64,000 nt of DNA from Winogradskyella epiphytica (GTDB lineage Bacteria > Bacteroidota > Bacteroidia > Flavobacteriales > Flavobacteriaceae): assembly GCF_003217215.1 (NCBI RefSeq), contig NZ_QJTD01000006.1, positions 67,427-131,426 of the forward strand, written 5' to 3'. Position numbers and translations under genes: made by a program. Within the stretch, counting starts at the first letter, position 1. Each line of letters starts with the position of its first letter. Positions 1 to 64,000 of this stretch are shown in pieces. The notes beneath the pieces were generated by a model. The model saw only the letters and a list, made by a program, of their open reading frames with translations. It had not been told where the DNA came from and ran no database searches.

Positions 1-962
1 AGGTGATTATGCCTAGTTTTACCTTTGTTGCAAGTTTTGAAGCTATTATGATGCTAGGCGCTATACCTGTTTTAGTAGATATAGATGATACCTTAGCTCT
101 AGACCCAAAAGCTGTCGAAGCGGCTATTACGCCAAGAACGAAAGCGGTGATGGTAGTTCAAATGTGTGGCAGCATGGGGCATATGGATGCGTTACAAGAG
201 ATTTGTAGGAAACACAATTTACTATTTATTGAAGATGCTTGTCAAGCTATTGGTGGAACATATAATGGTAAACCATTGGGAAGTATTGCCGATTTAGGGT
301 GCTTCTCTTTCGATTTTGTAAAAACAATTACTTGTGGTGAAGGTGGTGCCGTAATCACGAATAATCCAGATTATTATAGAAATGCCGATCATTTTAGCGA
401 TCATGGGCACGACCATATAGGAAATGATAGAGGTGCCGAGTCACATCCATTTCTGGGATATAATTTTAGAGTTTCGGAACTACATGCTGCCGTAGGTTTG
501 GCACAAGTAAAGCGTTTGCCTGAATTTATAGAAATTCAAAAGAAACATTATACAATCCTTCGCAATGCCTTATCACGAATTCCAGGTGTGACTTTTAGAA
601 CTGTTCCTAAAGGAGGAGAAGAGAGTTATGCATTTTTAAATTTCTTTTTACCAGATTTAGAATCGGCAAGAAAGGTAAACGCCGCATTTAAAGAAAATGG
701 TATAGATGCTTGTTTTCATTATTACGATAATAACTGGCACTATGTTAGAAAGTGGGATCATTTAAAAAATATGAAATCTTTATATCCGATTTCTACAGAA
801 GTTAAAAAAGGCTTAGAATATCTTGAAACAAAAACTTTTGAACAATCCGATCACTATATCGCGAGAAACCTATCCTGTTTAATCAAATTGTCTTGGACAG
901 AAGAAGAGGTGAAACAACGTGCTGAAAAAATGGTTGAATGCGTACAGAAGGCATTATCATAA
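1..962 (+). CDS. DegT/DnrJ/EryC1/StrS-family PLP aminotransferase, KdnA-like (5' truncated)
   Basis: PLP-dependent sugar aminotransferase whose first ~70 residues lie before the window. The frame is open at base 1 and the first visible GTG is an internal valine in a GDEV-type strand (EVIMPSFTFVAS), so it is not a start. The PLP lysine lies in FDFVKTITCGEGG (about visible residue 107), and the aspartate that pairs with the pyridine nitrogen is in FIEDACQAIGG. The block SDHGHDHIG-RGAE-HP, followed by NFRVSE, resembles KdnA, the transaminase that makes 8-amino-3,8-dideoxy-manno-octulosonate (Kdo8N) for lipopolysaccharide. Family membership is near certain; the KdnA assignment is by remembered similarity and is moderate. 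An expected kdnB partner would be upstream, outside the window. A palindromic terminator follows the stop. Confidence 0.9.
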   Translation, partial: VIMPSFTFVASFEAIMMLGAIPVLVDIDDTLALDPKAVEAAITPRTKAVMVVQMCGSMGHMDALQEICRKHNLLFIEDACQAIGGTYNGKPLGSIADLGCFSFDFVKTITCGEGGAVITNNPDYYRNADHFSDHGHDHIGNDRGAESHPFLGYNFRVSELHAAVGLAQVKRLPEFIEIQKKHYTILRNALSRIPGVTFRTVPKGGEESYAFLNFFLPDLESARKVNAAFKENGIDACFHYYDNNWHYVRKWDHLKNMKSLYPISTEVKKGLEYLETKTFEQSDHYIARNLSCLIKLSWTEEEVKQRAEKMVECVQKALS

Positions 963-979
963 TTAAGACTTATAATAAA

Positions 980-1015
980 AAAATGGCTTCGTATTTAAAT
1001 ACACGAAGCCATTTT
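980..1015. terminator. bidirectional intrinsic terminator
   Basis: A perfect 13-bp inverted repeat (AAAATGGCTTCGT and its complement) surrounds a 10-base AT loop. It sits between the convergent aminotransferase and ribBA genes, with A-rich and T-rich flanks that suit termination in both directions. Confidence 0.8.
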
Positions 1016-1085
1016 CTATTTTGGACTGTTACGATTTCTAATTTAGACCTTCAGCTCGGCCTTTATTTAAACTATAATTTTCAAA

Positions 1086-2234
1086 CTAATAATTTACATA
1101 ATCAACAATCTCCAATCCGTAACCAATCATTCCAACACGTTTCGTTTGAAGACTATTAGACATGAGTATCAATTTACTGATTTTAAGATCGTGTAAAATT
1201 TGTGCTCCAATACCAAAATCCTTAGTGTCTATACTAATACTTGGTGCTTTAACTAACTCTCCTTCCACTTGATTTTCTTTAAGAATAGCTAATCGAGCTA
1301 ATAAGTTAATAGACTCTGCTTGTTGATTTATAAAGATGATAGCACCTTTGCCTTCCGTATTAATAACATTAAACATACTATCTAATTTCTGGTCGGCATT
1401 ATTGGTTAGAGTACCCAGAATATCATTATTCACTAAAGTAGCATTAACACGCGTATAAACAGGCTCATCCGTCTTCCAAGTACCTTTGGTTAGTGCAATA
1501 TGAATTTGATTATTTGTAGTTTGTAAATAAGCTCTGAGTCTAAACTTACCAAAACGCGTTTCGATATCGAAATCTTCTTTCTTTTCAATTAACGAATCGT
1601 GCTCCATTCGGTAAGCCACTAAATCTTCAATAGAAACGATTTTTAAATCAAATTTCTTAGCAACCTCCATTAATTGTGGCAATCGCGCCATAGTACCGTC
1701 TTCATTCATGATTTCTACAATCACACCTGCAGGTTCAAAACCCGCTAAGCGTGCGAAATCTATAGCAGCTTCTGTATGTCCAGTACGTCTTAAAACACCA
1801 CCTTCTTTAGCTACTAAAGGAAATATATGTCCTGGACGTGCTAATTCAAAAGGCTTAGTGTCTTTTTTAACTAATGCTTGAATGGTTTTAGCTCTATCAC
1901 TGGCCGAAATACCTGTACTTACACCATTACCTCTTAAATCTACAGATACTGTGAAAGCGGTTTCTAATGGATCTGTATTATTTCTCACCATCATGTTCAA
2001 CTCTAGATCTTCACAACGATGTTCAGTTAGAGGTGCGCATATCAATCCGCGACCATGCATAGCCATGAAGTTGATCATTTCTGGAGTGACCTTTTCTGCA
2101 GCCGCTAAGAAGTCACCTTCATTCTCTCTGTTTTCATCGTCAACAACAATAATGACCTTACCTTGTCTTATGTCTTCAATGGCTTCTTCAATTGTATTTA
2201 GGCTTGTTTTAGTATTCACAGTATTAGTTGTCAT
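1086..2234 (-). CDS. ribB: 3,4-dihydroxy-2-butanone 4-phosphate synthase with degenerate GTP cyclohydrolase II domain (RibBA/RibBX type)
   Basis: The N-terminal ~205 residues are an intact DHBP synthase of riboflavin synthesis. They carry the acidic metal/substrate loop DDENRENEGD, GRGLICAPL, and the RTGHTEAAIDFARLAG block. The C-terminal ~175 residues align with GTP cyclohydrolase II but have lost its hallmarks. The zinc-site HxECLTGDxxGSxRCDCG is replaced by NATLVNNDILGTLTNNADQ, with no cysteine, and the catalytic QEGRGIGL is replaced by NQQAESINLL. Only the DHBP reaction is therefore expected, as in the RibBX proteins of proteobacteria. The start at 2234 (MTTNTVN) is preferred over an in-frame ATG at 2285, because a good promoter box lies at 2253-2260 between the two. 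The gene follows the LptF/G permease, LolA and FtsK on the same strand. Confidence 0.93.
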   Translation of the reverse strand: MTTNTVNTKTSLNTIEEAIEDIRQGKVIIVVDDENRENEGDFLAAAEKVTPEMINFMAMHGRGLICAPLTEHRCEDLELNMMVRNNTDPLETAFTVSVDLRGNGVSTGISASDRAKTIQALVKKDTKPFELARPGHIFPLVAKEGGVLRRTGHTEAAIDFARLAGFEPAGVIVEIMNEDGTMARLPQLMEVAKKFDLKIVSIEDLVAYRMEHDSLIEKKEDFDIETRFGKFRLRAYLQTTNNQIHIALTKGTWKTDEPVYTRVNATLVNNDILGTLTNNADQKLDSMFNVINTEGKGAIIFINQQAESINLLARLAILKENQVEGELVKAPSISIDTKDFGIGAQILHDLKISKLILMSNSLQTKRVGMIGYGLEIVDYVNY

Positions 2235-2252
2235 AGTACAAATTTTGCGTTG

Positions 2253-2285
2253 CAAAGGTACGGTTATTTTATATTTTGAAGACAA
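2253..2285 (-). promoter_or_regulatory. predicted Bacteroidota promoter of ribB
   Basis: Read on the minus strand, TTG (2285-2283) is followed after 22 bases by TACCTTTG (2260-2253), matching the TTG-N17-23-TAnnTTTG consensus. It overlaps the stop of the upstream permease gene and lies about 20 bases before the preferred ribB start. Confidence 0.65.
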
Positions 2286-4249
2286 CTCAAATAAAAGTCT
2301 TGAGTAATCTTATTTCTTAAAATTAAATATTTCAGAGGGTAAACAGGAAGGGATAATATTAAAATTATAGGGTTAATTCGTTTCCCTTTCTGATTGATGG
2401 TTTTATAAAATTTTGAATATTTAAAAGCATCAATAATCACATAAATCACGAAAAACACAAAAGCGATAATGCTAAGGGTAAGTGAGCTATCTGCGAAATC
2501 GGGTAATTTATTGTTTTTAAATACAAAGTGTAAGACTAAAAGTGCAACTCCAACACTATAACTCACTAAACTAGTTTTAGAATAATCTTTATAATCCTTG
2601 AGTAAATGCCTTGCCTCAATTAGATGGTCTGGTATGTCTAAACCTTCAGATTTTAACCCTTCTAAGGGAACCTTTCGATCTATTAAATTTTGAAGGGCAA
2701 TCTCTTTAGGTTTTTTATCCAAATCGAATTCATCTTGCTTTTTAATAACTGCAATTAACTCTTCAATGGAGTATTTTTTATAGTAATTATAGGCTTTTGT
2801 ATCACTTTCTGAAAGCTGAAGTTTATTTTTAGAAGTGAATAAGCGTTTTAGAGGTACTAAAATAGCATCAAATTGAAATACACCTTTGTCGTTTGTAGCT
2901 CGAGTGGTCAAATAAATACTTAAAGGAAGCATAACAGCGGTTGAAAGCCAAGATCCAATAATAGGGTTGAAGCTACCTTTCTCAGCACTGTTCTTTGCAA
3001 AAATTCCAAAGAAATGATAGGTCAAAAATAAAACAATAGCTACAACCATCGGTAATCCTAATCCCCCTTTACGGATTAAAGCACCAAGTGGGGCACCTAC
3101 GAAGAACAAAATTACACAGGCAAAAGCTAAAACAAACTTATCATGCATAACAATGATATGTTTGTTTAACCAAATATCCTTTGTCTGAAAGGTTCTTGTG
3201 TTTGAATCTATGATCTGACTTGTGTTGTTGGTAGAATTTATAGCGAGGTTCAAAATTTGAATTTTTTGATTCGTACTATAAAGGTCAAGTATATGTTCTC
3301 CTTTGAAAATGGAGTCGGTTCGGGTTGTATCTATATTGGCATTTAAAACATCATAAGTACTGCGATTGTATAAAGTTTTACTGAAGGTCTCGTAATCTTC
3401 AGTTTTTTTATCTTGAAGGCTATCAATCGTATAATTTAATTGATTTACATCTAACATGTTGTATCGCCGTGACGAGACATTGTCGTCCATGTCATCAGAG
3501 TTTAGTATTTCTAAATCCACATTAATGATGTAGTTTTCAAAATAACTTCTTACATGCGGTTTAGTAATGTTTTTTCTAGCATCTTTATTAAATATCTCCT
3601 CGTAATAGTTTCCATTAATCAACTCCAATTGAAGAATATTAGAGTCAGGACTACTTTTTAATTCACCTTTTTCAGAAACAATAACTTTAGGATTACCACC
3701 TCGATTTGGCGTTTTTTCATGAATGACAACATTACTAAGATATTGTCCCTTATCTCCAGATTTCTTTTCGACCTTAATATTAATATTGCCAATTTCATTA
3801 AACTGGCCTTCTGCAATGGCAAGGGCTGGTTTTACTTTAGCAATATTTCTTCGAAGGTTATAAAATTTATATTCACCCCATGGAATAACATTATTAGCAA
3901 AAAAGAAACTAGCAATACCAAGTGCGACAATAAAGATACTCAAGCTTCGCATAGCGCGTTGAAGCGAAATTCCAGTGGATTTCATTGCAGCGAACTCATA
4001 GTTCTCTGCAAAATTCCCAAACACCATTATCGAAGAAAGTAAAACCGTTAAAGGCACAACCAAAGGCACGAGCTTTGGCATGTAGTAAATGATAAATTTG
4101 GCCGTAACTGTAACATCTAAGTCTTTACCAGCAAGTTCGGATATATAAAGCCAAACCCCTTGTAAAATAAAGATGAACATGAATATAATAAAGACGCTAA
4201 AAAACGTCCTTAAGAATGTGATAAGTATGTACCTATCTAATATTTTCAC
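2264..4249 (-). CDS. LptF/LptG (YjgP/YjgQ) family permease with C-terminal extension
   Basis: Inner-membrane permease of the lipopolysaccharide transport family, which extracts LPS and passes it to the Lpt bridge. Three N-terminal membrane segments (about residues 11-33, 53-75 and 100-120) are followed by a large periplasmic region to about 370, then three more segments (371-450). This is the LptF/G topology with its jellyroll-like domain. At 661 aa it is far longer than the ~360 aa of E. coli LptF or LptG. The extra length is an enlarged periplasmic part and a ~200-residue C-terminal tail with two or three further hydrophobic segments. It lies 18 bases downstream of the lolA-like gene, so lipid and lipoprotein transport to the outer membrane are grouped here. 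Whether it acts as LptF or LptG cannot be told. Confidence 0.9.
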   Translation of the reverse strand: MKILDRYILITFLRTFFSVFIIFMFIFILQGVWLYISELAGKDLDVTVTAKFIIYYMPKLVPLVVPLTVLLSSIMVFGNFAENYEFAAMKSTGISLQRAMRSLSIFIVALGIASFFFANNVIPWGEYKFYNLRRNIAKVKPALAIAEGQFNEIGNINIKVEKKSGDKGQYLSNVVIHEKTPNRGGNPKVIVSEKGELKSSPDSNILQLELINGNYYEEIFNKDARKNITKPHVRSYFENYIINVDLEILNSDDMDDNVSSRRYNMLDVNQLNYTIDSLQDKKTEDYETFSKTLYNRSTYDVLNANIDTTRTDSIFKGEHILDLYSTNQKIQILNLAINSTNNTSQIIDSNTRTFQTKDIWLNKHIIVMHDKFVLAFACVILFFVGAPLGALIRKGGLGLPMVVAIVLFLTYHFFGIFAKNSAEKGSFNPIIGSWLSTAVMLPLSIYLTTRATNDKGVFQFDAILVPLKRLFTSKNKLQLSESDTKAYNYYKKYSIEELIAVIKKQDEFDLDKKPKEIALQNLIDRKVPLEGLKSEGLDIPDHLIEARHLLKDYKDYSKTSLVSYSVGVALLVLHFVFKNNKLPDFADSSLTLSIIAFVFFVIYVIIDAFKYSKFYKTINQKGKRINPIILILSLPVYPLKYLILRNKITQDFYLSCLQNIK

Positions 4250-4267
4250 ACAATGTTGTATTAAGCC

Positions 4268-4909
4268 TTAGTCTATTTTATTGATAAAGTAGTCGCTGTA
4301 TTTACTTTTGTCAAATGTAAATAAGGTTTTTGAAATAGGTTGGTCGGTTTTAAAAGAATTAACAGTTAATGTGGTTTTAGTTCCATTTTTACCAACTTCA
4401 ATCAAATTGTAAATGTGTTTAGTTGTCGCGTCTATACCTAATAGAATATGCTTTATTTCAGAATTTGTATCGATAGGATTAAGCTTCACGTATTGAATTT
4501 TACGTCCTCTTACATCTTGAATAATGTCCATTTTATAGGTATAGCCATTTTCATAGAACGATAGCATTTTACTCGGTGTAATTGTGCTTTCATCCTCTGT
4601 ATTGTCTGAGGAAATTGTAACTTCTTCATCTTCTGGACTAATCGTATACAATGTTTTACCATCGAAAATACGTGTTATTCCTAAAATATTTAACTTATAC
4701 TTATCATCTTCAATAACCACATCGCCACGTGTTTCTTGTTTGATATTTTCGCTAAGATTATTCAACTCATATTTAAAGTCTAAACTGATATTTTTGTAGC
4801 TTTTAATTTTTGTACTTACTTCGTTTAATAAAGCTTCAGCTTTCGCATCATTCTGAGCGAAAGATGTTAATCCGAAAGCGATACATGCGATAATTATTAA
4901 ATTTCTCAT
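4268..4909 (-). CDS. lolA: LolA-like outer-membrane lipoprotein carrier protein
   Basis: Periplasmic chaperone that would carry lipoproteins from the inner membrane to the outer membrane. A cleavable signal peptide (residues 1 to about 18, ending in TSFAQ) precedes a 195-residue domain of LolA size. The LolA-type features include an early helix (AEALLNEVSTKIKSYKNISLDFKY, residues 24-47) and the strand G-VVIEDDKYKLNI, then FDGKTLYTISPEDEEV. It lies between ftsK and the LptF/G permease on the same strand with short gaps, an arrangement common in flavobacteria and probably one operon. Sequence conservation in LolA is low, so the call rests on domain pattern, size, export signal and context. Confidence 0.85.
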   Translation of the reverse strand: MRNLIIIACIAFGLTSFAQNDAKAEALLNEVSTKIKSYKNISLDFKYELNNLSENIKQETRGDVVIEDDKYKLNILGITRIFDGKTLYTISPEDEEVTISSDNTEDESTITPSKMLSFYENGYTYKMDIIQDVRGRKIQYVKLNPIDTNSEIKHILLGIDATTKHIYNLIEVGKNGTKTTLTVNSFKTDQPISKTLFTFDKSKYSDYFINKID

Positions 4910-4953
4910 TTTTTTCTATTAATTATTTTAAATAATATTTCTAATTATATAAT

Positions 4954-7374
4954 CTACTGTTGTTCATTTTCTAGCAATTGATCTAAAGCCACTAAATCAG
5001 GGACTAATACTTGACGTGCTTTACTTCCTTCGAAAGAACCTACGATACCAGCAGCTTCAAGTTGATCGATAATTCTACCGGCTCTATTGTAACCTAACTT
5101 CAATTTACGCTGTAATAAAGAGGCTGAACCTTGTTGTGATGTCACAATAATTTCAGCGGCCTCTCTGAACAGTTTATCTCTGTCGGAGATATCTACATCA
5201 AGATTTGTGCCACCTTCTTCACCTACGTATTCTGGTAGGAGGTGAGCGTCTGGATATGCCTTCTGTGATCCTATGAATTCTGTTATTTTTTCAACTTCAG
5301 GCGTGTCAACAAAAGCACACTGAATTCGAATAAGTTCGTTTCCTTGCGTGTATAACATATCTCCACGTCCGATTAATTGATCGGCACCAGAACCATCTAA
5401 AATAGTACGTGAATCAATTTTACTTGTAACTCTAAAGGCAATACGTGCCGGGAAATTGGCCTTAATAATACCTGTAATGACGTTAACAGAAGGACGTTGA
5501 GTAGCGATAATTAAGTGAATTCCAATAGCACGAGCGAGTTGCGCTAATCGCGCAATCGGCGTTTCTACTTCCTTACCTGCGGTCATAATTAAATCGGCAA
5601 ACTCATCAACCACTAAAACGATATAGGGTAAGAATGCATGACCATCATTAGGATTTAATTTCCTAGCCTTGAATTTAGCATTATATTCTGCGATATTTCT
5701 ACAAAATGCGTTTTTAAGCATTTCATAACGATTATCCATTTCAATACACAGGGAATTAAGTGTATTAATAACCTTTGTGTTATCTGTAATAATCGCTTCT
5801 TCGCTATCCGGTAGTTTTGCTAGATAGTGACGTTCAATTTTGTTGAAAAGCGTTAGTTCAACCTTCTTAGGGTCGACAAGAACGAATTTCACCTCGGCAG
5901 GGTGCTTCTTATATAATAAAGAGGTTAATACGGCATTTAGCCCCACGGACTTACCTTGACCTGTAGCACCGGCCATTAATAAGTGAGGCATCTTCGCTAA
6001 ATCTACCACAAAGGTTTCGTTACTAATTGTTTTTCCAAATGCAATTGGAAGTTGCATCTCGGATTTCTGAAATTTTTGAGATGCAATAACAGATCGCATC
6101 GATACAATAGTTGAATTTTTGTTAGGAACTTCAATACCAATAGTTCCTTTGCCTGGAATAGGAGCAATAATACGAATCCCTAAAGCCGCAAGTGATAGGG
6201 CAATATCGTCTTCTAAATTCTTAATTTTTGAAATACGAACACCAGCATCAGGAACAATCTCATAAAGGGTTACCGTTGGACCAATGGTTGCTTTAATACT
6301 TGAAATACCAATTTTGTAGTTATTCAGAGTTTCTACAATTTTGTTTTTATTTTCCTCAAGCTCGTCTTGGTCTATAGATATGCCTTCGTTAGGGTATTTT
6401 TTTAATAAATCTAAAGGTGGAAATTGATACTTATTTAATTCTAAAGTAGGATCGAACAATCCAAAATCTTCCACTAATTTATCAGCTAAATTATCCGTTT
6501 CGGATTTTTCTTCTTCTACAGTTTCAACTTCAACTTGTAATTCAGGAGTCTCAACGGTTTCCTCTTTGGGTTTTTCCGAAACCTCCATGGTAATGCCTTC
6601 GACAGTTTCTTTTGGTTTAGAATTTTTCTTTGACTTCGGTGTTTCCGTATTTTTTAAAGGCACTTCGAATGCCGATTTAATCGCTTCGGCTTCTTCCGTT
6701 AGACTATTATCAATATTAACCGCAGGTTGAGGGGGCGTCTCATCCGATTTGAAATCATCTTTTAGGTTTTGCTTAGTACGTTTGAAAAAATTAACTAATG
6801 ATTCACCAGTTACTTTAAAACGAATGGCGAGATAGGTGACAAAGCCAAATAGCAATAGTAATATGGTTCCGATTTTCCCTATATAATCCTGAAAGAACAG
6901 ATTCATTTCATAACCGATGGTGCCTCCAAGCATATCAAACTTATGAGTGAAAAAGCCTAGTAATATAGATAACCAAATCATAATAAGTGTTCCCCAAATC
7001 CAATGTTTTCTCAGTTTTGCTTTGGTTAAGCTAAAGGCAATATATACTCCTGAAAGGGTGATTAAACCTGAAAAAATAAAGGAAGATAATCCGAATCCTT
7101 TAGTGATAAAGAATTCACTTACCCATGCACCAAGTTGACTGGCCCAATTTTTATATTCTGTAGAACGTTCTGGAAAATTGGTTAAAACACTCTGATCTTC
7201 CTTACCTGTAAAAACAAATGATAAAAAAGAAATGAATAGTAACAGACCTGTAATAATAAAAAAGCTACCTAAGACAAGCTTCTGTTGACTGGTCATTGTA
7301 AACGTAGGTCTCTTTACTTTAGCCTTTGGTTTTGCTTTGGTGGTTGTCTTTTTTTTCGCTGTTTTTTTTGCCAT
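4954..7374 (-). CDS. ftsK: FtsK/SpoIIIE-family DNA translocase
   Basis: Septal DNA pump that moves chromosome ends across the closing septum and activates dimer resolution. The order is a Lys-rich N-terminus, four membrane segments in residues ~28-190, an acidic/Pro-Lys linker (~200-300), then the RecA-like motor. The Walker A motif GATGQGKSVGLN is near residue 466, followed by FVLVDPKKVEL, the Walker B stretch VLVVDEFADLIMTAGKEVE and the ATQRPSVNVITG block. The C-terminal ~65 residues form the winged-helix gamma domain that would read KOPS-type sequences (SASLLQRKLKLGYNRAGRI). At 806 aa with a short linker it is the typical Bacteroidota form. It heads the ftsK-lolA-lptF/G-ribB run. Confidence 0.97.
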   Translation of the reverse strand: MAKKTAKKKTTTKAKPKAKVKRPTFTMTSQQKLVLGSFFIITGLLLFISFLSFVFTGKEDQSVLTNFPERSTEYKNWASQLGAWVSEFFITKGFGLSSFIFSGLITLSGVYIAFSLTKAKLRKHWIWGTLIMIWLSILLGFFTHKFDMLGGTIGYEMNLFFQDYIGKIGTILLLLFGFVTYLAIRFKVTGESLVNFFKRTKQNLKDDFKSDETPPQPAVNIDNSLTEEAEAIKSAFEVPLKNTETPKSKKNSKPKETVEGITMEVSEKPKEETVETPELQVEVETVEEEKSETDNLADKLVEDFGLFDPTLELNKYQFPPLDLLKKYPNEGISIDQDELEENKNKIVETLNNYKIGISSIKATIGPTVTLYEIVPDAGVRISKIKNLEDDIALSLAALGIRIIAPIPGKGTIGIEVPNKNSTIVSMRSVIASQKFQKSEMQLPIAFGKTISNETFVVDLAKMPHLLMAGATGQGKSVGLNAVLTSLLYKKHPAEVKFVLVDPKKVELTLFNKIERHYLAKLPDSEEAIITDNTKVINTLNSLCIEMDNRYEMLKNAFCRNIAEYNAKFKARKLNPNDGHAFLPYIVLVVDEFADLIMTAGKEVETPIARLAQLARAIGIHLIIATQRPSVNVITGIIKANFPARIAFRVTSKIDSRTILDGSGADQLIGRGDMLYTQGNELIRIQCAFVDTPEVEKITEFIGSQKAYPDAHLLPEYVGEEGGTNLDVDISDRDKLFREAAEIIVTSQQGSASLLQRKLKLGYNRAGRIIDQLEAAGIVGSFEGSKARQVLVPDLVALDQLLENEQQ

Positions 7375-7407
7375 GCTTACTTTCCGTATTCTTCGGAAAT
7401 CTATTAT

Positions 7408-8196
7408 TTATTTATACTGTTTTGCTTTTTCAGAAATACCATTTACGTAATCTACAATGATATGAAGATCTTCTGCAAGTTCAGCACCTTTGAATTCACT
7501 GATATCTGCACTCGTGATATTCGTATTATAATAATTTAAATATTGACTCGCTAATGGTAGGTATGACCAATGCCATTTTTCAAGGTTATATCCAGTTCTT
7601 CCATGATCCTTATCTGTATAAACTTGAAAAAAACCATAATTATTGGCGTTCGCACTTAACCAATCATAAACGGCTTTTCCTTTTCCGCTGCTAAAATACG
7701 AATTTGTTAAACTATTTAAGTCAAAATCTGTTCCCCAATGATGTCTTGACGAACTTGGCATTGAACTGTATTCTAAAATCTTTAAAGCGCGTTCTTTCGG
7801 TTTTAAATTGTTGTATTTGTTCCATTTTCTTTCCCAAATTACTTTTTGTTCGTCAAAGTTTCGTGTCCCTGAAAGTATGATTAATTCAATACCATCTTCT
7901 TTAGCCGCATTGTACATTTCTAGAAAGGCATTGTAAGTATTCTTGTGAAGGTATAAGGTTTTTGCCGAATGTGTAGCGCTTACTTTGGTAAACGTTGTAT
8001 CGGTTTTATAGTTGAACTTTCCTAAGACAAACTCTTTAGTGATGTTAAGACTGTCTTGTGGCATAGGTTTTAAAGTATCAGTTTTAATTACGGACTCCGG
8101 TTGGACAGAATTAAGTTCTTTATCTATAGATTTAGAGGCGTTGGATTGACAACTAAAAACAAAGACTATAGAACATGTGATTAGGAATAATTTCAT
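7408..8196 (-). CDS. M15-family D-alanyl-D-alanine carboxypeptidase-like lipoprotein
   Basis: Zinc peptidase of the VanY/LdcB type that trims D-Ala or other peptides of peptidoglycan stems. The lipoprotein signal ends at a cysteine near residue 16 (FVFSCQS), placing it in the periplasm on a membrane. The M15 metal motif SRHHWGTDFDLN supplies a His and an Asp ligand, and EKWHWSYLP supplies the catalytic Glu and last His. SGTRNFDEQKVIWERKWN is the usual helix before the active site. It lies 33 bases upstream of ftsK on the same strand, so cell-wall trimming and division may be co-expressed. Substrate specificity cannot be read from the sequence. Confidence 0.9.
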   Translation of the reverse strand: MKLFLITCSIVFVFSCQSNASKSIDKELNSVQPESVIKTDTLKPMPQDSLNITKEFVLGKFNYKTDTTFTKVSATHSAKTLYLHKNTYNAFLEMYNAAKEDGIELIILSGTRNFDEQKVIWERKWNKYNNLKPKERALKILEYSSMPSSSRHHWGTDFDLNSLTNSYFSSGKGKAVYDWLSANANNYGFFQVYTDKDHGRTGYNLEKWHWSYLPLASQYLNYYNTNITSADISEFKGAELAEDLHIIVDYVNGISEKAKQYK

Positions 8197-8365
8197 TGAA
8201 AACTTAATGGTATTGCTGGCTAGTGATACGAGTGAAAGTACAAATATGCAAAGTTTCTTTTATAGGCTTGATGTAATAACGACGATAACTTGAGAGTATT
8301 TCGTTTAAAAATGAAATCTCTAAATAAAGTGAGTTCGACCTTTATATTTTAAATAGTTGAAAACT

Positions 8366-8737
8366 TTAAAAAATCTTCGGGATATAAATTATACCAGCGA
8401 TAATCATAGCAATAATGGAAGCTAGAAATACGGCACCTGCAGCTATATCCTTTATTAATCCTATTTGTTTATGATATTCTGGATGAATAAAATCGGCTAT
8501 ATTCTCTATTGCTGTATTAACCCCTTCAATACTTAATACCATGCCAATCATAATTAATTGAGCCATCCACTCAGTTTTAGATATATCAAAATAGAAGCCA
8601 GCAACTGTTACTACAAGAGCTATAAACAATTGAGACTTAATACTGGCTTCTGTTTTAATCAGTACAAGCATGCCCTTAAAGGCGTAACCAACACTTTTTA
8701 GTCTATTGACTAAAAATGGTTCTTTCTTTTGAATCAT
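8366..8737 (-). CDS. dgkA: diacylglycerol/undecaprenol kinase family protein (DgkA-like)
   Basis: Small integral-membrane lipid kinase of 123 aa with three predicted helices. The family motif ExxNTAIE is present in IEGVNTAIENIADF, and HPEYHKQIGLIKDIAAGAVFLAS carries the second metal/nucleotide region. In bacteria of this kind the enzyme more likely phosphorylates undecaprenol or diacylglycerol for recycling of envelope lipid carriers. It starts 4 bases downstream of the tpx stop, so the two form one transcript. About 170 bases without a gene follow before the M15 peptidase gene; nothing notable was seen there. Confidence 0.93.
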   Translation of the reverse strand: MIQKKEPFLVNRLKSVGYAFKGMLVLIKTEASIKSQLFIALVVTVAGFYFDISKTEWMAQLIMIGMVLSIEGVNTAIENIADFIHPEYHKQIGLIKDIAAGAVFLASIIAMIIAGIIYIPKIF

Positions 8738-8741
8738 ATAG

Positions 8742-9242
8742 CTATGCTAAACTTGCTAATGCACTTTCGTAATTAGGTTCGTCTTTAATTTCGCTAACTT
8801 GTTCTGTATGTAGGATGGTTCCGTCTTTTTCAATTACCACGATACAACGAGATAATAAACTTTCTAATGGACCATTATTTATAGTTAAACCATAATCTTT
8901 TCCAAAATTTCCAGTTTTAAAATCTGAAAGACTGATGACATTATCTAAACCTTCTGCACCACAAAAACGTGCTAAGGCAAATGGTAAATCTTTAGAAATA
9001 CAAAGAACTTTAGTGTTTTCTAATTGACTCGCTTTTTCGTTAAAAGTTCTTACCGATTGCGCACAAGTACCAGTGTCTATACTTGGAAAAATATTTAAAA
9101 CTAATCTACTGCCCTTATAATCGGCCATTGATTTTGTTGATAAATCCGTTGCAGTGAGTTTAAAATCAGGTGCTTTGCTTCCTACAGATGGTAAGTCGCC
9201 TATAGTTTCTATAGGTGATCCTCCTAATGTTATATTTGCCAT
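8742..9242 (-). CDS. tpx: thiol peroxidase, atypical 2-Cys peroxiredoxin
   Basis: Reduces hydrogen peroxide and alkyl hydroperoxides with thioredoxin in the cytoplasm. It is 166 aa, standard for Tpx. The peroxidatic cysteine (about residue 60) lies in PSIDTGTCAQSVRTFNEKA, and the resolving cysteine (about 94) lies in LARFCGAEG. The N-terminal ITLGGSPIE and VGSKAPDFKLT blocks are also typical of Tpx. No signal peptide. It is followed at once by dgkA, with which it shares no obvious function. Confidence 0.96.
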   Translation of the reverse strand: MANITLGGSPIETIGDLPSVGSKAPDFKLTATDLSTKSMADYKGSRLVLNIFPSIDTGTCAQSVRTFNEKASQLENTKVLCISKDLPFALARFCGAEGLDNVISLSDFKTGNFGKDYGLTINNGPLESLLSRCIVVIEKDGTILHTEQVSEIKDEPNYESALASLA

Positions 9243-9359
9243 GTTTTCTAAATTTTAGTGAATGTTAAAAATAGCAACTTTTAAGCGTATTCGTATAAAA
9301 TAAAACAGAATATTTGAATTAAATAGGTGGATCATATAATGACATCCACAAATAGATGA

Positions 9360-9398
9360 AAATAAAAAAAGCCCTTAAACGTAATGCTTAAGGGCTTT
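9360..9398 (-). terminator. intrinsic terminator of pheT
   Basis: An 11-bp inverted repeat (AAAGCCCTTAA at 9368-9378 with its complement at 9388-9398) has a 9-base loop. Read on the minus strand it is followed by a T run, just downstream of the pheT stop. Confidence 0.85.
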
Positions 9399-9416
9399 AG
9401 TATAGCTGTTGAATTT

Positions 9417-11843
9417 TTAACGTAGTTCTGCGCCAAGCTTATTTTCAAAATTAGCCTGAAGTTTAGACATAATTTTATCAATCTGCTTATCGTTAAGCGT
9501 TTTATGTTCGTCTTGTAGCATGAAACTTACCGCATAACTTTTCTTGCCAGCTGGTAAATTGTCACCTTGATAAACATCAAAAAGTTTTACGCTTTTCAAC
9601 AATTGCTTTTCCGTTTGTTTGGCAATTGTATTAATGTCATCAAAAGTTACCTTTTCATCTAAAAGAAGTGCGAAATCACGTCTTACCGCTGGATATTTAG
9701 GGATTGGGGTAAATTTAATGGTGTTGTAATGAACCATTTCTAATACATTATCCCAATTGAAATCTGCATATAAAACGTTTTGAGAAATTCCAAAATGCTT
9801 CAATACAGATTTCTTGACTAATCCAAAGTCAACTAATTTCTTTTTACCGACAGATAAGCTCATACCTTCACTAAATACATCCATTTTAGTTGGTGCATAT
9901 TTTAATTTGGTAAGACCTAATCGATCTAAAATCGCTTCAGTTGTTCCTTTTAAAAAGAAGAAATCACTTGGGTTTGATGCCGAATTCCAGCGTGTTTCAT
10001 TTTTATTTCCTGTAACTAAAAGAGAAAGGTGTTTGTTTTCAGCTCGTGTTTCAGAATATTGATGGTAGGTCTTTCCGAATTCAAACAATTTTAAATCCGA
10101 ACGTTTTCTATTAATGTTATGAGCCGCTGCTTCTAAACTAGAAAACAATAAAGACTGACGCATGACTTCTAAATCCGTACTAAGTGGGTTAAGCATGCTA
10201 ACATTGTGATCGGGATTTAAATCTTCACTAAGCTCCACGTATTTAGGAGATGTTAACGAGTTAGCCATAATCTCAAAGAAACCTTGAGAAACTAACTGAT
10301 TGCCTATCACATTTTGAAGTTTATAATCTTCAAGTTTAGGAAAATGAGCAATAGACGCATTTAGCTTTTCAGAAGTACCTACATTATTGTAGCCATAAAC
10401 TCGTAGAATTTCTTCAATAATATCTACCTCGCGTTGAACATCATTTCTATAAGCAGGAATAGTTAATCCTAAACCAGCTTCAGTAACGTTGTTCACTTTT
10501 ATGTCTAAAGACGAAAGAATACTCTTAATGGTTTCTTCCGGTATATCTTCACCAATTAACTTTTTAGCATTGGCAAAACTAAGTCTTACCTCAAAATCTT
10601 TAATTTTTTTTGGGTAAGTATCTAAAATATCACTTGTAATTTCTCCACCAGCAACTTCAAGAATTAATAAAGCGGCACGTTTTAACGCGTATTCTGTAAG
10701 GTTAGGGTCAATTCCTCTTTCAAATCGGAATGAGGCATCTGTATTCAATCCATGACGTTTAGCTGTTTTTCTAACACTTACGGGATTAAAATAGGCGCTT
10801 TCTAAAAATATACGTGTTGTGTATTCTGTAACGCCTGAGTCAATGCCACCAAAAACACCTGCTATACACATTGGTTTTTTAGCATCACAGATCATAAGGT
10901 CTTCTTCGTGTAATTCACGCTCAACACCGTCTAGAGTTGTAAATTTTGTTCCAGCTTCACAGGTTTTAACTTGAATTTTATTCCCTGTTATTTTATCACC
11001 ATCAAAGGCGTGTAAAGGTTGTCCTAATTCGTGTAGTACATAATTAGTGGCGTCTACGACATTATTAATCGGCGCTAAACCAATTGATTTTAAGCGGTGT
11101 TGTAGCCAATCAGGAGAAGGGCCAACTTGGATTCCAGAGATCGTAACTCCGCAATAACGCGGTGCTTTATCGTAATCTTGAACGTCAACATCAACCTTAT
11201 ATGCTCTTGCGTCTACGTGGTAAGAACTTACAGAAGGCGTAATTAATTCTAAAGAAATATCTTTTTGTAAAAGCCCCGCTTTTAAGTCACGAGCAACCCC
11301 GTAATGACTCATGGCGTCCGCACGGTTTGGCGTTAAACCTATTTCAAAAACTTGATCGTTTTCAACTTTGAAAAGCTCTGCAGCCGGAGTACCAACTTTA
11401 GTTTCAGGATCTAAAACCATAATGCCATCATGAGACTCTCCAAGACCTAACTCGTCTTCGGCACATATCATACCATGGCTTTCTTCGCCTCGGATTTTTC
11501 CTTTTTTTATGGTCCAAGCTTCACCCTCTGGAGTATACAAAGTCGTTCCAATAGTGGCCACTGGAACTTTTTGTCCTGCTGCTACATTTGGAGCTCCACA
11601 TACAATTTGTACAGGCGTATCTGTGCCGATATTTACGGTGGTCACCTTTAATCGGTCGGCATTTGAATGCTGCTCACAGGTTAAAACTTCGCCTACAACG
11701 ATGCCTTTTAATCCCCCTTTAACAGATTCGTAATTAGTTATTCCTTCTACTTCTAAACCAAGATCAGTTAATAATTCGCCAGTTTTTTCAGCGTCCCAAT
11801 CTACATTTATGAACTGTTTAAGCCAGTTGTATGAAATCTTCAT
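9417..11843 (-). CDS. pheT: phenylalanine--tRNA ligase beta subunit
   Basis: Beta chain of the heterotetrameric phenylalanyl-tRNA synthetase, 808 aa, the usual full length. The N-terminal MKISYNWLKQFI is characteristic. An EMAP/OB tRNA-binding domain follows (VVGEVLTCEQHSNADRLKVT, about residues 45-65), then the B3/B4 editing domain (GLTPNRADAMSHYGVARDL), the B5 domain, the catalytic-like core (HGLNTDASFRFERGIDPN) and the C-terminal ferredoxin-like anticodon-binding domain (FTPIPKYPAVRRDFALLLDE). The alpha subunit gene is not in this window, so pheS and pheT are unlinked here. A possible minus-strand -7 box lies at 11865-11872. Confidence 0.97.
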   Translation of the reverse strand: MKISYNWLKQFINVDWDAEKTGELLTDLGLEVEGITNYESVKGGLKGIVVGEVLTCEQHSNADRLKVTTVNIGTDTPVQIVCGAPNVAAGQKVPVATIGTTLYTPEGEAWTIKKGKIRGEESHGMICAEDELGLGESHDGIMVLDPETKVGTPAAELFKVENDQVFEIGLTPNRADAMSHYGVARDLKAGLLQKDISLELITPSVSSYHVDARAYKVDVDVQDYDKAPRYCGVTISGIQVGPSPDWLQHRLKSIGLAPINNVVDATNYVLHELGQPLHAFDGDKITGNKIQVKTCEAGTKFTTLDGVERELHEEDLMICDAKKPMCIAGVFGGIDSGVTEYTTRIFLESAYFNPVSVRKTAKRHGLNTDASFRFERGIDPNLTEYALKRAALLILEVAGGEITSDILDTYPKKIKDFEVRLSFANAKKLIGEDIPEETIKSILSSLDIKVNNVTEAGLGLTIPAYRNDVQREVDIIEEILRVYGYNNVGTSEKLNASIAHFPKLEDYKLQNVIGNQLVSQGFFEIMANSLTSPKYVELSEDLNPDHNVSMLNPLSTDLEVMRQSLLFSSLEAAAHNINRKRSDLKLFEFGKTYHQYSETRAENKHLSLLVTGNKNETRWNSASNPSDFFFLKGTTEAILDRLGLTKLKYAPTKMDVFSEGMSLSVGKKKLVDFGLVKKSVLKHFGISQNVLYADFNWDNVLEMVHYNTIKFTPIPKYPAVRRDFALLLDEKVTFDDINTIAKQTEKQLLKSVKLFDVYQGDNLPAGKKSYAVSFMLQDEHKTLNDKQIDKIMSKLQANFENKLGAELR

Positions 11844-11864
11844 AGTTTCAATTTAATCAAGCAG

Positions 11865-11872
11865 CAAAGATA
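11865..11872 (-). promoter_or_regulatory. possible -7 promoter box of pheT
   Basis: On the minus strand the sequence reads TATCTTTG, a match to TAnnTTTG, 21 bases before the pheT start codon. No TTG is seen at the usual distance upstream, so support is partial. Confidence 0.4.
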
Positions 11873-11963
11873 GTAATTCCAACAAGTGAATGAAATATGA
11901 AATCAATTTTTTATGTGATCTTTATATTGTTATTTTGAACAAAATTTAAAAAAAAACATTTAT

Positions 11964-13178
11964 ATGCGTTACGCCCTTGTTTGCCTATTACTAGTAATAT
12001 TAACTTCTTGTGAGAGTGAAAAGAAAGAGTATAAATTAAAAAACGGAACCTACCGCGCAAGTTTAGAAACAAAAGATAATGTGAAGTTGCCTTTCATTTT
12101 TAAAGTTGAATCAGCTACAAGTTTGAAAATCTTTAATGCTGAAGAAGTTATAGATGTTGATGAAATCACTTATAGAAATGATTCTGTATTTATACAAGCT
12201 CCTGTATTTGAAGGTTATTTAGTGGCGAAATTTGAAGGTGATAACCTCAAAGGACACTTTGTAAAAGAAAGCTTAGATAGAGTAGTTCCTTTTATTGCTG
12301 AATATGGTAAGTCTAACCGTTTTGAGGTCAGTTCAAGTCCATCACAAGACGTAAATGGAACTTGGGAAACTACTTTTGGAAAAGGTGATCCTGATCAGGA
12401 ATATATTGCGCAAGGCATATTTAAACAGGAAAATGAAAAGGTCACAGGTACCTTTAGAACCACAACGGGTGATTATCGTTATCTAGAAGGTGTGATGGAT
12501 GGTAATGAAATGAAGCTGTCTACTTTCGATGGCGCTAACGCTTATTTATTTACAGCGATAGTTTCAGATTCAACTATGGAAGGTTCATTTTATTCAGGAA
12601 ATCATTATAAACAACCTTTTGAAGCTAAGCGTAATTCGTCCTTTGAATTGCCCAGTGCAGATGAGCTTACGTACTTAAAGGCTGGTTATGATCAACTTGA
12701 ATTTACCTTTCCTGATGAGAATGGCAAAATGGTGTCATTAAGTGATGAGCGTTTTAAGGAGAAGGTTGTTGTGGTTCAAATTATGGGAACTTGGTGTCCA
12801 AATTGTTTGGATGAAAGTAAATACTTCGCTGAATTTTACGACAGCAACAAGGATAAAGGGTTCGAGGTTATTGGTTTAGCTTTTGAATATGTGAAAACTC
12901 AGGAAAAGGCTTTCAATAGCATTGCGCGATTAAAAGAGCGATTAGATATTAAGTATCCGATTCTTTTAGCGCAGTACGGTACGTCTGATAAAGTAAAGGC
13001 GCAAGAAAAATTGCCGATGTTGAATCAAGTCTTGTCTTATCCAACCTCTATATTTATTGATAAAACCGGGAAGGTTCGAAAAATTCATACAGGATTTAAT
13101 GGGCCTGCGACAGGTACCAAGTATCTAGAGTTTAAAGAAGATTTTGAAGCATTCGTGGGGAGCTTATTAGATGAGTAA
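11964..13178 (+). CDS. TlpA-like thioredoxin-domain lipoprotein
   Basis: Envelope thiol-disulfide protein. The signal ends in a lipobox (LLVILTSCES), so it should be lipid-anchored outside the cytoplasm. The first ~240 residues are a beta-rich region of the kind found before redoxin domains in Bacteroidota. From about residue 245 an AhpC/TSA-TlpA fold begins. It includes VVVQIMGTWCPNCLDESKYF with the redox CxxC (WCPNC, about residues 276-280), a central ERL-IKYPILLAQ strand, and the cis-proline strand SYPTSIFIDKTGKVR. It is transcribed alone, divergently from pheT. Its likely role is reducing disulfides in periplasmic partners; a specific client is unknown. Confidence 0.88.
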   Translation: MRYALVCLLLVILTSCESEKKEYKLKNGTYRASLETKDNVKLPFIFKVESATSLKIFNAEEVIDVDEITYRNDSVFIQAPVFEGYLVAKFEGDNLKGHFVKESLDRVVPFIAEYGKSNRFEVSSSPSQDVNGTWETTFGKGDPDQEYIAQGIFKQENEKVTGTFRTTTGDYRYLEGVMDGNEMKLSTFDGANAYLFTAIVSDSTMEGSFYSGNHYKQPFEAKRNSSFELPSADELTYLKAGYDQLEFTFPDENGKMVSLSDERFKEKVVVVQIMGTWCPNCLDESKYFAEFYDSNKDKGFEVIGLAFEYVKTQEKAFNSIARLKERLDIKYPILLAQYGTSDKVKAQEKLPMLNQVLSYPTSIFIDKTGKVRKIHTGFNGPATGTKYLEFKEDFEAFVGSLLDE

Positions 13179-13236
13179 TTGGTCATCTCATATTCAATTT
13201 GCGCTAATATAATTTGCAAACCGACTAAGAGGTGAA

Positions 13237-13264
13237 GTTCAATCGGGTTAAATTTGTATTGAAC
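13237..13264 (+). promoter_or_regulatory. promoter box inside an inverted repeat, upstream of the Pmp3-type gene
   Basis: TAAATTTG at 13249-13256 matches the Bacteroidota -7 element and lies 27 bases before the start codon of the small membrane protein. It is framed by a perfect inverted repeat, GTTCAAT (13237-13243) and ATTGAAC (13258-13264), with 14 bases between the arms. A repressor bound to such a site would cover the promoter and start point. Confidence 0.45.
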
Positions 13265-13283
13265 TCAAAAAAAAGTAAGATAA

Positions 13284-13439
13284 ATGTCATTAGTAACAAT
13301 CATAATTAGTATTCTTTTACCGCCATTAGCTGTATTTCTAAAGAGTGGTTTAGGAACTCAATTTTTAATAAGCCTTTTGTTAACATTAATAGGTTGGTTG
13401 CCAGGTATAATTTACGCACTTTATGTCAATAGTAAATAA
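13284..13439 (+). CDS. YqaE/Pmp3 family membrane protein (UPF0057)
   Basis: A 51-residue protein that is easy to miss because of its size. The translation begins MSLVTIIISILLPPLAVFLK and continues with a G-W-x-P-G-I-I-Y-A-L-Y-V block. This is the Pmp3/YqaE pattern: a first hydrophobic helix with PPxAVFLK, a short polar loop, and a second helix with GWLPGIIYALYV. In yeast, plants and bacteria these proteolipids are induced by salt, cold or envelope stress and affect membrane potential. The ATG follows an A/G-rich leader. The next gene starts 9 bases after the stop, so both are probably one stress-related transcript. Confidence 0.92.
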   Translation: MSLVTIIISILLPPLAVFLKSGLGTQFLISLLLTLIGWLPGIIYALYVNSK

Positions 13440-13448
13440 AGGAAAACT

Positions 13449-14081
13449 ATGGAAAATGTATTAGTTGCAGGTGCTAATGGTACCACTGGCAGGCATATTG
13501 TAAATAAATTAAAATCTTCATCAAACTTTAATCCGGTTGCGATGGTAAGAAAAGAAGAGCAGCAGAAGCAATTTAAGGAAGAGGGAGTGGAAACGGTTCT
13601 AGCGGATTTAACGCAAGACCTTAGGCATACTGTAAAGGGTATAGATAAGGTGGTTTTTGCGGCTGGATCTGGTGGAAAGAATGTTGTTGAAGTTGATCAA
13701 GAAGGAGCAAAGTGCCTTATGGATGTTTTAAAAACGGCAAACATCAAGAGATTTGTAATGTTGAGCTCTATGGGAGCAGATCATCCGGAGTCTGTAACGG
13801 ACTTAAAAGATTATATGAAAGCCAAGCAAAATGCCGACGAGCATCTAAGAAATAGTGGGCTAAAATACACTATTGTTAGGCCAGGTGCGCTTATTAATGC
13901 TGAAGCTAAAGGGAAAATAGAATTGAAGGGAAAACTAAATAAACAGGGAGAGATAAGTAGAGAAGATGTCGCTCAAACCCTTGTTGGTGCCTTAGATGAT
14001 GAGGCGCCTTTTAATACAACCTTTGAAATTATTGAGGGTGATACTTTAATAGGAGAGGCGCTTAGTAGTTTTAATAGTTAA
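13449..14081 (+). CDS. NAD(P)-binding oxidoreductase, atypical SDR (NmrA/YwnB-like)
   Basis: A 210-residue Rossmann protein. The N-terminal dinucleotide motif is VLVAGANGTTGRHIV, followed by an acidic/basic switch at the end of strand 2 (MVRKEEQ), then VVFAAGSGGKN and MLSSMGADHPE. The YxxxK pair of classical SDRs is replaced by DYMKAKQNADEHLR, as is usual in atypical SDRs of the NAD(P)-sensing or isomerase-like group. Strand 6 is YTIVRPGALIN. The substrate is unknown. It lies 9 bases downstream of the Pmp3-type gene and before a clear terminator, so the two form a bicistronic unit. Confidence 0.88.
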   Translation: MENVLVAGANGTTGRHIVNKLKSSSNFNPVAMVRKEEQQKQFKEEGVETVLADLTQDLRHTVKGIDKVVFAAGSGGKNVVEVDQEGAKCLMDVLKTANIKRFVMLSSMGADHPESVTDLKDYMKAKQNADEHLRNSGLKYTIVRPGALINAEAKGKIELKGKLNKQGEISREDVAQTLVGALDDEAPFNTTFEIIEGDTLIGEALSSFNS

Positions 14082-14117
14082 GTCAGGCACAAAGTAAATT
14101 AGTATATAAAATAAAAG

Positions 14118-14149
14118 ATAGAGGCGTTTTTTAAAGCGTCTCTTTTTTA
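14118..14149 (+). terminator. intrinsic terminator
   Basis: The stem AGAGGCG/CGTCTCT (14120-14126 with 14137-14143, one G-T pair) is followed by a run of six T. It lies downstream of the SDR-type gene. Confidence 0.8.
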
Positions 14150-14176
14150 TTAGGCTAATTTATAGACTGCCAAACA

Positions 14177-16279
14177 CTAACTAATATAATTCCAGATATT
14201 GCGATACTTACTCATTTGTCTGTAGGTGTGGAGAATTGCTTTGTTTTCGGGTAAAGCTAAGCTTGGGTCTACTTTAAGTATGTTTTTGGCGTAATAGCGT
14301 GCTTGTTGAAGAATGTCTTTATCTTTTACAATATCAGCAATACGTAAATTTAAAACACCACTCTGTTGTGTACCCATAATATCCCCTGGCCCACGAAGTT
14401 TTAAATCTACTTCGGCAATCTCAAAACCGTCACTGCTTCTTACCATAGTCTCAAGGCGAGTTTTGCTATCCTGACTCAATTTATGGCCTGTCATTAAAAT
14501 ACAGTAACTCTGTTCTGCTCCACGACCTACGCGTCCTCGTAATTGGTGTAATTGTGATAACCCGAAGCGTTCAGCACTTTCAATAATCATCACTGAGGCG
14601 TTGGGAACGTTTACGCCAACTTCAATAACTGTGGTAGCCACCATAATTTGAGTTTCGCCTTTTACAAATCGTTCCATTTCAAAATCTTTATCCGCTGGTT
14701 TCATTTTTCCGTGAACAATGGAAATTTGATAATCTGGCATCGGAAATTCTCGAGCCACGCTTTCGTAGCCATCCATTAAATCCTTATAATCCATTTTTTC
14801 ACTTTCTTGGATTAAAGGATACACGATATAAACTTGTCGGCCTAAAGCAATTTCATCTCGTATAAATTTGAAAACTTTAAGGCGATTACTATCATAACGA
14901 TGAACTGTTTTTATTGGTTTTCTACCTGCAGGTAATTCATCGATAACAGAGATGTCCAAGTCGCCATAAACAGACATGGCTAAAGTTCTAGGAATTGGCG
15001 TAGCAGTCATGACCAAAATATTTGGTGGAAGCGTATTTTTGTGCCATAATTTTGAGCGCTGAGCAACACCAAATCGATGTTGTTCATCTATAATTGCAAG
15101 ACCTAAATTCTTAAATTTTACCTTATCTTCGAGGAGAGCATGAGTGCCAATTAAGATCTGTAAATCGCCATTTTCTAAATTTTCGTGTATAATTTTTCTA
15201 TCTGAAGTTTTTGTTGACCCAGTTAGTAGTGATATGCTGATTCCTAATGGTTTACATAGCTCACTTAATCCCTGGTAGTGTTGGACTGACAAAATTGCAG
15301 TCGGTGCCATTAGGCAGCATTGGAAACCGTTGTCAAGCCCCATGAGCATTGACATAAAGGCGACTATGGTTTTGCCTGAGCCTACATCGCCTTGTAAAAG
15401 TCGATTCATTTGAGCATTGCTGCCTAAGTCTTGTCTTATTTCTTTTAAAACACGTTTCTGTGCATTGGTTAAATCGAATGGTAAATGCTCTTTGTAAAAA
15501 GTATTAAAATAGTCTCCAACTTTATCAAAAGTAAATCCTTTTATTTTTGATTTATGGATGAGATTTTTAATAATTAGCTGCAGTTGAATATAAAATAATT
15601 CTTCAAATTTTAATCGGAATTGAGCACGTGCTAAAAGCTCTGGATTTTTTGGAAAATGTATATTAAAAAGAGCCTCAGATTTAGAAAGTAATTTTAGTTC
15701 AGCTAATAAAGAATCGGGTAAAGTTTCTATAAATCGTCCTTTGGTTTCCAAAAACAGTTGTTGCATTATTTTGGTCGTAACACGATTTGTAATGCCTTTA
15801 TTCGAAAGCTTTTCTGTGGATGGGTAAATTGCTTGCATCGCAGAACGCAAATTACTTTCATGTTCAGATTGCAACTCCATGTCGGGATGAGGCATACTAA
15901 ATTTTCCATTGAACCAATTGGTTTTACCGAAAATCACATAAGTTTGACCGGTTTTTAGACTGTCTCTAATCCATTTTTGTCCTCTAAACCACACCAATTC
16001 CATTACTCCGGTGTCATCCCTGAAGTCGGCAACCAAGCGTTTGCCTCGCTTTTGTGCGACTTCTCTAAACCCTGTAATTCTTCCTATGACTTGAACTTCA
16101 GCATTATTTTGCTGTAGTTCGTCGATTTTATAGTATCTCGTTCGATCTATATAGCGATTGGGGAACAAGTTAATAAGGTCTTGATAGGTCTGAATACCCA
16201 ATTCTGACCGCAACAAATCTGCTCGGTTTGGGCCAACACCTTTGAGGTAGTCAATGGGAGTTTGTAAGTTCGCACTCAT
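14177..16279 (-). CDS. recG: ATP-dependent DNA helicase RecG
   Basis: Reverses stalled replication forks and branch-migrates Holliday junctions. It is 700 aa, full length. An N-terminal wedge domain with OB fold (VQVIGRITGFREVAQKRGKR) is followed by the superfamily 2 motor: motif I LLQGDVGSGKTIVAFMS, motif II IIDEQHRFGVAQR, motif III MTATPIPRTLAMS, and motif VI QLRGRVGRGAEQSYC. The C-terminal TRG region is present (LRGPGDIMGTQQSG). It is convergent with the SDR-type gene and divergent from the M1 peptidase gene, so it is probably monocistronic. Confidence 0.97.
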   Translation of the reverse strand: MSANLQTPIDYLKGVGPNRADLLRSELGIQTYQDLINLFPNRYIDRTRYYKIDELQQNNAEVQVIGRITGFREVAQKRGKRLVADFRDDTGVMELVWFRGQKWIRDSLKTGQTYVIFGKTNWFNGKFSMPHPDMELQSEHESNLRSAMQAIYPSTEKLSNKGITNRVTTKIMQQLFLETKGRFIETLPDSLLAELKLLSKSEALFNIHFPKNPELLARAQFRLKFEELFYIQLQLIIKNLIHKSKIKGFTFDKVGDYFNTFYKEHLPFDLTNAQKRVLKEIRQDLGSNAQMNRLLQGDVGSGKTIVAFMSMLMGLDNGFQCCLMAPTAILSVQHYQGLSELCKPLGISISLLTGSTKTSDRKIIHENLENGDLQILIGTHALLEDKVKFKNLGLAIIDEQHRFGVAQRSKLWHKNTLPPNILVMTATPIPRTLAMSVYGDLDISVIDELPAGRKPIKTVHRYDSNRLKVFKFIRDEIALGRQVYIVYPLIQESEKMDYKDLMDGYESVAREFPMPDYQISIVHGKMKPADKDFEMERFVKGETQIMVATTVIEVGVNVPNASVMIIESAERFGLSQLHQLRGRVGRGAEQSYCILMTGHKLSQDSKTRLETMVRSSDGFEIAEVDLKLRGPGDIMGTQQSGVLNLRIADIVKDKDILQQARYYAKNILKVDPSLALPENKAILHTYRQMSKYRNIWNYIS

Positions 16280-16439
16280 AGTTGCGAATTTACCTATTTC
16301 ATTTGAAAAAAGGAATCTCTTTTTTTTGCCATTCCTAACTTATGGTAAATTCTCTGAGAATGCTTGGTGTTTTAAGTCAGGTCCTTCGAGGGAATAACAA
16401 TTTATCGTATTTTGGTCATATTCTTGTATATTGGATGTT

Positions 16440-18404
16440 ATGAGAAACCTGATTGTTATTTTCGTGTTATTGTTTGTCAATGTTTGTGCGGCGCAGCAGA
16501 TGGAATTCGTTGATTTTAAACGGCTGCATGCCTCTTTGTCGTTTGATGTTGATTCTACAATGGTTTCGGGCGATGTTGAGCTTCAATTTAAAATACTAAA
16601 AGATGTCGATTCTGTTTTTTTAGACGCTGTAAATATGAAGTTTGATTATTCGTTGAATACAAATGATGGTGTTCAGTTTTATAATGATGGAAAGAAATTG
16701 TGGATGGTGTCTGATTTTAAATCTGGAGTGTCGTACATTGTTAACTTCAGTTATCAGGTTGGTCCAAAGCAAGCTCTTTATTTTGTTGAAAAAAATGGAT
16801 CTCCTCAGATCTGGACTCAAGGACAAGGGAAGTATACAAGTCATTGGCTGCCAAGTTTAGATGATACGAACGATAAAATAGAGTTCGATTTGACCATAAC
16901 TTATGATGAAGATTATAAAGTTTTGGCTAATGGGCAACTTGAAAATATTCAAAAAGTGGATAGTTTGAAGGTCTGGCAATTTGATATGAAGCAACCGATG
17001 TCAAGTTATTTGGTAGCTTTAGCAATTGGTGATTACGATAAAAGAACGGAAACATCTAATAGTGGGACTCCTTTAGAGTTTTACTATTATCCTGAAGACT
17101 CATTAAAAATTGAATCAACTTATAAGTACTCGAAGGAAATGTTTGATTATTTGGAAGAAGAAATTGGATTTCCTTATCCTTGGGGCGTATACAAACAAGT
17201 GCCTGTTCATGATTTTTTATATGCAGGAATGGAAAATACAAGTCTTACTATTTTTTCAGATGCGTTTGTAGTGGATTCGGTAGGGTTTAATGATAAGAAC
17301 TATGTAAATGTTAACGCTCACGAATTAGCGCATCAATGGTTTGGAGATTTAGTGACAGCCAAGTCAAGTGATCATCATTGGCTGCAGGAGGGCTTTGCGA
17401 CGTATTATGCACTGTTGGCAGAGCGTAAGGTGTTTGGGGACGATTATTTCTATTTTAAATTATACCAATCGGCCCAAGAATTAGGAAGGCAAGATGTAGC
17501 TGGCGAAGGAACTTCATTATTAAATCCTAAATCTAGCAGTTTAACGTTTTATCAGCGAGGCGCATGGGTATTGCATGCCTTGCGGAGTAAGGTCGGTGAT
17601 TTGGTTTTTAGAAAAGCTATTCAGAATTATCTTGAAAATCATCAGTTTTCGATTGTACAAACATCCGACTTTATTTCAGAGGTTGAAGTGCTAGCAGAGC
17701 AAGATTTATCGGGATTTGTTGATATATGGATTGTTCAAAAAGAGTTTCCTTTTGATGACGCAATTGGATTATTAAAGGAACAGTCAATGTATATTCAGGA
17801 ATACATTATGGTTGACTGTGAGGCGAAAACTTCAAAATGTGCGGAATATTTAAAGTATGACGTGTCTGATGATGCCAAGGCGAAGATTATTGCTCAGGTG
17901 CCTTATTTGGTTAATGCTAATACTTTCAAGAATGGGTTGAAAGTAAGGCAAGCTATTTCTCAATATGTCAGCGACATTCCTAAGGAGTTAAAATCTGATT
18001 ATGAATCTTTATTAAATGATAAGTCCTATATTACCATAGAAAACGCTTTATATAATCTGTGGGTTAATTTCCCTCAAGAACGTTCAAAATATTTAATTAA
18101 AACCCAGGATGTCATTGGTTTTAGTGATAAAAATGTGAGGTTGTTATGGTTGGTTTTACATCTTAATACTTTGGAATTTCAAGTGGATAAAAAACAAGCG
18201 ATGTATGATGAGTTATTAAGTTATACAGCTGAAAAGTGGAATGCTGACTTAAGAATCAAAGCCTTTCAGTATTTAAATTTAATAAAAGCCTGTGCTGCAG
18301 AATGTGAAACTAATTTGGAGACCGCTAAATCACATCATAATTGGAGAATGGTGAAATTTGCAAGACAGTTTTCGGAACGATTAGATCAAAATAAAGAAGA
18401 ATGA
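16440..18404 (+). CDS. M1-family zinc aminopeptidase, exported
   Basis: Exported gluzincin peptidase of about 650 residues. A signal peptide (MRNLIVIFVLLFVNVCAAQ) begins at 16440; an upstream in-frame ATG at 16431 would add only three residues before it. The M1 signature is complete. The exopeptidase motif AGMENTSLTIF (GAMEN variant) is followed by the zinc site HELAHQWFGD and the distal zinc Glu in WLQEGFATYYALLAE. The N-terminal half is the saddle beta domain, and the C-terminus (~450-655) is a reduced helical region. Its likely role is peptide degradation for nutrition. Its stop overlaps the start of the first patatin gene by 4 bases (ATGA), so the two are translationally coupled. Confidence 0.93.
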   Translation: MRNLIVIFVLLFVNVCAAQQMEFVDFKRLHASLSFDVDSTMVSGDVELQFKILKDVDSVFLDAVNMKFDYSLNTNDGVQFYNDGKKLWMVSDFKSGVSYIVNFSYQVGPKQALYFVEKNGSPQIWTQGQGKYTSHWLPSLDDTNDKIEFDLTITYDEDYKVLANGQLENIQKVDSLKVWQFDMKQPMSSYLVALAIGDYDKRTETSNSGTPLEFYYYPEDSLKIESTYKYSKEMFDYLEEEIGFPYPWGVYKQVPVHDFLYAGMENTSLTIFSDAFVVDSVGFNDKNYVNVNAHELAHQWFGDLVTAKSSDHHWLQEGFATYYALLAERKVFGDDYFYFKLYQSAQELGRQDVAGEGTSLLNPKSSSLTFYQRGAWVLHALRSKVGDLVFRKAIQNYLENHQFSIVQTSDFISEVEVLAEQDLSGFVDIWIVQKEFPFDDAIGLLKEQSMYIQEYIMVDCEAKTSKCAEYLKYDVSDDAKAKIIAQVPYLVNANTFKNGLKVRQAISQYVSDIPKELKSDYESLLNDKSYITIENALYNLWVNFPQERSKYLIKTQDVIGFSDKNVRLLWLVLHLNTLEFQVDKKQAMYDELLSYTAEKWNADLRIKAFQYLNLIKACAAECETNLETAKSHHNWRMVKFARQFSERLDQNKEE

Positions 18405-19309
18405 GAGCGTTGGTGATATCTGGAGGAGGGAGCAAAGGTGCTTTTGCAGGAGGAGTGGCTCAGTTTCTGATTCAGGAGGAGCATTATAAATACGATATAT
18501 TTTTAGGTACATCCACTGGGAGTTTAATGGTGTCTCATTTGGGTTTGAATCGTATAGATAAAATAAAAGAAATATATACCAATGTCAATCAGAAGTCTAT
18601 ATTCGATAGTTGTCCTTTTGTTATCAAAAGAAAAAAAGGAGTTGAAACTATTGGGATTAACCATTATACGGTACTTCAAAATATATTTAAAGGGCATAAA
18701 ACTTTTGGAACAAGTTTAAACTTAAAGAAACTTATTAAAAGAACCTTGACTAAGGAAGAGTTTGTAATGCTTAAAGGATGTCATGCGGATGTCGTTGTGA
18801 CGGTATCTAACTTGTCGCTAAATCAAGTGGAATATAAATCAATCAAAGATTTTGATTATGACGAGTTTTGTGAGTGGATTTGGATCTCATGCAACTATAC
18901 GCCCTTTATGTCATTGGCTTATAAAAATGGTTGTGAATATGCTGATGGTGGCTTAGGAGCTATGGTTCCTATTGAGGAAGCTATAAAAAGAGGAGCAACT
19001 ACGGTGGATGCTATAATTCTGCAAACAGAAGTCACACAGTTGAACAGAATGCCATCCCTTAATGCATTTTCATTATTGACCAATATGTTTTCGTTTATGT
19101 TAGATCGAATTGAAAGTCAGAATATAAGAATTGGGAAATTCGTAGCGTCAAATCAAGATGCGATTATTAATTTTTATTATACGCCAACCGTGTTAACCAC
19201 GAATTCCTTGATTTTCGATAAAACTAAGATGACCAAATGGTGGGAAAGAGGCTATGATTATGCGAAGTATAAAAATCAAGAGCTCAGTCCTATTGAGAGT
19301 CAAGAATAA
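18401..19309 (+). CDS. patatin-like phospholipase family protein (copy 1)
   Basis: Serine lipid acyl hydrolase with a Ser-Asp dyad. The N-terminal oxyanion loop GGGSKGAFAGGV comes first, the nucleophile elbow GTSTGS (serine near residue 39) second, and the catalytic Asp lies in YADGGLGAMVPIEEAI (near 185). There is no signal peptide, so it is cytoplasmic or peripheral to the inner membrane. At 302 aa it is a minimal patatin domain. The start codon overlaps the M1 peptidase stop. It is a close paralogue of the next gene. Its substrate could be phospholipid or lysophospholipid; this is not determinable here. Confidence 0.92.
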   Translation: MRALVISGGGSKGAFAGGVAQFLIQEEHYKYDIFLGTSTGSLMVSHLGLNRIDKIKEIYTNVNQKSIFDSCPFVIKRKKGVETIGINHYTVLQNIFKGHKTFGTSLNLKKLIKRTLTKEEFVMLKGCHADVVVTVSNLSLNQVEYKSIKDFDYDEFCEWIWISCNYTPFMSLAYKNGCEYADGGLGAMVPIEEAIKRGATTVDAIILQTEVTQLNRMPSLNAFSLLTNMFSFMLDRIESQNIRIGKFVASNQDAIINFYYTPTVLTTNSLIFDKTKMTKWWERGYDYAKYKNQELSPIESQE

Positions 19310-19384
19310 TTAGTAAATCAAATAAAGAATGATAGAAACACGGAATACGATATTCAGTGACATAAGAAAAAAGAGTATAAGAAG

Positions 19385-20266
19385 ATGAGAGCACTAGTGA
19401 TATCAGGAGGTGGTAGTAAAGGAGCTTTTGCAGGTGGTGTGGCTCAATATCTGATTGAAAATAAAAAACGTGAATACGATATGTTTCTGGGGACTTCTAC
19501 CGGAAGTCTTTTGGTTCCACATTTAGCTGTGAATAAAATAGATAAACTCCATAATATCTTTACTAATGTACAGCAACATGATATTTTTAGTGTTAGTCCA
19601 TTTGTGCAACGTAAAAAAGGAGATAGGGAATATGTGTCTATTGATTTTGTTAATTCGCTTTGGCAATTTATAAGGCGAAAACGAACCTTTGGTGAAAGTA
19701 AAGCGCTGCGTAGAAATATCAGGAAAAATGTAACTCGTGAGGAATACGAGCAGATTAAGAGAGAAAAGCATGATGTTGTGGTTACCGTTTCTAATTTGTC
19801 TATGAATCGTGTGGAATATAAGTCGATACAAGAGTGTTCTTATGATGAATTTTGTAATTGGATATGGATTTCTTGTAATTACATCCCTTTCATGTCATTA
19901 GCTAAAGTTGATGGTTATGAATATGCTGATGGTGGTTTAGGAAGTGTGATTCCAATCCGAGAGGCTATTCGTCGTGGAGCCACTGAGGTCGATGCTATTA
20001 TATTAGAGGCTGAAACTCTGGGAAAGCAGAAGGTGTTAGGTAAGAACCCTTTCTCGTTAATGATTAGTTTATTTGGGCATTTGCTTAATCAAGTTGAACG
20101 CAATGATATTGTCATAGGTAAACTGGCGGCTAAGAATAGAAATGTCAAGTTAAACCTGTATTATACGCCGACAAGTCTCACTGAGAATTCTTTGATTTTC
20201 TCCAAGCGTTTAATGACCAAATGGTGGAAAGAGGGTTTCGAATATGCTAAAAGTAGAGACGTGTAG
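19385..20266 (+). CDS. patatin-like phospholipase family protein (copy 2)
   Basis: A second patatin, 75 bases after the first and collinear with it over its whole length. Shared stretches include MRALVISGGGSKGAFAGGVAQ, the elbow LGTSTGSL, VVVTVSNLS-N-VEYKSI, the block CNWIWISCNY and a C-terminal TKWW. The catalytic Ser (GTSTGS) and Asp (YADGGLGSVIPI) are intact. The copies differ most between residues ~60 and 110 and near 215-235, so this looks like an old tandem duplication with divergence. It ends the M1-patatin-patatin run and is convergent with the next gene. Confidence 0.92.
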   Translation: MRALVISGGGSKGAFAGGVAQYLIENKKREYDMFLGTSTGSLLVPHLAVNKIDKLHNIFTNVQQHDIFSVSPFVQRKKGDREYVSIDFVNSLWQFIRRKRTFGESKALRRNIRKNVTREEYEQIKREKHDVVVTVSNLSMNRVEYKSIQECSYDEFCNWIWISCNYIPFMSLAKVDGYEYADGGLGSVIPIREAIRRGATEVDAIILEAETLGKQKVLGKNPFSLMISLFGHLLNQVERNDIVIGKLAAKNRNVKLNLYYTPTSLTENSLIFSKRLMTKWWKEGFEYAKSRDV

Positions 20267-20289
20267 AGTGCAAAACTATATTTTAGTCT

Positions 20290-20811
20290 TTACCACATCT
20301 CACTAACTTCTTGTTTTATAAAAGCTAAAGCAGCATTGCTAGGTGCTGGTTTATTCATTAACTCCTTTAAAACCACTTCGCGAAGCTTGTTTGCTGTATC
20401 TGTATCTTCTTGAGATGTCGCTTTACGGATCATTTGAATGGTTGCATTTTTTGCAGCCTGAGTTATAGACCAACATTGATCGCTAACATAGATTTGTTGT
20501 GCTAGATTGTGCTCAAACTCTTGTTCAATATTTGCTATAAGTAACGCTTCGTAGTCTTCTTTGCTTGAAGATATTGGGTTGACTCTTGTGAGAAGTTTTG
20601 AAGGGGAAATACGTTCCAAAAAAAGAGTCATACGCTCATAGGCTTGTAATCGTAAAGGAAAGGCGTTTTTCTGTAAATCTTGTTGAATCATAAAACGTCT
20701 TCTGTTATTTTCATTCACTATATGCTGCTTGAAAAAGTAATAGGCAATTACACCAACAACTAACGTAGGAGCTAAGTTAAAGAGTAGTTGAATTATTTGA
20801 TCAATATCCAT
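20290..20811 (-). CDS. conserved membrane-anchored protein of unknown function
   Basis: I do not recognise a named family. The 173-residue protein has one N-terminal membrane helix (about residues 10-29, NLAPTLVVGVIAYYFF). A soluble, mostly alpha-helical and charged part follows, including NNRRRFMIQQDLQKNAFPLRLQAYERMTLFLERI (positions 36-69) and later helices rich in Gln, Glu and Lys. No enzymatic motif is visible. It is flanked by the convergent patatin gene and a divergent membrane-anchored protein, and appears monocistronic. Codon use is like the neighbours. Confidence 0.75.
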   Translation of the reverse strand: MDIDQIIQLLFNLAPTLVVGVIAYYFFKQHIVNENNRRRFMIQQDLQKNAFPLRLQAYERMTLFLERISPSKLLTRVNPISSSKEDYEALLIANIEQEFEHNLAQQIYVSDQCWSITQAAKNATIQMIRKATSQEDTDTANKLREVVLKELMNKPAPSNAALAFIKQEVSEMW

Positions 20812-20966
20812 GGAGATGACGTTTATGAGTTAATATTATAATGATTACCGCCAAGTTACTTATCTTAGTAAGAGTAATTTGGCATTTGGAAGCCGCAAAG
20901 TTAATCTATTTTAAAGAGTCTAAAAATATTTTGTTCGCCCTTAACTGAAATATTAGCAATTAAATT

Positions 20967-22535
20967 ATGAAGCAAAACTATAAGAAAATTGGTATTGCGA
21001 TTGCAATAATAATACTGGTACTTATTATATCAACGTATATAGCGAATCGAGTTATAGAAGGAAAAGTAACCACAGCTATTGAAAATTTGCCTTCATCTGT
21101 TTCTGTTGACTATTCAGAAGTAGAGGTTTCGGTGTGGACTGCTAAGATGACATTGAAAGACCCTGTTATAAAGATTACAGGACAAACGACAGGAAAAAAC
21201 ATCCTTGAAGCGACCTTAAAAGCGATTGAAATAGATGATATTAGTTATTGGAATTTGCTTGTTAATGATAAAATCTCTATTGAGGAATTTAATATCATTA
21301 AGCCTATTCTCAAATATTTGCATAATCCTCATGTTAAAAAAGACGATTATCAATCGGGTTTCCTAGACAAGATCAAACGTATTATCGATATAGAAAAACT
21401 TTCCATCAAGGATGCCGATATTCTAATATCAGATTATGATACGGATTCATTGCTATTAAGCATACCTAAGTTGAATGTTGGTATATCAGATCTTAAAATT
21501 AATTCTAAGTCATCAAAGTCAAACAAGAAAATTCGATACGATGACCTAAACGTACAGGCTAGAAATGTAAAATGGGCAAGCAATACCTATGATGATATCT
21601 ATGCAAATACGATTTATTTAACGAATTCTGAGCTTAAGGTCGAAGACTTTCAGTATAAAACTAAGTATAGTAGATCTGAATATTCAGCACTTTTACCTAA
21701 GGAGCGAGATCATTTCGATTTAAAAGTTGAAGAAATAAAGCTACGGGATTTAGATTATGGTTTCGATTCAAATAAGAAATTTTATCTGACTTCAAATAAG
21801 GTTCAACTAATCTCTCCAACATCAGAAATTTATAGGGATAAGTTAGTAGCCGATGATTTAACAAAAAAAGCACTTTACGGAAAAATGCTAAGGGAATTAG
21901 ATCTTAACTTAGGTCTCAAATCCATTGAAATAACAGATGGAAGTATTTCATATTTAGAAAAAGTGAATGCAGAAAATCAAGCAGGGCGTCTAGACTTTAC
22001 AAATATGAATGCGACGATTACCAATCTAGGAAACACCTTCGGAGAGGAGGAAACCTCAATTAAGGTCAATTCTACTTTCATGAAAAACTCACCATTGGAA
22101 GTGCATTGGAATTTTAAAGTGGCAGATTCAACCGATCAGTTTACCTTTAAAGCGGACATAGGGTTATTGAATGCTACCGTAATGGATCAATTTACCCAGC
22201 CTAATCTTAATGTTGATTTAAATGGGGAGCTCAACCAAACATATTTCACGATTAGTGGAGCCCCAAACAGGTCTCGTATCGATTTAAAGGTAAAATATGA
22301 AGATTTTGAAATCTCCATTCTAAAGAAAGAAGGCAAAGAAAAAAATAAATTCTTATCAACTTTAGTCAATCTATTTGTTTCGAAAGATAGTGAGGACGAC
22401 CAAAGAAGTTACCGTTATGGTCAGTCGGAAAATGTTGAACGTGATCCTACTAAATCTGTTTTCAATTTCATCTGGCTCAATATCAAAGATGGACTTCTAT
22501 CTGCAATGGCTGGAAATGGAGAAAAAGCAGGTTAA
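20967..22535 (+). CDS. membrane-anchored AsmA/DUF748-like periplasmic protein
   Basis: A 522-residue protein with one N-terminal membrane helix (about residues 8-27) and a long beta-rich region facing the periplasm. The pattern is reminiscent of AsmA/DUF748 proteins, members of the group of bridge-like lipid-transfer proteins. It starts IANRVIEGKVTTAIENLP, then short amphipathic strands such as VSVDYSEVEVSVWTAKMTLKDP, and repeats of SIEEF-I-KP, LSIKDADI-ISDYD and SIEITDGSISYLEK that look like successive beta-hairpins. The assignment is by general pattern only. The C-terminus (~465-522) is polar. It is divergent from the previous gene. Confidence 0.65.
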   Translation: MKQNYKKIGIAIAIIILVLIISTYIANRVIEGKVTTAIENLPSSVSVDYSEVEVSVWTAKMTLKDPVIKITGQTTGKNILEATLKAIEIDDISYWNLLVNDKISIEEFNIIKPILKYLHNPHVKKDDYQSGFLDKIKRIIDIEKLSIKDADILISDYDTDSLLLSIPKLNVGISDLKINSKSSKSNKKIRYDDLNVQARNVKWASNTYDDIYANTIYLTNSELKVEDFQYKTKYSRSEYSALLPKERDHFDLKVEEIKLRDLDYGFDSNKKFYLTSNKVQLISPTSEIYRDKLVADDLTKKALYGKMLRELDLNLGLKSIEITDGSISYLEKVNAENQAGRLDFTNMNATITNLGNTFGEEETSIKVNSTFMKNSPLEVHWNFKVADSTDQFTFKADIGLLNATVMDQFTQPNLNVDLNGELNQTYFTISGAPNRSRIDLKVKYEDFEISILKKEGKEKNKFLSTLVNLFVSKDSEDDQRSYRYGQSENVERDPTKSVFNFIWLNIKDGLLSAMAGNGEKAG

Positions 22536-22634
22536 ACTTAATAAGACTCTTAATACATTGTTTATAATTTATCGCATTTCAATGAGGTAAACATAAAGAC
22601 TATCCGTAATTTCACAGCTTCAAAAATTTATAGT

Positions 22635-24968
22635 TTGGAAAAGTATCTTAGTCAGCTTAACGAAGCACAATTAGCACCTACAATTCAGGTAAATGGCCCA
22701 ATGATCATCATTGCTGGTGCCGGTTCTGGTAAAACACGAGTTCTTACATATCGCATTGCTTATTTGATGAGCAAAGGAGTGGACTCTTTTAATATTTTAG
22801 CCTTGACCTTTACCAATAAGGCCGCGAAAGAAATGAAAGAGAGAATCGCTCAAATTGTTGGCGATGGTGAGGCAAAAAACTTGTGGATGGGCACCTTTCA
22901 CTCGGTATTTGCAAAGATTTTACGTTTTGAAGGGCATCATTTAGGCTTTCCGAGCAATTTCACAATCTACGATACACAAGATTCTCAAAAATTAATGGGT
23001 TCCATTATTAAAGAAATGGGACTCGATAAAGATATTTATAAGACTAAGCAGGTTTATAGTCGAATCTCATCTTATAAGAACAGTTTAATTACGGTAAAGG
23101 CTTACTTCAAAAACCCGGAACTTATGGAAGCTGATGCTATGGCAAGGCGACCAAGAATGGGGGAGATTTATAAAGAATATGTAGACCGCTGTTTTAAAGC
23201 TGGCGCTATGGATTTTGATGATTTATTGCTTCGAACAAATGAGTTATTAACGCGTTTTCCAAATGTTCTAGCGCAATATCAAGATAAGTTCCGCTATATC
23301 TTAGTTGATGAGTACCAAGATACCAACCATTCACAATATTTAATTGTTAGAGCTTTAGCAGATCGTTTTCAGAATATTTGTGTGGTAGGTGATGATGCTC
23401 AAAGTATCTATGCTTTCCGTGGTGCAAACATCAATAATATTTTGAATTTCCAAAAGGATTACGATAATGTAAAAATGTATCGCTTAGAACAGAATTATCG
23501 TTCTACCAAAAATATTGTTGGTGCTGCAAACTCAGTTATTGAACATAACAAAACCAAACTTGATAAAGTCGTTTGGACAGCCAATGATGTTGGTGAAAAA
23601 GTGATTGTTCATAGAGCGTTAACCGATGGTGATGAAGGTAGGTATGTAGCAAGTACCATTTGGGAAACTAAAATGAATCAGCAGCTTAATAATAATGACT
23701 TTGCTGTTTTATATAGAACGAATGCCCAATCGAGGGCTATTGAAGATGCCTTAAGAAAACGAGATATTCCATATCGTATTTATGGAGGTTTATCATTCTA
23801 CCAAAGAAAAGAAATTAAGGACGTTACAGCTTATTTGCGTTTAATTCTGAATTCAGCTGATGAAGAAGCTTTAAAACGTGTGATTAACTATCCTGGAAGA
23901 GGAATCGGTCAGACAACTATAGATAGGTTGATCGTTGCCGCAAATCAGACAGGAAAGACCATTTACGATGTTATAAAAGACATCGATTCCGTGCCTATAA
24001 ACATTAATAACGGAACTAAAAATAAACTTAGAGACTTCGTAACGCTTATTGAAAGCTACAAGGTGATGAATCAAACAGCTAACGCTTTTGATTTAGCTGA
24101 ACATGTCACTAAAACCTCAGGTTTAATTAGAGAATTAAACAAAGATGGAACTCCTGAAGGGGTGACACGTATGGATAACGTTCAAGAATTACTGAATGGT
24201 ATTAAAGATTTTGTTGAAGGACAAATGGAGTTAGCCGATGCAGGAGATTCTTTAGCTGAATTTTTAGAAGATGTTGCCTTAGCAACAGATATGGATGCCG
24301 ATAAAGGCGATCCGGATCATGTGGCGTTAATGACCATTCACTTGGCTAAAGGTTTGGAGTTCGGACACGTGTTTATTGTAGGTATGGAAGAGGATTTATT
24401 CCCAAGTGCCATGAGTATGAATACACGTAGTGAGCTCGAAGAGGAACGCCGTTTGTTTTACGTTGCTCTAACAAGAGCTGAAAAACAAGCCTATTTAACT
24501 TATACGCTTTCTCGTTACCGTTGGGGTAAATTGATAGATGCAGAGCCAAGCCGATTTATTGAAGAAATAGACGAGCAGTTTGTAGATATTACGACTCCTT
24601 TAAAGGAGCGTTTTAATCCGATGTTAGACCCTTCAATATTTGATGATGTAGAGCCTAATAGAGTGCGATTTGCTAAACCAAAAACGGCTAAAATCAAAAA
24701 GAAGGAACCTAAAAAACAGCCAGAGAAATTTCAAATTAGTACCCCTAAGAAATTAAAACCTGTTTCTAAAACGGAAAAGGCTCCAAGTTCTTTCGACACC
24801 AAATTAGTCGTTGGAGATACTGTGAACCATCAACGTTTTGGTAGAGGAGAAGTAATGAAAATTGAAGGTTCTGGTGGTGATATTAAAGCTGAAATCAAAT
24901 TTCAAAATGGTGCTACTAAGAAACTACTTCTTCGTTTTGCAAAACTTGAAATTTTAAGAACTAAGTAA
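22635..24968 (+). CDS. UvrD/PcrA-family ATP-dependent DNA helicase
   Basis: Superfamily 1A 3'-5' helicase for excision repair and replication. Motifs in order are the Q-motif LNEAQLAP, motif I IIAGAGSGKTRVLTYR, Ia LTFTNKAAKEMKER, motif II ILVDEYQDTNHSQY, motif III VVGDDAQSIYAFRGA, motif IV EQNYRST, motif V MTIHLAKGLEFGHVFIVG and motif VI EEERRLFYVALTRA. The C-terminal ~110 residues are a Lys-rich linker and a Tudor-like domain (VGDTVNHQRFGRGEVMKIEG), as in PcrA. The start is a TTG at 22635. No ATG or GTG exists between the upstream in-frame stop and the Q-motif, so TTG is well supported. It ends 2 bases from the convergent esterase gene. Confidence 0.95.
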   Translation: MEKYLSQLNEAQLAPTIQVNGPMIIIAGAGSGKTRVLTYRIAYLMSKGVDSFNILALTFTNKAAKEMKERIAQIVGDGEAKNLWMGTFHSVFAKILRFEGHHLGFPSNFTIYDTQDSQKLMGSIIKEMGLDKDIYKTKQVYSRISSYKNSLITVKAYFKNPELMEADAMARRPRMGEIYKEYVDRCFKAGAMDFDDLLLRTNELLTRFPNVLAQYQDKFRYILVDEYQDTNHSQYLIVRALADRFQNICVVGDDAQSIYAFRGANINNILNFQKDYDNVKMYRLEQNYRSTKNIVGAANSVIEHNKTKLDKVVWTANDVGEKVIVHRALTDGDEGRYVASTIWETKMNQQLNNNDFAVLYRTNAQSRAIEDALRKRDIPYRIYGGLSFYQRKEIKDVTAYLRLILNSADEEALKRVINYPGRGIGQTTIDRLIVAANQTGKTIYDVIKDIDSVPININNGTKNKLRDFVTLIESYKVMNQTANAFDLAEHVTKTSGLIRELNKDGTPEGVTRMDNVQELLNGIKDFVEGQMELADAGDSLAEFLEDVALATDMDADKGDPDHVALMTIHLAKGLEFGHVFIVGMEEDLFPSAMSMNTRSELEEERRLFYVALTRAEKQAYLTYTLSRYRWGKLIDAEPSRFIEEIDEQFVDITTPLKERFNPMLDPSIFDDVEPNRVRFAKPKTAKIKKKEPKKQPEKFQISTPKKLKPVSKTEKAPSSFDTKLVVGDTVNHQRFGRGEVMKIEGSGGDIKAEIKFQNGATKKLLLRFAKLEILRTK

Positions 24969-24970
24969 GT

Positions 24971-25834
24971 TTACAAATGTGTTTCTATAAAGGCTTGTAG
25001 CTTAATAGTCGTATCTAGTAAGTTGAGTCCAAGCCATCCATGACCTTCATTAGGGTACAGGGTGAATTCGTGAGTTATATTTAGCTCTGCTAATTTATCA
25101 CGCATCATGGTACCCTGAGTTGTTGGAATTAACGGATCTTGACCTCCATAAAATAATATGGTTGGAGGTGCTGATGCGCTTACTCTGTGATAAGGGCTTA
25201 CCTCTTCAAGAAATTCAGTTGTTGTATCAATTCCAAAGGTGTCTAAAAGCTCTTGTAGTAAAGGATTGTTGTTTTCTAAATAGGCAGGATCAGTAAAGTT
25301 TGTTGGGCCTACTACACTACAAACCATATTTACTTGATGGTTCACATCAAATGCATAACTCCATAATAATGATAAATGAGCACCTGCACTAACACCTACA
25401 AAACCTAATGTGTTAGAAATAGTATAATAATCTTGTTGCTCTTGAAGGTGATTTACAACGCTCGTAATATCATCAATTTGCATAGGGTAAGGTTGATTTT
25501 CTTCATCAGCTAAACGGTAATTGATATTAACTACAGCATAATCTGGCATGTTTTCCTTTATATATTCTTTAAAGCCGTTCATATCGGATTTGTCTCCAGT
25601 AGTCCATCCGCCACCATGTACTAATAGCACTGTTTTAGTTGCAACAGTTCGATTGGCTGGTAGGTATAAGTCGAAAACCTGATCGTTATCTTCACCATAA
25701 GAAATGTTCAATTGTTCATGCGCTTCTAGAGGGTTTAGAACCATAGGGCCATTGTCACCAGAATCATCCGATGAACAAGAAACGACTACTGAAATTGAAA
25801 GAAAAAAGAGGAAAATTGATTTTAGATGGTTCAT
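24971..25834 (-). CDS. alpha/beta-hydrolase (esterase/lipase family) lipoprotein
   Basis: Lipid-anchored esterase of the BD-FAE/HSL-like group. The lipobox SVVVSCSSDDS follows a hydrophobic signal. After a short linker the hydrolase fold starts: oxyanion HGGGW in LVHGGGWTTGDK, the nucleophile in GVSAGAHLSLL (GxSxG), the acid in FYGGQDPLIPTTQG, and the catalytic His in YPNEGHGWLG. The substrate is unknown; carboxylesters of polysaccharides or xenobiotic esters are possible. It is divergent from the Sua5/YrdC gene by 49 bases. Confidence 0.92.
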   Translation of the reverse strand: MNHLKSIFLFFLSISVVVSCSSDDSGDNGPMVLNPLEAHEQLNISYGEDNDQVFDLYLPANRTVATKTVLLVHGGGWTTGDKSDMNGFKEYIKENMPDYAVVNINYRLADEENQPYPMQIDDITSVVNHLQEQQDYYTISNTLGFVGVSAGAHLSLLWSYAFDVNHQVNMVCSVVGPTNFTDPAYLENNNPLLQELLDTFGIDTTTEFLEEVSPYHRVSASAPPTILFYGGQDPLIPTTQGTMMRDKLAELNITHEFTLYPNEGHGWLGLNLLDTTIKLQAFIETHL

Positions 25835-25883
25835 ATTGAAAATTATAGTTACTTTGTATAAACGTATTTGAAAGGTATTTATT

Positions 25884-26504
25884 ATGGCTGAATTTTTAAA
25901 GATATATCCGGAAAACCCGAATCCAAAAGCGATTCAGAAAGTAGTGAAGGTATTAAAAAATGGTGGATTAATAATCTATCCAACAGATACTGTTTATGGT
26001 TTGGGCTGTGATATTACGAATATTAAAGCATTAGAGCGTATTGCACAAATTAAAGGCGTTAAGCTTGAAAAGTCTAACTTTTCATTTGTTTGTGAGGATT
26101 TAAGCAATCTTAGTGACTATGTAAAGCAAATTGATACCACTACCTTTAAAATTTTAAAACGTGCCTTACCTGGTCCGTATACCTTTATTTTACCGGGTTC
26201 TAAAAACTTGCCTAACCCCTTCAAAAAACGTAAAACTGTAGGTATTAGAGTTCCAGATAATTCTATTGCCTTAGCTTTAGTCGCTGGCTTAGGAAATCCA
26301 ATTGTTTCTACCTCTATAAGAGATGAGGATGATGTTTTAGAGTATACCACTGATCCCGAATTAATTCTTGAGAAGTGGGATAATCTTGTAGATTTAGTTA
26401 TTGATGGAGGTTATGGTGATAATGAAGCTTCAACTGTTATCGATTTATCTGAAGACGAGCCTATTGTGGTTAGAGAAGGGAAAGGGAGTTTGGAGATTTT
26501 CTAA
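25884..26504 (+). CDS. L-threonylcarbamoyladenylate synthase (Sua5/YciO/YrdC family)
   Basis: Makes threonylcarbamoyl-AMP for the t6A37 modification of ANN-decoding tRNAs. At 206 aa it is the short YrdC-like form without the Sua5 C-terminal domain. Typical blocks are GLIIYPTDTVYGLGCDITN, the Lys-Arg basic patch, PGPYTFILPGSKNLP, KRKTVGIRVPDN and IVSTSIRDEDD. The Bacteroidota YciO-like paralogues look similar, so a YciO role is an alternative. It is followed by an intergenic region holding four 11-bp repeats. Confidence 0.88.
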   Translation: MAEFLKIYPENPNPKAIQKVVKVLKNGGLIIYPTDTVYGLGCDITNIKALERIAQIKGVKLEKSNFSFVCEDLSNLSDYVKQIDTTTFKILKRALPGPYTFILPGSKNLPNPFKKRKTVGIRVPDNSIALALVAGLGNPIVSTSIRDEDDVLEYTTDPELILEKWDNLVDLVIDGGYGDNEASTVIDLSEDEPIVVREGKGSLEIF

Positions 26505-26627
26505 CCTTTCTGTACGTCTATTAGGTATCATTCTGGTTTCTTCATTATTTCAATTAACCATCTTGATCTTTAGAAATAAGATGAGTTTTTGATGTTTTAT
26601 ATCTAAGTTTTATCAATTCAATGTATT

Positions 26628-26671
26628 CGGAGTCAGTACGGAGTCAATACGGAGTCACTTCGGAGTCACTA
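26628..26671. repeat. four tandem 11-bp repeats, consensus CGGAGTCANTA
   Basis: The units start at 26628, 26639, 26650 and 26661: CGGAGTCAGTA, CGGAGTCAATA, CGGAGTCACTT, CGGAGTCACTA. The first eight bases are identical in all four and are GC-rich against an AT-rich background. The period equals about one helical turn, so a protein binding each unit would sit on one DNA face. The array lies between the convergent YrdC-family and Bcr/CflA-type genes. Confidence 0.85.
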
Positions 26672-26724
26672 TGGCCTTAGAATGAACATTCTCTTTTCTT
26701 ATTATAAACGATTAGGTATGGTTT

Positions 26725-27927
26725 TTAAGCCTTAATTCGAATTGGTTTTTTTACACTATAGAATAAGATCAAGGCAATCACACCTGTAATAAGAAAACCT
26801 ATAAATAGTGGTAAAACAGATGTTGTTACAAAACTTCCTATATAGTTAGCAATTGGTACGGCCATTACTGTTGAAATAAATCCGTTTAAGGCAGACCCAA
26901 TACCTGCAATATGACCCATAGGCTGCATAGCCAAAGCTCTGTAGTTTCCAAATAAGAAAGCTATACTAGTAAATTGCAGCATTAGAAATGCCATCAATAC
27001 TTCAATAGGAGGGTTTACGCCTGACCAAAATAGTACGACATAGATTAAGGAGATAGTTACAAATGATAATAAGGCGATATTCACCAAATTCCACATTCCA
27101 AAGCGCATCACAATTGCACTGTTTAAAAAGGTAGCCAAACCAATGGTTACGGCTAAACTCGCAAAAATATATGGGAAGTACTCGCCTAGGTCGTATTGCA
27201 CTTGGAATATTTGCTGTGAGGTACTTAAATACACCATAAAAGAACCCGTTGCTAAACCGGACAATAAGGTGTAAATCACAGAAGATTTTAATCTGAAAAA
27301 TGTCACTGCTCCAGAAAGGAATAACGAAAGTCTAAACGACTTTTGATGATCGTCCTTAAGTGTTTCCGGTTGTCGCCTCCAAAACCATATAATTATTAAA
27401 AGGCCAAAGGCTAAGTTAACGGTGAAAATGGACTTCCAGCCGAAATGGATGAGCAAAAACTGACCTAACATAGGGGCAATAACAGGTACTAAAATAAAGG
27501 TCATGGTTACAATTGAAAGTACTTTTGCCATATGGTCTCCGCTAAAGGAGTCTCTTACTATAGCTACACTCATAGTTCGTGGGGAAGAAAGACCAACGCC
27601 TTGTAAAACACGACCGAAAAGCATGACTTCAAAGTTTTTTGTCGTGATACAGATAATAGATGCCAGTACAAAAACTCCAAATCCGAAATAGACCATTGGC
27701 TTTCGCCCAAAACTATCTGATAAGGGGCCAAATACCAATTGTCCAAAACCTAAACCTAAGAAAATTGCTGTTATAAGTTTTTGGTTCTCGGTGTCACCTA
27801 AGCTGTTGAGATAGTCACCGATTTCCGGTAAAGCAGGCAAAACTGCATCAATGGAAAGTGCCACAATAGACATTAAGGCTGCCATTAAGGTTACAAATTC
27901 TAATTGAGAACGTTTTTGATTTTGCAT
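26725..27927 (-). CDS. Bcr/CflA-family multidrug efflux MFS transporter
   Basis: Drug:H+ antiporter with 12 membrane helices in 400 aa. The family signs are the N-terminal LPALPEIGDYL and the motif A loop GPLSDSFGRKPMVYFG between helices 2 and 3. RVLQGVGLSSPRTMSVAIVRD in helix 4 and the following loop, and the motif C-like helix 5 (VPVIAPMLGQFLL), also fit. It may export bicyclomycin, sulfonamide or chloramphenicol-like compounds, or peptides; the substrate cannot be inferred. A -7 box ends only four bases before the start codon, so the mRNA may be leaderless. Confidence 0.93.
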   Translation of the reverse strand: MQNQKRSQLEFVTLMAALMSIVALSIDAVLPALPEIGDYLNSLGDTENQKLITAIFLGLGFGQLVFGPLSDSFGRKPMVYFGFGVFVLASIICITTKNFEVMLFGRVLQGVGLSSPRTMSVAIVRDSFSGDHMAKVLSIVTMTFILVPVIAPMLGQFLLIHFGWKSIFTVNLAFGLLIIIWFWRRQPETLKDDHQKSFRLSLFLSGAVTFFRLKSSVIYTLLSGLATGSFMVYLSTSQQIFQVQYDLGEYFPYIFASLAVTIGLATFLNSAIVMRFGMWNLVNIALLSFVTISLIYVVLFWSGVNPPIEVLMAFLMLQFTSIAFLFGNYRALAMQPMGHIAGIGSALNGFISTVMAVPIANYIGSFVTTSVLPLFIGFLITGVIALILFYSVKKPIRIKA

Positions 27928-27931
27928 GGCG

Positions 27932-27939
27932 CAAAAATA
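27932..27939 (-). promoter_or_regulatory. possible -7 promoter box of the MFS gene
   Basis: On the minus strand TATTTTTG ends 4 bases before the ATG at 27927. Transcription normally begins about 5 to 7 bases after this box, which would place the first base of the mRNA at or in the start codon. Confidence 0.45.
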
Positions 27940-28064
27940 GTTTAATTATTAAAGAAAGAGGAAGAGGATACGCGCTAAATAATGAGAATCTTCTTAATTA
28001 AATTTGTACGAAGCAACTAAAAAGCTAATCATTTATTAATACGATATTCCAAGCACTTAGGACG

Positions 28065-28072
28065 TATATTTG
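28065..28072 (+). promoter_or_regulatory. possible -7 promoter box of the ABC exporter gene
   Basis: TATATTTG matches TAnnTTTG and lies 16 bases before the ATG. No TTG was found at the usual upstream distance. Confidence 0.4.
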
Positions 28073-28088
28073 TAGAAAACAAAACGAC

Positions 28089-29861
28089 ATGCAGCATTTA
28101 AAAGACCGTCCTAAAGATTCCAAAAAAAGAAAACCAAAAGTGACTATGGCGAGTGCTTTTAAAACCATTATTTGGCCACGACGAAAGTTAGTCTTTATTG
28201 GTTTAATTCTTATTGTAATTCGCAGTCTGTCTGGATTAATTCTACCATGGCAATCAAAGGTGCTTTTAGATGATGTAGTCCCAAATAAAGATGTTGATGG
28301 CCTTTATATGCTTATAGGAATTGTCCTCACGGCGATATTGGTTCAGTCTGTCACCTCGTTTTTATTGACACGAATTTTAAGTGTACAAGCCCAGTATCTC
28401 ATCTCAGAGTTAAGAGCTCAAGTACAGAAGAAAGTTTTGTCCTTACCGATAAGCTTTTTTGATAGCACCAAATCAGGAGCACTTGTTTCTCGTATTATGA
28501 CTGATGTAGAAGGTGTTCGTAATTTAATAGGAACAGGTTTGGTGCAGCTTGTAGGTGGCTCTTTTACTGCCATTGTCTCTTTGATTATTTTAATAAAGCT
28601 AAATGCATGGATGACTTTATTCGTATTTGTGCCCTTATCATTATTCGGAATAGTTGCTTTAAAAGCATTTAAATATATTCGACCTGTTTTTAGAAACCGA
28701 GGAAAAATTAATGCTGAGGTTACAGGGCGTTTAACAGAAACACTGGCAGGCGTTCGTGTGATTAAAGCTTTTAATGCCGAAGATCAAGAAAATAAAACCT
28801 TCGAAGTAGGTGTTGAGCGCTTGTTTCAAAATGTAAAAAAGAGCTTAACAGCAACGGCTTTAATGACCAGTTCTTCAACCTTCTTAATTGGTGTAGCCAC
28901 TACAGGTATTATGGGAATTGGTGGGTATTATATGATTGATGGCAGTATGACCACAGGTGAATTTTTATTCTTTACACTGATTTTAGGTTTTATGATTGCG
29001 CCAATTGTTCAGATGAGCAATATTGGTAGTCAGTTAACCGAAGCTTTAGCAGGATTAGATCGTACAGAAGAATTAATGAATATTGCCGCTGAAGATGAAC
29101 AAGAAGATCGAACAATAGAATTAGAAAAGGTAAAGGGCGATATTAAATTCAAGGATGTGTCATTTGAATATGAAGAAGGGAAACCTATTCTTCACCATAT
29201 AGATTTTGAAGCACCATCAGGTTCAGTAACGGCCTTGGTTGGAAGTTCAGGTTCTGGGAAGTCGACCATTGCGGGCTTATCTGCTACATTTTTAAATCCG
29301 CAATCCGGACAAATTACCATTGATGGTCATGATTTATCTAAGGTGAAGTTGAGTAGTTTCAGGCAAAATCTTGGTGTGGTTTTACAAGATGAGTTTCTGT
29401 TTGAAGGCAGCATAAGAGAAAACATTATGTTTCCGCGACCTCATGCGACTGAAGAACAACTTCAACATGCTGTAAAAGCCGCTTATGTGAATGAGTTTAC
29501 AGATCGTTTTGAAGATGGTTTAGAAACTTTAATTGGCGAACGAGGTGTAAAACTTTCAGGAGGACAACGTCAAAGAATCGCTATTGCAAGAGCAATTTTA
29601 GCCGATCCAAGAATCATCATTTTAGACGAAGCGACCTCCAATTTAGATACAGAGAGTGAAGGCATGATTCAAAAGAGTTTATCGGAACTTACCAATGATA
29701 GAACAACCATTGTTATTGCTCACCGATTAAGTACCATTAAAAGAGCCGATCAAATTTTAGTTATAGAATCAGGTCGTATTGCAGAACGAGGGACTCATGA
29801 TGAATTGTTAAATCTAAAAGGACGTTACTACGATTTATACACCTATCAAGCGAAAATATAG
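28089..29861 (+). CDS. ABC exporter, fused permease and ATPase (MsbA/MDR type)
   Basis: Half-transporter of 590 aa that would act as a homodimer. Six membrane helices occupy residues ~30-320, with the coupling region FDSTKSGALVSRIMTDVEGVRNLI. The ATPase has Walker A LVGSSGSGKSTIAG, Q-loop VVLQDEFLFEGSI, signature KLSGGQRQRIAIARA, Walker B IIILDEATSNLD and the H-loop IVIAHRLSTI. The substrate may be lipid A/lipid or a drug. It is monocistronic, divergent from the MFS gene. A weak AT-rich hairpin (GAAGTTT/AAACTTC, 29861-29877) follows the stop. The gene for another exporter of this type is at 52638. Confidence 0.94.
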   Translation: MQHLKDRPKDSKKRKPKVTMASAFKTIIWPRRKLVFIGLILIVIRSLSGLILPWQSKVLLDDVVPNKDVDGLYMLIGIVLTAILVQSVTSFLLTRILSVQAQYLISELRAQVQKKVLSLPISFFDSTKSGALVSRIMTDVEGVRNLIGTGLVQLVGGSFTAIVSLIILIKLNAWMTLFVFVPLSLFGIVALKAFKYIRPVFRNRGKINAEVTGRLTETLAGVRVIKAFNAEDQENKTFEVGVERLFQNVKKSLTATALMTSSSTFLIGVATTGIMGIGGYYMIDGSMTTGEFLFFTLILGFMIAPIVQMSNIGSQLTEALAGLDRTEELMNIAAEDEQEDRTIELEKVKGDIKFKDVSFEYEEGKPILHHIDFEAPSGSVTALVGSSGSGKSTIAGLSATFLNPQSGQITIDGHDLSKVKLSSFRQNLGVVLQDEFLFEGSIRENIMFPRPHATEEQLQHAVKAAYVNEFTDRFEDGLETLIGERGVKLSGGQRQRIAIARAILADPRIIILDEATSNLDTESEGMIQKSLSELTNDRTTIVIAHRLSTIKRADQILVIESGRIAERGTHDELLNLKGRYYDLYTYQAKI

Positions 29862-29973
29862 AAGTTTAAAAAACTTCAATTTTAATAAATTTCTCATTTT
29901 TAACTATTGAACATGGCATTTTTGTCTTCGAATGATTTAAATGTTAACGCAATAGATTAAATTACGTATCAAA

Positions 29974-30006
29974 TTGATTTTAAAAAACTTAAAAAAGATA
30001 CATTTG
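29974..30006 (+). promoter_or_regulatory. predicted promoter of the exported dikinase operon
   Basis: TTG at 29974-29976, a 22-base spacer, and TACATTTG at 29999-30006 match the Bacteroidota promoter consensus. The start codon is 23 bases downstream. It implies the dikinase and following hydrolase are transcribed independently of the ABC exporter. Confidence 0.65.
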
Positions 30007-30029
30007 TTTTTACTAAACCTCATTTCAAA

Positions 30030-32930
30030 ATGAAAACCTTTATTTGCTTAATTTTTAGCTTATTTTTATTTCAAAGTTTATCTGCCCAAAAGTTATCTAA
30101 TTCTCAAATTTCTTCATTGATTGAATCTTATAAAGAAGACATCAGAGGACCTTACCATCGTATCAAGTGGTTTTGTAAGGATGGCAGTGTAAGAGAGCCA
30201 AAAGATCCATGTCCTGATAATATTGGAGGCGGCATTCAACATGCAACATTTAAAACTTCAGCTTTAAATTTAAGAAAGACGAATCAATTGTATTTTGCTG
30301 AAATATTAGCTTCAAACGATATTAAGGCTTTTCTGAATAAAGACGATAATTATAATAGACTAAAGCAATACCAACTCAATAAATACTTAGCGAGTGTCGA
30401 TGACGGTTGGATTTTAAGAAAGGGGCAATTTTACAGAGGAGCGCTTCAGTCTGAAGACGAAGAAGCTTGGGGAAGAACATTTTTTGAAACTGTGTTAAAG
30501 AATGACGAATTTATTCACAGCAACTACTATTTAATTAAGCAGGCATTAAAGGATATTCCACATAACGGTGATACAAATATTGCACAATTAATGAGAAGCC
30601 AATCGAAGGTGATTTCAGAAGATTATACGGCCTTTATGGATTTAAGAATTAAAATTCACGGTCAGCCGGAAGCTTCAGATGTTTCTAAAGTTGAACAATT
30701 TTATAGCCATCATAAATATAAATTATCAGAGGAACTTCAAAAGGATTTTGACGAGTTAATTCAGACGATGAAGGCCAATTATGCGCCTTTAGATATTTCG
30801 AAATTTGAAGAGCGAATCAATAAGCTTCCAAAATCTAATGCTGTTACGGAACATTTATTAGATTTCATCACGTCAAATAAAGACACGAGACCTACAGTTA
30901 TCATTCCTAATATTACGGAAGCGTTACATGCTATTCGATCTGGACTTACCTCGTATTCCTCTTCAAAAAACAGGTTGGAAGTTTTAGATATATCGAACGA
31001 CTTAGAGCATTATTTATTGACAAAAGCACAAGAATGGCAACCCGAAAATCTTCAAGGGAATTTATATAAAATTATGACTTTGGTTTGTGCAGCCAACGGC
31101 ACAGGATTAATTGAAGATTGGGAATACAATGCTATAGAAACTCAATTAGTAGACATTTACACGTCGGAGGATTTAAATGTTGAAAAATTATCTGAATTTC
31201 TAACAATTTCACGCAGTGTCGTAGAGTGGAGTGCAGCCATGGCAAAAGCTAACTATATCGATGTGGTAAATACTTATACTGCCTTTGAGCCTTTGGCTTA
31301 TGGGTTTATTGACGATAGAGTGAGAAGTAGCGTGGCTTTGAGTTTAGGTGAAGCCGTAAGTCGATTAGGAAGTTTTTTCGCTGATATCACGAATTTAAAT
31401 AATGCTGTTCTTAACTTGAAGAACGCCTCTAGCTTTAGAGGTTTAAACCCAGGTTATGCTTTTGGAGAATTAGTGGTGGTTGATGGCAACCCGGATGAGA
31501 TTGAAGTCGATTCGAAGAAAATTTATGTATTTGAAAGACCGCCTGCCGATTTAAAACCAGTTGCAGGAATTATGACTGTTTCTGAAGGTAATTTAGTATC
31601 ACACGTACAATTATTAGCTAGAAACTTAGGCATCCCGAATGCGGCTTTGTCTTATGATAACCTAAAAGACTTAAAGTCTTACCATGGAAAGAAGGTATTT
31701 TATGCGGTTTCTAATAAAGGAAATTTAGTAGTAAAAACCTCTGATGATATGTCGACCTTAGAAAAGGAGTTGTTCAGTAAACAAGAACGCAGTAAGAACA
31801 TCGTTGAAGTTCCTGTAGATCAGATTCAATTAGATAAAACGAATGTGATTAATATGCGTGATGTAGATGCTAATGATTCTGGTAAGTTCTGTGGTCCAAA
31901 AGCGGCGAATTTAGGAGAACTTAAAAAAATGTTTCCAGAGAATGTGGTGGAAGGTTTAATCATTCCTTTTGGAATATTTAGAGCACATATGGATCAGCCA
32001 ATGCCAAATCAATCTAAGTCGTATTGGACCTATCTCAACGACACTTTTAACAAAGCGAAGCAAATGCAAGCGGATGGTTCAAGTGAGTCTGAAGTTGAAG
32101 CCTTTCAATTAGCCGCCTTAGATCACTTACATAAAGCTATAATTAATATTCCTTTACAGGCCGAATTTGTTTCAGACTTAAAAAAACAATTCAAGTCCAC
32201 TTTTGGAAATTCACTTGGAAACGAGCCTGTGTTTTTAAGAAGTGATACGAATATGGAAGACTTAAAGGAATTTACAGGGGCTGGATTGAATCTTACACTT
32301 TTCAACATTTTAAAAGAAGACGAAATATTGAATGGAATAAAGCGTGTTTGGGCTTCAGCATATACAGAACGAAGCTTTAAGTGGAGACAGAAATATTTAT
32401 CGAATCCGGAAAATGTATTCCCTTCAATTTTAATTATTCCAAGTGTAGATGTGGACTATTCTGGAGTTATGATTACAAAAGGTATTAATTCAGGAAATGA
32501 TGACGATTTAACCGTAGCTTTTAGTCGTGGCGCAGGTGGAGCCGTAGATGGTCAATCGGCAGAAACACGATTAATCACTAAAACCTACACACAGTTATTA
32601 ACGCCTGCACGTCAACCTGATTATATTCGTTTACCTAAAACTGGTGGAACTAAAAAGTATGAAACTGGATTTGACTCTCCAATTCTTAATGCTCAGAATA
32701 TTGAAGATACTAAAGCCATGGCAAAGAAGGTAAGGGATAAAATGGATCCTGAGTCGACTTCAAAATCGCAGGCTTATGATGTGGAGTTTGGATTTCAGGA
32801 TAATAAGTTATGGTTATTTCAAATCCGTCCTTTTGTTGAAAATAAAAGTGCTAAGAGTTCTGAGTATTTAGCCTCTATAGCACCACAGATTGATTTAAAG
32901 CAAGCTGTTAATCGTAAAACAAAATTATAA
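30030..32930 (+). CDS. exported PEP-synthase-like dikinase (phosphohistidine domain plus ATP-binding domain)
   Basis: A 966-residue protein with a clear signal peptide (MKTFICLIFSLFLFQSLSAQ), so it is predicted in the periplasm or beyond. Residues ~20-470 are helical and of unknown type. The mobile phosphohistidine domain of PEP-utilising enzymes follows (~470-570), with the likely phospho-acceptor His525 in NLVSHVQLLARNLGIPNAAL. The PPDK-type ATP-binding domain then runs from ~615 to the end: GPKAANLGELKKMFP, VFLRSDTNMEDLKEFTGAG and EFGFQDNKLWLFQIRPF. There is no C-terminal PEP/pyruvate barrel. This swivel-then-ATP order is that of glucan water dikinases, not PEP synthase. It would transfer phosphate from ATP to an unknown acceptor. 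The next gene begins in its stop codon (TAATG). Confidence 0.88.
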   Translation: MKTFICLIFSLFLFQSLSAQKLSNSQISSLIESYKEDIRGPYHRIKWFCKDGSVREPKDPCPDNIGGGIQHATFKTSALNLRKTNQLYFAEILASNDIKAFLNKDDNYNRLKQYQLNKYLASVDDGWILRKGQFYRGALQSEDEEAWGRTFFETVLKNDEFIHSNYYLIKQALKDIPHNGDTNIAQLMRSQSKVISEDYTAFMDLRIKIHGQPEASDVSKVEQFYSHHKYKLSEELQKDFDELIQTMKANYAPLDISKFEERINKLPKSNAVTEHLLDFITSNKDTRPTVIIPNITEALHAIRSGLTSYSSSKNRLEVLDISNDLEHYLLTKAQEWQPENLQGNLYKIMTLVCAANGTGLIEDWEYNAIETQLVDIYTSEDLNVEKLSEFLTISRSVVEWSAAMAKANYIDVVNTYTAFEPLAYGFIDDRVRSSVALSLGEAVSRLGSFFADITNLNNAVLNLKNASSFRGLNPGYAFGELVVVDGNPDEIEVDSKKIYVFERPPADLKPVAGIMTVSEGNLVSHVQLLARNLGIPNAALSYDNLKDLKSYHGKKVFYAVSNKGNLVVKTSDDMSTLEKELFSKQERSKNIVEVPVDQIQLDKTNVINMRDVDANDSGKFCGPKAANLGELKKMFPENVVEGLIIPFGIFRAHMDQPMPNQSKSYWTYLNDTFNKAKQMQADGSSESEVEAFQLAALDHLHKAIINIPLQAEFVSDLKKQFKSTFGNSLGNEPVFLRSDTNMEDLKEFTGAGLNLTLFNILKEDEILNGIKRVWASAYTERSFKWRQKYLSNPENVFPSILIIPSVDVDYSGVMITKGINSGNDDDLTVAFSRGAGGAVDGQSAETRLITKTYTQLLTPARQPDYIRLPKTGGTKKYETGFDSPILNAQNIEDTKAMAKKVRDKMDPESTSKSQAYDVEFGFQDNKLWLFQIRPFVENKSAKSSEYLASIAPQIDLKQAVNRKTKL

Positions 32931-34243
32931 TGAGAAAAGTATACATCATATTGGCTGTTGTCGCCATTTCAATTTCGTTTGGATTCACCACCATGTATCC
33001 CATAGATGGTTTTAAGCGTACAGGTATTAAGCGATTGTATCAAATTCAAAAATTTGTGGAAGACAGTGTGCTTTATAAAAGAATTCCATTTGGAGCTTAT
33101 AAAAAGTTAGAAGACATTAAGCTCAATCTAACTTCGGTTAAAGATAGTATGGATCAAATATTAGTGGAGGATAATGACTTTGCTAAACGTATTAAAAGTC
33201 TTTTTCCTAACGGCGCTTATTCTGCAGCTGTTTTAGATATGTCTAATCCTGATGATTTAAAATATGCTGAGTATAGAGAAAATGTAGGTTACCAGCCAGG
33301 AAGTGTTGGAAAGTTAGCTGTGCTTAATGCGGTGTTTTATCAAATGGCAAAGATTTGTCCAGATTCTTGGGAAGATCGTGTGATGTATCTTAAAGATATT
33401 AGAGTGCCTTCCAGATATTGGGGAACGGGAGATCATCATACAGTGCCTATTTACGATATTGAAAAGGATAAGTTGGTGAAGCGTCAAGTTGTAGCTAGTG
33501 ATGAATTTTCACTTTACGAATGGTTAGATCATATGGTTTCTGTGAGTAATAACGGAGCCGCAAGCGTCATGTTTAGAGAAGCGATTTTAATGGCTGCATT
33601 TGGGCCTGAATATGTAAACATCACTGAAAAACAAGCTGAAACCTATTTTAAAGAAACTCCAAAGGACTCTTTAACTAATTTGGCGCATAGTGTGGTAAAT
33701 GATCCATTAAGGGAGCTGGGCATCACTGAAGACGAATGGAGGCTAGGTGGTATGTTTACTAGAGGACCGGAAAAGTATGTAGGACGTAAAGGTGGAAGCA
33801 TAGGAACACCAAAAGGACTTATGAAGTATTTGGTGCGTATAGAACAAGGAACAGCAGTAGACGAAAATTCTAGTTTAGAAATGAAACGTCTGATGTATCT
33901 TACCGATAGAAGAATTAGATATGCTAAGTCGCCACGCTTAGACAGTGCCGCTGTTTATTTCAAATCGGGAAGTTATTATAAATGCGATCGAGTAAAGAAT
34001 CCTAATTGTAGTGCTTACGCTGGGAATGTATTTAATTATATGAATTCTGTAATAACGGTTGAACACGATGATGGTGTAAAGTATATTGTTTGTCTTATGA
34101 CTAATGTACTCAACCGAAATTCGGCAGGAGCGCATATGTATTTAGCGAGTAAAATAGACGACTTAATTACTCAAGACAATTCAAAGCCTGAAGTGAAAGA
34201 AGTGCCTTATAAAGATGATGAGGACACTGGTAATGATGGTTAA
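32930..34243 (+). CDS. exported serine hydrolase, beta-lactamase/transpeptidase-like fold
   Basis: A 437-residue exported SxxK enzyme. The N-terminal hydrophobic segment (residues ~4-21) is a signal peptide or anchor. The three penicillin-recognising motifs are present: S125-V-G-K128 in GSVGKLAVLNAV, SNN in MVSVSNNGAASVMF (about 204), and KSG in YFKSGSYYKC (about 345). The region GSIGTPKGLMKYLVRIEQG resembles the helix after the omega loop of class A enzymes, but the class A Glu166 equivalent is not obvious. The tail (~415-437) is acidic. It is translationally coupled to the exported dikinase. It is homologous to the lipoprotein encoded at 37095 and could cut peptides, esters or amides. Confidence 0.85.
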   Translation: MRKVYIILAVVAISISFGFTTMYPIDGFKRTGIKRLYQIQKFVEDSVLYKRIPFGAYKKLEDIKLNLTSVKDSMDQILVEDNDFAKRIKSLFPNGAYSAAVLDMSNPDDLKYAEYRENVGYQPGSVGKLAVLNAVFYQMAKICPDSWEDRVMYLKDIRVPSRYWGTGDHHTVPIYDIEKDKLVKRQVVASDEFSLYEWLDHMVSVSNNGAASVMFREAILMAAFGPEYVNITEKQAETYFKETPKDSLTNLAHSVVNDPLRELGITEDEWRLGGMFTRGPEKYVGRKGGSIGTPKGLMKYLVRIEQGTAVDENSSLEMKRLMYLTDRRIRYAKSPRLDSAAVYFKSGSYYKCDRVKNPNCSAYAGNVFNYMNSVITVEHDDGVKYIVCLMTNVLNRNSAGAHMYLASKIDDLITQDNSKPEVKEVPYKDDEDTGNDG

Positions 34244-34244
34244 A

Positions 34245-37082
34245 TTATCGCTTTACATTGAGCAAGCGTAAAGTCTCTAAAGCATAGGTGCTTACGTCTT
34301 TATTTTTGTGAATGATTTGCGATTTTACTAAAGCTATATAGGAGCTGTCGTTAAGTGCTCTTATAAGTTGAAGCACTTCTAATTTCATACGTTTACTACG
34401 CCTTTTAAGTAAGTTTCGCAATAATACCTGTTCACTTAATATAGTGAGCTCTAAAGAGGTTTTAGTTAGAGGTTTGTCTTCGTCGACGCTATAATATTCT
34501 ATAATAGGTAAAATCTGAGTTTTAATTTGGCTCTGTAAAAGATTGTCTAAGAACTCCAACGCATTGACTTGAGCTTCTTTAACATCACTAATGAGTCCGG
34601 AATAGCTCACTTTAATATCAGTTTCGTCATAGAGCAGACTTAATAATTTAAAGATAGACTTCAAACTGGTGTGTAGTTGTTCATCCAATACAGCGATAAT
34701 ACTATTTCTAGCGCTTAGAATATCATTTTTTTGATTTTCTGGAAAGCCTTTATCTATTTCAGAATTTACAATGGCTCGCATAGAAGCTAAGGCGTCTAGA
34801 GATTCTTTTCCGTATCTGCATTCTCGAACAATTTCCTTCTTTAATCGTCTTTTACTAAAGTATAAGGTGTCATTATTTGTTTTCAATTTGATCAATGCTT
34901 TAGTCGCTTCAAATCGTGTATTAACATCTTTACTTTTAAGGAATCCCATCAATACTTTAACGGATCTTTGATTATTAAACGATCGAATCAACAAAGGTAA
35001 ATAGCGTTTAGCTGCATTATTTAATTCGTCACTCTCTTCTAATTCAATTATCGTTTTGGTGAGGCTAGTACTGTAGTTTTTTAGTGCTTTAATGGCTGCT
35101 TTTCTAAATTTTTTCTGAGCTAAGAAATCGATTAGCACTTTGCTGTACCTTTCGTGTGAGGTAATACCAGCAGCTTTAATGGCGTGCTTTACAATATATG
35201 GATTTGTGTTTTGAAGGTGTTTGTCAATGTATGTATAATAGGTTTCGTAATTAGAGTTTCCAATAGTTAATAATAACTTCGCAATGTCTGCTTTTCTTTC
35301 TTCGCTATTTTCGTTTGATAGTTCTTTCAGTCTTCGTTCAATTCTGTCTTTAAGTTGAAAACGACGTCCTAAACTTTCGTTATCACGAATCTCTTCCGAT
35401 AGACATAATAGTGCAGCACTTGAGATAAAAGGATCTTTATGGTCTAAATATTCCGTAAAGAAATCGTTTTGTGAAACATTAGAATGTTCTAAAACATAAC
35501 TTAAAGCGACATGTACTAATTGATCGTCGCTAGAATTAATATAGGGTCTTATTTTATCAATAGCCGCACCTTTATCATGAATATAGAGTTGTTTAATGAC
35601 TTCAGATTTTACTTTGTTTGAAGGGAAATCTAAAAGTCTAATAATTTCAGGACGTAAGGATTTTATTTTATAAAGACTGAAGCGATCTAGAACGGATAAA
35701 ATGTCTTTTTCATTATCTGATTGTAGCACTTTTCTTGTAAGCTCTAAAGTCCTCTCTTTTCTCATTTTATCCGTTTGAATACCATTTACATTCAGATTTC
35801 TTTGAATATTTTGTCTAAAAGAATTGAAGTAAGCTTCACGTAATTTATATATGAGAATAATCCAGATGAAGGTAAGCAGCAATACTATAATTGTAATATA
35901 AGTGGATGGAAGGTCTAAACGTTTTACAAAGAGGAGCAGCATTAAGCCAGCTAATCCTGTAGCTATACTATCTACCGCTACGTCTATAAAGGACTTTGCT
36001 TGGTTTTTTATCTGAAAAGGAATTGGCATTATAGATAATTCTACGGCCGCTTTATTTAAGGATTGTTTAAAACTGCCATCGATACCTTTAATGATAATTA
36101 AAACCCAAAGTTCTGGGAATGTTAGGAATAGTAAGCTTCCTAAGGCTAATCCCAAGGGTAAGATTAATAAGGTACTTGAAACGCCGAGTTTACTAAGCAC
36201 TCTGTTAGTTAAAAACAATTGAAGAGCTAGGGCAATAACGTTAAACGATGAAAACCAAAATCCGAAGAAAGATGCTAATTCATCAGGATCAGGAATGGCT
36301 TTATTAGCAAAATCACTGAATTGAAAATCGACTAGTTTTGCGACAATTACACCTAATCCAGTAATCAAAGCTAGATATGTAAGATGTCGTGATTTTGATA
36401 TGATTCTTATGGCAGGTTCATGGGAGTCGCTATCGGCATCTTTACGCTGAGCCCTAACATAAGTGTTGAGTTTTTTAATTCTAAGACTCCAAATCTTTCT
36501 CAATATTGGAATACATACCATAAGCAATGCAGCGGCTACAATAATGGCCGTAGCATTACCAAATTTAGAGACAATGATACTTGTTAAATAGCCTCCAAAT
36601 ACGCCACCAGCTATGGCACCAGCACCTATAAAACCAAATAATCGTTTGGCCTCACGAGTATTAAACACAAGATTGGCTAAAATCCAAAACTGTGATGTAG
36701 TAATCACTGCAAATAACGAAACTCCAATATAATAGAGGTAGAGGAGCCAATCATTTAAATTGGCGGTTCTTAAGATGATTATAGCTAAAGTGATAAAACT
36801 TAAGCTGAAAAAAGTAAGTGAGGTGGTTGTAACTCTAAGAAATGAAAATCGTTTTACCCATTGATTGTAAAAGTATGTGGTGATAACGGCAATAAGAGCG
36901 ACTAATAAATAACCAAAAGGCAGGTGTTCTGCTCCAAGTTCTGATAAGAATAACGCATTTACAATCGGTTTGATAATCAGTAAAACGGTGATTATCAAAA
37001 AGATATAAATTTGCATTAAAAAAGAGATGTGTATTTCACCATCTCTTATACCGAATGTTGTATTTAAAAACTTTCTAATCAC
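34245..37082 (-). CDS. NTT-like (Npt1/Npt2) membrane transporter fused to HEAT repeats
   Basis: A 945-residue two-part protein. Residues 1 to ~425 hold about 12 membrane helices. Their pattern (FGIRDGEIHISFLMQIYIFL, then KPIVNALFLSELGAEHLPFG) resembles the ATP/ADP or nucleotide translocase (NTT) family more than ordinary MFS carriers. From ~430 on there are no membrane segments. Instead there are serial paired helices of HEAT type, for example HDKGAAIDKIRPYINSSDDQ, QNDFFTEYLDHKDPFISSAA and SVKVLMGFLKSKDVNTRFEA. NTT-HEAT fusions are known in environmental bacteria with little functional data. It is encoded 12 bases after the class A-like lipoprotein gene and ends 1 base from the convergent hydrolase gene. 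The transported substrate is unproven. Confidence 0.8.
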   Translation of the reverse strand: MIRKFLNTTFGIRDGEIHISFLMQIYIFLIITVLLIIKPIVNALFLSELGAEHLPFGYLLVALIAVITTYFYNQWVKRFSFLRVTTTSLTFFSLSFITLAIIILRTANLNDWLLYLYYIGVSLFAVITTSQFWILANLVFNTREAKRLFGFIGAGAIAGGVFGGYLTSIIVSKFGNATAIIVAAALLMVCIPILRKIWSLRIKKLNTYVRAQRKDADSDSHEPAIRIISKSRHLTYLALITGLGVIVAKLVDFQFSDFANKAIPDPDELASFFGFWFSSFNVIALALQLFLTNRVLSKLGVSSTLLILPLGLALGSLLFLTFPELWVLIIIKGIDGSFKQSLNKAAVELSIMPIPFQIKNQAKSFIDVAVDSIATGLAGLMLLLFVKRLDLPSTYITIIVLLLTFIWIILIYKLREAYFNSFRQNIQRNLNVNGIQTDKMRKERTLELTRKVLQSDNEKDILSVLDRFSLYKIKSLRPEIIRLLDFPSNKVKSEVIKQLYIHDKGAAIDKIRPYINSSDDQLVHVALSYVLEHSNVSQNDFFTEYLDHKDPFISSAALLCLSEEIRDNESLGRRFQLKDRIERRLKELSNENSEERKADIAKLLLTIGNSNYETYYTYIDKHLQNTNPYIVKHAIKAAGITSHERYSKVLIDFLAQKKFRKAAIKALKNYSTSLTKTIIELEESDELNNAAKRYLPLLIRSFNNQRSVKVLMGFLKSKDVNTRFEATKALIKLKTNNDTLYFSKRRLKKEIVRECRYGKESLDALASMRAIVNSEIDKGFPENQKNDILSARNSIIAVLDEQLHTSLKSIFKLLSLLYDETDIKVSYSGLISDVKEAQVNALEFLDNLLQSQIKTQILPIIEYYSVDEDKPLTKTSLELTILSEQVLLRNLLKRRSKRMKLEVLQLIRALNDSSYIALVKSQIIHKNKDVSTYALETLRLLNVKR

Positions 37083-37094
37083 TTACTAAAGACT

Positions 37095-38063
37095 TCACAT
37101 TTTTTGCTGCTTGTCTAAAGTACGTGCTTTTTTCATTACTTTTTCTAATGGTTTCACTAAATCTCTAATAATTGTTTCACCGTAATCGTTATCTACCAGA
37201 GCCACAATGATATATCTTCGTTTTGGACCCCAAACTAAAGCCGAGTCTGAATGGTAACTTCTCCATGAACCCGATTTTCTATAAATATCTGCTTGAGGTG
37301 CAATTTGATCGAGTGTATTTACAAACTTATGATGTAATGCAGGATCTTTCATGATTTCTAACATCTCTTTAGAACGTTCATCACTAATTAGATTCCCCAT
37401 CGCTAATTGATAATAGAAACTACATACTTGTTTAGTCGTTGCCGCATGGCTTAAGTTCTTTAATGGCTCTCTGTTAGTGTCGCCACCTCCGCCATAACGT
37501 TTTCCTACCCAAAGTCCACCACCTGTCGCTTCATCATAAAACGCATTTCTTGGAGATCTCACTACCTCTTCAATTTTAGCATAGCCAACACGATCAATCA
37601 TTCTTGTTGTTGCCTGATTGTTTGATTTGCTGATCATTTGTTTCATATCATCTCGAATTTCAGGCGTATCTTCCAACTCTCCTTTGTCGATGGCATCCAT
37701 AGATGCTAATAAAACAGCAATTTTAGGTAAGCTTGCGGCATACATCATGTTGTTGTCATTGATGCCTGCGTATTTTATATTCTCAATATTAGTTAAATCG
37801 ACGATTCCAACCGCCATGGCATTATTGGCCACTAAAACTTTCCAAGATTCATTTTTATTGATCTCATTTTCTAAGATAGTTTGTAGTTGAATGTCTCTTA
37901 ATTCTCCTATTTGAGCAATAGAATCTTTAGGTTGTATAGGTAATTGAGTATCGTTTGTTTTTCGAATAACTGGAGATGAATCAGCTATTAAATCTTTTGA
38001 CGAATTTTGCGATTCGCAACTAAATGTAAAAACAAAGAAAAGCAGGAATAAGGTTTTATTCAT
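37095..38063 (-). CDS. class A beta-lactamase-like serine hydrolase lipoprotein
   Basis: Exported SxxK hydrolase with a lipobox (LLFFVFTFSCESQ), hence lipid-anchored. All class A landmarks are in order: S-L-P-K (nucleophile near residue 111), S-N-N in ISKSNNQAT (SDN position, ~147), E-P-L-K-N (~199-203, spaced as Glu166 and Asn170), then HAATTKQVCSFYYQLA, and KSG in YRKSGSWRSYHSD (~263). The gap between SNN and the Glu is longer than in classic enzymes, with a Gly-rich insert. An alternative ATG at 38087 adds 8 residues. It could be a beta-lactamase or a related peptidase/esterase; resistance cannot be claimed. It is first in an operon with the NTT-HEAT gene. Confidence 0.87.
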   Translation of the reverse strand: MNKTLFLLFFVFTFSCESQNSSKDLIADSSPVIRKTNDTQLPIQPKDSIAQIGELRDIQLQTILENEINKNESWKVLVANNAMAVGIVDLTNIENIKYAGINDNNMMYAASLPKIAVLLASMDAIDKGELEDTPEIRDDMKQMISKSNNQATTRMIDRVGYAKIEEVVRSPRNAFYDEATGGGLWVGKRYGGGGDTNREPLKNLSHAATTKQVCSFYYQLAMGNLISDERSKEMLEIMKDPALHHKFVNTLDQIAPQADIYRKSGSWRSYHSDSALVWGPKRRYIIVALVDNDYGETIIRDLVKPLEKVMKKARTLDKQQKM

Positions 38064-38171
38064 AAAAATTTTACGTGTTAAATTCATCTATGTACGTGCA
38101 AGTTACATAAGATAGATTGCAATAAGTGTTAAATATGGTCTTAAATTTTTCATAATATTCCATATTGAAGT

Positions 38172-38179
38172 CAAATTTA
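38172..38179 (-). promoter_or_regulatory. possible -7 promoter box upstream of the class A-like hydrolase
   Basis: The minus strand reads TAAATTTG, about 108 bases before the start codon. The match is exact but the leader would be long and no TTG is placed well upstream. Confidence 0.3.
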
Positions 38180-38225
38180 AGTCATTAGCACCTAGTGATT
38201 TACGTGGTAAAATAAAAGTTATGAA

Positions 38226-39767
38226 CTATAATGGAATATTCCCATGTTTACGCTGAGGTCTTGCCACCTCTTTGTTTTCCAACATACTGAATGCTTTAAT
38301 TAATTTTCGTCTTGTGTTTTGAGGAAGAATGACATCATCTACAAATCCACGTTCAGCTGCGCTATATGGATTAGCGAATAATTTTGCGTATTCAGCTTCT
38401 TTTTCCTTCCATTTAGCTTCTTTATCTTCGGCTTTTGAGATTTCACGCTTAAAAATGATCTCTGCAGCACCTTTAGCACCCATAACTGCAATTTCCGCGT
38501 TTGGCCATGCAAAATTCATATCAGCACCAATATGTTTTGAGTTCATGACGTCATAAGCACCACCATATGCTTTTCTTGTAATCACCGTAATTCTTGGTAC
38601 TGTCGCTTCACTAAATGCGTATAATAATTTAGCACCATTGACAATAATACCATTCCACTCTTGATCTGTTCCAGGTAAGAATCCAGGAACATCTTCTAAA
38701 ACTAGTAAAGGAATGTTGAAGCAATCACAGAAACGAACAAATCGCGCTGCTTTTTTAGAGCTATTTACATCTAAAACCCCAGCTAAGAACATAGGCTGAT
38801 TAGCTACAATACCAATACTTTTTCCGCCGAGTCTAGCGAAACCAACGATAATGTTTTCGGCAAAGTCACCATGAATTTCATAGAATGAATCCTCGTCGAT
38901 TATGCCTTCAATCACTTGATGCATATCGTAAGGTTTGTTAGGATTATCTGGTACAATATCAATTAAAGACTCACGAACTTCTTCTTCGAGTTTAAACGGA
39001 AGGGCTTCCGGTTTTTCTTTATTACTCTGTGGTAAATAACTTAAGAGTTTTTTGATGTCCTCTAAACATTCTACATCATTAGTTGCTGTTTTGTGTGCAA
39101 CACCAGATTTTGAGGAATGTACACTCGCACCACCTAATTCTTCACTGGTAACTTCTTCATTTGTTACTGTTTTTACCACGTTAGGGCCAGTGACAAACAT
39201 ATAACTGGTGTCTTGTACCATTAGTGTGAAATCAGTCATTGCTGGAGAATACACCGCGCCACCAGCACAAGGTCCCATTATTGCCGATATTTGAGGAATT
39301 ACTCCAGAGGCTTGAACATTTCTATAGAAAATATCAGCATAACCCGCTAACGAACGCACACCTTCTTGTATACGCGCGCCACCTGAATCGTTGAGTCCAA
39401 TTATAGGAGCGCCAACATTAACGGCCATATCCATAATCTTACAGATTTTTTCAGCATGTGTTTCAGATAAAGACCCTCCGAAAACGGTAAAGTCCTGTGC
39501 AAAAACATAAACCAATTTACCGTTAACCGTGCCGTATCCTGTAACCACACCATCACCATAAAACTGTTGGTCTTCCATTCCGAAGTCTTTTGTTCTATGC
39601 GTTACTAGTGCTCCAATTTCTTCAAAAGATCCATCATCTAATAGGTAGTTGACACGTTCTCTTGCTGTAAGCTTTTTATTTTTATGTTGTTTATCAATTC
39701 TAGCTTGTCCACCTCCTAATTTAGCTAAATCTAGTTTTTCGTTTAAGGTTTTTATCTTGTCGTTCAT
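38226..39767 (-). CDS. pccB: acyl-CoA carboxylase beta (carboxyltransferase) subunit, propionyl-CoA carboxylase type
   Basis: Transfers carboxyl from carboxybiotin to an acyl-CoA. At 513 aa it is standard for PccB-type chains. It has the N-terminal half crotonase fold ([20 protein letters not shown]) and the oxyanion glycines in [11 protein letters not shown] and [29 protein letters not shown] is typical of propionyl-CoA carboxylase and related decarboxylases. The C-terminal half contains [22 protein letters not shown] and [13 protein letters not shown]. The biotin carboxylase and carrier genes lie upstream on the same strand. Propionyl-CoA is the best guess for substrate; methylcrotonyl- or acetyl-CoA cannot be excluded. 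Confidence 0.93.
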
Positions 39768-39931
39768 GCTATTATATTTTCTGGCTTTTCTCTTAGGTTA
39801 AGCTCTATATGTAATGTTTTTAAAATGTTTGTCGTTAAGTCCTTAGTTTAAGATGACACTTCGATGGCGCTCAACATGAATTCTTTTGAACGGTTAGTCT
39901 CTACCAAATGTGACTATAACTAAAACTAGGA

Positions 39932-41371
39932 CTAATTTGGTACTCGTAAAACTTTTTGTTCTTTTAAATACTGTTTCAATGCAATTTTAGCAGCAATTTC
40001 TGCTTCCATTTTATGTTGTTCTTCCAAGAGGCTAGGAGAGTAGTATTTCTTCACAAAATGCGTATCGAAGTTTCCACTTTTGAAAGCCTCATGTTCGCAA
40101 ACAAATCGTCCGAATGGCAAGGTTGATTCTACACCTTTAATATGATACTCTGAAATCGCTTTTACCATAAGTTGAATAGCTTCTTCTCGAGTAGAACCAT
40201 AGGTGATTAATTTTGAAATCATCGGGTCATAATAAATTGGAATATCCATGCCTTCTTCAAAGCCATTATCAACTCTTATATTTTTGCCTTCTGGTAGTTT
40301 ATAAACTTCTAGGTTTCCTACGCTAGGTAAGAAGTCGTTCATTGGGTCTTCAGCATAAACGCGAAGTTCTAGAGCGTGACCGTTAATTTTTAAATCATCT
40401 TGTTTTATAGGTAATTCTTCACCACGAGCTACTTTTATTTGTAGCTCTACCAAGTCAACTCCAGTAATTAATTCCGTAACAGGATGCTCCACTTGAAGTC
40501 TGGTGTTCATTTCCAAGAAATAGAAATTCAGGTTTTCGTCTAATAGAAACTCAACTGTTCCAGCACCAACATAATCACAAGAACGAGCTACATTGATAGC
40601 CGCTTGACCCATTTTTTCTCTTAATTCTGGAGTTAATACCGCAGAAGGCGCTTCTTCAACCACTTTTTGGTGACGACGTTGAACAGAACATTCACGTTCG
40701 AACAAATGAATAACATTCCCATGGGTATCTGCCATGACTTGAATTTCGATATGTCTCGGAGAAGCCACATATTTTTCAATAAACACAGAGCCATCACCAA
40801 ATGCCGATTTCGCTTCACTAATCGCTCGATTCATTTGTGATTCAAATTCAGCTTCATTTTCAACAATACGCATGCCTTTACCTCCGCCTCCGGCTGATGC
40901 TTTTATTAGAATAGGAAATCCAATGGTAGTGGCAATAGATTTCGCTTCTTGTATATCTGTAATGGCTTCATCGGTACCTGGAACCATGGGAATATCATAA
41001 GCTTTTACGGTTTCTTTTGCCGCTAATTTGCTACCCATCACTCTAATTGCTTTAGATCGTGGTCCTATGAATATGATGTTATTAGCTTCGCATAATTCTG
41101 CGAAATCAGCATTTTCACTTAGAAAACCATAGCCAGGGTGAATGGCGTCTACTTTAAGGGATTTTGATACCTCTATGATTTTATCGCCTCTTAAATAAGA
41201 TTCGTTTGAAGGTGCAGGACCAATACATACGGCTTCATCTGCATATTTAACATGAGGTGAGTTACGATCGGCTTCAGAAAAAACAGCGACTGTTTTAATT
41301 CCCATTTTTTTTGCAGTTCGCATCACTCTTATGGCGATTTCACCTCTGTTTGCTACTAGTATTTTTTTCAT
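39932..41371 (-). CDS. accC: biotin carboxylase subunit of acyl-CoA carboxylase
   Basis: ATP-grasp enzyme that carboxylates the carrier biotin with bicarbonate. It opens with ILVANRGEIAIRVMRTAKKMG and has the glycine-rich ATP loop KASAGGGGKGMRIV, HIEIQVMADTHGNV, the ERECSVQRRHQKV bicarbonate/biotin site, FYFLEMNTRLQVEHPVTE and GHALELRVYAEDP. At 479 aa it lacks fused carrier and BT domains, so it must use the separate carrier encoded upstream. A small hairpin sits directly before its start codon (41376-41395). The next gene, pccB-like, is 164 bases downstream. Confidence 0.95.
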   Translation of the reverse strand: MKKILVANRGEIAIRVMRTAKKMGIKTVAVFSEADRNSPHVKYADEAVCIGPAPSNESYLRGDKIIEVSKSLKVDAIHPGYGFLSENADFAELCEANNIIFIGPRSKAIRVMGSKLAAKETVKAYDIPMVPGTDEAITDIQEAKSIATTIGFPILIKASAGGGGKGMRIVENEAEFESQMNRAISEAKSAFGDGSVFIEKYVASPRHIEIQVMADTHGNVIHLFERECSVQRRHQKVVEEAPSAVLTPELREKMGQAAINVARSCDYVGAGTVEFLLDENLNFYFLEMNTRLQVEHPVTELITGVDLVELQIKVARGEELPIKQDDLKINGHALELRVYAEDPMNDFLPSVGNLEVYKLPEGKNIRVDNGFEEGMDIPIYYDPMISKLITYGSTREEAIQLMVKAISEYHIKGVESTLPFGRFVCEHEAFKSGNFDTHFVKKYYSPSLLEEQHKMEAEIAAKIALKQYLKEQKVLRVPN

Positions 41372-41375
41372 TCTA

Positions 41376-41395
41376 ATGCCTGCTAAAGCAGGTAT
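41376..41395. repeat. hairpin directly before the biotin carboxylase start
   Basis: ATGCCTGC and GCAGGTAT pair (one G-T) around a TAAA loop. On the + strand it is followed by seven T, like an intrinsic terminator, yet no + strand gene ends here. On the minus strand it ends 4 bases before the accC ATG and would enclose the ribosome-binding region. It could be a small dispersed palindrome or a translation control element. Confidence 0.6.
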
Positions 41396-41583
41396 TTTTT
41401 TAATTAAACCTTTGTTCTTTCCCTTAAAATAGGGATTCTTACTATTCCGTAGAAACGGATTATAATTGATTATACTTTAAGTTCTATATCGTTAGGTTGA
41501 GTGGTGTTGAAGTCGAATTTAACTTGACTGTGATTTGAGTGGAACTGTACCCAAGTCATCACACACTCAATCTGAAATTAGAA

Positions 41584-42060
41584 CTATTCAAATTCTATCA
41601 ACAAAGCATTTTTGTCAACTGTTTCTCCTTGCTTTACTTGAATGGATTTTATGATGCCTTCTCTAGGTGAATTAATCACATTTTCCATTTTCATGGCTTC
41701 AAGAATCAATAGAGGATCATTTTCTTTAACCTCTTGACCTACTTCAACACTGATTTCAAGAATCAATCCTGGCATAGGTGCTTTTATATCATTCACTTGT
41801 TTTGAAGCTCCAATTTCAAAGCCTAAAGCTTCAATTTGTTGGTCTAAAGCATCATAAATATCAACCTCGTAGGTATTGTTATTTACCTTTACGCTGTACC
41901 TTTTTTTATTAAAATTGGTAGCTGTAATTTCTACTTTTATAGACTTATTATTTTGAAGGATATGAAACTGATTAGGAGCGGTTTCAATAGCGTCAAGTGT
42001 TTCAATATCTTCTTTGGTCACTTCAAAATTATGTGAAGTGATGACTTTTATTTTGTACAT
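41584..42060 (-). CDS. biotin carboxyl carrier protein of acyl-CoA carboxylase
   Basis: A 158-residue carrier with a C-terminal biotinyl domain. The biotinylation site is the Lys in LILEAMKMENVINSPREG, with APMPGLILEISVEVGQEVKEND forming the first half of the hammerhead. The N-terminal ~85 residues resemble the BT-like region that holds the carrier to the other subunits in propionyl-CoA-type carboxylases (TSHNFEVT). It is first of three carboxylase genes on the minus strand, with gaps of 212 and 160 bases that hold no further gene. The separate carrier explains why the biotin carboxylase is short. Confidence 0.93.
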   Translation of the reverse strand: MYKIKVITSHNFEVTKEDIETLDAIETAPNQFHILQNNKSIKVEITATNFNKKRYSVKVNNNTYEVDIYDALDQQIEALGFEIGASKQVNDIKAPMPGLILEISVEVGQEVKENDPLLILEAMKMENVINSPREGIIKSIQVKQGETVDKNALLIEFE

Positions 42061-42144
42061 AAAAATTAAGTTTAAATGTCTTTAGCAAGTTCGTCGCTAA
42101 ATCAACTGCAAAATATGAAATTATTCAGGCTTAGTTTATGAATT

Positions 42145-42822
42145 TTATAAAGATTTAAATTTTGAATTGTTCTGATGGGCTTTAATAGCTTTCCTTGAAA
42201 GTATGATTGCAATGGCTAACGACACAAATGCACCAATTGAAATCCCTGGCACAAAATGGATGAATAGGAAAAAGTCGTAGGCTCCATGAAATAAAACAGC
42301 AAAAAACAAACCGGTTAAATTTAGAAAGGTTCTGTTCTTTGAGAATTTTGCTTTACCCATAAAATAACCCATAAGTATTCCAAAAGTGGCGTGGGCAGGA
42401 ACTGCTGTAAAGGCTCTCAATATAGCAATTTCATAGCCACCATCAAGCACATACATGATGTTCTCTGTACAGGCAAAACCCATAGAAACCATAACGGCGT
42501 AAATGATTCCATCGTAAGGTTCATTAAATTCTTTTTTAGGTTGAGCATAGTATTTTACAATGACATACTTACTAAATTCTTCAGCTAGAGCCACGACAAT
42601 GAAGGCTTGGATAAACTGTTGCCAAATGCTAAATGGATCTGTGACGGGAATTAAACGTCCTGTAAAAAAATATAATGCAAATACGATAAAAATACTGATA
42701 ATGCCACCGAAAAGAAAGCTTGAAATAAGTAGGCGTTTAGGTTCTTTTTCATATTTGTCTTGAACATAAATATATATAAGAATGGCTAAAACAGGAGCAA
42801 TAGCTGCTATGAGTAAATTCAT
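42145..42822 (-). CDS. PrsW-family intramembrane metalloprotease
   Basis: Polytopic protein of 225 aa with about seven helices. The PrsW/CAAX-like protease motifs are complete: EE-x3-K in VALAEEFSKYVIVKYY, FxxxEN in GFACTENIMYV, HxxxG in HATFGILMGYFMG, and HxxxD in HGAYDFFLF. In Bacillus, PrsW cuts the anti-sigma factor RsiW in the membrane, but in Bacteroidota the substrate is unknown. It starts 13 bases after the flippase gene but has its own promoter-like box immediately before the start. Confidence 0.92.
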   Translation of the reverse strand: MNLLIAAIAPVLAILIYIYVQDKYEKEPKRLLISSFLFGGIISIFIVFALYFFTGRLIPVTDPFSIWQQFIQAFIVVALAEEFSKYVIVKYYAQPKKEFNEPYDGIIYAVMVSMGFACTENIMYVLDGGYEIAILRAFTAVPAHATFGILMGYFMGKAKFSKNRTFLNLTGLFFAVLFHGAYDFFLFIHFVPGISIGAFVSLAIAIILSRKAIKAHQNNSKFKSL

Positions 42823-42826
42823 GGAT

Positions 42827-42834
42827 CAAAAATA
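42827..42834 (-). promoter_or_regulatory. possible -7 promoter box of the PrsW-family gene
   Basis: TATTTTTG on the minus strand ends 4 bases before the ATG at 42822, the same spacing as in the MFS gene at 27927. This suggests a leaderless or nearly leaderless mRNA. Confidence 0.4.
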
Positions 42835-42835
42835 A

Positions 42836-44098
42836 TTAAAAAATGGAAATCAGTTCTCTTCGACTTTTGCCATCAATAAAAACATAAACAATATTAGTTA
42901 TAAAATGACTTGCTAAAACGGCAATGGCCGCACCGGTAACCTGCCAGGTTGGAATTAACAAATAGCATAGAACTAAGTTTGAAAGGCAACCTATGAAAAA
43001 TCTATAAACGTTTTTTTGTAAGTTGTTTGAGTTGATCAGGTGCTTTTCGTAAATCATTCCTAAGAACACAAAGAGTGGAGCCCAGCAGAAAACAAGTAAA
43101 GGTGTTTTAGCTTCCGCATAGTTCTCGGTGAAATAGCTATCTAAAATAGCATCGCCGAATAGGGTATAAAAAACGGCAATTATTAGACCTAAAACAAACA
43201 TGATTTTTATTAATCGTTTGATTTTTTGAATATACAATTTGAGGTCATTTTTATAAGATTCCGCCAAGGAAGGATATAAGGCGCCTACTATGGAAAATCC
43301 AATATTCCAACTTAGCGCTGTGACTAAAAACTGAACACTACCAAAAACCCCATTAGCATGGTCGCCGATATAATATTTTAGAAAAAGTTCGTCTATAGTG
43401 ATATAAAACATAATTAAGCTATTAGAGACAATAAGCGGAAACGACATCTTTAATAAGGACTTGCTTAATGTCCAAGAAAACAGCCATTTCTTGAACTGAA
43501 GATGGTCGTAATGCTTTAAAATAAGAACATAGAGTAAGCCTTGAATGAAAAAATCTAAAACGATGAGCTTCGCGAAATAGGTCACATCTAATTGGTTCTG
43601 AACCCCATAATATTGTAATGACACAATGATAATTAAGCTTATAATCTTGGTAAAGAATATAATTTTAGTCCATTTTTTTGCCAACAGATAATACTCAAAA
43701 ACATCGGTGAGTTTAAATAAATAGCTTAGGGTGATGATAAAGTAAAGCGCTTTTAGTGGACTTGATTCGGTAAAATTAAAATATAAGAATACACCTAAGG
43801 CAATAAGGATCCAACTAAATAATCTTAGATAAAAGGCATTGGCCAAGATAAGCTGGCTTCTTTTAGGATGAAAAACGATTTCTCTAATACAGATGGCAGA
43901 CAAGCCTAAGAAAAATAGTGGTGTAAACATTCCAAGTACGGCTTCTACAAACTTTAGCTTTCCTATATCTACCGTTCCTAAGGCACTGAAGATTTTAGGA
44001 ACTATGAAAACACCAGAGACAAACTGAATTAATTTTTCTAAAGTAAACCAATTGGTAGCAAGAAAATCCTTTTTACTAAAAACCGAGGTCATGAACAT
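42836..44098 (-). CDS. polysaccharide flippase (Wzx-like, MOP superfamily)
   Basis: A 420-residue integral membrane protein with roughly 12 helices. It resembles lipid-linked oligosaccharide flippases of O-antigen or capsule pathways. SKKDFLATNWFTLEKLIQFVSGVFIVPKI is the opening (residues 8-36) with the usual first helix, and the middle has FPLIVSNSLIMFYITIDELFLKYYIGD. The C-terminus (WQVTGAAIAVLASHFITNIVYVF) is also typical. It lacks neighbouring glycosyltransferases, so it is an orphan. An internal ATG two codons in (44092) could be the true start. It is convergent with nothing and divergent from the WYL regulator. Confidence 0.88.
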   Translation of the reverse strand: MFMTSVFSKKDFLATNWFTLEKLIQFVSGVFIVPKIFSALGTVDIGKLKFVEAVLGMFTPLFFLGLSAICIREIVFHPKRSQLILANAFYLRLFSWILIALGVFLYFNFTESSPLKALYFIITLSYLFKLTDVFEYYLLAKKWTKIIFFTKIISLIIIVSLQYYGVQNQLDVTYFAKLIVLDFFIQGLLYVLILKHYDHLQFKKWLFSWTLSKSLLKMSFPLIVSNSLIMFYITIDELFLKYYIGDHANGVFGSVQFLVTALSWNIGFSIVGALYPSLAESYKNDLKLYIQKIKRLIKIMFVLGLIIAVFYTLFGDAILDSYFTENYAEAKTPLLVFCWAPLFVFLGMIYEKHLINSNNLQKNVYRFFIGCLSNLVLCYLLIPTWQVTGAAIAVLASHFITNIVYVFIDGKSRRELISIF

Positions 44099-44182
44099 TT
44101 TTTAGGTGGTCAAAGATATAAAAACCACTACCTTTTAATCATTTCGAAAAATATTTTTACTTTCGTTTCCAGAATTAAGTAT

Positions 44183-45160
44183 ATGACTCCACAGTTTCTT
44201 CGACGCTATTATATTTTACGTATTATTTCAAATCCTACGGTTTATGGCGTGGATAAAAATGGGTTTGTCCCATTAAAAGATTTGCAAGATGCTTTAGATC
44301 AATTACGTGTAGATAATATTGACGATCCCCTTTACGACAGTTTAAATTTACATAGCCAAAAGACAGTAAAACGCGATTTAAATAAAATTAAGTCGTATTA
44401 CCAAGTCGTAGTGCTACATAAACGAAATTACGGATACTATATAGACGATTATGAAGTTAATGATGCTTTAAAAGAGACTTACGAAAAAACAGAGCTTTAT
44501 CTTTTGCATCATCATGCTCATGCCTGGAAAGATTTTGTATCTACATCACGAAGTTCCTTAAGTTCACAAATAGACTTAGTGCCTCTAATTCATGCCATAG
44601 AGCAGCAATTTATTATTAAGATGACCTATCACGGATGGTATGATGATGGTTTTCGAACCATATCAGGATTTTTTCAACCCTTACATATCAAAGAGATTAA
44701 CAAGGCCTGGTATCTAATAGCTCATAATAAGGAATACGGTATTTATCCATTTTGTTTGGATGATCGTGTTAAATCGATGTCGGTAAGCAAACAGCGAGTA
44801 AAAGAGCCTATAGTATTTAGTGAAAAAGACTATTTTAAAAATGCCATAGGAATTCTGAAAACCGATATGAAGGCGGAGTGGATTCATTTAAAAGTCGCTA
44901 ATCATCATTTTAAATATTTAGCGAGCAATCCAATGCATCACTCTCAAAAGATTGTTTCGCCACCTAAAGATCCCGAAACAGAGGCTCTTGATTATAACAA
45001 TCCTAAAATTTGGGGCGAAATTAAATTGCATGTTGAGCCGAATTATGAGTTTTTAATGGAGATATTAAAATACAATTTATGGGTTAAGGTGGTAAGGCCA
45101 GCACATGTTAAAGAGTTTGTTAAGCATCATATTGGTCTTATGATGGCGTATTACGAATAA
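44183..45160 (+). CDS. WYL-domain transcriptional regulator
   Basis: A 325-residue DNA-binding regulator. The N-terminus has a helix-turn-helix type region (SQKTVKRDLNKIKSYYQVVV, about residues 54-73) and a coiled linker. The WYL domain follows from ~140 to ~240, with the namesake block INKAWYLIAHNKEYGIYPFCLDDRV. The remainder is the WCX-like C-terminal extension. WYL proteins sense small ligands, often nucleic-acid products, and control phage defence, DNA repair or metabolism. No defence genes are nearby. It is divergent from the flippase gene, which is therefore a candidate target. Confidence 0.9.
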   Translation: MTPQFLRRYYILRIISNPTVYGVDKNGFVPLKDLQDALDQLRVDNIDDPLYDSLNLHSQKTVKRDLNKIKSYYQVVVLHKRNYGYYIDDYEVNDALKETYEKTELYLLHHHAHAWKDFVSTSRSSLSSQIDLVPLIHAIEQQFIIKMTYHGWYDDGFRTISGFFQPLHIKEINKAWYLIAHNKEYGIYPFCLDDRVKSMSVSKQRVKEPIVFSEKDYFKNAIGILKTDMKAEWIHLKVANHHFKYLASNPMHHSQKIVSPPKDPETEALDYNNPKIWGEIKLHVEPNYEFLMEILKYNLWVKVVRPAHVKEFVKHHIGLMMAYYE

Positions 45161-45391
45161 ATAGCTTTAGGAAATAGTAGTGAATGTCCGTGAATTAATA
45201 TTTAATTATTTGTTTAGGCTACATAAATTACTTCTAAAAGAGCTTCTATATCAAGAAAAATAATAAATATATAGTTAATTGTATAATTGATTGGAAGAGA
45301 AAACTTTGCTAAGAAATAATTAAAAATTTAGAATATAACTTTCAAACGGACACATTTTGTCCATGTCAGTTGTATTTTTGCAACAAGAAAT

Positions 45392-45949
45392 TTAAGAGGA
45401 GGTTGTCATGGTAATCTCTTTTAAAACTTTCTTATAATAATCACGATTAGATGCCACAAAATAGGGTAGGGTGTCGCTATTTATCAAAAGGGACTTAAAG
45501 GTATTGATCGTGACTAGCTGAAAAGCCTCAACCTCACCAGGTTGGGGTTTTAAGTTTTCTAAAGGAACCTTTAATTCGGCAATAAAGATATGATGAAACT
45601 CATTATCTACAATTCCATTAGGATAGGACTGGAAGCATTCGAAAACACCAACTTTTTGTAAATCCTTTTCAGAAATATCTAAACTTATTTCTTCTTTTGT
45701 TTCTCTAATTGCCGCTTGTTCAACTGTTTCTCCAGCATCTACATGTCCTGCTACTGATACATCCCAAAGTAAAGGGTAAATAAGTTTAGATGCAGCGCGT
45801 TGAGATAATAGAATTTTACCATCTTTAGTATAAAACCAAATATGGGCGGTCTTATGGTAATGACCTTTACTATGTATTTCTGATTTTAAAGCTGTTTTAC
45901 CAGTGCGTTTACCGTCTTTCGTTAGTATGTCTATAATTTCTTCATTCAT
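45392..45949 (-). CDS. Nudix hydrolase, IPP-isomerase-like (YfcD type)
   Basis: A 185-residue Nudix protein. The Nudix box is GHVDAGETVEQAAIRETKEE, with the REx2EE metal-binding core, preceded by LLSQRAASKLIYPLLWDVSVA, the pattern of IPP isomerase-like members. The substrate is probably a nucleoside diphosphate linked compound or a related pyrophosphate; it cannot be specified. It follows the M42 peptidase gene on the same strand after a terminator, so it is separately transcribed. Downstream, 231 bases hold no gene but a promoter-like box reading the other way. Confidence 0.92.
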   Translation of the reverse strand: MNEEIIDILTKDGKRTGKTALKSEIHSKGHYHKTAHIWFYTKDGKILLSQRAASKLIYPLLWDVSVAGHVDAGETVEQAAIRETKEEISLDISEKDLQKVGVFECFQSYPNGIVDNEFHHIFIAELKVPLENLKPQPGEVEAFQLVTINTFKSLLINSDTLPYFVASNRDYYKKVLKEITMTTSS

Positions 45950-45952
45950 ATC

Positions 45953-45978
45953 AAAAAAAGCCTCTAAAAAGAGGCTTT
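45953..45978 (-). terminator. intrinsic terminator of the M42 peptidase gene
   Basis: AAAGCCTCT and AGAGGCTTT (45957-45965 with 45970-45978) form a perfect 9-bp stem with a 4-base loop. On the minus strand a T run follows. Confidence 0.85.
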
Positions 45979-46011
45979 GAAAGTTTTGATTGCCAAATTT
46001 TATTTAGCGGT

Positions 46012-47100
46012 TTATTTAAAATACGAAAATGTTTCGCCGTCTTTAATCTTTAATAAAGTTTCATAGATGAGTTTAATCACATTCTCCACGTCTTCTTTAT
46101 GCACCATTTCAACCGTAGTATGCATATAACGTAAAGGTAATGAAATTAGGGCAGAGGCAACACCACCATTGCTATAAGCAAAAGCATCAGTATCCGTTCC
46201 AGTTGCTCTAGATAAAGCCGCACGTTGAAACGGGATTTTCTTTTCTTCAGCTGTATCTGTAATTAAATCTCTTAATTTTTGTTGTACTGCAGGAGCGTAA
46301 GCAATAACAGGACCTTTTCCAATTTCAGCATAACCTTGTTTCTTTTGGTCAATCATTGGAGTGGTTGTGTCGTGCGTCACATCTGTAACAATGGCCACAT
46401 TTGGTTTGATGGTTTGAGTAATCATTTCCGCTCCGCGTAAACCAATTTCTTCTTGTACCGAATTGGTAATATAAAGTCCAAAATCGAGTTTTTGTTTGTT
46501 TTCGTGAAGTAATCGCGCCACTTCAGCAATCATAAATCCACCCATTCTATTATCTAGAGCACGACAAACAAATTTGTCCTTGTTTAGAATATGGAACTCA
46601 TCAGGATAGGTAATAACGCAACCCACATGAACACCCATTTTTTCAACTTCACCTTTATCTTTCGCGCCTATATCAATACAAATGTTATCTGGTTTAGGTG
46701 CCTCTTCTTTCGCTTTGCTTCTTGTGTGGATAGCAGGCCATCCAAAAACACCTTTCACAATTCCGTTTTTAGTATGTATATTGACAACTTTACTCGGTGC
46801 AATTTGGTGATCACTTCCTCCATTTCTAATGACATAAAGCAATCCATTGTCTGAAATATAGTTCACATACCAAGAAATTTCGTCGGCATGACCTTCAATA
46901 ACTACTCTGTATTTTGCTTTAGGATTAATTACAGCAACGGCTGAACCGTAGGTATCTGTAATAAATTCGTCTACATATGGTTTTAGGTAGTCCATCCAAA
47001 TTTTTTGCCCTTCCCATTCATATCCTGTAGGCGACGCATTATTTAAGTATTTTTCTAAAAAGTCCATCGACCTTTTGTTCAGTAATTGTTTTTTTGCCAT
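46012..47100 (-). CDS. M42-family metallopeptidase (glutamyl aminopeptidase/FrvX type)
   Basis: Cytoplasmic dizinc aminopeptidase of the TET-forming family, 362 aa. Metal and catalytic residues are seen in VIEGHADEISWYV (first His and Asp), VCRALDNRMGGFM (bridging Asp), NSVQEEIGLRGAEM (general base Glu-Glu), VTDVTHDTT (Asp ligand) and the last His in RYMHTTVEMVHKED. The first motif reads GHADE in place of the commoner AHMDE, keeping the ligands. It lies alone between terminators and probably degrades peptides released by the proteasome-like proteases. Confidence 0.94.
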   Translation of the reverse strand: MAKKQLLNKRSMDFLEKYLNNASPTGYEWEGQKIWMDYLKPYVDEFITDTYGSAVAVINPKAKYRVVIEGHADEISWYVNYISDNGLLYVIRNGGSDHQIAPSKVVNIHTKNGIVKGVFGWPAIHTRSKAKEEAPKPDNICIDIGAKDKGEVEKMGVHVGCVITYPDEFHILNKDKFVCRALDNRMGGFMIAEVARLLHENKQKLDFGLYITNSVQEEIGLRGAEMITQTIKPNVAIVTDVTHDTTTPMIDQKKQGYAEIGKGPVIAYAPAVQQKLRDLITDTAEEKKIPFQRAALSRATGTDTDAFAYSNGGVASALISLPLRYMHTTVEMVHKEDVENVIKLIYETLLKIKDGETFSYFK

Positions 47101-47167
47101 GAGTTTAAATTTTGCTTAAAAATAATAATATTAATACGAATTTAAGGATATAGCCTTTAAATATTAT

Positions 47168-47175
47168 TAATTTTG
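47168..47175 (+). promoter_or_regulatory. possible -7 promoter box of the DUF4294 gene
   Basis: TAATTTTG matches TAnnTTTG and is 50 bases before the chosen start. No upstream TTG is well placed. Confidence 0.3.
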
Positions 47176-47225
47176 AATCTGTACAAAACCGCCATTTTGG
47201 AATGGTTTTAGCTCTAAAGATAAGC

Positions 47226-47897
47226 ATGAAACACTTAACTTATATAGTATTATTTTTTTCAATGGTATGTAGTGCTCAAATAGATCCTGTGAAGCAAGAT
47301 TCTACTGAGGTGCATTATATGATTATTGAAGGCGATTCTATTCCGGTCACCTCTATTGATTTGGATGAAGTTTTGGTGCTGCCTAATTTGAATTTTAAGG
47401 ATAGAGAAGCACGGATTCGTTATCTCGTTTTAAAACGAAAAACCTTAAAAGTTTATCCTTATGCTAAGCTTGCTGCCGAACGATTAAAGCAATTACAAAA
47501 TCGGCTAGATAACTTAGAACGAAAGCGAGATAAGAAACGTTATGCTAAGATTATTCAGAATTATATCGAAGATGAGTTCTCAGCTGAACTAAAGAAACTG
47601 ACAAAAACCGAAGGTCAGATTCTTGTAAAGTTGATTCATAGACAAACTGGGAAAACAACCTTTGACCTCATAAGAGAACTTCGTAGCGGTTGGCGTGCCT
47701 TTTGGTTTAATAATACCGCAAGTTTATTTAATATTTCTCTGAAACGTGAATTTAATCCAATTGAAGTCCAAGAGGATTACCTAATTGAAGACATTTTACA
47801 ACGTGCATTTCAGAATGAAATTTTAAAACGTCAGGAACCAGCTTTTGATATCGACTTCTACGCATGTGTTAATAAATGGTCTGAAGCAAAAAGTTAA
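47226..47897 (+). CDS. DUF4294-domain exported protein
   Basis: Bacteroidota-specific exported protein with no known function. The chosen start (MKHLTYIVLFFSMVCSAQ) gives a good signal peptide; an upstream ATG at 47202 would put eight residues before it. The DUF4294 core is residues ~45-170: GDSIPVTSIDLDEVLVLPNL, the basic helix RYLVLKRKTLKVYPYAKLAAERL, then a heptad-like charged helix (LQNRLDNLERKRDKKRYAKI). The lower part contains TEGQILVKLIHRQTGKTTFDL, and GWRAFWFNNTASLFN. It overlaps no other gene in this start choice, and the hemolysin III family gene begins 10 bases after its stop. Confidence 0.9.
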   Translation: MKHLTYIVLFFSMVCSAQIDPVKQDSTEVHYMIIEGDSIPVTSIDLDEVLVLPNLNFKDREARIRYLVLKRKTLKVYPYAKLAAERLKQLQNRLDNLERKRDKKRYAKIIQNYIEDEFSAELKKLTKTEGQILVKLIHRQTGKTTFDLIRELRSGWRAFWFNNTASLFNISLKREFNPIEVQEDYLIEDILQRAFQNEILKRQEPAFDIDFYACVNKWSEAKS

Positions 47898-47907
47898 AAG
47901 TATCCCT

Positions 47908-48534
47908 ATGCGCACCCAAACTAAGCTTGAAGAACAATTAAACGCTCAAACTCATGGTCTTGGTGCTGCCTTAGGTATAGTAGCCTTAATATTGATGATT
48001 TTAAAAGTTAATACTAGTGAGCAATGGAGCTTATTTAGTGTTATTGTTTATGGACTTTCAATTATCATCTTATTTTTAGCGTCGACCTTTTATCATTCGG
48101 TGAAAGACGAAAAACGTAAACACTACTTTAGAATCGTAGATCATGTGAGTATTTATTTGCTAATTGCAGGTACTTATACACCTGTTCTACTTATCAGTTT
48201 ACCTGACTCTTTAGGATGGACATTATTTTGGACCGTATGGGGAATAGCAGCTTTTGGTGTAATTTTAAAGCTCTTTTTTACGGGTAGGTTTGAAGTCTTT
48301 TCAACACTTTTATACTTGGTTATGGGCTGGTTGATTATTTTTGACTATTCTAATCTATCAGATACTTTAGGGGCAGAAGGTGTAACATGGTTATTTGCGG
48401 GAGGATTATTCTACACTATTGGGATTATTTTCTATGTGGTTCAAAAACTACCGTTTAACCATGTGATATGGCATCTATTCGTTTTAGCAGGTGCTATAAG
48501 TCATTTTTTTATGGTTTATCTCTATGTGATATAG
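47908..48534 (+). CDS. hemolysin III family protein (PAQR-like membrane protein)
   Basis: Seven-helix membrane protein of ~208 aa. Marks of the family are QTHGLGAALGIVALIL at helix 1, the conserved ASTFYHSV (Ser and His), RIVDHVSIYLLIAGTYTPVLL (Asp-His), and the C-terminal HVIWHLFVLAGAISHFF with the last two His. These residues form the zinc site of the PAQR/CREST superfamily, which includes adiponectin receptors and alkaline ceramidases, so lipid hydrolase activity is possible. The start at 47908 is preferred because an upstream extension would overlap the DUF4294 gene in another frame and lacks family similarity. Confidence 0.92.
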   Translation: MRTQTKLEEQLNAQTHGLGAALGIVALILMILKVNTSEQWSLFSVIVYGLSIIILFLASTFYHSVKDEKRKHYFRIVDHVSIYLLIAGTYTPVLLISLPDSLGWTLFWTVWGIAAFGVILKLFFTGRFEVFSTLLYLVMGWLIIFDYSNLSDTLGAEGVTWLFAGGLFYTIGIIFYVVQKLPFNHVIWHLFVLAGAISHFFMVYLYVI

Positions 48535-48563
48535 GCGACCTATTCACATCAATGTTTTCCGAT

Positions 48564-49118
48564 TTACTTCCATTTAATATTACAACCCATACTAGGCTTT
48601 TGGTTTGAGCTTATTGGCGTCTTATTGATAAGAGCACTCATTGCTTCCCTTATATCTTTTCCTGTTACGGGTTCATCATTACCTGGTCTAGAGTCATCTA
48701 ATTGTCCTGCGTAAACTAATTCTAAATCGTCATTAAATAGAAAAAAATCAGGAGTACAAGCTGCGTTATAGGCCTTAGCCACGTCTTGAGTTTCATCGTA
48801 TAAATACGGGAAAATATAATCGTTATCAATCGCGTTTTTCTCCATTAATTCTGGAGCGTCTTGCGGGTAATTGTCTACATCATTACTTGAAATTGCAATA
48901 CAATTAATTCCTTTTGAAATATAATCCTTCGCTAACTGGGCCAATTCAGAACTCACATGAATTACATACGGACAATGGTTACAAATAAACATAACTAAGG
49001 TGCCTTTTGTACCTTTAAGCTCACTCAGAGACTTTCTGATATCGTCAGTCGTGTCTACTAGGTTGAAGTCAGGAGCTTTTGTGCCTAAAGGTATCATGTT
49101 TGATTCTGTTCTCGCCAT
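48564..49118 (-). CDS. thioredoxin-fold redoxin (AhpC/TSA-like)
   Basis: A 184-residue cytoplasmic protein of the redoxin group. It opens MIPLGTKAPDFNLVDT, then VMFICNHCPYVIHVSSEL, whose CNHC is the CxxC-type redox site of this subfamily (near residues 45-48). AACTPDFFLFNDDLELVYAGQLDD follows with the cis-proline region (CTPDFF). No signal peptide. It may be a thiol-disulfide reductase or peroxidase; the biochemistry of this group is poorly known. It is convergent with the hemolysin III family gene and divergent from the tRNA-binding protein gene. Confidence 0.9.
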   Translation of the reverse strand: MARTESNMIPLGTKAPDFNLVDTTDDIRKSLSELKGTKGTLVMFICNHCPYVIHVSSELAQLAKDYISKGINCIAISSNDVDNYPQDAPELMEKNAIDNDYIFPYLYDETQDVAKAYNAACTPDFFLFNDDLELVYAGQLDDSRPGNDEPVTGKDIREAMSALINKTPISSNQKPSMGCNIKWK

Positions 49119-49183
49119 GGTATTATTTAATTTAATATTTTAGTAAAACTACAATAAAGCATTAGAATTTTGTCATTAAGAAA

Positions 49184-49519
49184 ATGGAAAAGATAATAAC
49201 ATTTGAAGACTTTCGCAAGGTCGATTTGCGAATAGGTACTATTATAGAAGTGAGCGATTTTCCAAATGCTCGTAGACCTGCATACAAGCTTACTATAGAT
49301 TTTGGTGAATTAGGAATAAAAAAGTCTTCTGCCCAAATCACGACGCTTTATAAAAAAAACGATTTGCTAAACAGGCAAGTTGTCGCGGTGGTTAACTTTC
49401 CTAAAAAGCAAATCGCTAATTTTATGAGTGAATGTTTAGTTGTCGGCGCTGTAAAAGATAAAGATGTGTTTTTATTACATCCTGAATCGAAAGTTCAAAA
49501 TGGAACCGTCGTTTCTTAA
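49184..49519 (+). CDS. csaA: tRNA-binding domain protein (CsaA-like)
   Basis: A 111-residue stand-alone EMAP II/OB-fold protein. It has the CsaA pattern FRKVDLRIGTIIEVSDFPNARRPAYKLTIDFGELGIKKSSAQIT (residues 9-52) and the C-terminal VVNFPKKQIANFMSECLVVGA. Members bind tRNA or act as secretion-associated chaperones in Bacillus. It is transcribed alone, divergently from the redoxin gene and convergently with the M14 peptidase gene. Confidence 0.93.
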   Translation: MEKIITFEDFRKVDLRIGTIIEVSDFPNARRPAYKLTIDFGELGIKKSSAQITTLYKKNDLLNRQVVAVVNFPKKQIANFMSECLVVGAVKDKDVFLLHPESKVQNGTVVS

Positions 49520-49591
49520 AACATCTAGCTAGGACTTTCAAACTAAGGCATATCCTATGATATTTTACTTTTTACAGTTCTTTACTAATAA

Positions 49592-52099
49592 CTACATCTC
49601 GTCTCTAAAGAATATTGCATTCATCAGTAATTTATTGGTGCCATACCAAAAGGCTCTAAAATTAGTATTATTTGTAAAAGCTATAATATTACCACGACCT
49701 AATCTCGAAATTTTCAAAGGTACTGTGCCACTTAAACTGTCTAAATTTCTTTTGGAAATATAACCTGCTAATAAGGGGTCTTTGGTGTACTGAATAGGAT
49801 TGTTATAACTGTTTTTATCAGGATTTATAAATAAAGTCGAATTTCTAAACATAGGAATTTTATCGTTTTTATACCCAAAGTTGATAGGATGAGAACGGTC
49901 TAATTGCGTTTCAAAAATAGAACCTCCAATTACTTGAGCCCCTCTAAAATCGCGTCGTTGTTCGAAGCTTATATTTTTCGCGATAAGTTCGTTTTTCTTA
50001 AAATCAATCTTCATCAATTTTTTAGAATTTAACCATTTTAACGCATTTTTATAGGCAATTAAGGTACCACCATTTGAAATCCAAGATTGAATTTTCTTAG
50101 TGTGTGCATCATTCATTCCAGAACGCGTATTCACCATTATAATAGTGTTATAGCGACTTAAGTCAGCTCGATTTAAACTTTTTGTGTCTAATTTTGTAGC
50201 AATAATATCGTAGCGGGTGTCAAATAAATGCCAGATTTCACCTGCATCGTAAGAGGTAATTCCATCTCCAACTAAAAGTGCCACTTTAGGCAATTCCAAA
50301 GCTTTAAAGTTTCTACTTCCTAAATCCATCCCTTCGTTTAAACCTGTCGAAACTGCATCAATAGTGATATGACTTTCCTTAGCTGCTTCGTTTAAAAATG
50401 AATAGACTTCTGATGTCGATAAGTCTTGGTTTTTAGCAGGAATTAAGATGGTACCATAATCATAAGATTTGCCATTCGCTTTAAATTGTTTTAAGGCCAC
50501 TTTAGCTCTTAATCCCTTCTTTAAAATGGCATTAAGAAGTTTAGGCGAATAATATTCATGCCATTCAAATAGGTAAGCATAGTCGTTTTGTGATAACACA
50601 CCACCTTCTTTTTGCTCTAGATTGATAACTTCACTTCCAGCATTTGCTGTCGTTGTTTCTGTATAATCTAGATTAAACGCCAATGGAAATGACCAGGCCG
50701 ACACGTCATAGAATAAGCTGTCTTGGAACGAAGTACGCTTTTCGAACATAGCATCTATTAATCGCGTGTTTTTTTGGTTTTTCGGAACTACAAAACTGTA
50801 TCCTTTTTTAAAGTTCTTTCCGTCTTTTGAAAAATCAGATTTTAACTCATGAAATTTGATTCGGTGACGTTTCAATATTTCAGCTAAATGATAAGTTTTA
50901 GCGGCATCTTTTGAATCTCCAAAAACGATAGCATTTTTACCTGCTTTCGAGGCTTCAGCTCTTGCATTTTTAAAGAAGTCATGTTGGTAGTTTAAAATAT
51001 CTTTACGCATACTGTGAGCTGCATCAAGAGTGGATAAGGCGGCGGTAAATTGATTTCTTATCGTGAATGGGAAGGTTAATAAACCATTCTCACTTTCTTG
51101 AACATGACCACGAGAACTCGCTTGTTCAAATAAAATGCCAATACCACCATTGATATCTGGAAATGTGGAGCCTTTACCGTAGTAAAAGTCGTCAAAACTT
51201 TCTTCAGAATAATACAAGGATCCTATTTTATCAAAAGCTTTAGCGTGGTATGTTGCGATTTCTGCAGTTAAATCTTGATTTAATTGAGGTGTTAAGGGAT
51301 GCGTACGAGATGGAATTCCAGGTTGAAAAAAGAAGCTAGTATTCGTTCCCATTTCGTGGTGATCCGTTAAAATGTTTGGCATCCAATTATGAAAGGTTTC
51401 AATACGAGCTCTAGATTCAGGTAATTGTACAGGTAGCCAATCCCTATTCATATCAAACCAATAATGATTTGTACGTCCACCTGGCCAAACTTCGCTGTAC
51501 TCTCTGTCGTTTGGATCTGGGTTTAGATTTATGTTTTTATTAGTATTTGCCCAATAAGCAAAACGTTGTAAACCATCAGGATTCATAGAAGGGTCTAATA
51601 AAATCACTGTGTTTTTTAATAAGCTATCTATTTTAGGACCTTCGGCAGCCGCTAAATAATAAGCAAGAACAAGAGCAGCGTTTGTACCACTAGCTTCGTT
51701 TCCATGAATGGAAAATCCTTGGTATACTACAATAGGTCTGTTTTTAGAGTTTGCTGAATTATTTTCAGTAGCTTCTAAATGAGCAGACTGTATAGCATCT
51801 AAATTCTGATGATTTTCAGGTGAAGTAACTGTTAATAGGAGTAGAGGTCGGGCTTCAAAAGTTTTCCCACGATCTTCAAGGGTTATACGATCCGACGCCG
51901 CTGCAATCGCTTTCATGTATTGCACTAGTTTATCATGGGTGACATGCCATTCACCTACCTCGTGACCAATTATGCTTTCTGGTGTAGGAATGTTTGAATT
52001 GTAATTCACACCTTCTGGAAGGTAGTAGGATAAGTCAGTTTTAGATTGTGAGAATAGCGATGTAGTAGCTAAAAACACGAGAAGTAATAATCGTTGCAT
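49592..52099 (-). CDS. M14-family zinc carboxypeptidase, exported
   Basis: A large (835 aa) exported metallocarboxypeptidase. The signal peptide (MQRLLLLVFLATTSLFSQ) is followed by the M14 domain at ~60-370. The zinc ligands are HxxE in GFSIHGNEASGTNA and the later His in ILTDHHEMGT. The substrate-region block DPSMNPDGLQRFAYWANTNKN is present, and the catalytic Glu lies in GIGILFEQASSRGHV. The remainder includes a class I glutamine amidotransferase-like beta-sandwich segment (VALLVGDGITSYDAGEIWHLFD) and a C-terminal beta-domain. It probably degrades peptides in the periplasm or medium. Confidence 0.92.
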   Translation of the reverse strand: MQRLLLLVFLATTSLFSQSKTDLSYYLPEGVNYNSNIPTPESIIGHEVGEWHVTHDKLVQYMKAIAAASDRITLEDRGKTFEARPLLLLTVTSPENHQNLDAIQSAHLEATENNSANSKNRPIVVYQGFSIHGNEASGTNAALVLAYYLAAAEGPKIDSLLKNTVILLDPSMNPDGLQRFAYWANTNKNINLNPDPNDREYSEVWPGGRTNHYWFDMNRDWLPVQLPESRARIETFHNWMPNILTDHHEMGTNTSFFFQPGIPSRTHPLTPQLNQDLTAEIATYHAKAFDKIGSLYYSEESFDDFYYGKGSTFPDINGGIGILFEQASSRGHVQESENGLLTFPFTIRNQFTAALSTLDAAHSMRKDILNYQHDFFKNARAEASKAGKNAIVFGDSKDAAKTYHLAEILKRHRIKFHELKSDFSKDGKNFKKGYSFVVPKNQKNTRLIDAMFEKRTSFQDSLFYDVSAWSFPLAFNLDYTETTTANAGSEVINLEQKEGGVLSQNDYAYLFEWHEYYSPKLLNAILKKGLRAKVALKQFKANGKSYDYGTILIPAKNQDLSTSEVYSFLNEAAKESHITIDAVSTGLNEGMDLGSRNFKALELPKVALLVGDGITSYDAGEIWHLFDTRYDIIATKLDTKSLNRADLSRYNTIIMVNTRSGMNDAHTKKIQSWISNGGTLIAYKNALKWLNSKKLMKIDFKKNELIAKNISFEQRRDFRGAQVIGGSIFETQLDRSHPINFGYKNDKIPMFRNSTLFINPDKNSYNNPIQYTKDPLLAGYISKRNLDSLSGTVPLKISRLGRGNIIAFTNNTNFRAFWYGTNKLLMNAIFFRDEM

Positions 52100-52125
52100 A
52101 AGTATAAAATTAGTTAGCTTTTAAA

Positions 52126-52160
52126 AATAAAAAATCCATTACGTAAGGTAATGGATTTAG
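52126..52160 (-). terminator. intrinsic terminator of the DUF3276 gene
   Basis: AAATCCATTAC at 52132-52142 pairs with GTAATGGATTT at 52148-52158 around a 5-base loop. On the minus strand it is followed by a T-rich run just after the DUF3276 stop, and it precedes the M14 gene start. Confidence 0.8.
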
Positions 52161-52183
52161 TTATAATTTAACAAATGAAAGTT

Positions 52184-52573
52184 TTATATATCGTCAAAAC
52201 TGATATCTGTAAAACTATCTAAACTTTTTGTGTCTTCTGTTGTTTTTGCTTCCTGAGCAACAAAATCATCTTCACGCTTAAAGTCTTTTTGATGACGCTC
52301 GCTAATGACTTCTTCACCTTTTTCGTTAATGATGTAATCCGTCATTTCAGCTAAAATCTCTTTAAACTCTGTAAAATCTTCTTTGTATAAGTAGATTTTA
52401 TGTTTTTTGTAATGAAAGGAACCGTCGTCATTGGTGAATTTTTTACTTTCTGTAACCGTTAAATAATAATCACCAGCTTTAGTAGCTCTAACATCAAAGA
52501 AATATGTTCTTCTTCCAGCACGTAATACTTTAGAATATATTTCTTCCTTGTCCATCATTTCATAATCACTCAT
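52184..52573 (-). CDS. DUF3276-family PUR-alpha-like nucleic-acid-binding protein
   Basis: A 129-residue protein of the bacterial PUR group, a whirly-like fold that binds single-stranded DNA or RNA. Typical stretches are EEIYSKVLRAGRRTYFFDVRAT and DYYLTVTESKKF, with KHKIYLYKEDFTEFKEILAEM forming the helix. The last ~40 residues are acidic and flexible. Only one PUR repeat is present, so it should dimerise. Bacterial homologues in Borrelia bind nucleic acid and affect gene expression; the target here is unknown. It follows the ABC exporter gene by 64 bases. Confidence 0.9.
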   Translation of the reverse strand: MSDYEMMDKEEIYSKVLRAGRRTYFFDVRATKAGDYYLTVTESKKFTNDDGSFHYKKHKIYLYKEDFTEFKEILAEMTDYIINEKGEEVISERHQKDFKREDDFVAQEAKTTEDTKSLDSFTDISFDDI

Positions 52574-52637
52574 ATCTCTATTTGTTTAAAATTTCCATCC
52601 AAAAATCTAAAAAAAAAGTAAGGTAAACAACAAATAA

Positions 52638-54392
52638 TTACTTTTCTTTTTCAGAGAGTTGTTTGGTGTATAATTCCTGATAGTACCCCTTACTATTTAT
52701 AAGGCTTTCGTGGTTTCCAGACTCAATAACTCTACCATCATCTAATACGATAATTTGATCTGCGTTTTTCGCTGAAGATACACGATGGCTCACAATGATG
52801 GTCGTTTTATCTTTTGTGAGTTTTACTAAATTATTAAGAATTTTTTCTTCCGTTTCAGTATCTACGGCCGATAAACAATCATCGAATAATAATATATCTG
52901 GTTTTTTAATAATCGCGCGAGCAATAGAAACCCGTTGTTTTTGTCCACCAGATAAAGTAATACCACGCTCACCTAAGACAGTGTCATAGCCTTTATTAAA
53001 GTTAATAATGTTCTTATGGACCTTAGCATTTTTAGCCGCTGCAATTACTTCCTCGTCTGTAGCGTCCTCTTTTCCAAATTTAATATTGTTTTTAATGGAA
53101 TCCGAAAATAAGAAGGCTTCCTGAGGGACATAACCTATGCTTTCTCTTAAGCTATAGAGGTTTAATTCTGAAATCTTAGTATTATCAATTAAGAGAGAAC
53201 CTTTATCTATATCGTATAAGCGACCAATTAAATCCAAAATTGTGGATTTACCAGAGCCCGTTTTTCCGAGGATGGCTAAAGTTTCTCCTGATTTTAATTT
53301 GAAACTCACATCCTTTAAAGCTTCAATATTAGTATCCGGATATGTAAAGGATACATTTTTAAATTCGATATCACCTTTTATAGGTGTTAAGTCTAGAGCT
53401 GTGTTTTTAATTTCAGGCTCTGTGTCTAAGAATTCATTAATTCGCTCTTGAGAGGCTTCAGCTTCCTGAACAATTGAAGTTACCCAACCTATGGTTGCTA
53501 CTGGCCAGGTTAGCATGTTTACATAAATAATAAACTCTGCAATGGTTCCTATTTGCTCAATCTCACCACTCATATATTGCATTCCTCCAATATAGACTAC
53601 AATGAGGTTACTAATTCCGATTAATAGAATCATCATAGGAAAAAAGAAAGCTTGAACTTTAGTCAGATTGATTTGTTTCTGACGGTTTTCAGCTGAAAGT
53701 TGTTCAAATTCTACATAAGTTCGCGGTTCAATACCATAAGATTTTATAACTGTAATTCCGCTAAAAGTTTCTTGAGAATAAGTAGAAAGCGTAGATAAGG
53801 ATTGTTGAACAATTGTACTACGTTTATTAATTAATCGGCTTAAATAATATATCGCAACCGATAGAATAGGTAAAGGCAGTAAGGTGTATAAAGTTAACAG
53901 AGGTGCTGCACTTATCATATAGATTAAAGCCACTACAAATAAGGTTATGGTGTTCATGGTGTACATAATCGCTGGTCCAGCGTACATTCTCACTTTTCCC
54001 ACATCCTCGCTTATACGATTCATTAAGTCACCTGTTCGGTTAGATTTATAAAAGCTTAAGGATAGTATTTGATAATGCTTGTAGATTTCATTTTTAAGAT
54101 CGTATTCAATATAACGGGAGACATTAATAATGGTTTGACGCATTAAAAATGTAAAAACACCAGCTACAACAGCAGCTCCTATAAGGAATAGAATATTAAT
54201 CATTAATTCACTCCTGAAAACCTCTTCCGTAATCTTTCCAGAAAGGCGATCAGACACCACGTTTATAGAAGCACCGACTAACCTAGGCGTGAATAATGCA
54301 AATATCTTTGCAACAATAGTAATGATAATACCAACTATTAATCGGTATCTGTATTTGTAAAAGTATTTATTGAGATGTTTTAATGCTTTCAT
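52638..54392 (-). CDS. ABC exporter, fused permease and ATPase
   Basis: Half-transporter of 584 aa. Six membrane helices in residues ~17-310 contain SFYKSNRTGDLMNRISEDVGKVRM. The ATPase carries Walker A ILGKTGSGKSTILDL, Q-loop GYVPQEAFLFSDSI, signature TLSGGQKQRVSIARA, Walker B ILLFDDCLSAVDTETE and the H-loop IIVSHRVSSA. Walker B ends in DDCLS where most exporters have DEATS, so the second acidic residue, the usual catalytic Glu, is an Asp here. A degenerate Walker B of this kind suggests a heterodimer or slow ATPase; no partner gene is adjacent. A -7 box is at 54410-54417. Confidence 0.93.
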   Translation of the reverse strand: MKALKHLNKYFYKYRYRLIVGIIITIVAKIFALFTPRLVGASINVVSDRLSGKITEEVFRSELMINILFLIGAAVVAGVFTFLMRQTIINVSRYIEYDLKNEIYKHYQILSLSFYKSNRTGDLMNRISEDVGKVRMYAGPAIMYTMNTITLFVVALIYMISAAPLLTLYTLLPLPILSVAIYYLSRLINKRSTIVQQSLSTLSTYSQETFSGITVIKSYGIEPRTYVEFEQLSAENRQKQINLTKVQAFFFPMMILLIGISNLIVVYIGGMQYMSGEIEQIGTIAEFIIYVNMLTWPVATIGWVTSIVQEAEASQERINEFLDTEPEIKNTALDLTPIKGDIEFKNVSFTYPDTNIEALKDVSFKLKSGETLAILGKTGSGKSTILDLIGRLYDIDKGSLLIDNTKISELNLYSLRESIGYVPQEAFLFSDSIKNNIKFGKEDATDEEVIAAAKNAKVHKNIINFNKGYDTVLGERGITLSGGQKQRVSIARAIIKKPDILLFDDCLSAVDTETEEKILNNLVKLTKDKTTIIVSHRVSSAKNADQIIVLDDGRVIESGNHESLINSKGYYQELYTKQLSEKEK

Positions 54393-54409
54393 TCTAAAAT
54401 TTGATCGCT

Positions 54410-54417
54410 CAAAAATA
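54410..54417 (-). promoter_or_regulatory. possible -7 promoter box of the second ABC exporter gene
   Basis: TATTTTTG on the minus strand lies 17 bases before the ATG at 54392. No TTG is seen at the expected distance. Confidence 0.4.
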
Positions 54418-54447
54418 TTACGATAATCGTATTTTATAGTTAATATT

Positions 54448-54478
54448 TTGCTAATCCTCTACTAATGGTTTAAGTTTG
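54448..54478 (+). promoter_or_regulatory. predicted promoter of leucine dehydrogenase
   Basis: TTG at 54448-54450, a 20-base spacer and TAAGTTTG at 54471-54478 match the Bacteroidota consensus. The start codon is 50 bases downstream. Confidence 0.65.
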
Positions 54479-54528
54479 TTAGTGGTTTTTTGATAATCTT
54501 CAATAACCCTAACACAAAACTATAATAC

Positions 54529-55632
54529 ATGAATTCAGAAATAATGAACCCTAAAGAATTACAAAAAATGGACCCCGTGTTTGGTCAATATTCCTTTGAT
54601 AACCATGAACAGATTGTTTTTTGCAACGACAAAGATACTGGTTTAAAAGCTATAATTGGAATTCACAATACAGTTTTAGGTCCTGCTTTAGGTGGAACGC
54701 GAATGTGGAATTATGCCAATGAGTGGGAAGCGCTGAATGATGTATTACGATTATCGCGTGGTATGACCTTTAAAGCTGCGATTACAGAATTAAATCTTGG
54801 AGGAGGTAAAGCCGTAATTATAGGTGATGCCAAGACACAAAAAACGCCTGAGTTGATGAAACGTTTTGCGGAATTTGTAGATTCTTTAAGCGGACGATAT
54901 ATTACAGCTGAAGATGTTGGTATGACGACAAAAGACATGGATATTGTAAGAGAAACAACACCTTATGTTACTGGAATTTCTGAAAGTAAAGGTGGGTCAG
55001 GCAACCCTTCACCAGTAACCGCTTATGGCGTTTTTATGGGCATGAAGGCTGCCGCTAAATTTCAATTCGGTTCTGATATCTTAGAAAATAAAAAGGTATT
55101 TGTTCAAGGTGTTGGAAGTGTAGGTGAGTCCCTAGTAGAGCATTTAATTAATGAAGGGGCTAATGTAACTATTACAGATATTAGTAAAGAACGATTAACA
55201 GAAGTGAGTTCTAAATACGAGGTCAATATTTACGAAGGTCAAGATTTATTTAGTGAAGACATGGATATTTATGCACCATGTGCATTAGGCGCAACCGTTA
55301 ATGATGATACCATAAATAAGATAAAAGCAAAGGTGATTGCTGGCGCCGCTAATAATCAGTTGGCTGAAGAGAATAAACATGGTAAAATTCTGCAAGATAG
55401 AGGTATTGTTTATGCACCGGATTTTTTAATCAATGCAGGTGGACTTATAAATGTGTATGCAGAATTAGAAAACTACGACAGACAAGAAACGATGCGTAAA
55501 ACTGAGAATATTTACAATACAACCCTAGAAATACTGAATAACGCTAAAACTAATAATATTACAGCTAATACGGCTGCGATGAATATGGCTAAAGAACGAA
55601 TAGAAACTCGAAAGCGAGAAAATTTGAAATAG
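54529..55632 (+). CDS. ldh: leucine (branched-chain amino acid) dehydrogenase
   Basis: NAD-dependent oxidative deaminase that converts leucine, valine or isoleucine to the keto acid. At 367 aa it matches Leu/Phe/Val dehydrogenases rather than the ~450 aa glutamate enzyme. The opening domain has GLKAIIGIHNTVLGPALGGTRMW, LSRGMTFKAAITELNLGGGKA with the catalytic Lys, and ITAEDVGMTTKDMD. The Rossmann domain carries GVGSVGESLVEHLI and ITDIS, with an acidic end of strand 2 as in NAD users. AGAANNQL and VYAPDFLINAGGLIN complete the family marks. It is transcribed from its own promoter; a terminator-like hairpin follows. Confidence 0.92.
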   Translation: MNSEIMNPKELQKMDPVFGQYSFDNHEQIVFCNDKDTGLKAIIGIHNTVLGPALGGTRMWNYANEWEALNDVLRLSRGMTFKAAITELNLGGGKAVIIGDAKTQKTPELMKRFAEFVDSLSGRYITAEDVGMTTKDMDIVRETTPYVTGISESKGGSGNPSPVTAYGVFMGMKAAAKFQFGSDILENKKVFVQGVGSVGESLVEHLINEGANVTITDISKERLTEVSSKYEVNIYEGQDLFSEDMDIYAPCALGATVNDDTINKIKAKVIAGAANNQLAEENKHGKILQDRGIVYAPDFLINAGGLINVYAELENYDRQETMRKTENIYNTTLEILNNAKTNNITANTAAMNMAKERIETRKRENLK

Positions 55633-55668
55633 TGAAAGAATAAATTTTATTTCAGAATTAAATAATAG

Positions 55669-55676
55669 TATTTTTG
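55669..55676 (+). promoter_or_regulatory. possible -7 promoter box of nusB
   Basis: TATTTTTG matches TAnnTTTG and is placed just before the hairpin at 55679-55703, about 63 bases before the nusB ATG. A start about 6 bases downstream would begin inside the left arm of that hairpin. Confidence 0.4.
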
Positions 55677-55678
55677 CA

Positions 55679-55708
55679 CGGTGAATCTTTAAGAGGTTCA
55701 CCGTTTTT
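55679..55708 (+). terminator. terminator-like hairpin between leucine dehydrogenase and nusB
   Basis: CGGTGAA (55679-55685) pairs with TTCACCG (55697-55703); three more inner pairs are possible. Five T follow. It should end the leucine dehydrogenase transcript. It overlaps the expected nusB transcription start, so only the upstream transcript would carry the whole hairpin. Confidence 0.7.
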
Positions 55709-55738
55709 AATAATCAATAATAAAGTGAGTTCTTACAC

Positions 55739-56683
55739 ATGCTAAACAGAAGACACATCAGAATTAAAGTCATGCAATCTATGTATGCTTTTAAAGGAAC
55801 AGAAAGTGATGATTTACTAAAGGAACAGAGGTTTCTGCTTCAAAGTTTAGACAATATGTATGATTTATACCTATCACTTTTAGCCTTACTTACTGAACTT
55901 CATAAAAAGAGTAAGGATCACAACGAGAAGTTGCAAAAGAAATTGGTAAAATCGGCAGCTGATGAAAACCCAAACCTAAAGTTTCAGGATAATCAATTAC
56001 TTCATCTTATTAGTAGTAATGTGATATTACAAGAAGCAATTTCTAATAAAAAATTAAACTATTGGGATTTAGATTTTGAATATGTAGATCTCCTTTTTAA
56101 AGAAATTCTGAATAGTGAGATTTATGAAAAGTATACGGAGGACCCCGATACGTCATTTAAAAAAGACAAAACTTTTGTTTTAGATGTTTTTTCTGAAATC
56201 ATTGCTCCAAACGACAAGCTTTACGATTATTTTGAAGATAAAAAGTTAACCTGGGTAGATGATATTCCTGTTGTAAATACAGCTATTTTAAAAATATTAC
56301 GAAAGTTAAAATTAACCTCTCCAGAAACTGATTTATTGCCAGAATTATATAAAGATGAAGACGATAAAGAGTTTGCTATAGAATTGTTTAAAAAGTCTTT
56401 TCTGAACAACTCTAAATTTACTGAAGAAATTAACAAAAAAACAACTAATTGGGATTCTGAGCGTTTAGCTAGTCTAGATGGCGTATTGTTGAAAATGGCG
56501 ATTTGTGAATTTCAAAAATTCCCATCGATTCCTCATAAAGTTACAATGAATGAATACTTAGAAATCGCTAAGGAATATTCTACGCCAAAAAGTAGTTTGT
56601 TTATCAATGGTATTTTAGATAAAATCGTTAAAGAATATCAATCTGAAAATTTACATCCTAAAGTAGGGCGTGGGTTAATGTAG
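55739..56683 (+). CDS. nusB: transcription antitermination factor NusB, long form
   Basis: Part of the NusB-NusE complex that binds boxA RNA and prevents termination in rRNA operons. The start MLNRRHIRIKVMQSMYAFK is the usual NusB first helix, and the C-terminal ~80 residues carry the core NWDSERLASLDGVLLKMAICEF and NEYLEIAKEYSTPKSSLFINGILDKIVKE (residues ~277-305). At 314 aa it is more than twice the E. coli protein (139 aa). The extra length is a helical insert between these parts, common to Bacteroidota. DUF1573 and yajC follow on the same strand. Confidence 0.93.
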   Translation: MLNRRHIRIKVMQSMYAFKGTESDDLLKEQRFLLQSLDNMYDLYLSLLALLTELHKKSKDHNEKLQKKLVKSAADENPNLKFQDNQLLHLISSNVILQEAISNKKLNYWDLDFEYVDLLFKEILNSEIYEKYTEDPDTSFKKDKTFVLDVFSEIIAPNDKLYDYFEDKKLTWVDDIPVVNTAILKILRKLKLTSPETDLLPELYKDEDDKEFAIELFKKSFLNNSKFTEEINKKTTNWDSERLASLDGVLLKMAICEFQKFPSIPHKVTMNEYLEIAKEYSTPKSSLFINGILDKIVKEYQSENLHPKVGRGLM

Positions 56684-56822
56684 AGAATAGGTGAAGTGAT
56701 AAAAAAAAAATAGTATTTCTGACCTAACAAAATTATGTTAACTGTCGGGTAAAAATTTTAATTCGTTAAAATTATCACTAACTTCGTCAACTTAAATTAA
56801 ATTTTAACAAAAAAACAAAGTA

Positions 56823-57380
56823 ATGAAAAAAGTAATTTTAGGACTTAGTGCACTGTGCATGATAGCTTTTACATCTTGTAAAGATGATGCAGCGAGTAAA
56901 ATTAAATCTGAAAATATTGCTGAAGCAGCTGAAAGAGATGCAGCTTCAGGAGATTTTGCTGTGATTTCTTTAGATAAGACTGAGCATGATTTTGGTACTA
57001 TCCAAGATGGTACACCAGTTGAAACTGTTTTTAAATATACAAACACAGGAAAATCAATGTTAGTGGTAAGTAATATCAAAAGTACTTGTGGATGTACAGT
57101 TCCTTCTAACTATTCTAAGGAAGTTCAACCAGGTGAAACAGGTGAGTTTACAGTAAAGTTTAATGGAAAAGGTAATGGTAAGGTTACTAAATCATTAACT
57201 ATGGTAACTAACACTGAAAAAGGGCAAATTCCAGTTAAGATTTCTGCATTTATTGAGAAAGATCCTAACGCTGCTTCAAGACCAGCTGGGAAAGCTACAA
57301 TTAATCCATTATCAACTGATGGTGCTGCTCCAAGAAAATATTCTACTCAACCAGGACACGAAGGTCATAACCACGATTAA
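56823..57380 (+). CDS. DUF1573-domain lipoprotein
   Basis: Exported lipoprotein of 185 aa. The lipobox is MIAFTSCKDD. The DUF1573 domain (~45-140) is an Ig-like beta sandwich with KTEHDFGTIQDGTPVETVFKYTN, then KSTCGCTVPSNYSKEVQPGE, where the CGC pair is typical of the family, and FTVKFNGKGNGKVTKSLTM. The C-terminus is His-rich (HEGHNHD), suggesting metal binding. Its function is unknown. It sits between nusB and yajC, and is commonly found in this position in flavobacteria. Confidence 0.92.
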   Translation: MKKVILGLSALCMIAFTSCKDDAASKIKSENIAEAAERDAASGDFAVISLDKTEHDFGTIQDGTPVETVFKYTNTGKSMLVVSNIKSTCGCTVPSNYSKEVQPGETGEFTVKFNGKGNGKVTKSLTMVTNTEKGQIPVKISAFIEKDPNAASRPAGKATINPLSTDGAAPRKYSTQPGHEGHNHD

Positions 57381-57390
57381 TAATTTTTGA

Positions 57391-57681
57391 ATGGACGCAA
57401 TAGGATCATTTTTACCGTTTATCGCCATTTTTGCTGTGATGTATTTCTTTATGATTGCACCACAAATGAAACGCTCTAAGCAAGAGAAAAAGTTCGCCAG
57501 TGAATTAAAACGTGGCGATCGTGTTATTACAAAAAGTGGAATGCACGGAAAAATCGTAGATTTAAATGATAAAGATAACAGTTGTGTTATTGAAACATTA
57601 GCAGGAAAGATTAAGTTTGATCGCTCTGCAATTTCTATGGAAATGAGTAATAAACTAAATGCACCAGCAACTGTAAAGTAA
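57391..57681 (+). CDS. yajC: preprotein translocase subunit YajC
   Basis: Single-pass membrane protein that joins SecDF to form the Sec accessory complex. At 96 aa, it has an N-terminal helix (FLPFIAIFAVMYFFMIAPQMK), then the basic switch RSKQEKKFASELKRGDRVITK and the conserved SGMHGKIVDLNDKDN. It follows the DUF1573 gene by 10 bases and ends before a strong terminator, so the nusB-DUF1573-yajC cluster closes here. Confidence 0.96.
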   Translation: MDAIGSFLPFIAIFAVMYFFMIAPQMKRSKQEKKFASELKRGDRVITKSGMHGKIVDLNDKDNSCVIETLAGKIKFDRSAISMEMSNKLNAPATVK

Positions 57682-57703
57682 GCTAATCTGCATTTTTAAA
57701 TAT

Positions 57704-57739
57704 AAAAAAGACTGTTCATTTTTGAACAGTCTTTTTTTT
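57704..57739 (+). terminator. intrinsic terminator of the yajC operon
   Basis: AAAAAAGACTGTTCA (57704-57717) pairs with its complement at 57723-57737 around a 5-base loop. T runs on one side and A runs on the other suit it to bidirectional use. Confidence 0.88.
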
Positions 57740-57797
57740 GCTTTAAATAGTTGTCTATTGAAGTATAATGATGACGTATCTTATCAACTATCTTACA

Positions 57798-58391
57798 TTA
57801 CTTGTATTTCTCATACATACTTTTTCCTTCTAATAGCAACGGTATAATTTTCTGAAGACGTCTTTGTTTCGTATCCTCTCGTTTGGCTTCTGAAATATAT
57901 GCTGCGTATTCACGTTGATGAGATGGTGCGAGAGATTTAAATTTTAATTGAAGTTCTGCGTTTTTAGAAAACTCCTTTTTTAGCTCCTCAGGAACCACTA
58001 TTGGTTTCGTATTTCGTTTTGGCTTTATTTCTTTTCCTAAACGTTGATTCTTAATGGCTTCTTTGATGTATTCTAGAACATATTCCTCATTGATCTCATC
58101 TGTAGAAGTAAAGCGCATTTGTCTTAATGCTTTGGTTTTACCTTCTTGAGCATTAACTAATAGTTGCTTTTCGTCTTTCAAAAAGACGCCATTAAAAAAC
58201 CAAATACAGAAATGATGTTTAAATGCTGCGAGACCTAAAACGTTCTTACCATCTAAGCAGTAGGTAGGTGCTCCCCATTTTATGGTTTCTTCAAGTTCTG
58301 TGCTGCGTACCAAATCTCGCAACCGTTGAATGGCTTCTGACCAATGTGTGTGTTTTTCTAAATAGTCTTCTACGTTCTGAATTTTTGCTAT
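57798..58391 (-). CDS. YdeI/DUF1801-family protein without a canonical start codon
   Basis: The reading frame continues upstream of the first TTG (58322) into conserved-looking sequence: VEDYLEKHTHWSEAIQRL, typical of the N-terminal helix of DUF1801 proteins. The body has LEETIKWGAPTYCLDGKNV, HHFCIWFFNGVFLKDE, and a basic C-terminal helix (LAPSHQREYAAYISEAKREDTKQRR) as in YdeI/OmpD-associated proteins. No ATG, GTG or TTG lies between the upstream stop (beyond 58395) and 58322. The codon where a start is expected reads ATA (58391-58389). This may be a mutated ATG, a rare start, or initiation at TTG. Function is unknown; iron-sulfur frataxin-like fold is known for the family. Confidence 0.8.
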   Translation of the reverse strand: MAKIQNVEDYLEKHTHWSEAIQRLRDLVRSTELEETIKWGAPTYCLDGKNVLGLAAFKHHFCIWFFNGVFLKDEKQLLVNAQEGKTKALRQMRFTSTDEINEEYVLEYIKEAIKNQRLGKEIKPKRNTKPIVVPEELKKEFSKNAELQLKFKSLAPSHQREYAAYISEAKREDTKQRRLQKIIPLLLEGKSMYEKYK

Positions 58392-58476
58392 GATTTTAGT
58401 TTTGTAGGTTGAATATACGATTTCCTGTATTATTTATTTTAACGGACTATTTAAAATTTAGAAGAAGATTTATTAT

Positions 58477-58524
58477 AAAAAAAAGTTAGCAGTACACTTA
58501 GAAATCTAAGCATGTACTGCTAAC
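58477..58524 (-). terminator. intrinsic terminator of pepT
   Basis: GTTAGCAGTAC (58485-58495) and GTACTGCTAAC (58514-58524) form an 11-bp stem, extended inward by a second short stem. On the minus strand a run of eight T follows. Confidence 0.88.
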
Positions 58525-58549
58525 TTAACACAAAAACAAAAACGAAAAA

Positions 58550-59779
58550 CTATTTTCTCAAAGCCGTTAATTCGGCAATTTTGCAAATTACCTCTACGGC
58601 TTTCTGCATACTTTCTACAGGTACGTATTCGTAACGTCCGTGGAAGTTGTGTCCGCCTGCAAATATATTAGGGCAAGGTAAACCCATATAAGAAAGTTGA
58701 GAGCCATCGGTTCCACCTCTTATCGCTTTTATTAAAGGTTCGATGCCTACTTGTTTCATAGCTTCCTCTGCAATATCAACAATATGCATTACAGGTTCTA
58801 CTTTTTCTTTCATGTTGTAGTATTGGTCACTGATTTCAATTTTAAATACCTCACTTTCATACTTAGAATTTAAATCAGAAACAATTTTTTCCATTAAAGC
58901 TTTTCTTGCTTCAAACTTATCTCTGTCATGATCTCTAATAATATACTCCAATGTGGTTTTTTCTACATCACCTTCAATATTGTGTAAATGGAAGAAGCCC
59001 TCATAGCCTTCAGTATGCTCAGGAGTTTCTAAACGTGGTAAAACATTGATAAATTCAGACGCATAATACATTGAATTAATCATCTTACCTTTAGCATAAC
59101 CAGGATGAACAATTTTTCCCTTTACTGTAATTTTGGCTCCGGCGGCATTAAAGTTTTCGAACTCTAATTCACCAACTTGACTTCCATCCATGGTATAAGC
59201 CCAATCCGCGCCGAACTTCTCAACATCGAATTTATGTGCGCCTCTACCAATTTCCTCATCTGGAGTAAAACCGACTTTAATAGTACCATGTTTAATTTCA
59301 GGATGATTGATAAGATATTCCATCGCCGTTACGATTTCTGTAATACCCGCTTTATCATCGGCTCCTAATAAGGTAGTTCCATCTGTTGTGATTAAAGTCT
59401 GACCTTTATACATCAGTAAATCTTCAAAATAATCTGGAGATAGAACGATATTTTGTTCGGCATTTAAAACAATGTCTTTACCGTTATAATTTTTTACGAT
59501 TTGTGGCTTCACATTCGCTCCAGTAAAATCAGGAGAGGTATCAAAATGTGAAATAAAGCCTATGACTGGTACGTCGTGATCTACATTACTTGGTAGAGTT
59601 GCCATGATATAGGCATTCTCGTCAATAGTAACATCACTCAGACCTATTGCTTTTAATTCTTCAACTAGTTTATTAGCCAAGTCCCATTGTTTTTCTGTAC
59701 TTGGTGTGGTATTAGAGTTTGGATCAGATTCAGTGTCTATGGTCACATAACTGATAAAACGATCTATGATTTGTTGCAT
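58550..59779 (-). CDS. pepT: peptidase T (tripeptidase)
   Basis: M20-family dizinc aminotripeptidase, 409 aa, the normal PepT length. The N-terminus is [13 protein letters not shown]. Metal ligands are in [17 protein letters not shown] (first His-Asp), [17 protein letters not shown] (bridging Asp), [15 protein letters not shown] (general base Glu-Glu), [15 protein letters not shown] (Asp) and the C-terminal [17 protein letters not shown] (last His). It is cytoplasmic and cuts N-terminal residues of tripeptides. It lies 22 bases after the universal stress protein gene on the same strand and may be cotranscribed. Confidence 0.96.
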
Positions 59780-59801
59780 GGAAATTATTTTGTTCTAAAA
59801 T

Positions 59802-60632
59802 TTATTTTCTAAATGTAATTACTGGAAGTTTAGTGTGGTTTACAACATCTTCTGAGATACTACCACCAAAGAAATGACTTAGCCCAGTTCTACCGTGAGT
59901 GATCATTGCTACAGCATCTGCATTTTGTCTATGCGCAAAATTTAAAACACCATCCTCAACATTATGATCTGCAATTCGAGCAATTTTAACATCCTTTTCG
60001 CTCAAATTAGCAAGTTCTAAAAAGTTCGCGACTAATTCATCGATTTCGTCTGTACTTGAGAATCCTAAGTTAGGTAGGTTAATATGAAGCAATGTCACGT
60101 TTTCACTTAAATCGTTTAATACTTCTAAAGCGCTTTTTACTCCTTCAACACTGTCTTCAGCAAAATCTGTTGCTAAAACAATATTATTAAAGTTAACGGC
60201 ATCAATTCTAGATTTTACAACTAATACAGGTGTTTCGCTATAGCGTACTACTTTTTCGGTGTTAGACCCTGTGAAAATCCCATCGTGATCACTATGGCCT
60301 CTAGAACCCATAACAATTAAGTCGGCATTAATATCTTTTGCTACTCCCGCAACTTCCTTTAATACTTTATGATATTTTATATGTTGTGTAACCTCGATAC
60401 CTTCTAAATAAGGTTTATCTAAAAAAGTTTCAAACTTCTTATTGGCTACCATTAACATAAACGCGTTTTCTTCATTTCGTTCACTACTTGAAGCCGAAAA
60501 GATAGATTCAGAAAGTTCTAACATATGCATTACAATCAGCTCTGCTTGGTGTTTTTTTGCCAATGCAGCTGCAGTTTCTAGGGCATATTCTGAATGTTTC
60601 GAAAAATCTACAGGAACTATAATTTTCTTCAT
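59802..60632 (-). CDS. universal stress protein, two UspA domains
   Basis: Tandem UspA protein of 276 aa. The first domain opens KKIIVPVDFSKHSEYALETA and ends with the ATP-type loop GSRGHSDHDGIFTGSNTEKVV. The second opens NNIVLATDFAEDSVEG and ends with THGRTGLSHFFGGSISEDVV. The G-x2-G-x9-G(S/T) nucleotide motif is clear in the first domain and close to intact in the second (GRTGLSHFFGGSI). It is expected to be cytoplasmic and induced by stress or energy limitation. A -7 box lies at 60659-60666. Confidence 0.93.
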   Translation of the reverse strand: MKKIIVPVDFSKHSEYALETAAALAKKHQAELIVMHMLELSESIFSASSSERNEENAFMLMVANKKFETFLDKPYLEGIEVTQHIKYHKVLKEVAGVAKDINADLIVMGSRGHSDHDGIFTGSNTEKVVRYSETPVLVVKSRIDAVNFNNIVLATDFAEDSVEGVKSALEVLNDLSENVTLLHINLPNLGFSSTDEIDELVANFLELANLSEKDVKIARIADHNVEDGVLNFAHRQNADAVAMITHGRTGLSHFFGGSISEDVVNHTKLPVITFRK

Positions 60633-60658
60633 AATAAGTTGGTTTTTTTAAGTGATTT

Positions 60659-60666
60659 CAAATTTA
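60659..60666 (-). promoter_or_regulatory. possible -7 promoter box of the universal stress protein gene
   Basis: TAAATTTG on the minus strand, 26 bases before the start codon. A TTG at the expected distance was not seen. Confidence 0.4.
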
Positions 60667-60754
60667 AACAATTCCAAACGTATAAAGAATGATAAATGAC
60701 AGTTTATGATAAAATTAATAGCATTAACAAGGTATTTTTAGTCAAATAGATTCT

Positions 60755-60762
60755 TATTTTTG
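60755..60762 (+). promoter_or_regulatory. possible -7 promoter box of pyrD
   Basis: TATTTTTG ends 18 bases before the ATG at 60781. It contains an in-frame TTG (60760) that can be excluded as start because it would precede the transcription start. Confidence 0.5.
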
Positions 60763-60780
60763 CAAAGTAAAAGAGCTCAT

Positions 60781-61818
60781 ATGTACAAAGCGATAATCCG
60801 TCCCATCTTATTTTGTTTTGACCCAGAAAAGGTTCATCATTTTACATTTTCATTAATTCAGATCATATCTAAAATTCCAGGAATGAAAGGTTTGTTTAAA
60901 TCCATGTATGTGGTAGAGGACAAACGGTTAGAACGCAATTTATTCGGGCTTACATTCAAAAATCCCATTGGATTAGCTGCAGGTTTTGATAAGAATGCGG
61001 TACTTTATAATGAATTGGCAAATTTTGGCTTCGGGTTTATAGAAATAGGAACGGTAACTCCAAAAGCTCAAGAAGGTAATCCTAAGAAACGATTATTCCG
61101 ACTTAAGGACGATAAAGGGATTATTAATCGAATGGGTTTTAATAACGAAGGTTTAGAAGCCGCTATTTCTCAATTGAAGAAAAATAAAGGTCAATTAATC
61201 ATCGGTGGGAATATTGGTAAAAACACCCAAACTCGTCCTGAAGATTATACCAAAGACTATTTAGAATGTTTTAATGGTTTACATCCTTATGTGGATTATT
61301 TTGTACTTAATGTGAGTTGCCCTAATGTAGGCAGTCATGCCAAGTTAAATGATAAAGCTTATTTGCTTGAATTAATCGCTGTCGTACAAAAAGCAAATTC
61401 AACGTTTAGTTTACAAAAGCCCATTCTCCTTAAAATTGCTCCAGACCTTAATGATATACAATTAGATGAAATTGTAGAGTTAATTGCCGAAACGAATCTC
61501 GATGGTGTAATTGCAAGTAATACCTCTACTGATAGATCCGGATTACTAACAAGTGACGACCGATTATCAGAGATAGGTAATGGTGGGTTAAGTGGACAAC
61601 CAATTAAAGATAAATCGACACGAGTTATAAAATATTTAGCAGATAAGAGCAATAAGGCATTTCCTATCATTGGGGTAGGAGGCGTGCATTCAGCTGAAGA
61701 TGCCTTAGAAAAAATTGAAGCAGGAGCTGATTTGATTCAGGTGTATACCGGTTTTATTTATGAAGGACCTTCTTTAATAAAACGAATTAATAAGGCCTTG
61801 TTGAAGAGGAATTTATAA
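60781..61818 (+). CDS. pyrD: dihydroorotate dehydrogenase (quinone), class 2
   Basis: Oxidises dihydroorotate in pyrimidine synthesis, passing electrons to the quinone pool at the membrane. It is 345 aa with the N-terminal amphipathic helix typical of class 2 enzymes ([17 protein letters not shown]). FMN and substrate sites are [63 protein letters not shown] and SNTSTDRSG. In class 2 the catalytic base is Ser, and here the region before PN reads NVSCPN, with Ser in the right place. The start ATG at 60781 is preferred over TTG at 60760, which lies in a promoter box. Confidence 0.96.
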
Positions 61819-62049
61819 GAAAGAATTTAAAATGTTTTGTGATGAATTACATTATTCAATTTCATTATTAGACAAATTAGTGTCACAATAAGATCAGTGT
61901 CTCATTTAAATTCGTGTCATAAAAATTTAACCTAGTTTAACCTCATATAAAATGTCTTTAAAAAATTCGAAGTCTCATTTTGAAAACTCAATAGTTCTCA
62001 AAAGTGCTCGAACTAACCAAACGTATTAATTCAAATAAGTTTTCTCACT

Positions 62050-62667
62050 TTGAACATAGATATCCTTTTATCATTTGCACTAGCAACATCAGCATTAGCA
62101 ATTTCGCCAGGGCCTGATAATATCTATGTATTAGTGCAAAGTATTGCTAATGGTAAATCATACGGAATAGCAACGGTTTGTGGGTTGATTACAGGTTGTA
62201 TTATTCATACCTCATTATTAGCTTTTGGTGTTTCTGCAATTATCGCTTCCAATGAAAAGTTGTTTTTCGGCATTAAACTTTTAGGTGCGATTTACCTTAT
62301 ATATCTGGCGTATTTAGTCTTTAAATCGGATGCAAGTCTAAGCTTTGACTCCGATAACGTTCCTAAGAAAAGTCTAAAACAATTATTCATACAAGGTTTC
62401 TTTATGAATGTGCTTAATCCAAAAGTGATTATTTTCTTCTTGGCCTTTTTTCCAGGGTTTTTGTTTAGTGATTCGATGAGTACTGTGATTCAGTTTTATA
62501 TTTTGGGCGGAATTTTTATGTTGGTCTCATTTATCATTTTCGTTTCAATCGCCTTGTTAGCTGGAAATATTAAAACTTATACGATGACACATAAGAACTC
62601 TGGTTTAGTATTAAAGTGGCTTCAAATTGTAGTTTTTGTTGGAATTGCTGTTTTCATATTATTATAA
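62050..62667 (+). CDS. LysE-family amino acid exporter
   Basis: Inner-membrane exporter of 205 aa with six helices. The RhtB/LysE signature appears in ATSALAISPGPDNIYVLVQSIANG in the first helix and loop (residues 12-35), then LGAIYLIYLAYLVFKSD, and QGFFMNVLNPKVIIFFLAFFPGF (positions 115-137). It probably exports amino acids such as homoserine, threonine or leucine-type compounds. The start is a TTG at 62050, since no ATG lies before the signature helix and after the upstream in-frame stop. The 231 bases before it hold no supported gene. Confidence 0.93.
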   Translation: MNIDILLSFALATSALAISPGPDNIYVLVQSIANGKSYGIATVCGLITGCIIHTSLLAFGVSAIIASNEKLFFGIKLLGAIYLIYLAYLVFKSDASLSFDSDNVPKKSLKQLFIQGFFMNVLNPKVIIFFLAFFPGFLFSDSMSTVIQFYILGGIFMLVSFIIFVSIALLAGNIKTYTMTHKNSGLVLKWLQIVVFVGIAVFILL

Positions 62668-62706
62668 TGTTTTTAAATCCTTATTCTAAACCGTATATTT
62701 GACGCG

Positions 62707-63570
62707 ATGAATAAACAGGTTAAAATTATAGAGTGTCCTCGTGATGCTATGCAAGGCATCAAGGATTTTATTCCTACTGAAAAGAAAGTTCAGTACATTC
62801 AGTCTTTATTACGAGTTGGTTTTGATACCATTGACTTTGGAAGTTTTGTATCGCCAAAAGCCATTCCTCAAATGGTAGATACTGCCGAAGTTTTGGCGCA
62901 ACTTGATTTGAGTAAAACCGAAAGTAAGTTACTCGCCATCATAGCCAATACAAGAGGTGCTGTAGATGCCTGTAAACATCCTGAAATTGACTATTTAGGA
63001 TTTCCTTTCTCAATTTCTGAGAACTTCCAAATGCGAAATACGCATAAAACTATCGCCGAGTCTGTAGTAACACTTTCAGAAATCTTGGAGATCGCAGATA
63101 AACACCAAAAGAAAGTGGTGGTTTATATTTCGATGGGATTTGGTAATCCTTATGGAGATCCTTGGAATGTGGATATTGTAGGGGAGTGGACCGAACGCTT
63201 AGCTAAAATGGGTGTTGGAATACTGTCTCTTAGTGATACCATAGGAAGTTCTGATCCAGAGAATATTGATTATTTATTTTCAAATTTAATTCCTGCTTAT
63301 CCAAATATAGAATTCGGTGCACATCTACATACCACTCCAACCTCTTGGTTCGAAAAAGTAGATGCAGCCTATAAGGCGGGTTGTTTACGTTTTGATGGAG
63401 CCATTCAAGGATTTGGAGGTTGCCCAATGGCAAAAGATGATCTAACGGGGAATATGCCAACAGAAAAAATGTTTTCTTATTTCACGCAGAAAAAAGCACA
63501 CAACCTAAACGCGATGTGTTTTGAAAGTTCTTATAACGAAGCGACTAAGATTTTCTCGAAGTATCATTAA
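62707..63570 (+). CDS. hydroxymethylglutaryl-CoA lyase
   Basis: Cleaves HMG-CoA to acetoacetate and acetyl-CoA, the last step of leucine breakdown. At 287 aa it has the HMGL TIM barrel: IIECPRDAMQGIKDFIPTEKK (an Arg-Asp metal/substrate pair in ECPRDAMQG), FDTIDFGSFVSPKAIPQM, VVVYISMGFGNPYGDPW, and the metal-site histidines in FGAHLHTTPTSW. The flexible active-site cysteine lies in GFGGCPMAKDDLTGNMPTE. The opening ECPRDAMQ varies slightly from the commoner EVGPRDGLQ. It is 40 bases downstream of the exporter gene. Confidence 0.92.
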   Translation: MNKQVKIIECPRDAMQGIKDFIPTEKKVQYIQSLLRVGFDTIDFGSFVSPKAIPQMVDTAEVLAQLDLSKTESKLLAIIANTRGAVDACKHPEIDYLGFPFSISENFQMRNTHKTIAESVVTLSEILEIADKHQKKVVVYISMGFGNPYGDPWNVDIVGEWTERLAKMGVGILSLSDTIGSSDPENIDYLFSNLIPAYPNIEFGAHLHTTPTSWFEKVDAAYKAGCLRFDGAIQGFGGCPMAKDDLTGNMPTEKMFSYFTQKKAHNLNAMCFESSYNEATKIFSKYH

Positions 63571-63729
63571 TTACGTTTTTCACTTTTTATCCTTCTAACT
63601 TAAACTATTTATTATTAGGTGTTTAATGAATATAGGCTTCAGCTGATTCATTTAATTGAAAAAATATCGCAAGATAAGGGGTTGTTTATCAGCGTTTTGC
63701 AACTTTATTTAAAATTAATCTAAATAAAG

Positions 63730-63760
63730 TTTGTGTAAAAACGCATCTGTTTTAAATTTG
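63730..63760 (+). promoter_or_regulatory. predicted promoter of the porin gene
   Basis: TTTG at 63730-63733, a 19-base spacer and TAAATTTG at 63753-63760 are the best promoter match in the window. The start codon is 49 bases downstream. Confidence 0.75.
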
Positions 63761-63808
63761 CGGCTTCAAATAAACTATTATTTATAGCAAGTCTTAATAA
63801 GAATAAAA

Positions 63809-64000
63809 ATGCATAAAATCAATTTAGTTTTAGCCATGTTTGTCGCAAGTTTTACATTTGCTCAAACCGTATCAGATTCCATAGTAACAAATCCAAAAAG
63901 TCAGCAAAATGGAGCTGAGCGTATATTATCTGGAAATATTAGTTCAGGTGTTACCGTTGGAGGTTATGGGGAAATTACTTATAACCAACCAGAAGGTGAT
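63809..64000 (+). CDS. outer-membrane porin (3' end beyond the window)
   Basis: The first 64 residues of an exported protein. A signal peptide (MHKINLVLAMFVASFTFAQ) is followed by a polar linker, then GNISSGVTVGGYGEITYNQP, the first transmembrane strand pattern of flavobacterial porins, in which GGYGEITYN recurs. The rest is cut by the window edge. It has a strong promoter upstream. The substrate is unknown. Confidence 0.8.
   Translation, partial: MHKINLVLAMFVASFTFAQTVSDSIVTNPKSQQNGAERILSGNISSGVTVGGYGEITYNQPEGD

Follow-up and report, generated by a model that had tools for sequence, protein, structure and literature searches.

Gene organization of the locus

The window analysed here is a stretch of 64,000 nucleotides from Winogradskyella epiphytica, within which four open reading frames lie as two convergent pairs. 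The following features were assigned from open reading frames and domain searches:

30030-32930, + strand: DIK, predicted exported dikinase, 966 aa (signal-like segment, residues 1-19; mostly helical domain, 20-458; swivel domain, ~459-585; ATP-grasp domain, ~602-944)
31404-31784, + strand: swivel (phosphohistidine) domain of DIK, residues 459-585
31602-31604, + strand: codon of DIK H525, in the swivel domain
31833-32861, + strand: ATP-grasp domain of DIK, residues 602-944
32930-34243, + strand: SXK1, SxxK serine hydrolase, 437 aa, with a hydrophobic N-terminus (predicted to be exported or membrane-anchored)
34245-37082, - strand: NTT-HEAT carrier, 945 aa, GTG start (12-helix NTT domain, residues 1-430; HEAT repeats, ~440-945)
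35793-37082, - strand: NTT domain of the carrier, residues 1-430, with invariant K38, K249, D252 and D371
34245-35792, - strand: HEAT half of the carrier, residues 431-945, predicted to be cytoplasmic from loop charges
37095-38087, - strand: SXK2, SxxK serine hydrolase, 330 aa, with a lipoprotein-like N-terminus in this genome

The stop codon of DIK and the start codon of SXK1 have one base in common (TAATG), a one-base gap separates the end of SXK1 from that of the NTT-HEAT gene, and SXK2 precedes the start of the latter by 12 bases. The four reading frames, their strands, the overlap and the convergent gap were all located where an earlier note on this DNA had placed them.

Conservation and co-occurrence of the four genes

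The four families form a conserved unit: they co-occur, and as a rule all are retained even where they are dispersed in the genome. In the cultured marine genera Dokdonia and Leeuwenhoekiella, for example, one gene pair is unlinked from the other. Of 160 confirmed loci the best 80 were kept, each with DIK by construction; SXK1 was found by tblastn at 80 of them and SXK2 at 68 (including one cross-match to SXK1, at L049), while the tested flanking genes recurred at no more than 20, and the flanking ABC gene at 16, including weak matches to other ABC proteins. Six loci with a contig edge inside SXK1 or at most ~2 kb after it (L034, L038, L052, L076, L083 and L086) were excluded from the 80 for a count of 69/74. 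At the genome level, DIK and SXK1 were present in the identical 13 of 395 genomes (Fisher's test, 1.3e-24, relatedness being ignored), and carrier matches at a preset E of 1e-20 were obtained in 27 of the 395, 12 of them among the 13 genomes with DIK. A chance neighbourhood was ruled out by the presence of SXK1 at every DIK locus, against at most 20 of 80 for the flanks, and by the shared set of genomes. These counts bear out the co-occurrence and linkage proposed in the earlier note, and directly contradict the outcome that would have spoken against it, namely families found mostly apart in other genomes.

No fifth member of the unit emerged from clustering of open reading frames over 94 loci, no further family being present in more than 19. 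In a class sample, DIK matches at E 1e-10 were found in 9 of 149 genomes, corresponding to 3 full-length orthologues and 6 looser relatives, and among the best 120 of 3490 matches, records of the DIK family were named as Bacteroidota, Calditrichota, Gemmatimonadota and SAR324. A search for two allele types by average linkage resulted in a balanced split (37 and 31) for the carrier, and in none for DIK, SXK1 or SXK2; distance correlations were used because the split was balanced for the carrier alone. Based on these, the unit, patchy among genomes, has evolved partly separately from its chromosomal neighbour.

DIK, a predicted exported dikinase

DIK has in common with dikinases similar to rifampin phosphotransferase (RPH) an ATP-grasp domain plus a swivel domain with a phospho-accepting His (motif EGNxVSH), and RPH was the nearest match of the ATP-grasp domain in the structure search. 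The Pfam domain PPDK_N scored 96.7 bits (cut-off 27) and was found in 44/44 homologues. The matches of the structure search were filled by the ATP domain, so that the N-terminal part was barely probed and yielded no convincing fold match.

Since a hydrophobic N-terminus was found in 78/79 homologues (the DIK of L014 not being among the sequences extracted) and C49 and C61 are invariant in 44/44, DIK is predicted to be exported. An A-x-A-Q-like cleavage site was detected in 43 of the 79 sequences by pattern search. For DIK as well as for both hydrolases, export was called with a hydropathy script rather than a trained signal-peptide predictor. A cytoplasmic location, which the earlier note had named as fatal to its reading, is disfavoured by the same N-terminal and cysteine evidence.

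Alternatively, DIK could simply be a PEP synthase or pyruvate phosphate dikinase of the usual kind, with neighbours unconnected with its function, as its homologues carry the database name phosphoenolpyruvate synthase and it is the sole PPDK_N protein of this genome. Nevertheless, no Pfam match to the PEP/pyruvate-binding barrel was obtained in any of the 44 homologues, the best PEP synthase equivalog model reached 92.6 bits (cut-off 883), the N-terminus is hydrophobic, and the gene co-occurs with two hydrolases. PEP synthase identity was rejected on the missing barrel, the low score and the N-terminus, and we consider this explanation extremely improbable. The analysis instead delineates a family of dikinases with predicted export, whose members often bear the label PEP synthase.

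The two SxxK hydrolases

Both hydrolases matched Pfam Beta-lactamase2 (31.6 bits for SXK1 and 69.6 bits for SXK2; cut-off 22), as did every homologue scanned, and their catalytic residues are invariant: the SxxK, SxN and KSG motifs of the SxxK superfamily were present in 37/37 SXK1 and 31/31 SXK2 sequences. The expectation that each gene pair carries a related hydrolase was confirmed by an hhalign comparison, which showed SXK1 and SXK2 to be remotely related (probability 95.4, E 1.7e-8). The description 'class A-like' held only in part: the Pfam superfamily and the three motifs agree with it, whereas the class A equivalog model gave 19.3 bits for SXK2 against a cut-off of 200, and no match for SXK1. 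At E 0.01 no solved relatives of either protein were found. Both are predicted to be exported; an A-x-A-Q-like site was detected by pattern search in 32/63 SXK2 sequences, while our own pattern found a cleavage motif in 0/77 SXK1 sequences, and SXK1 may be membrane-anchored.

Membership of both hydrolases in Beta-lactamase2, together with the proximity of the DIK ATP-grasp domain to RPH and the patchy, partly independent evolution of the unit, would fit a defence island against antibiotics or toxic small molecules, which DIK would phosphorylate as RPH does, the hydrolases cleaving beta-lactam-like bonds. However, neither hydrolase came near the cut-off of any named beta-lactamase model, the N-terminal half of DIK, little covered by the structure search, showed no match to the drug-binding arrangement of RPH, and an enzyme co-occurrence that is strict even when the genes are dispersed exceeds what a resistance island needs. 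We therefore regard a defence function as improbable.

The NTT-HEAT carrier

The carrier scored 50.9 bits with the Pfam TLC ATP/ADP transporter model (cut-off 21), 49.6 with MFS_1 and 62 with HEAT_2; the TLC/NTT domain was found at E 0.001 or better in 35/37 homologues and HEAT_2 in 37/37. The solved structures nearest to the predicted 12-helix fold were NTT translocators. As judged from sequence and predicted fold, the carrier domain is closest to these and not to other MFS carriers, in line with the proposed nucleotide-transporter-like N-terminal half; a generic, non-nucleotide MFS origin, which would have undermined that proposal, was ruled out on the same grounds.

With DIK, SXK1 and SXK2 predicted to act outside the cytoplasm, the carrier would move ATP out and take back spent nucleotide. 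Three observations on the carrier count against the system proposed below: of four charged residues used by AtNTT1 it keeps a single one, as Asp; G313 and G329, two of the 13 genomes, have the three enzymes but lack the linked carrier subfamily (whose boundary, a gap between 734 and 536 bits, was set after the results were seen); and neither DIK nor F1 was found near more distant NTT genes (0/8 loci). F1 itself gave one chance-level match to solved chains (E 1.6).

A serious rival, though one we doubt, keeps the same envelope system but has the carrier move a cargo other than ATP, for instance importing the phosphorylated or hydrolysed product, with DIK using other periplasmic ATP. The charged residues used by AtNTT1 for ADP/ATP exchange are K155, E245, E385 and K527; at the corresponding sites the carrier has Y/F58, S/A/G122, D252 and T375, one of four being kept, as Asp, and three replaced, while a separate set (K38, K249, D252 and D371) is invariant in 37/37 homologues. 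The enzymes of G313 and G329, moreover, manage without the linked carrier. Some NTT proteins carry no ATP: the survey by Major et al. (2017; PMC5381601) lists a carrier for NAD as well as a protein for which the assays it cites showed no nucleotide transport. Against a non-ATP cargo, the best fold and sequence matches of the carrier are ATP/ADP translocators, its partner DIK would require ATP outside the cytoplasm, and a second NTT branch adjoins another candidate ATP-dependent exported enzyme.

A proposed system for extracytoplasmic phosphorylation

Taken together, we give close to an even chance to one conserved system in which the predicted exported dikinase and the two hydrolases act on an envelope acceptor, with ATP brought out by the carrier. 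PEP synthase and RPH catalyse ATP + acceptor + H2O -> AMP + phospho-acceptor + Pi, and by analogy this would be the net reaction of DIK, which would transfer phosphate from ATP via H525 to a periplasmic or envelope-polymer acceptor that SXK1 and SXK2, possibly sharing it as substrate, would prepare or trim.

More tentatively, and with some doubt, NTT-HEAT proteins could be the ATP exporters of free-living Gram-negatives, that is, inner-membrane exchangers powering extracytoplasmic phosphorylation. Their users would be the exported dikinase, decorating an envelope polymer with the two SxxK hydrolases, and, in a sister branch, a HipA-like lipoprotein kinase that is likewise exported and adjoins an Omp85 barrel.

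One review (PMC4289276) notes the common assertion that ADP/ATP transporters are absent from all bacteria but obligate intracellular parasites, although two periplasmic processes are said to need ATP. Among the papers listed in literature searches, neither an exported dikinase nor this four-gene unit was described. The unit provides the NTT-HEAT carrier with a steady enzymatic partner that would require extracytoplasmic ATP and is present in named culture-collection strains; periplasmic ATP supply is therefore directly testable.

Comparison with known systems

As in the NTT-HEAT fusions of the survey (PMC5381601), described in its relevant passages as widespread in free-living bacteria and then uncharacterised, the carrier joins an NTT domain to HEAT repeats that follow it, and its host is free-living. 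Those passages give no enzymatic partner, the only neighbour given being a cyclic-nucleotide-binding protein, whereas the present subfamily is tied to a predicted exported dikinase. From AtNTT1 and C. pneumoniae NTT1 the carrier differs in its HEAT half, in sharing only ~17-19% identity, and in the replacement of three of the four key charged residues.

SXK1 and SXK2 share the SxxK, SxN and KSG motifs and Pfam Beta-lactamase2 with class A beta-lactamases and SxxK enzymes, yet fall far under the class A cut-off.

In glucan, water dikinase (GWD) a phosphohistidine domain precedes a C-terminal ATP domain. DIK resembles GWD and PWD in that its swivel (459-585) precedes its ATP domain (602-944), but it is bacterial and predicted to be exported; no starch-binding domain was matched, GWD1_pHisD gave one weak, sub-threshold match in DIK (E 0.039, 14 bits against a cut-off of 27), and none of the 44 homologues matched it at E 0.01.

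With PEP synthase and PPDK, DIK shares the PPDK_N ATP-grasp domain, differing in the absence of a PEP/pyruvate domain, in domain order and in its predicted signal peptide. The RPH equivalog model gave 51.4 bits against a cut-off of 999. The order of domains is helical, swivel and ATP-grasp in DIK, against ATP-grasp, rifampin-binding and swivel in RPH, and the swivel motif EGNxVSH contrasts with the RPH-type T/SxxGGxxxH. Finally, its predicted export and its association with two hydrolases and a carrier set DIK apart from RPH and from the two-part small-molecule dikinases HpeHI, CreHI and PpsAB.

Organization of the four-gene unit

The four genes form two convergent pairs in the window, DIK-SXK1 on the plus strand and SXK2-NTT-HEAT on the minus strand:

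30030-32930, plus strand: DIK, predicted exported dikinase (swivel domain, then ATP-grasp domain), 966 aa; overlaps SXK1 by a single base
32930-34243, plus strand: SXK1, predicted exported SxxK serine hydrolase, 437 aa
37082 to 34245, minus strand: NTT-HEAT, carrier with NTT domain and HEAT repeats, 945 aa; GTG start
38087 to 37095, minus strand: SXK2, predicted exported SxxK serine hydrolase, 330 aa; 12 bases before NTT-HEAT

The 3' ends of SXK1 and NTT-HEAT lie one base apart (34243-34245), and these ORF coordinates bear out the end-to-end meeting of two gene pairs across a one-base gap described in the earlier note. Pfam searches assigned PPDK_N to DIK (the sole PPDK_N protein found in the source genome), TLC, MFS_1 and HEAT_2 to the carrier, and Beta-lactamase2 to both SXK1 and SXK2, which are remote relatives of each other, in agreement with the earlier claim that each pair holds a related hydrolase.

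The motifs SxxK, SxN and KSG were retained in 37/37 SXK1 and 31/31 SXK2 sequences, and a hydrophobic N-terminus was present in 77/77 and 63/63, respectively. A pattern search of SXK1 found no cleavage motif, so this protein may be membrane-anchored. SXK2 (37095-38087) is lipoprotein-like in the window and in some Winogradskyella; most of its homologues have an apparent ordinary signal peptide, with a lipobox-like pattern in 6/63. Neither hydrolase scored near the cut-off of named beta-lactamase models, and no solved-structure relatives of either were found at E 0.01.

Among named relatives, those closest to DIK come from Winogradskyella. The database name phosphoenolpyruvate synthase, given to DIK homologues, and prodigiosin synthesizing transferase PigC, given to the Kordia antarctica homologue, were rejected as misleading for the family. 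Secreted dikinase-like proteins with the swivel domain before ATP-grasp were also observed in three loci (L007:523-3108, L010:583-3096 and L006:340-2889), two with a T9SS C-terminal sorting domain and the third with a carboxypeptidase-regulatory-like domain.

Linkage and co-occurrence

A DIK-alignment scan with one genome per species confirmed 160 loci, and the best 80 of these were kept. SXK1 was present in all 80, at no more than 103 bases from DIK in 78 of the 79 measured loci and at 1.6 kb in the remaining one. The carrier was found in 69 of the 80 and SXK2 in 67 (excluding a cross-match in locus L049, whose genome has SXK2 elsewhere), while flanking genes were much rarer (PCCB 20, MFS 19, ACC 17, ABC 16, SUA5 6). 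Among the 11 loci without the carrier, six were cut by a contig edge too early to tell and five were full-length Leeuwenhoekiella loci; in 5/5 of the latter the carrier was found elsewhere in the genome, adjoined by SXK2 in 3/3 of those searched for it, and the DIK-SXK1 and SXK2-carrier pairs can therefore part, yet both persist. ORF clustering over 94 loci recovered the four families in 94, 93, 80 and 78, and no other family, as a fifth member, in more than 19. The four-gene unit is real.

The phylum sample (n = 395 genomes; cut-offs E 1e-30 for DIK and 1e-15 for SXK1) contained DIK in 13 genomes and SXK1 in the identical 13 (Fisher 1.3e-24, genomes treated as unrelated), which represent six families, including four that do not belong to the window's class. 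SXK2, searched in those 13, occurred in all; in a separate class sample it was found in 3/149 genomes, the three holding full-length DIK. The carrier subfamily, delimited at >700 bits after scores were seen, was present in 11/13 DIK genomes vs. 0/382 others (Fisher 9.8e-20, genomes treated as unrelated). These counts support co-occurrence and linkage of the four families, the check put forward in the earlier note.

Arrangements varied. Genome G308 has all four genes scattered (SXK1 C1:309474, NTT C1:397893, DIK C1:547689, SXK2 C2:106574), G200 has carrier and DIK on the same strand, and G313 and G329 lack the carrier, with DIK, SXK1 and SXK2 kept together. A gene for an MFS_1 carrier (L113:6597-8111) adjoins DIK on the opposite strand in G313 and may be a stand-in for NTT. 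The convergent 3' ends of SXK1 and NTT were strikingly tight, from a 24-base overlap to a 17-base gap in 58/69 loci.

Patchiness and exchange

Since DIK, SXK1 and the carrier were absent from a genome of the same genus in the phylum sample, the unit is patchy. Over 17-19 loci also carrying the flanking PCCB, DIK distances correlated with those of SXK1 (0.96), NTT (0.65) and SXK2 (0.60); correlations with PCCB were 0.18 for DIK, 0.14 for NTT and 0.31 for SXK2. The unit genes thus evolve together, partly independently of this neighbour, as expected under lateral exchange. Parts of the unit also seem to have been exchanged. Two Winogradskyella species (L059, L060) have DIK, SXK1 and NTT of a distant type (56, 57 and 37% identity to the window), with close SXK2 (72-74%) and flanks (85-97%); in L017, NTT is distant from that of the window, and DIK and SXK1 are close.

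A second NTT branch

NTT-HEAT proteins of 334-536 bits occurred in ten phylum-sample genomes, including G329, which also has the three-gene DIK set. A lipoprotein family, F1, lay no more than 10 kb from an NTT-family gene in 10/10 genomes of this branch (11 loci: L148-L154, L156, L157, L166, L168), and a further family, F2, in 9 of these 11, with Omp85 in both F2 members scanned. In L151, a calcineurin-like phosphoesterase lipoprotein was seen beside F1 (one occurrence scanned). F1 carries kinase-like motifs (IKFDG, NDxDRRxAN, DMG/DFG); weak HipA-type matches were obtained in 2/9 members, and an F1 profile matched HipA_2 proteins at E 2.6e-4 (probability 42) with the kinase-like motifs aligned, vs. 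E 0.26 for the DIK control. No Pfam domains were found in the best 120 F1 homologues. Viewed from NTT-bearing loci, these sequence features point to a second exported, possibly ATP-dependent enzyme, unrelated to DIK and likewise tied to NTT carriers. Counting against generality, eight loci with more distant NTT genes had neither DIK nor F1, and F1 was not found at the single-domain NTT loci L167 and L169.

Where AtNTT1 has E245, E385 and K527, single-domain NTTs had D, D and K in 5/6 examined, three of them beside F1; second-branch NTT-HEATs kept only E385, as Asp. Distant NTT-HEATs (~1050 aa) in L158, L161 and L162 neighbour a gene of ~1040-1050 aa, with an NPFPG(L/I)R motif common to all three near the start.

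Interpretation

The unit and its anatomy are observed. They are most simply explained by a system for envelope phosphorylation with its own nucleotide carrier, in which enzymatic activity, the acceptor, the cargo and the transport direction are all inferred. In the chief alternative, the carrier would move a product rather than ATP. A literature search yielded no report of the four-gene unit among the matches listed. According to the part of a 2017 survey consulted (PMC5381601), NTT-HEAT fusions have a broad distribution and a function that is not known. The consulted part of PMC4289276 gives it as the common view that free-living bacteria are without ATP transporters, yet two periplasmic processes need ATP.
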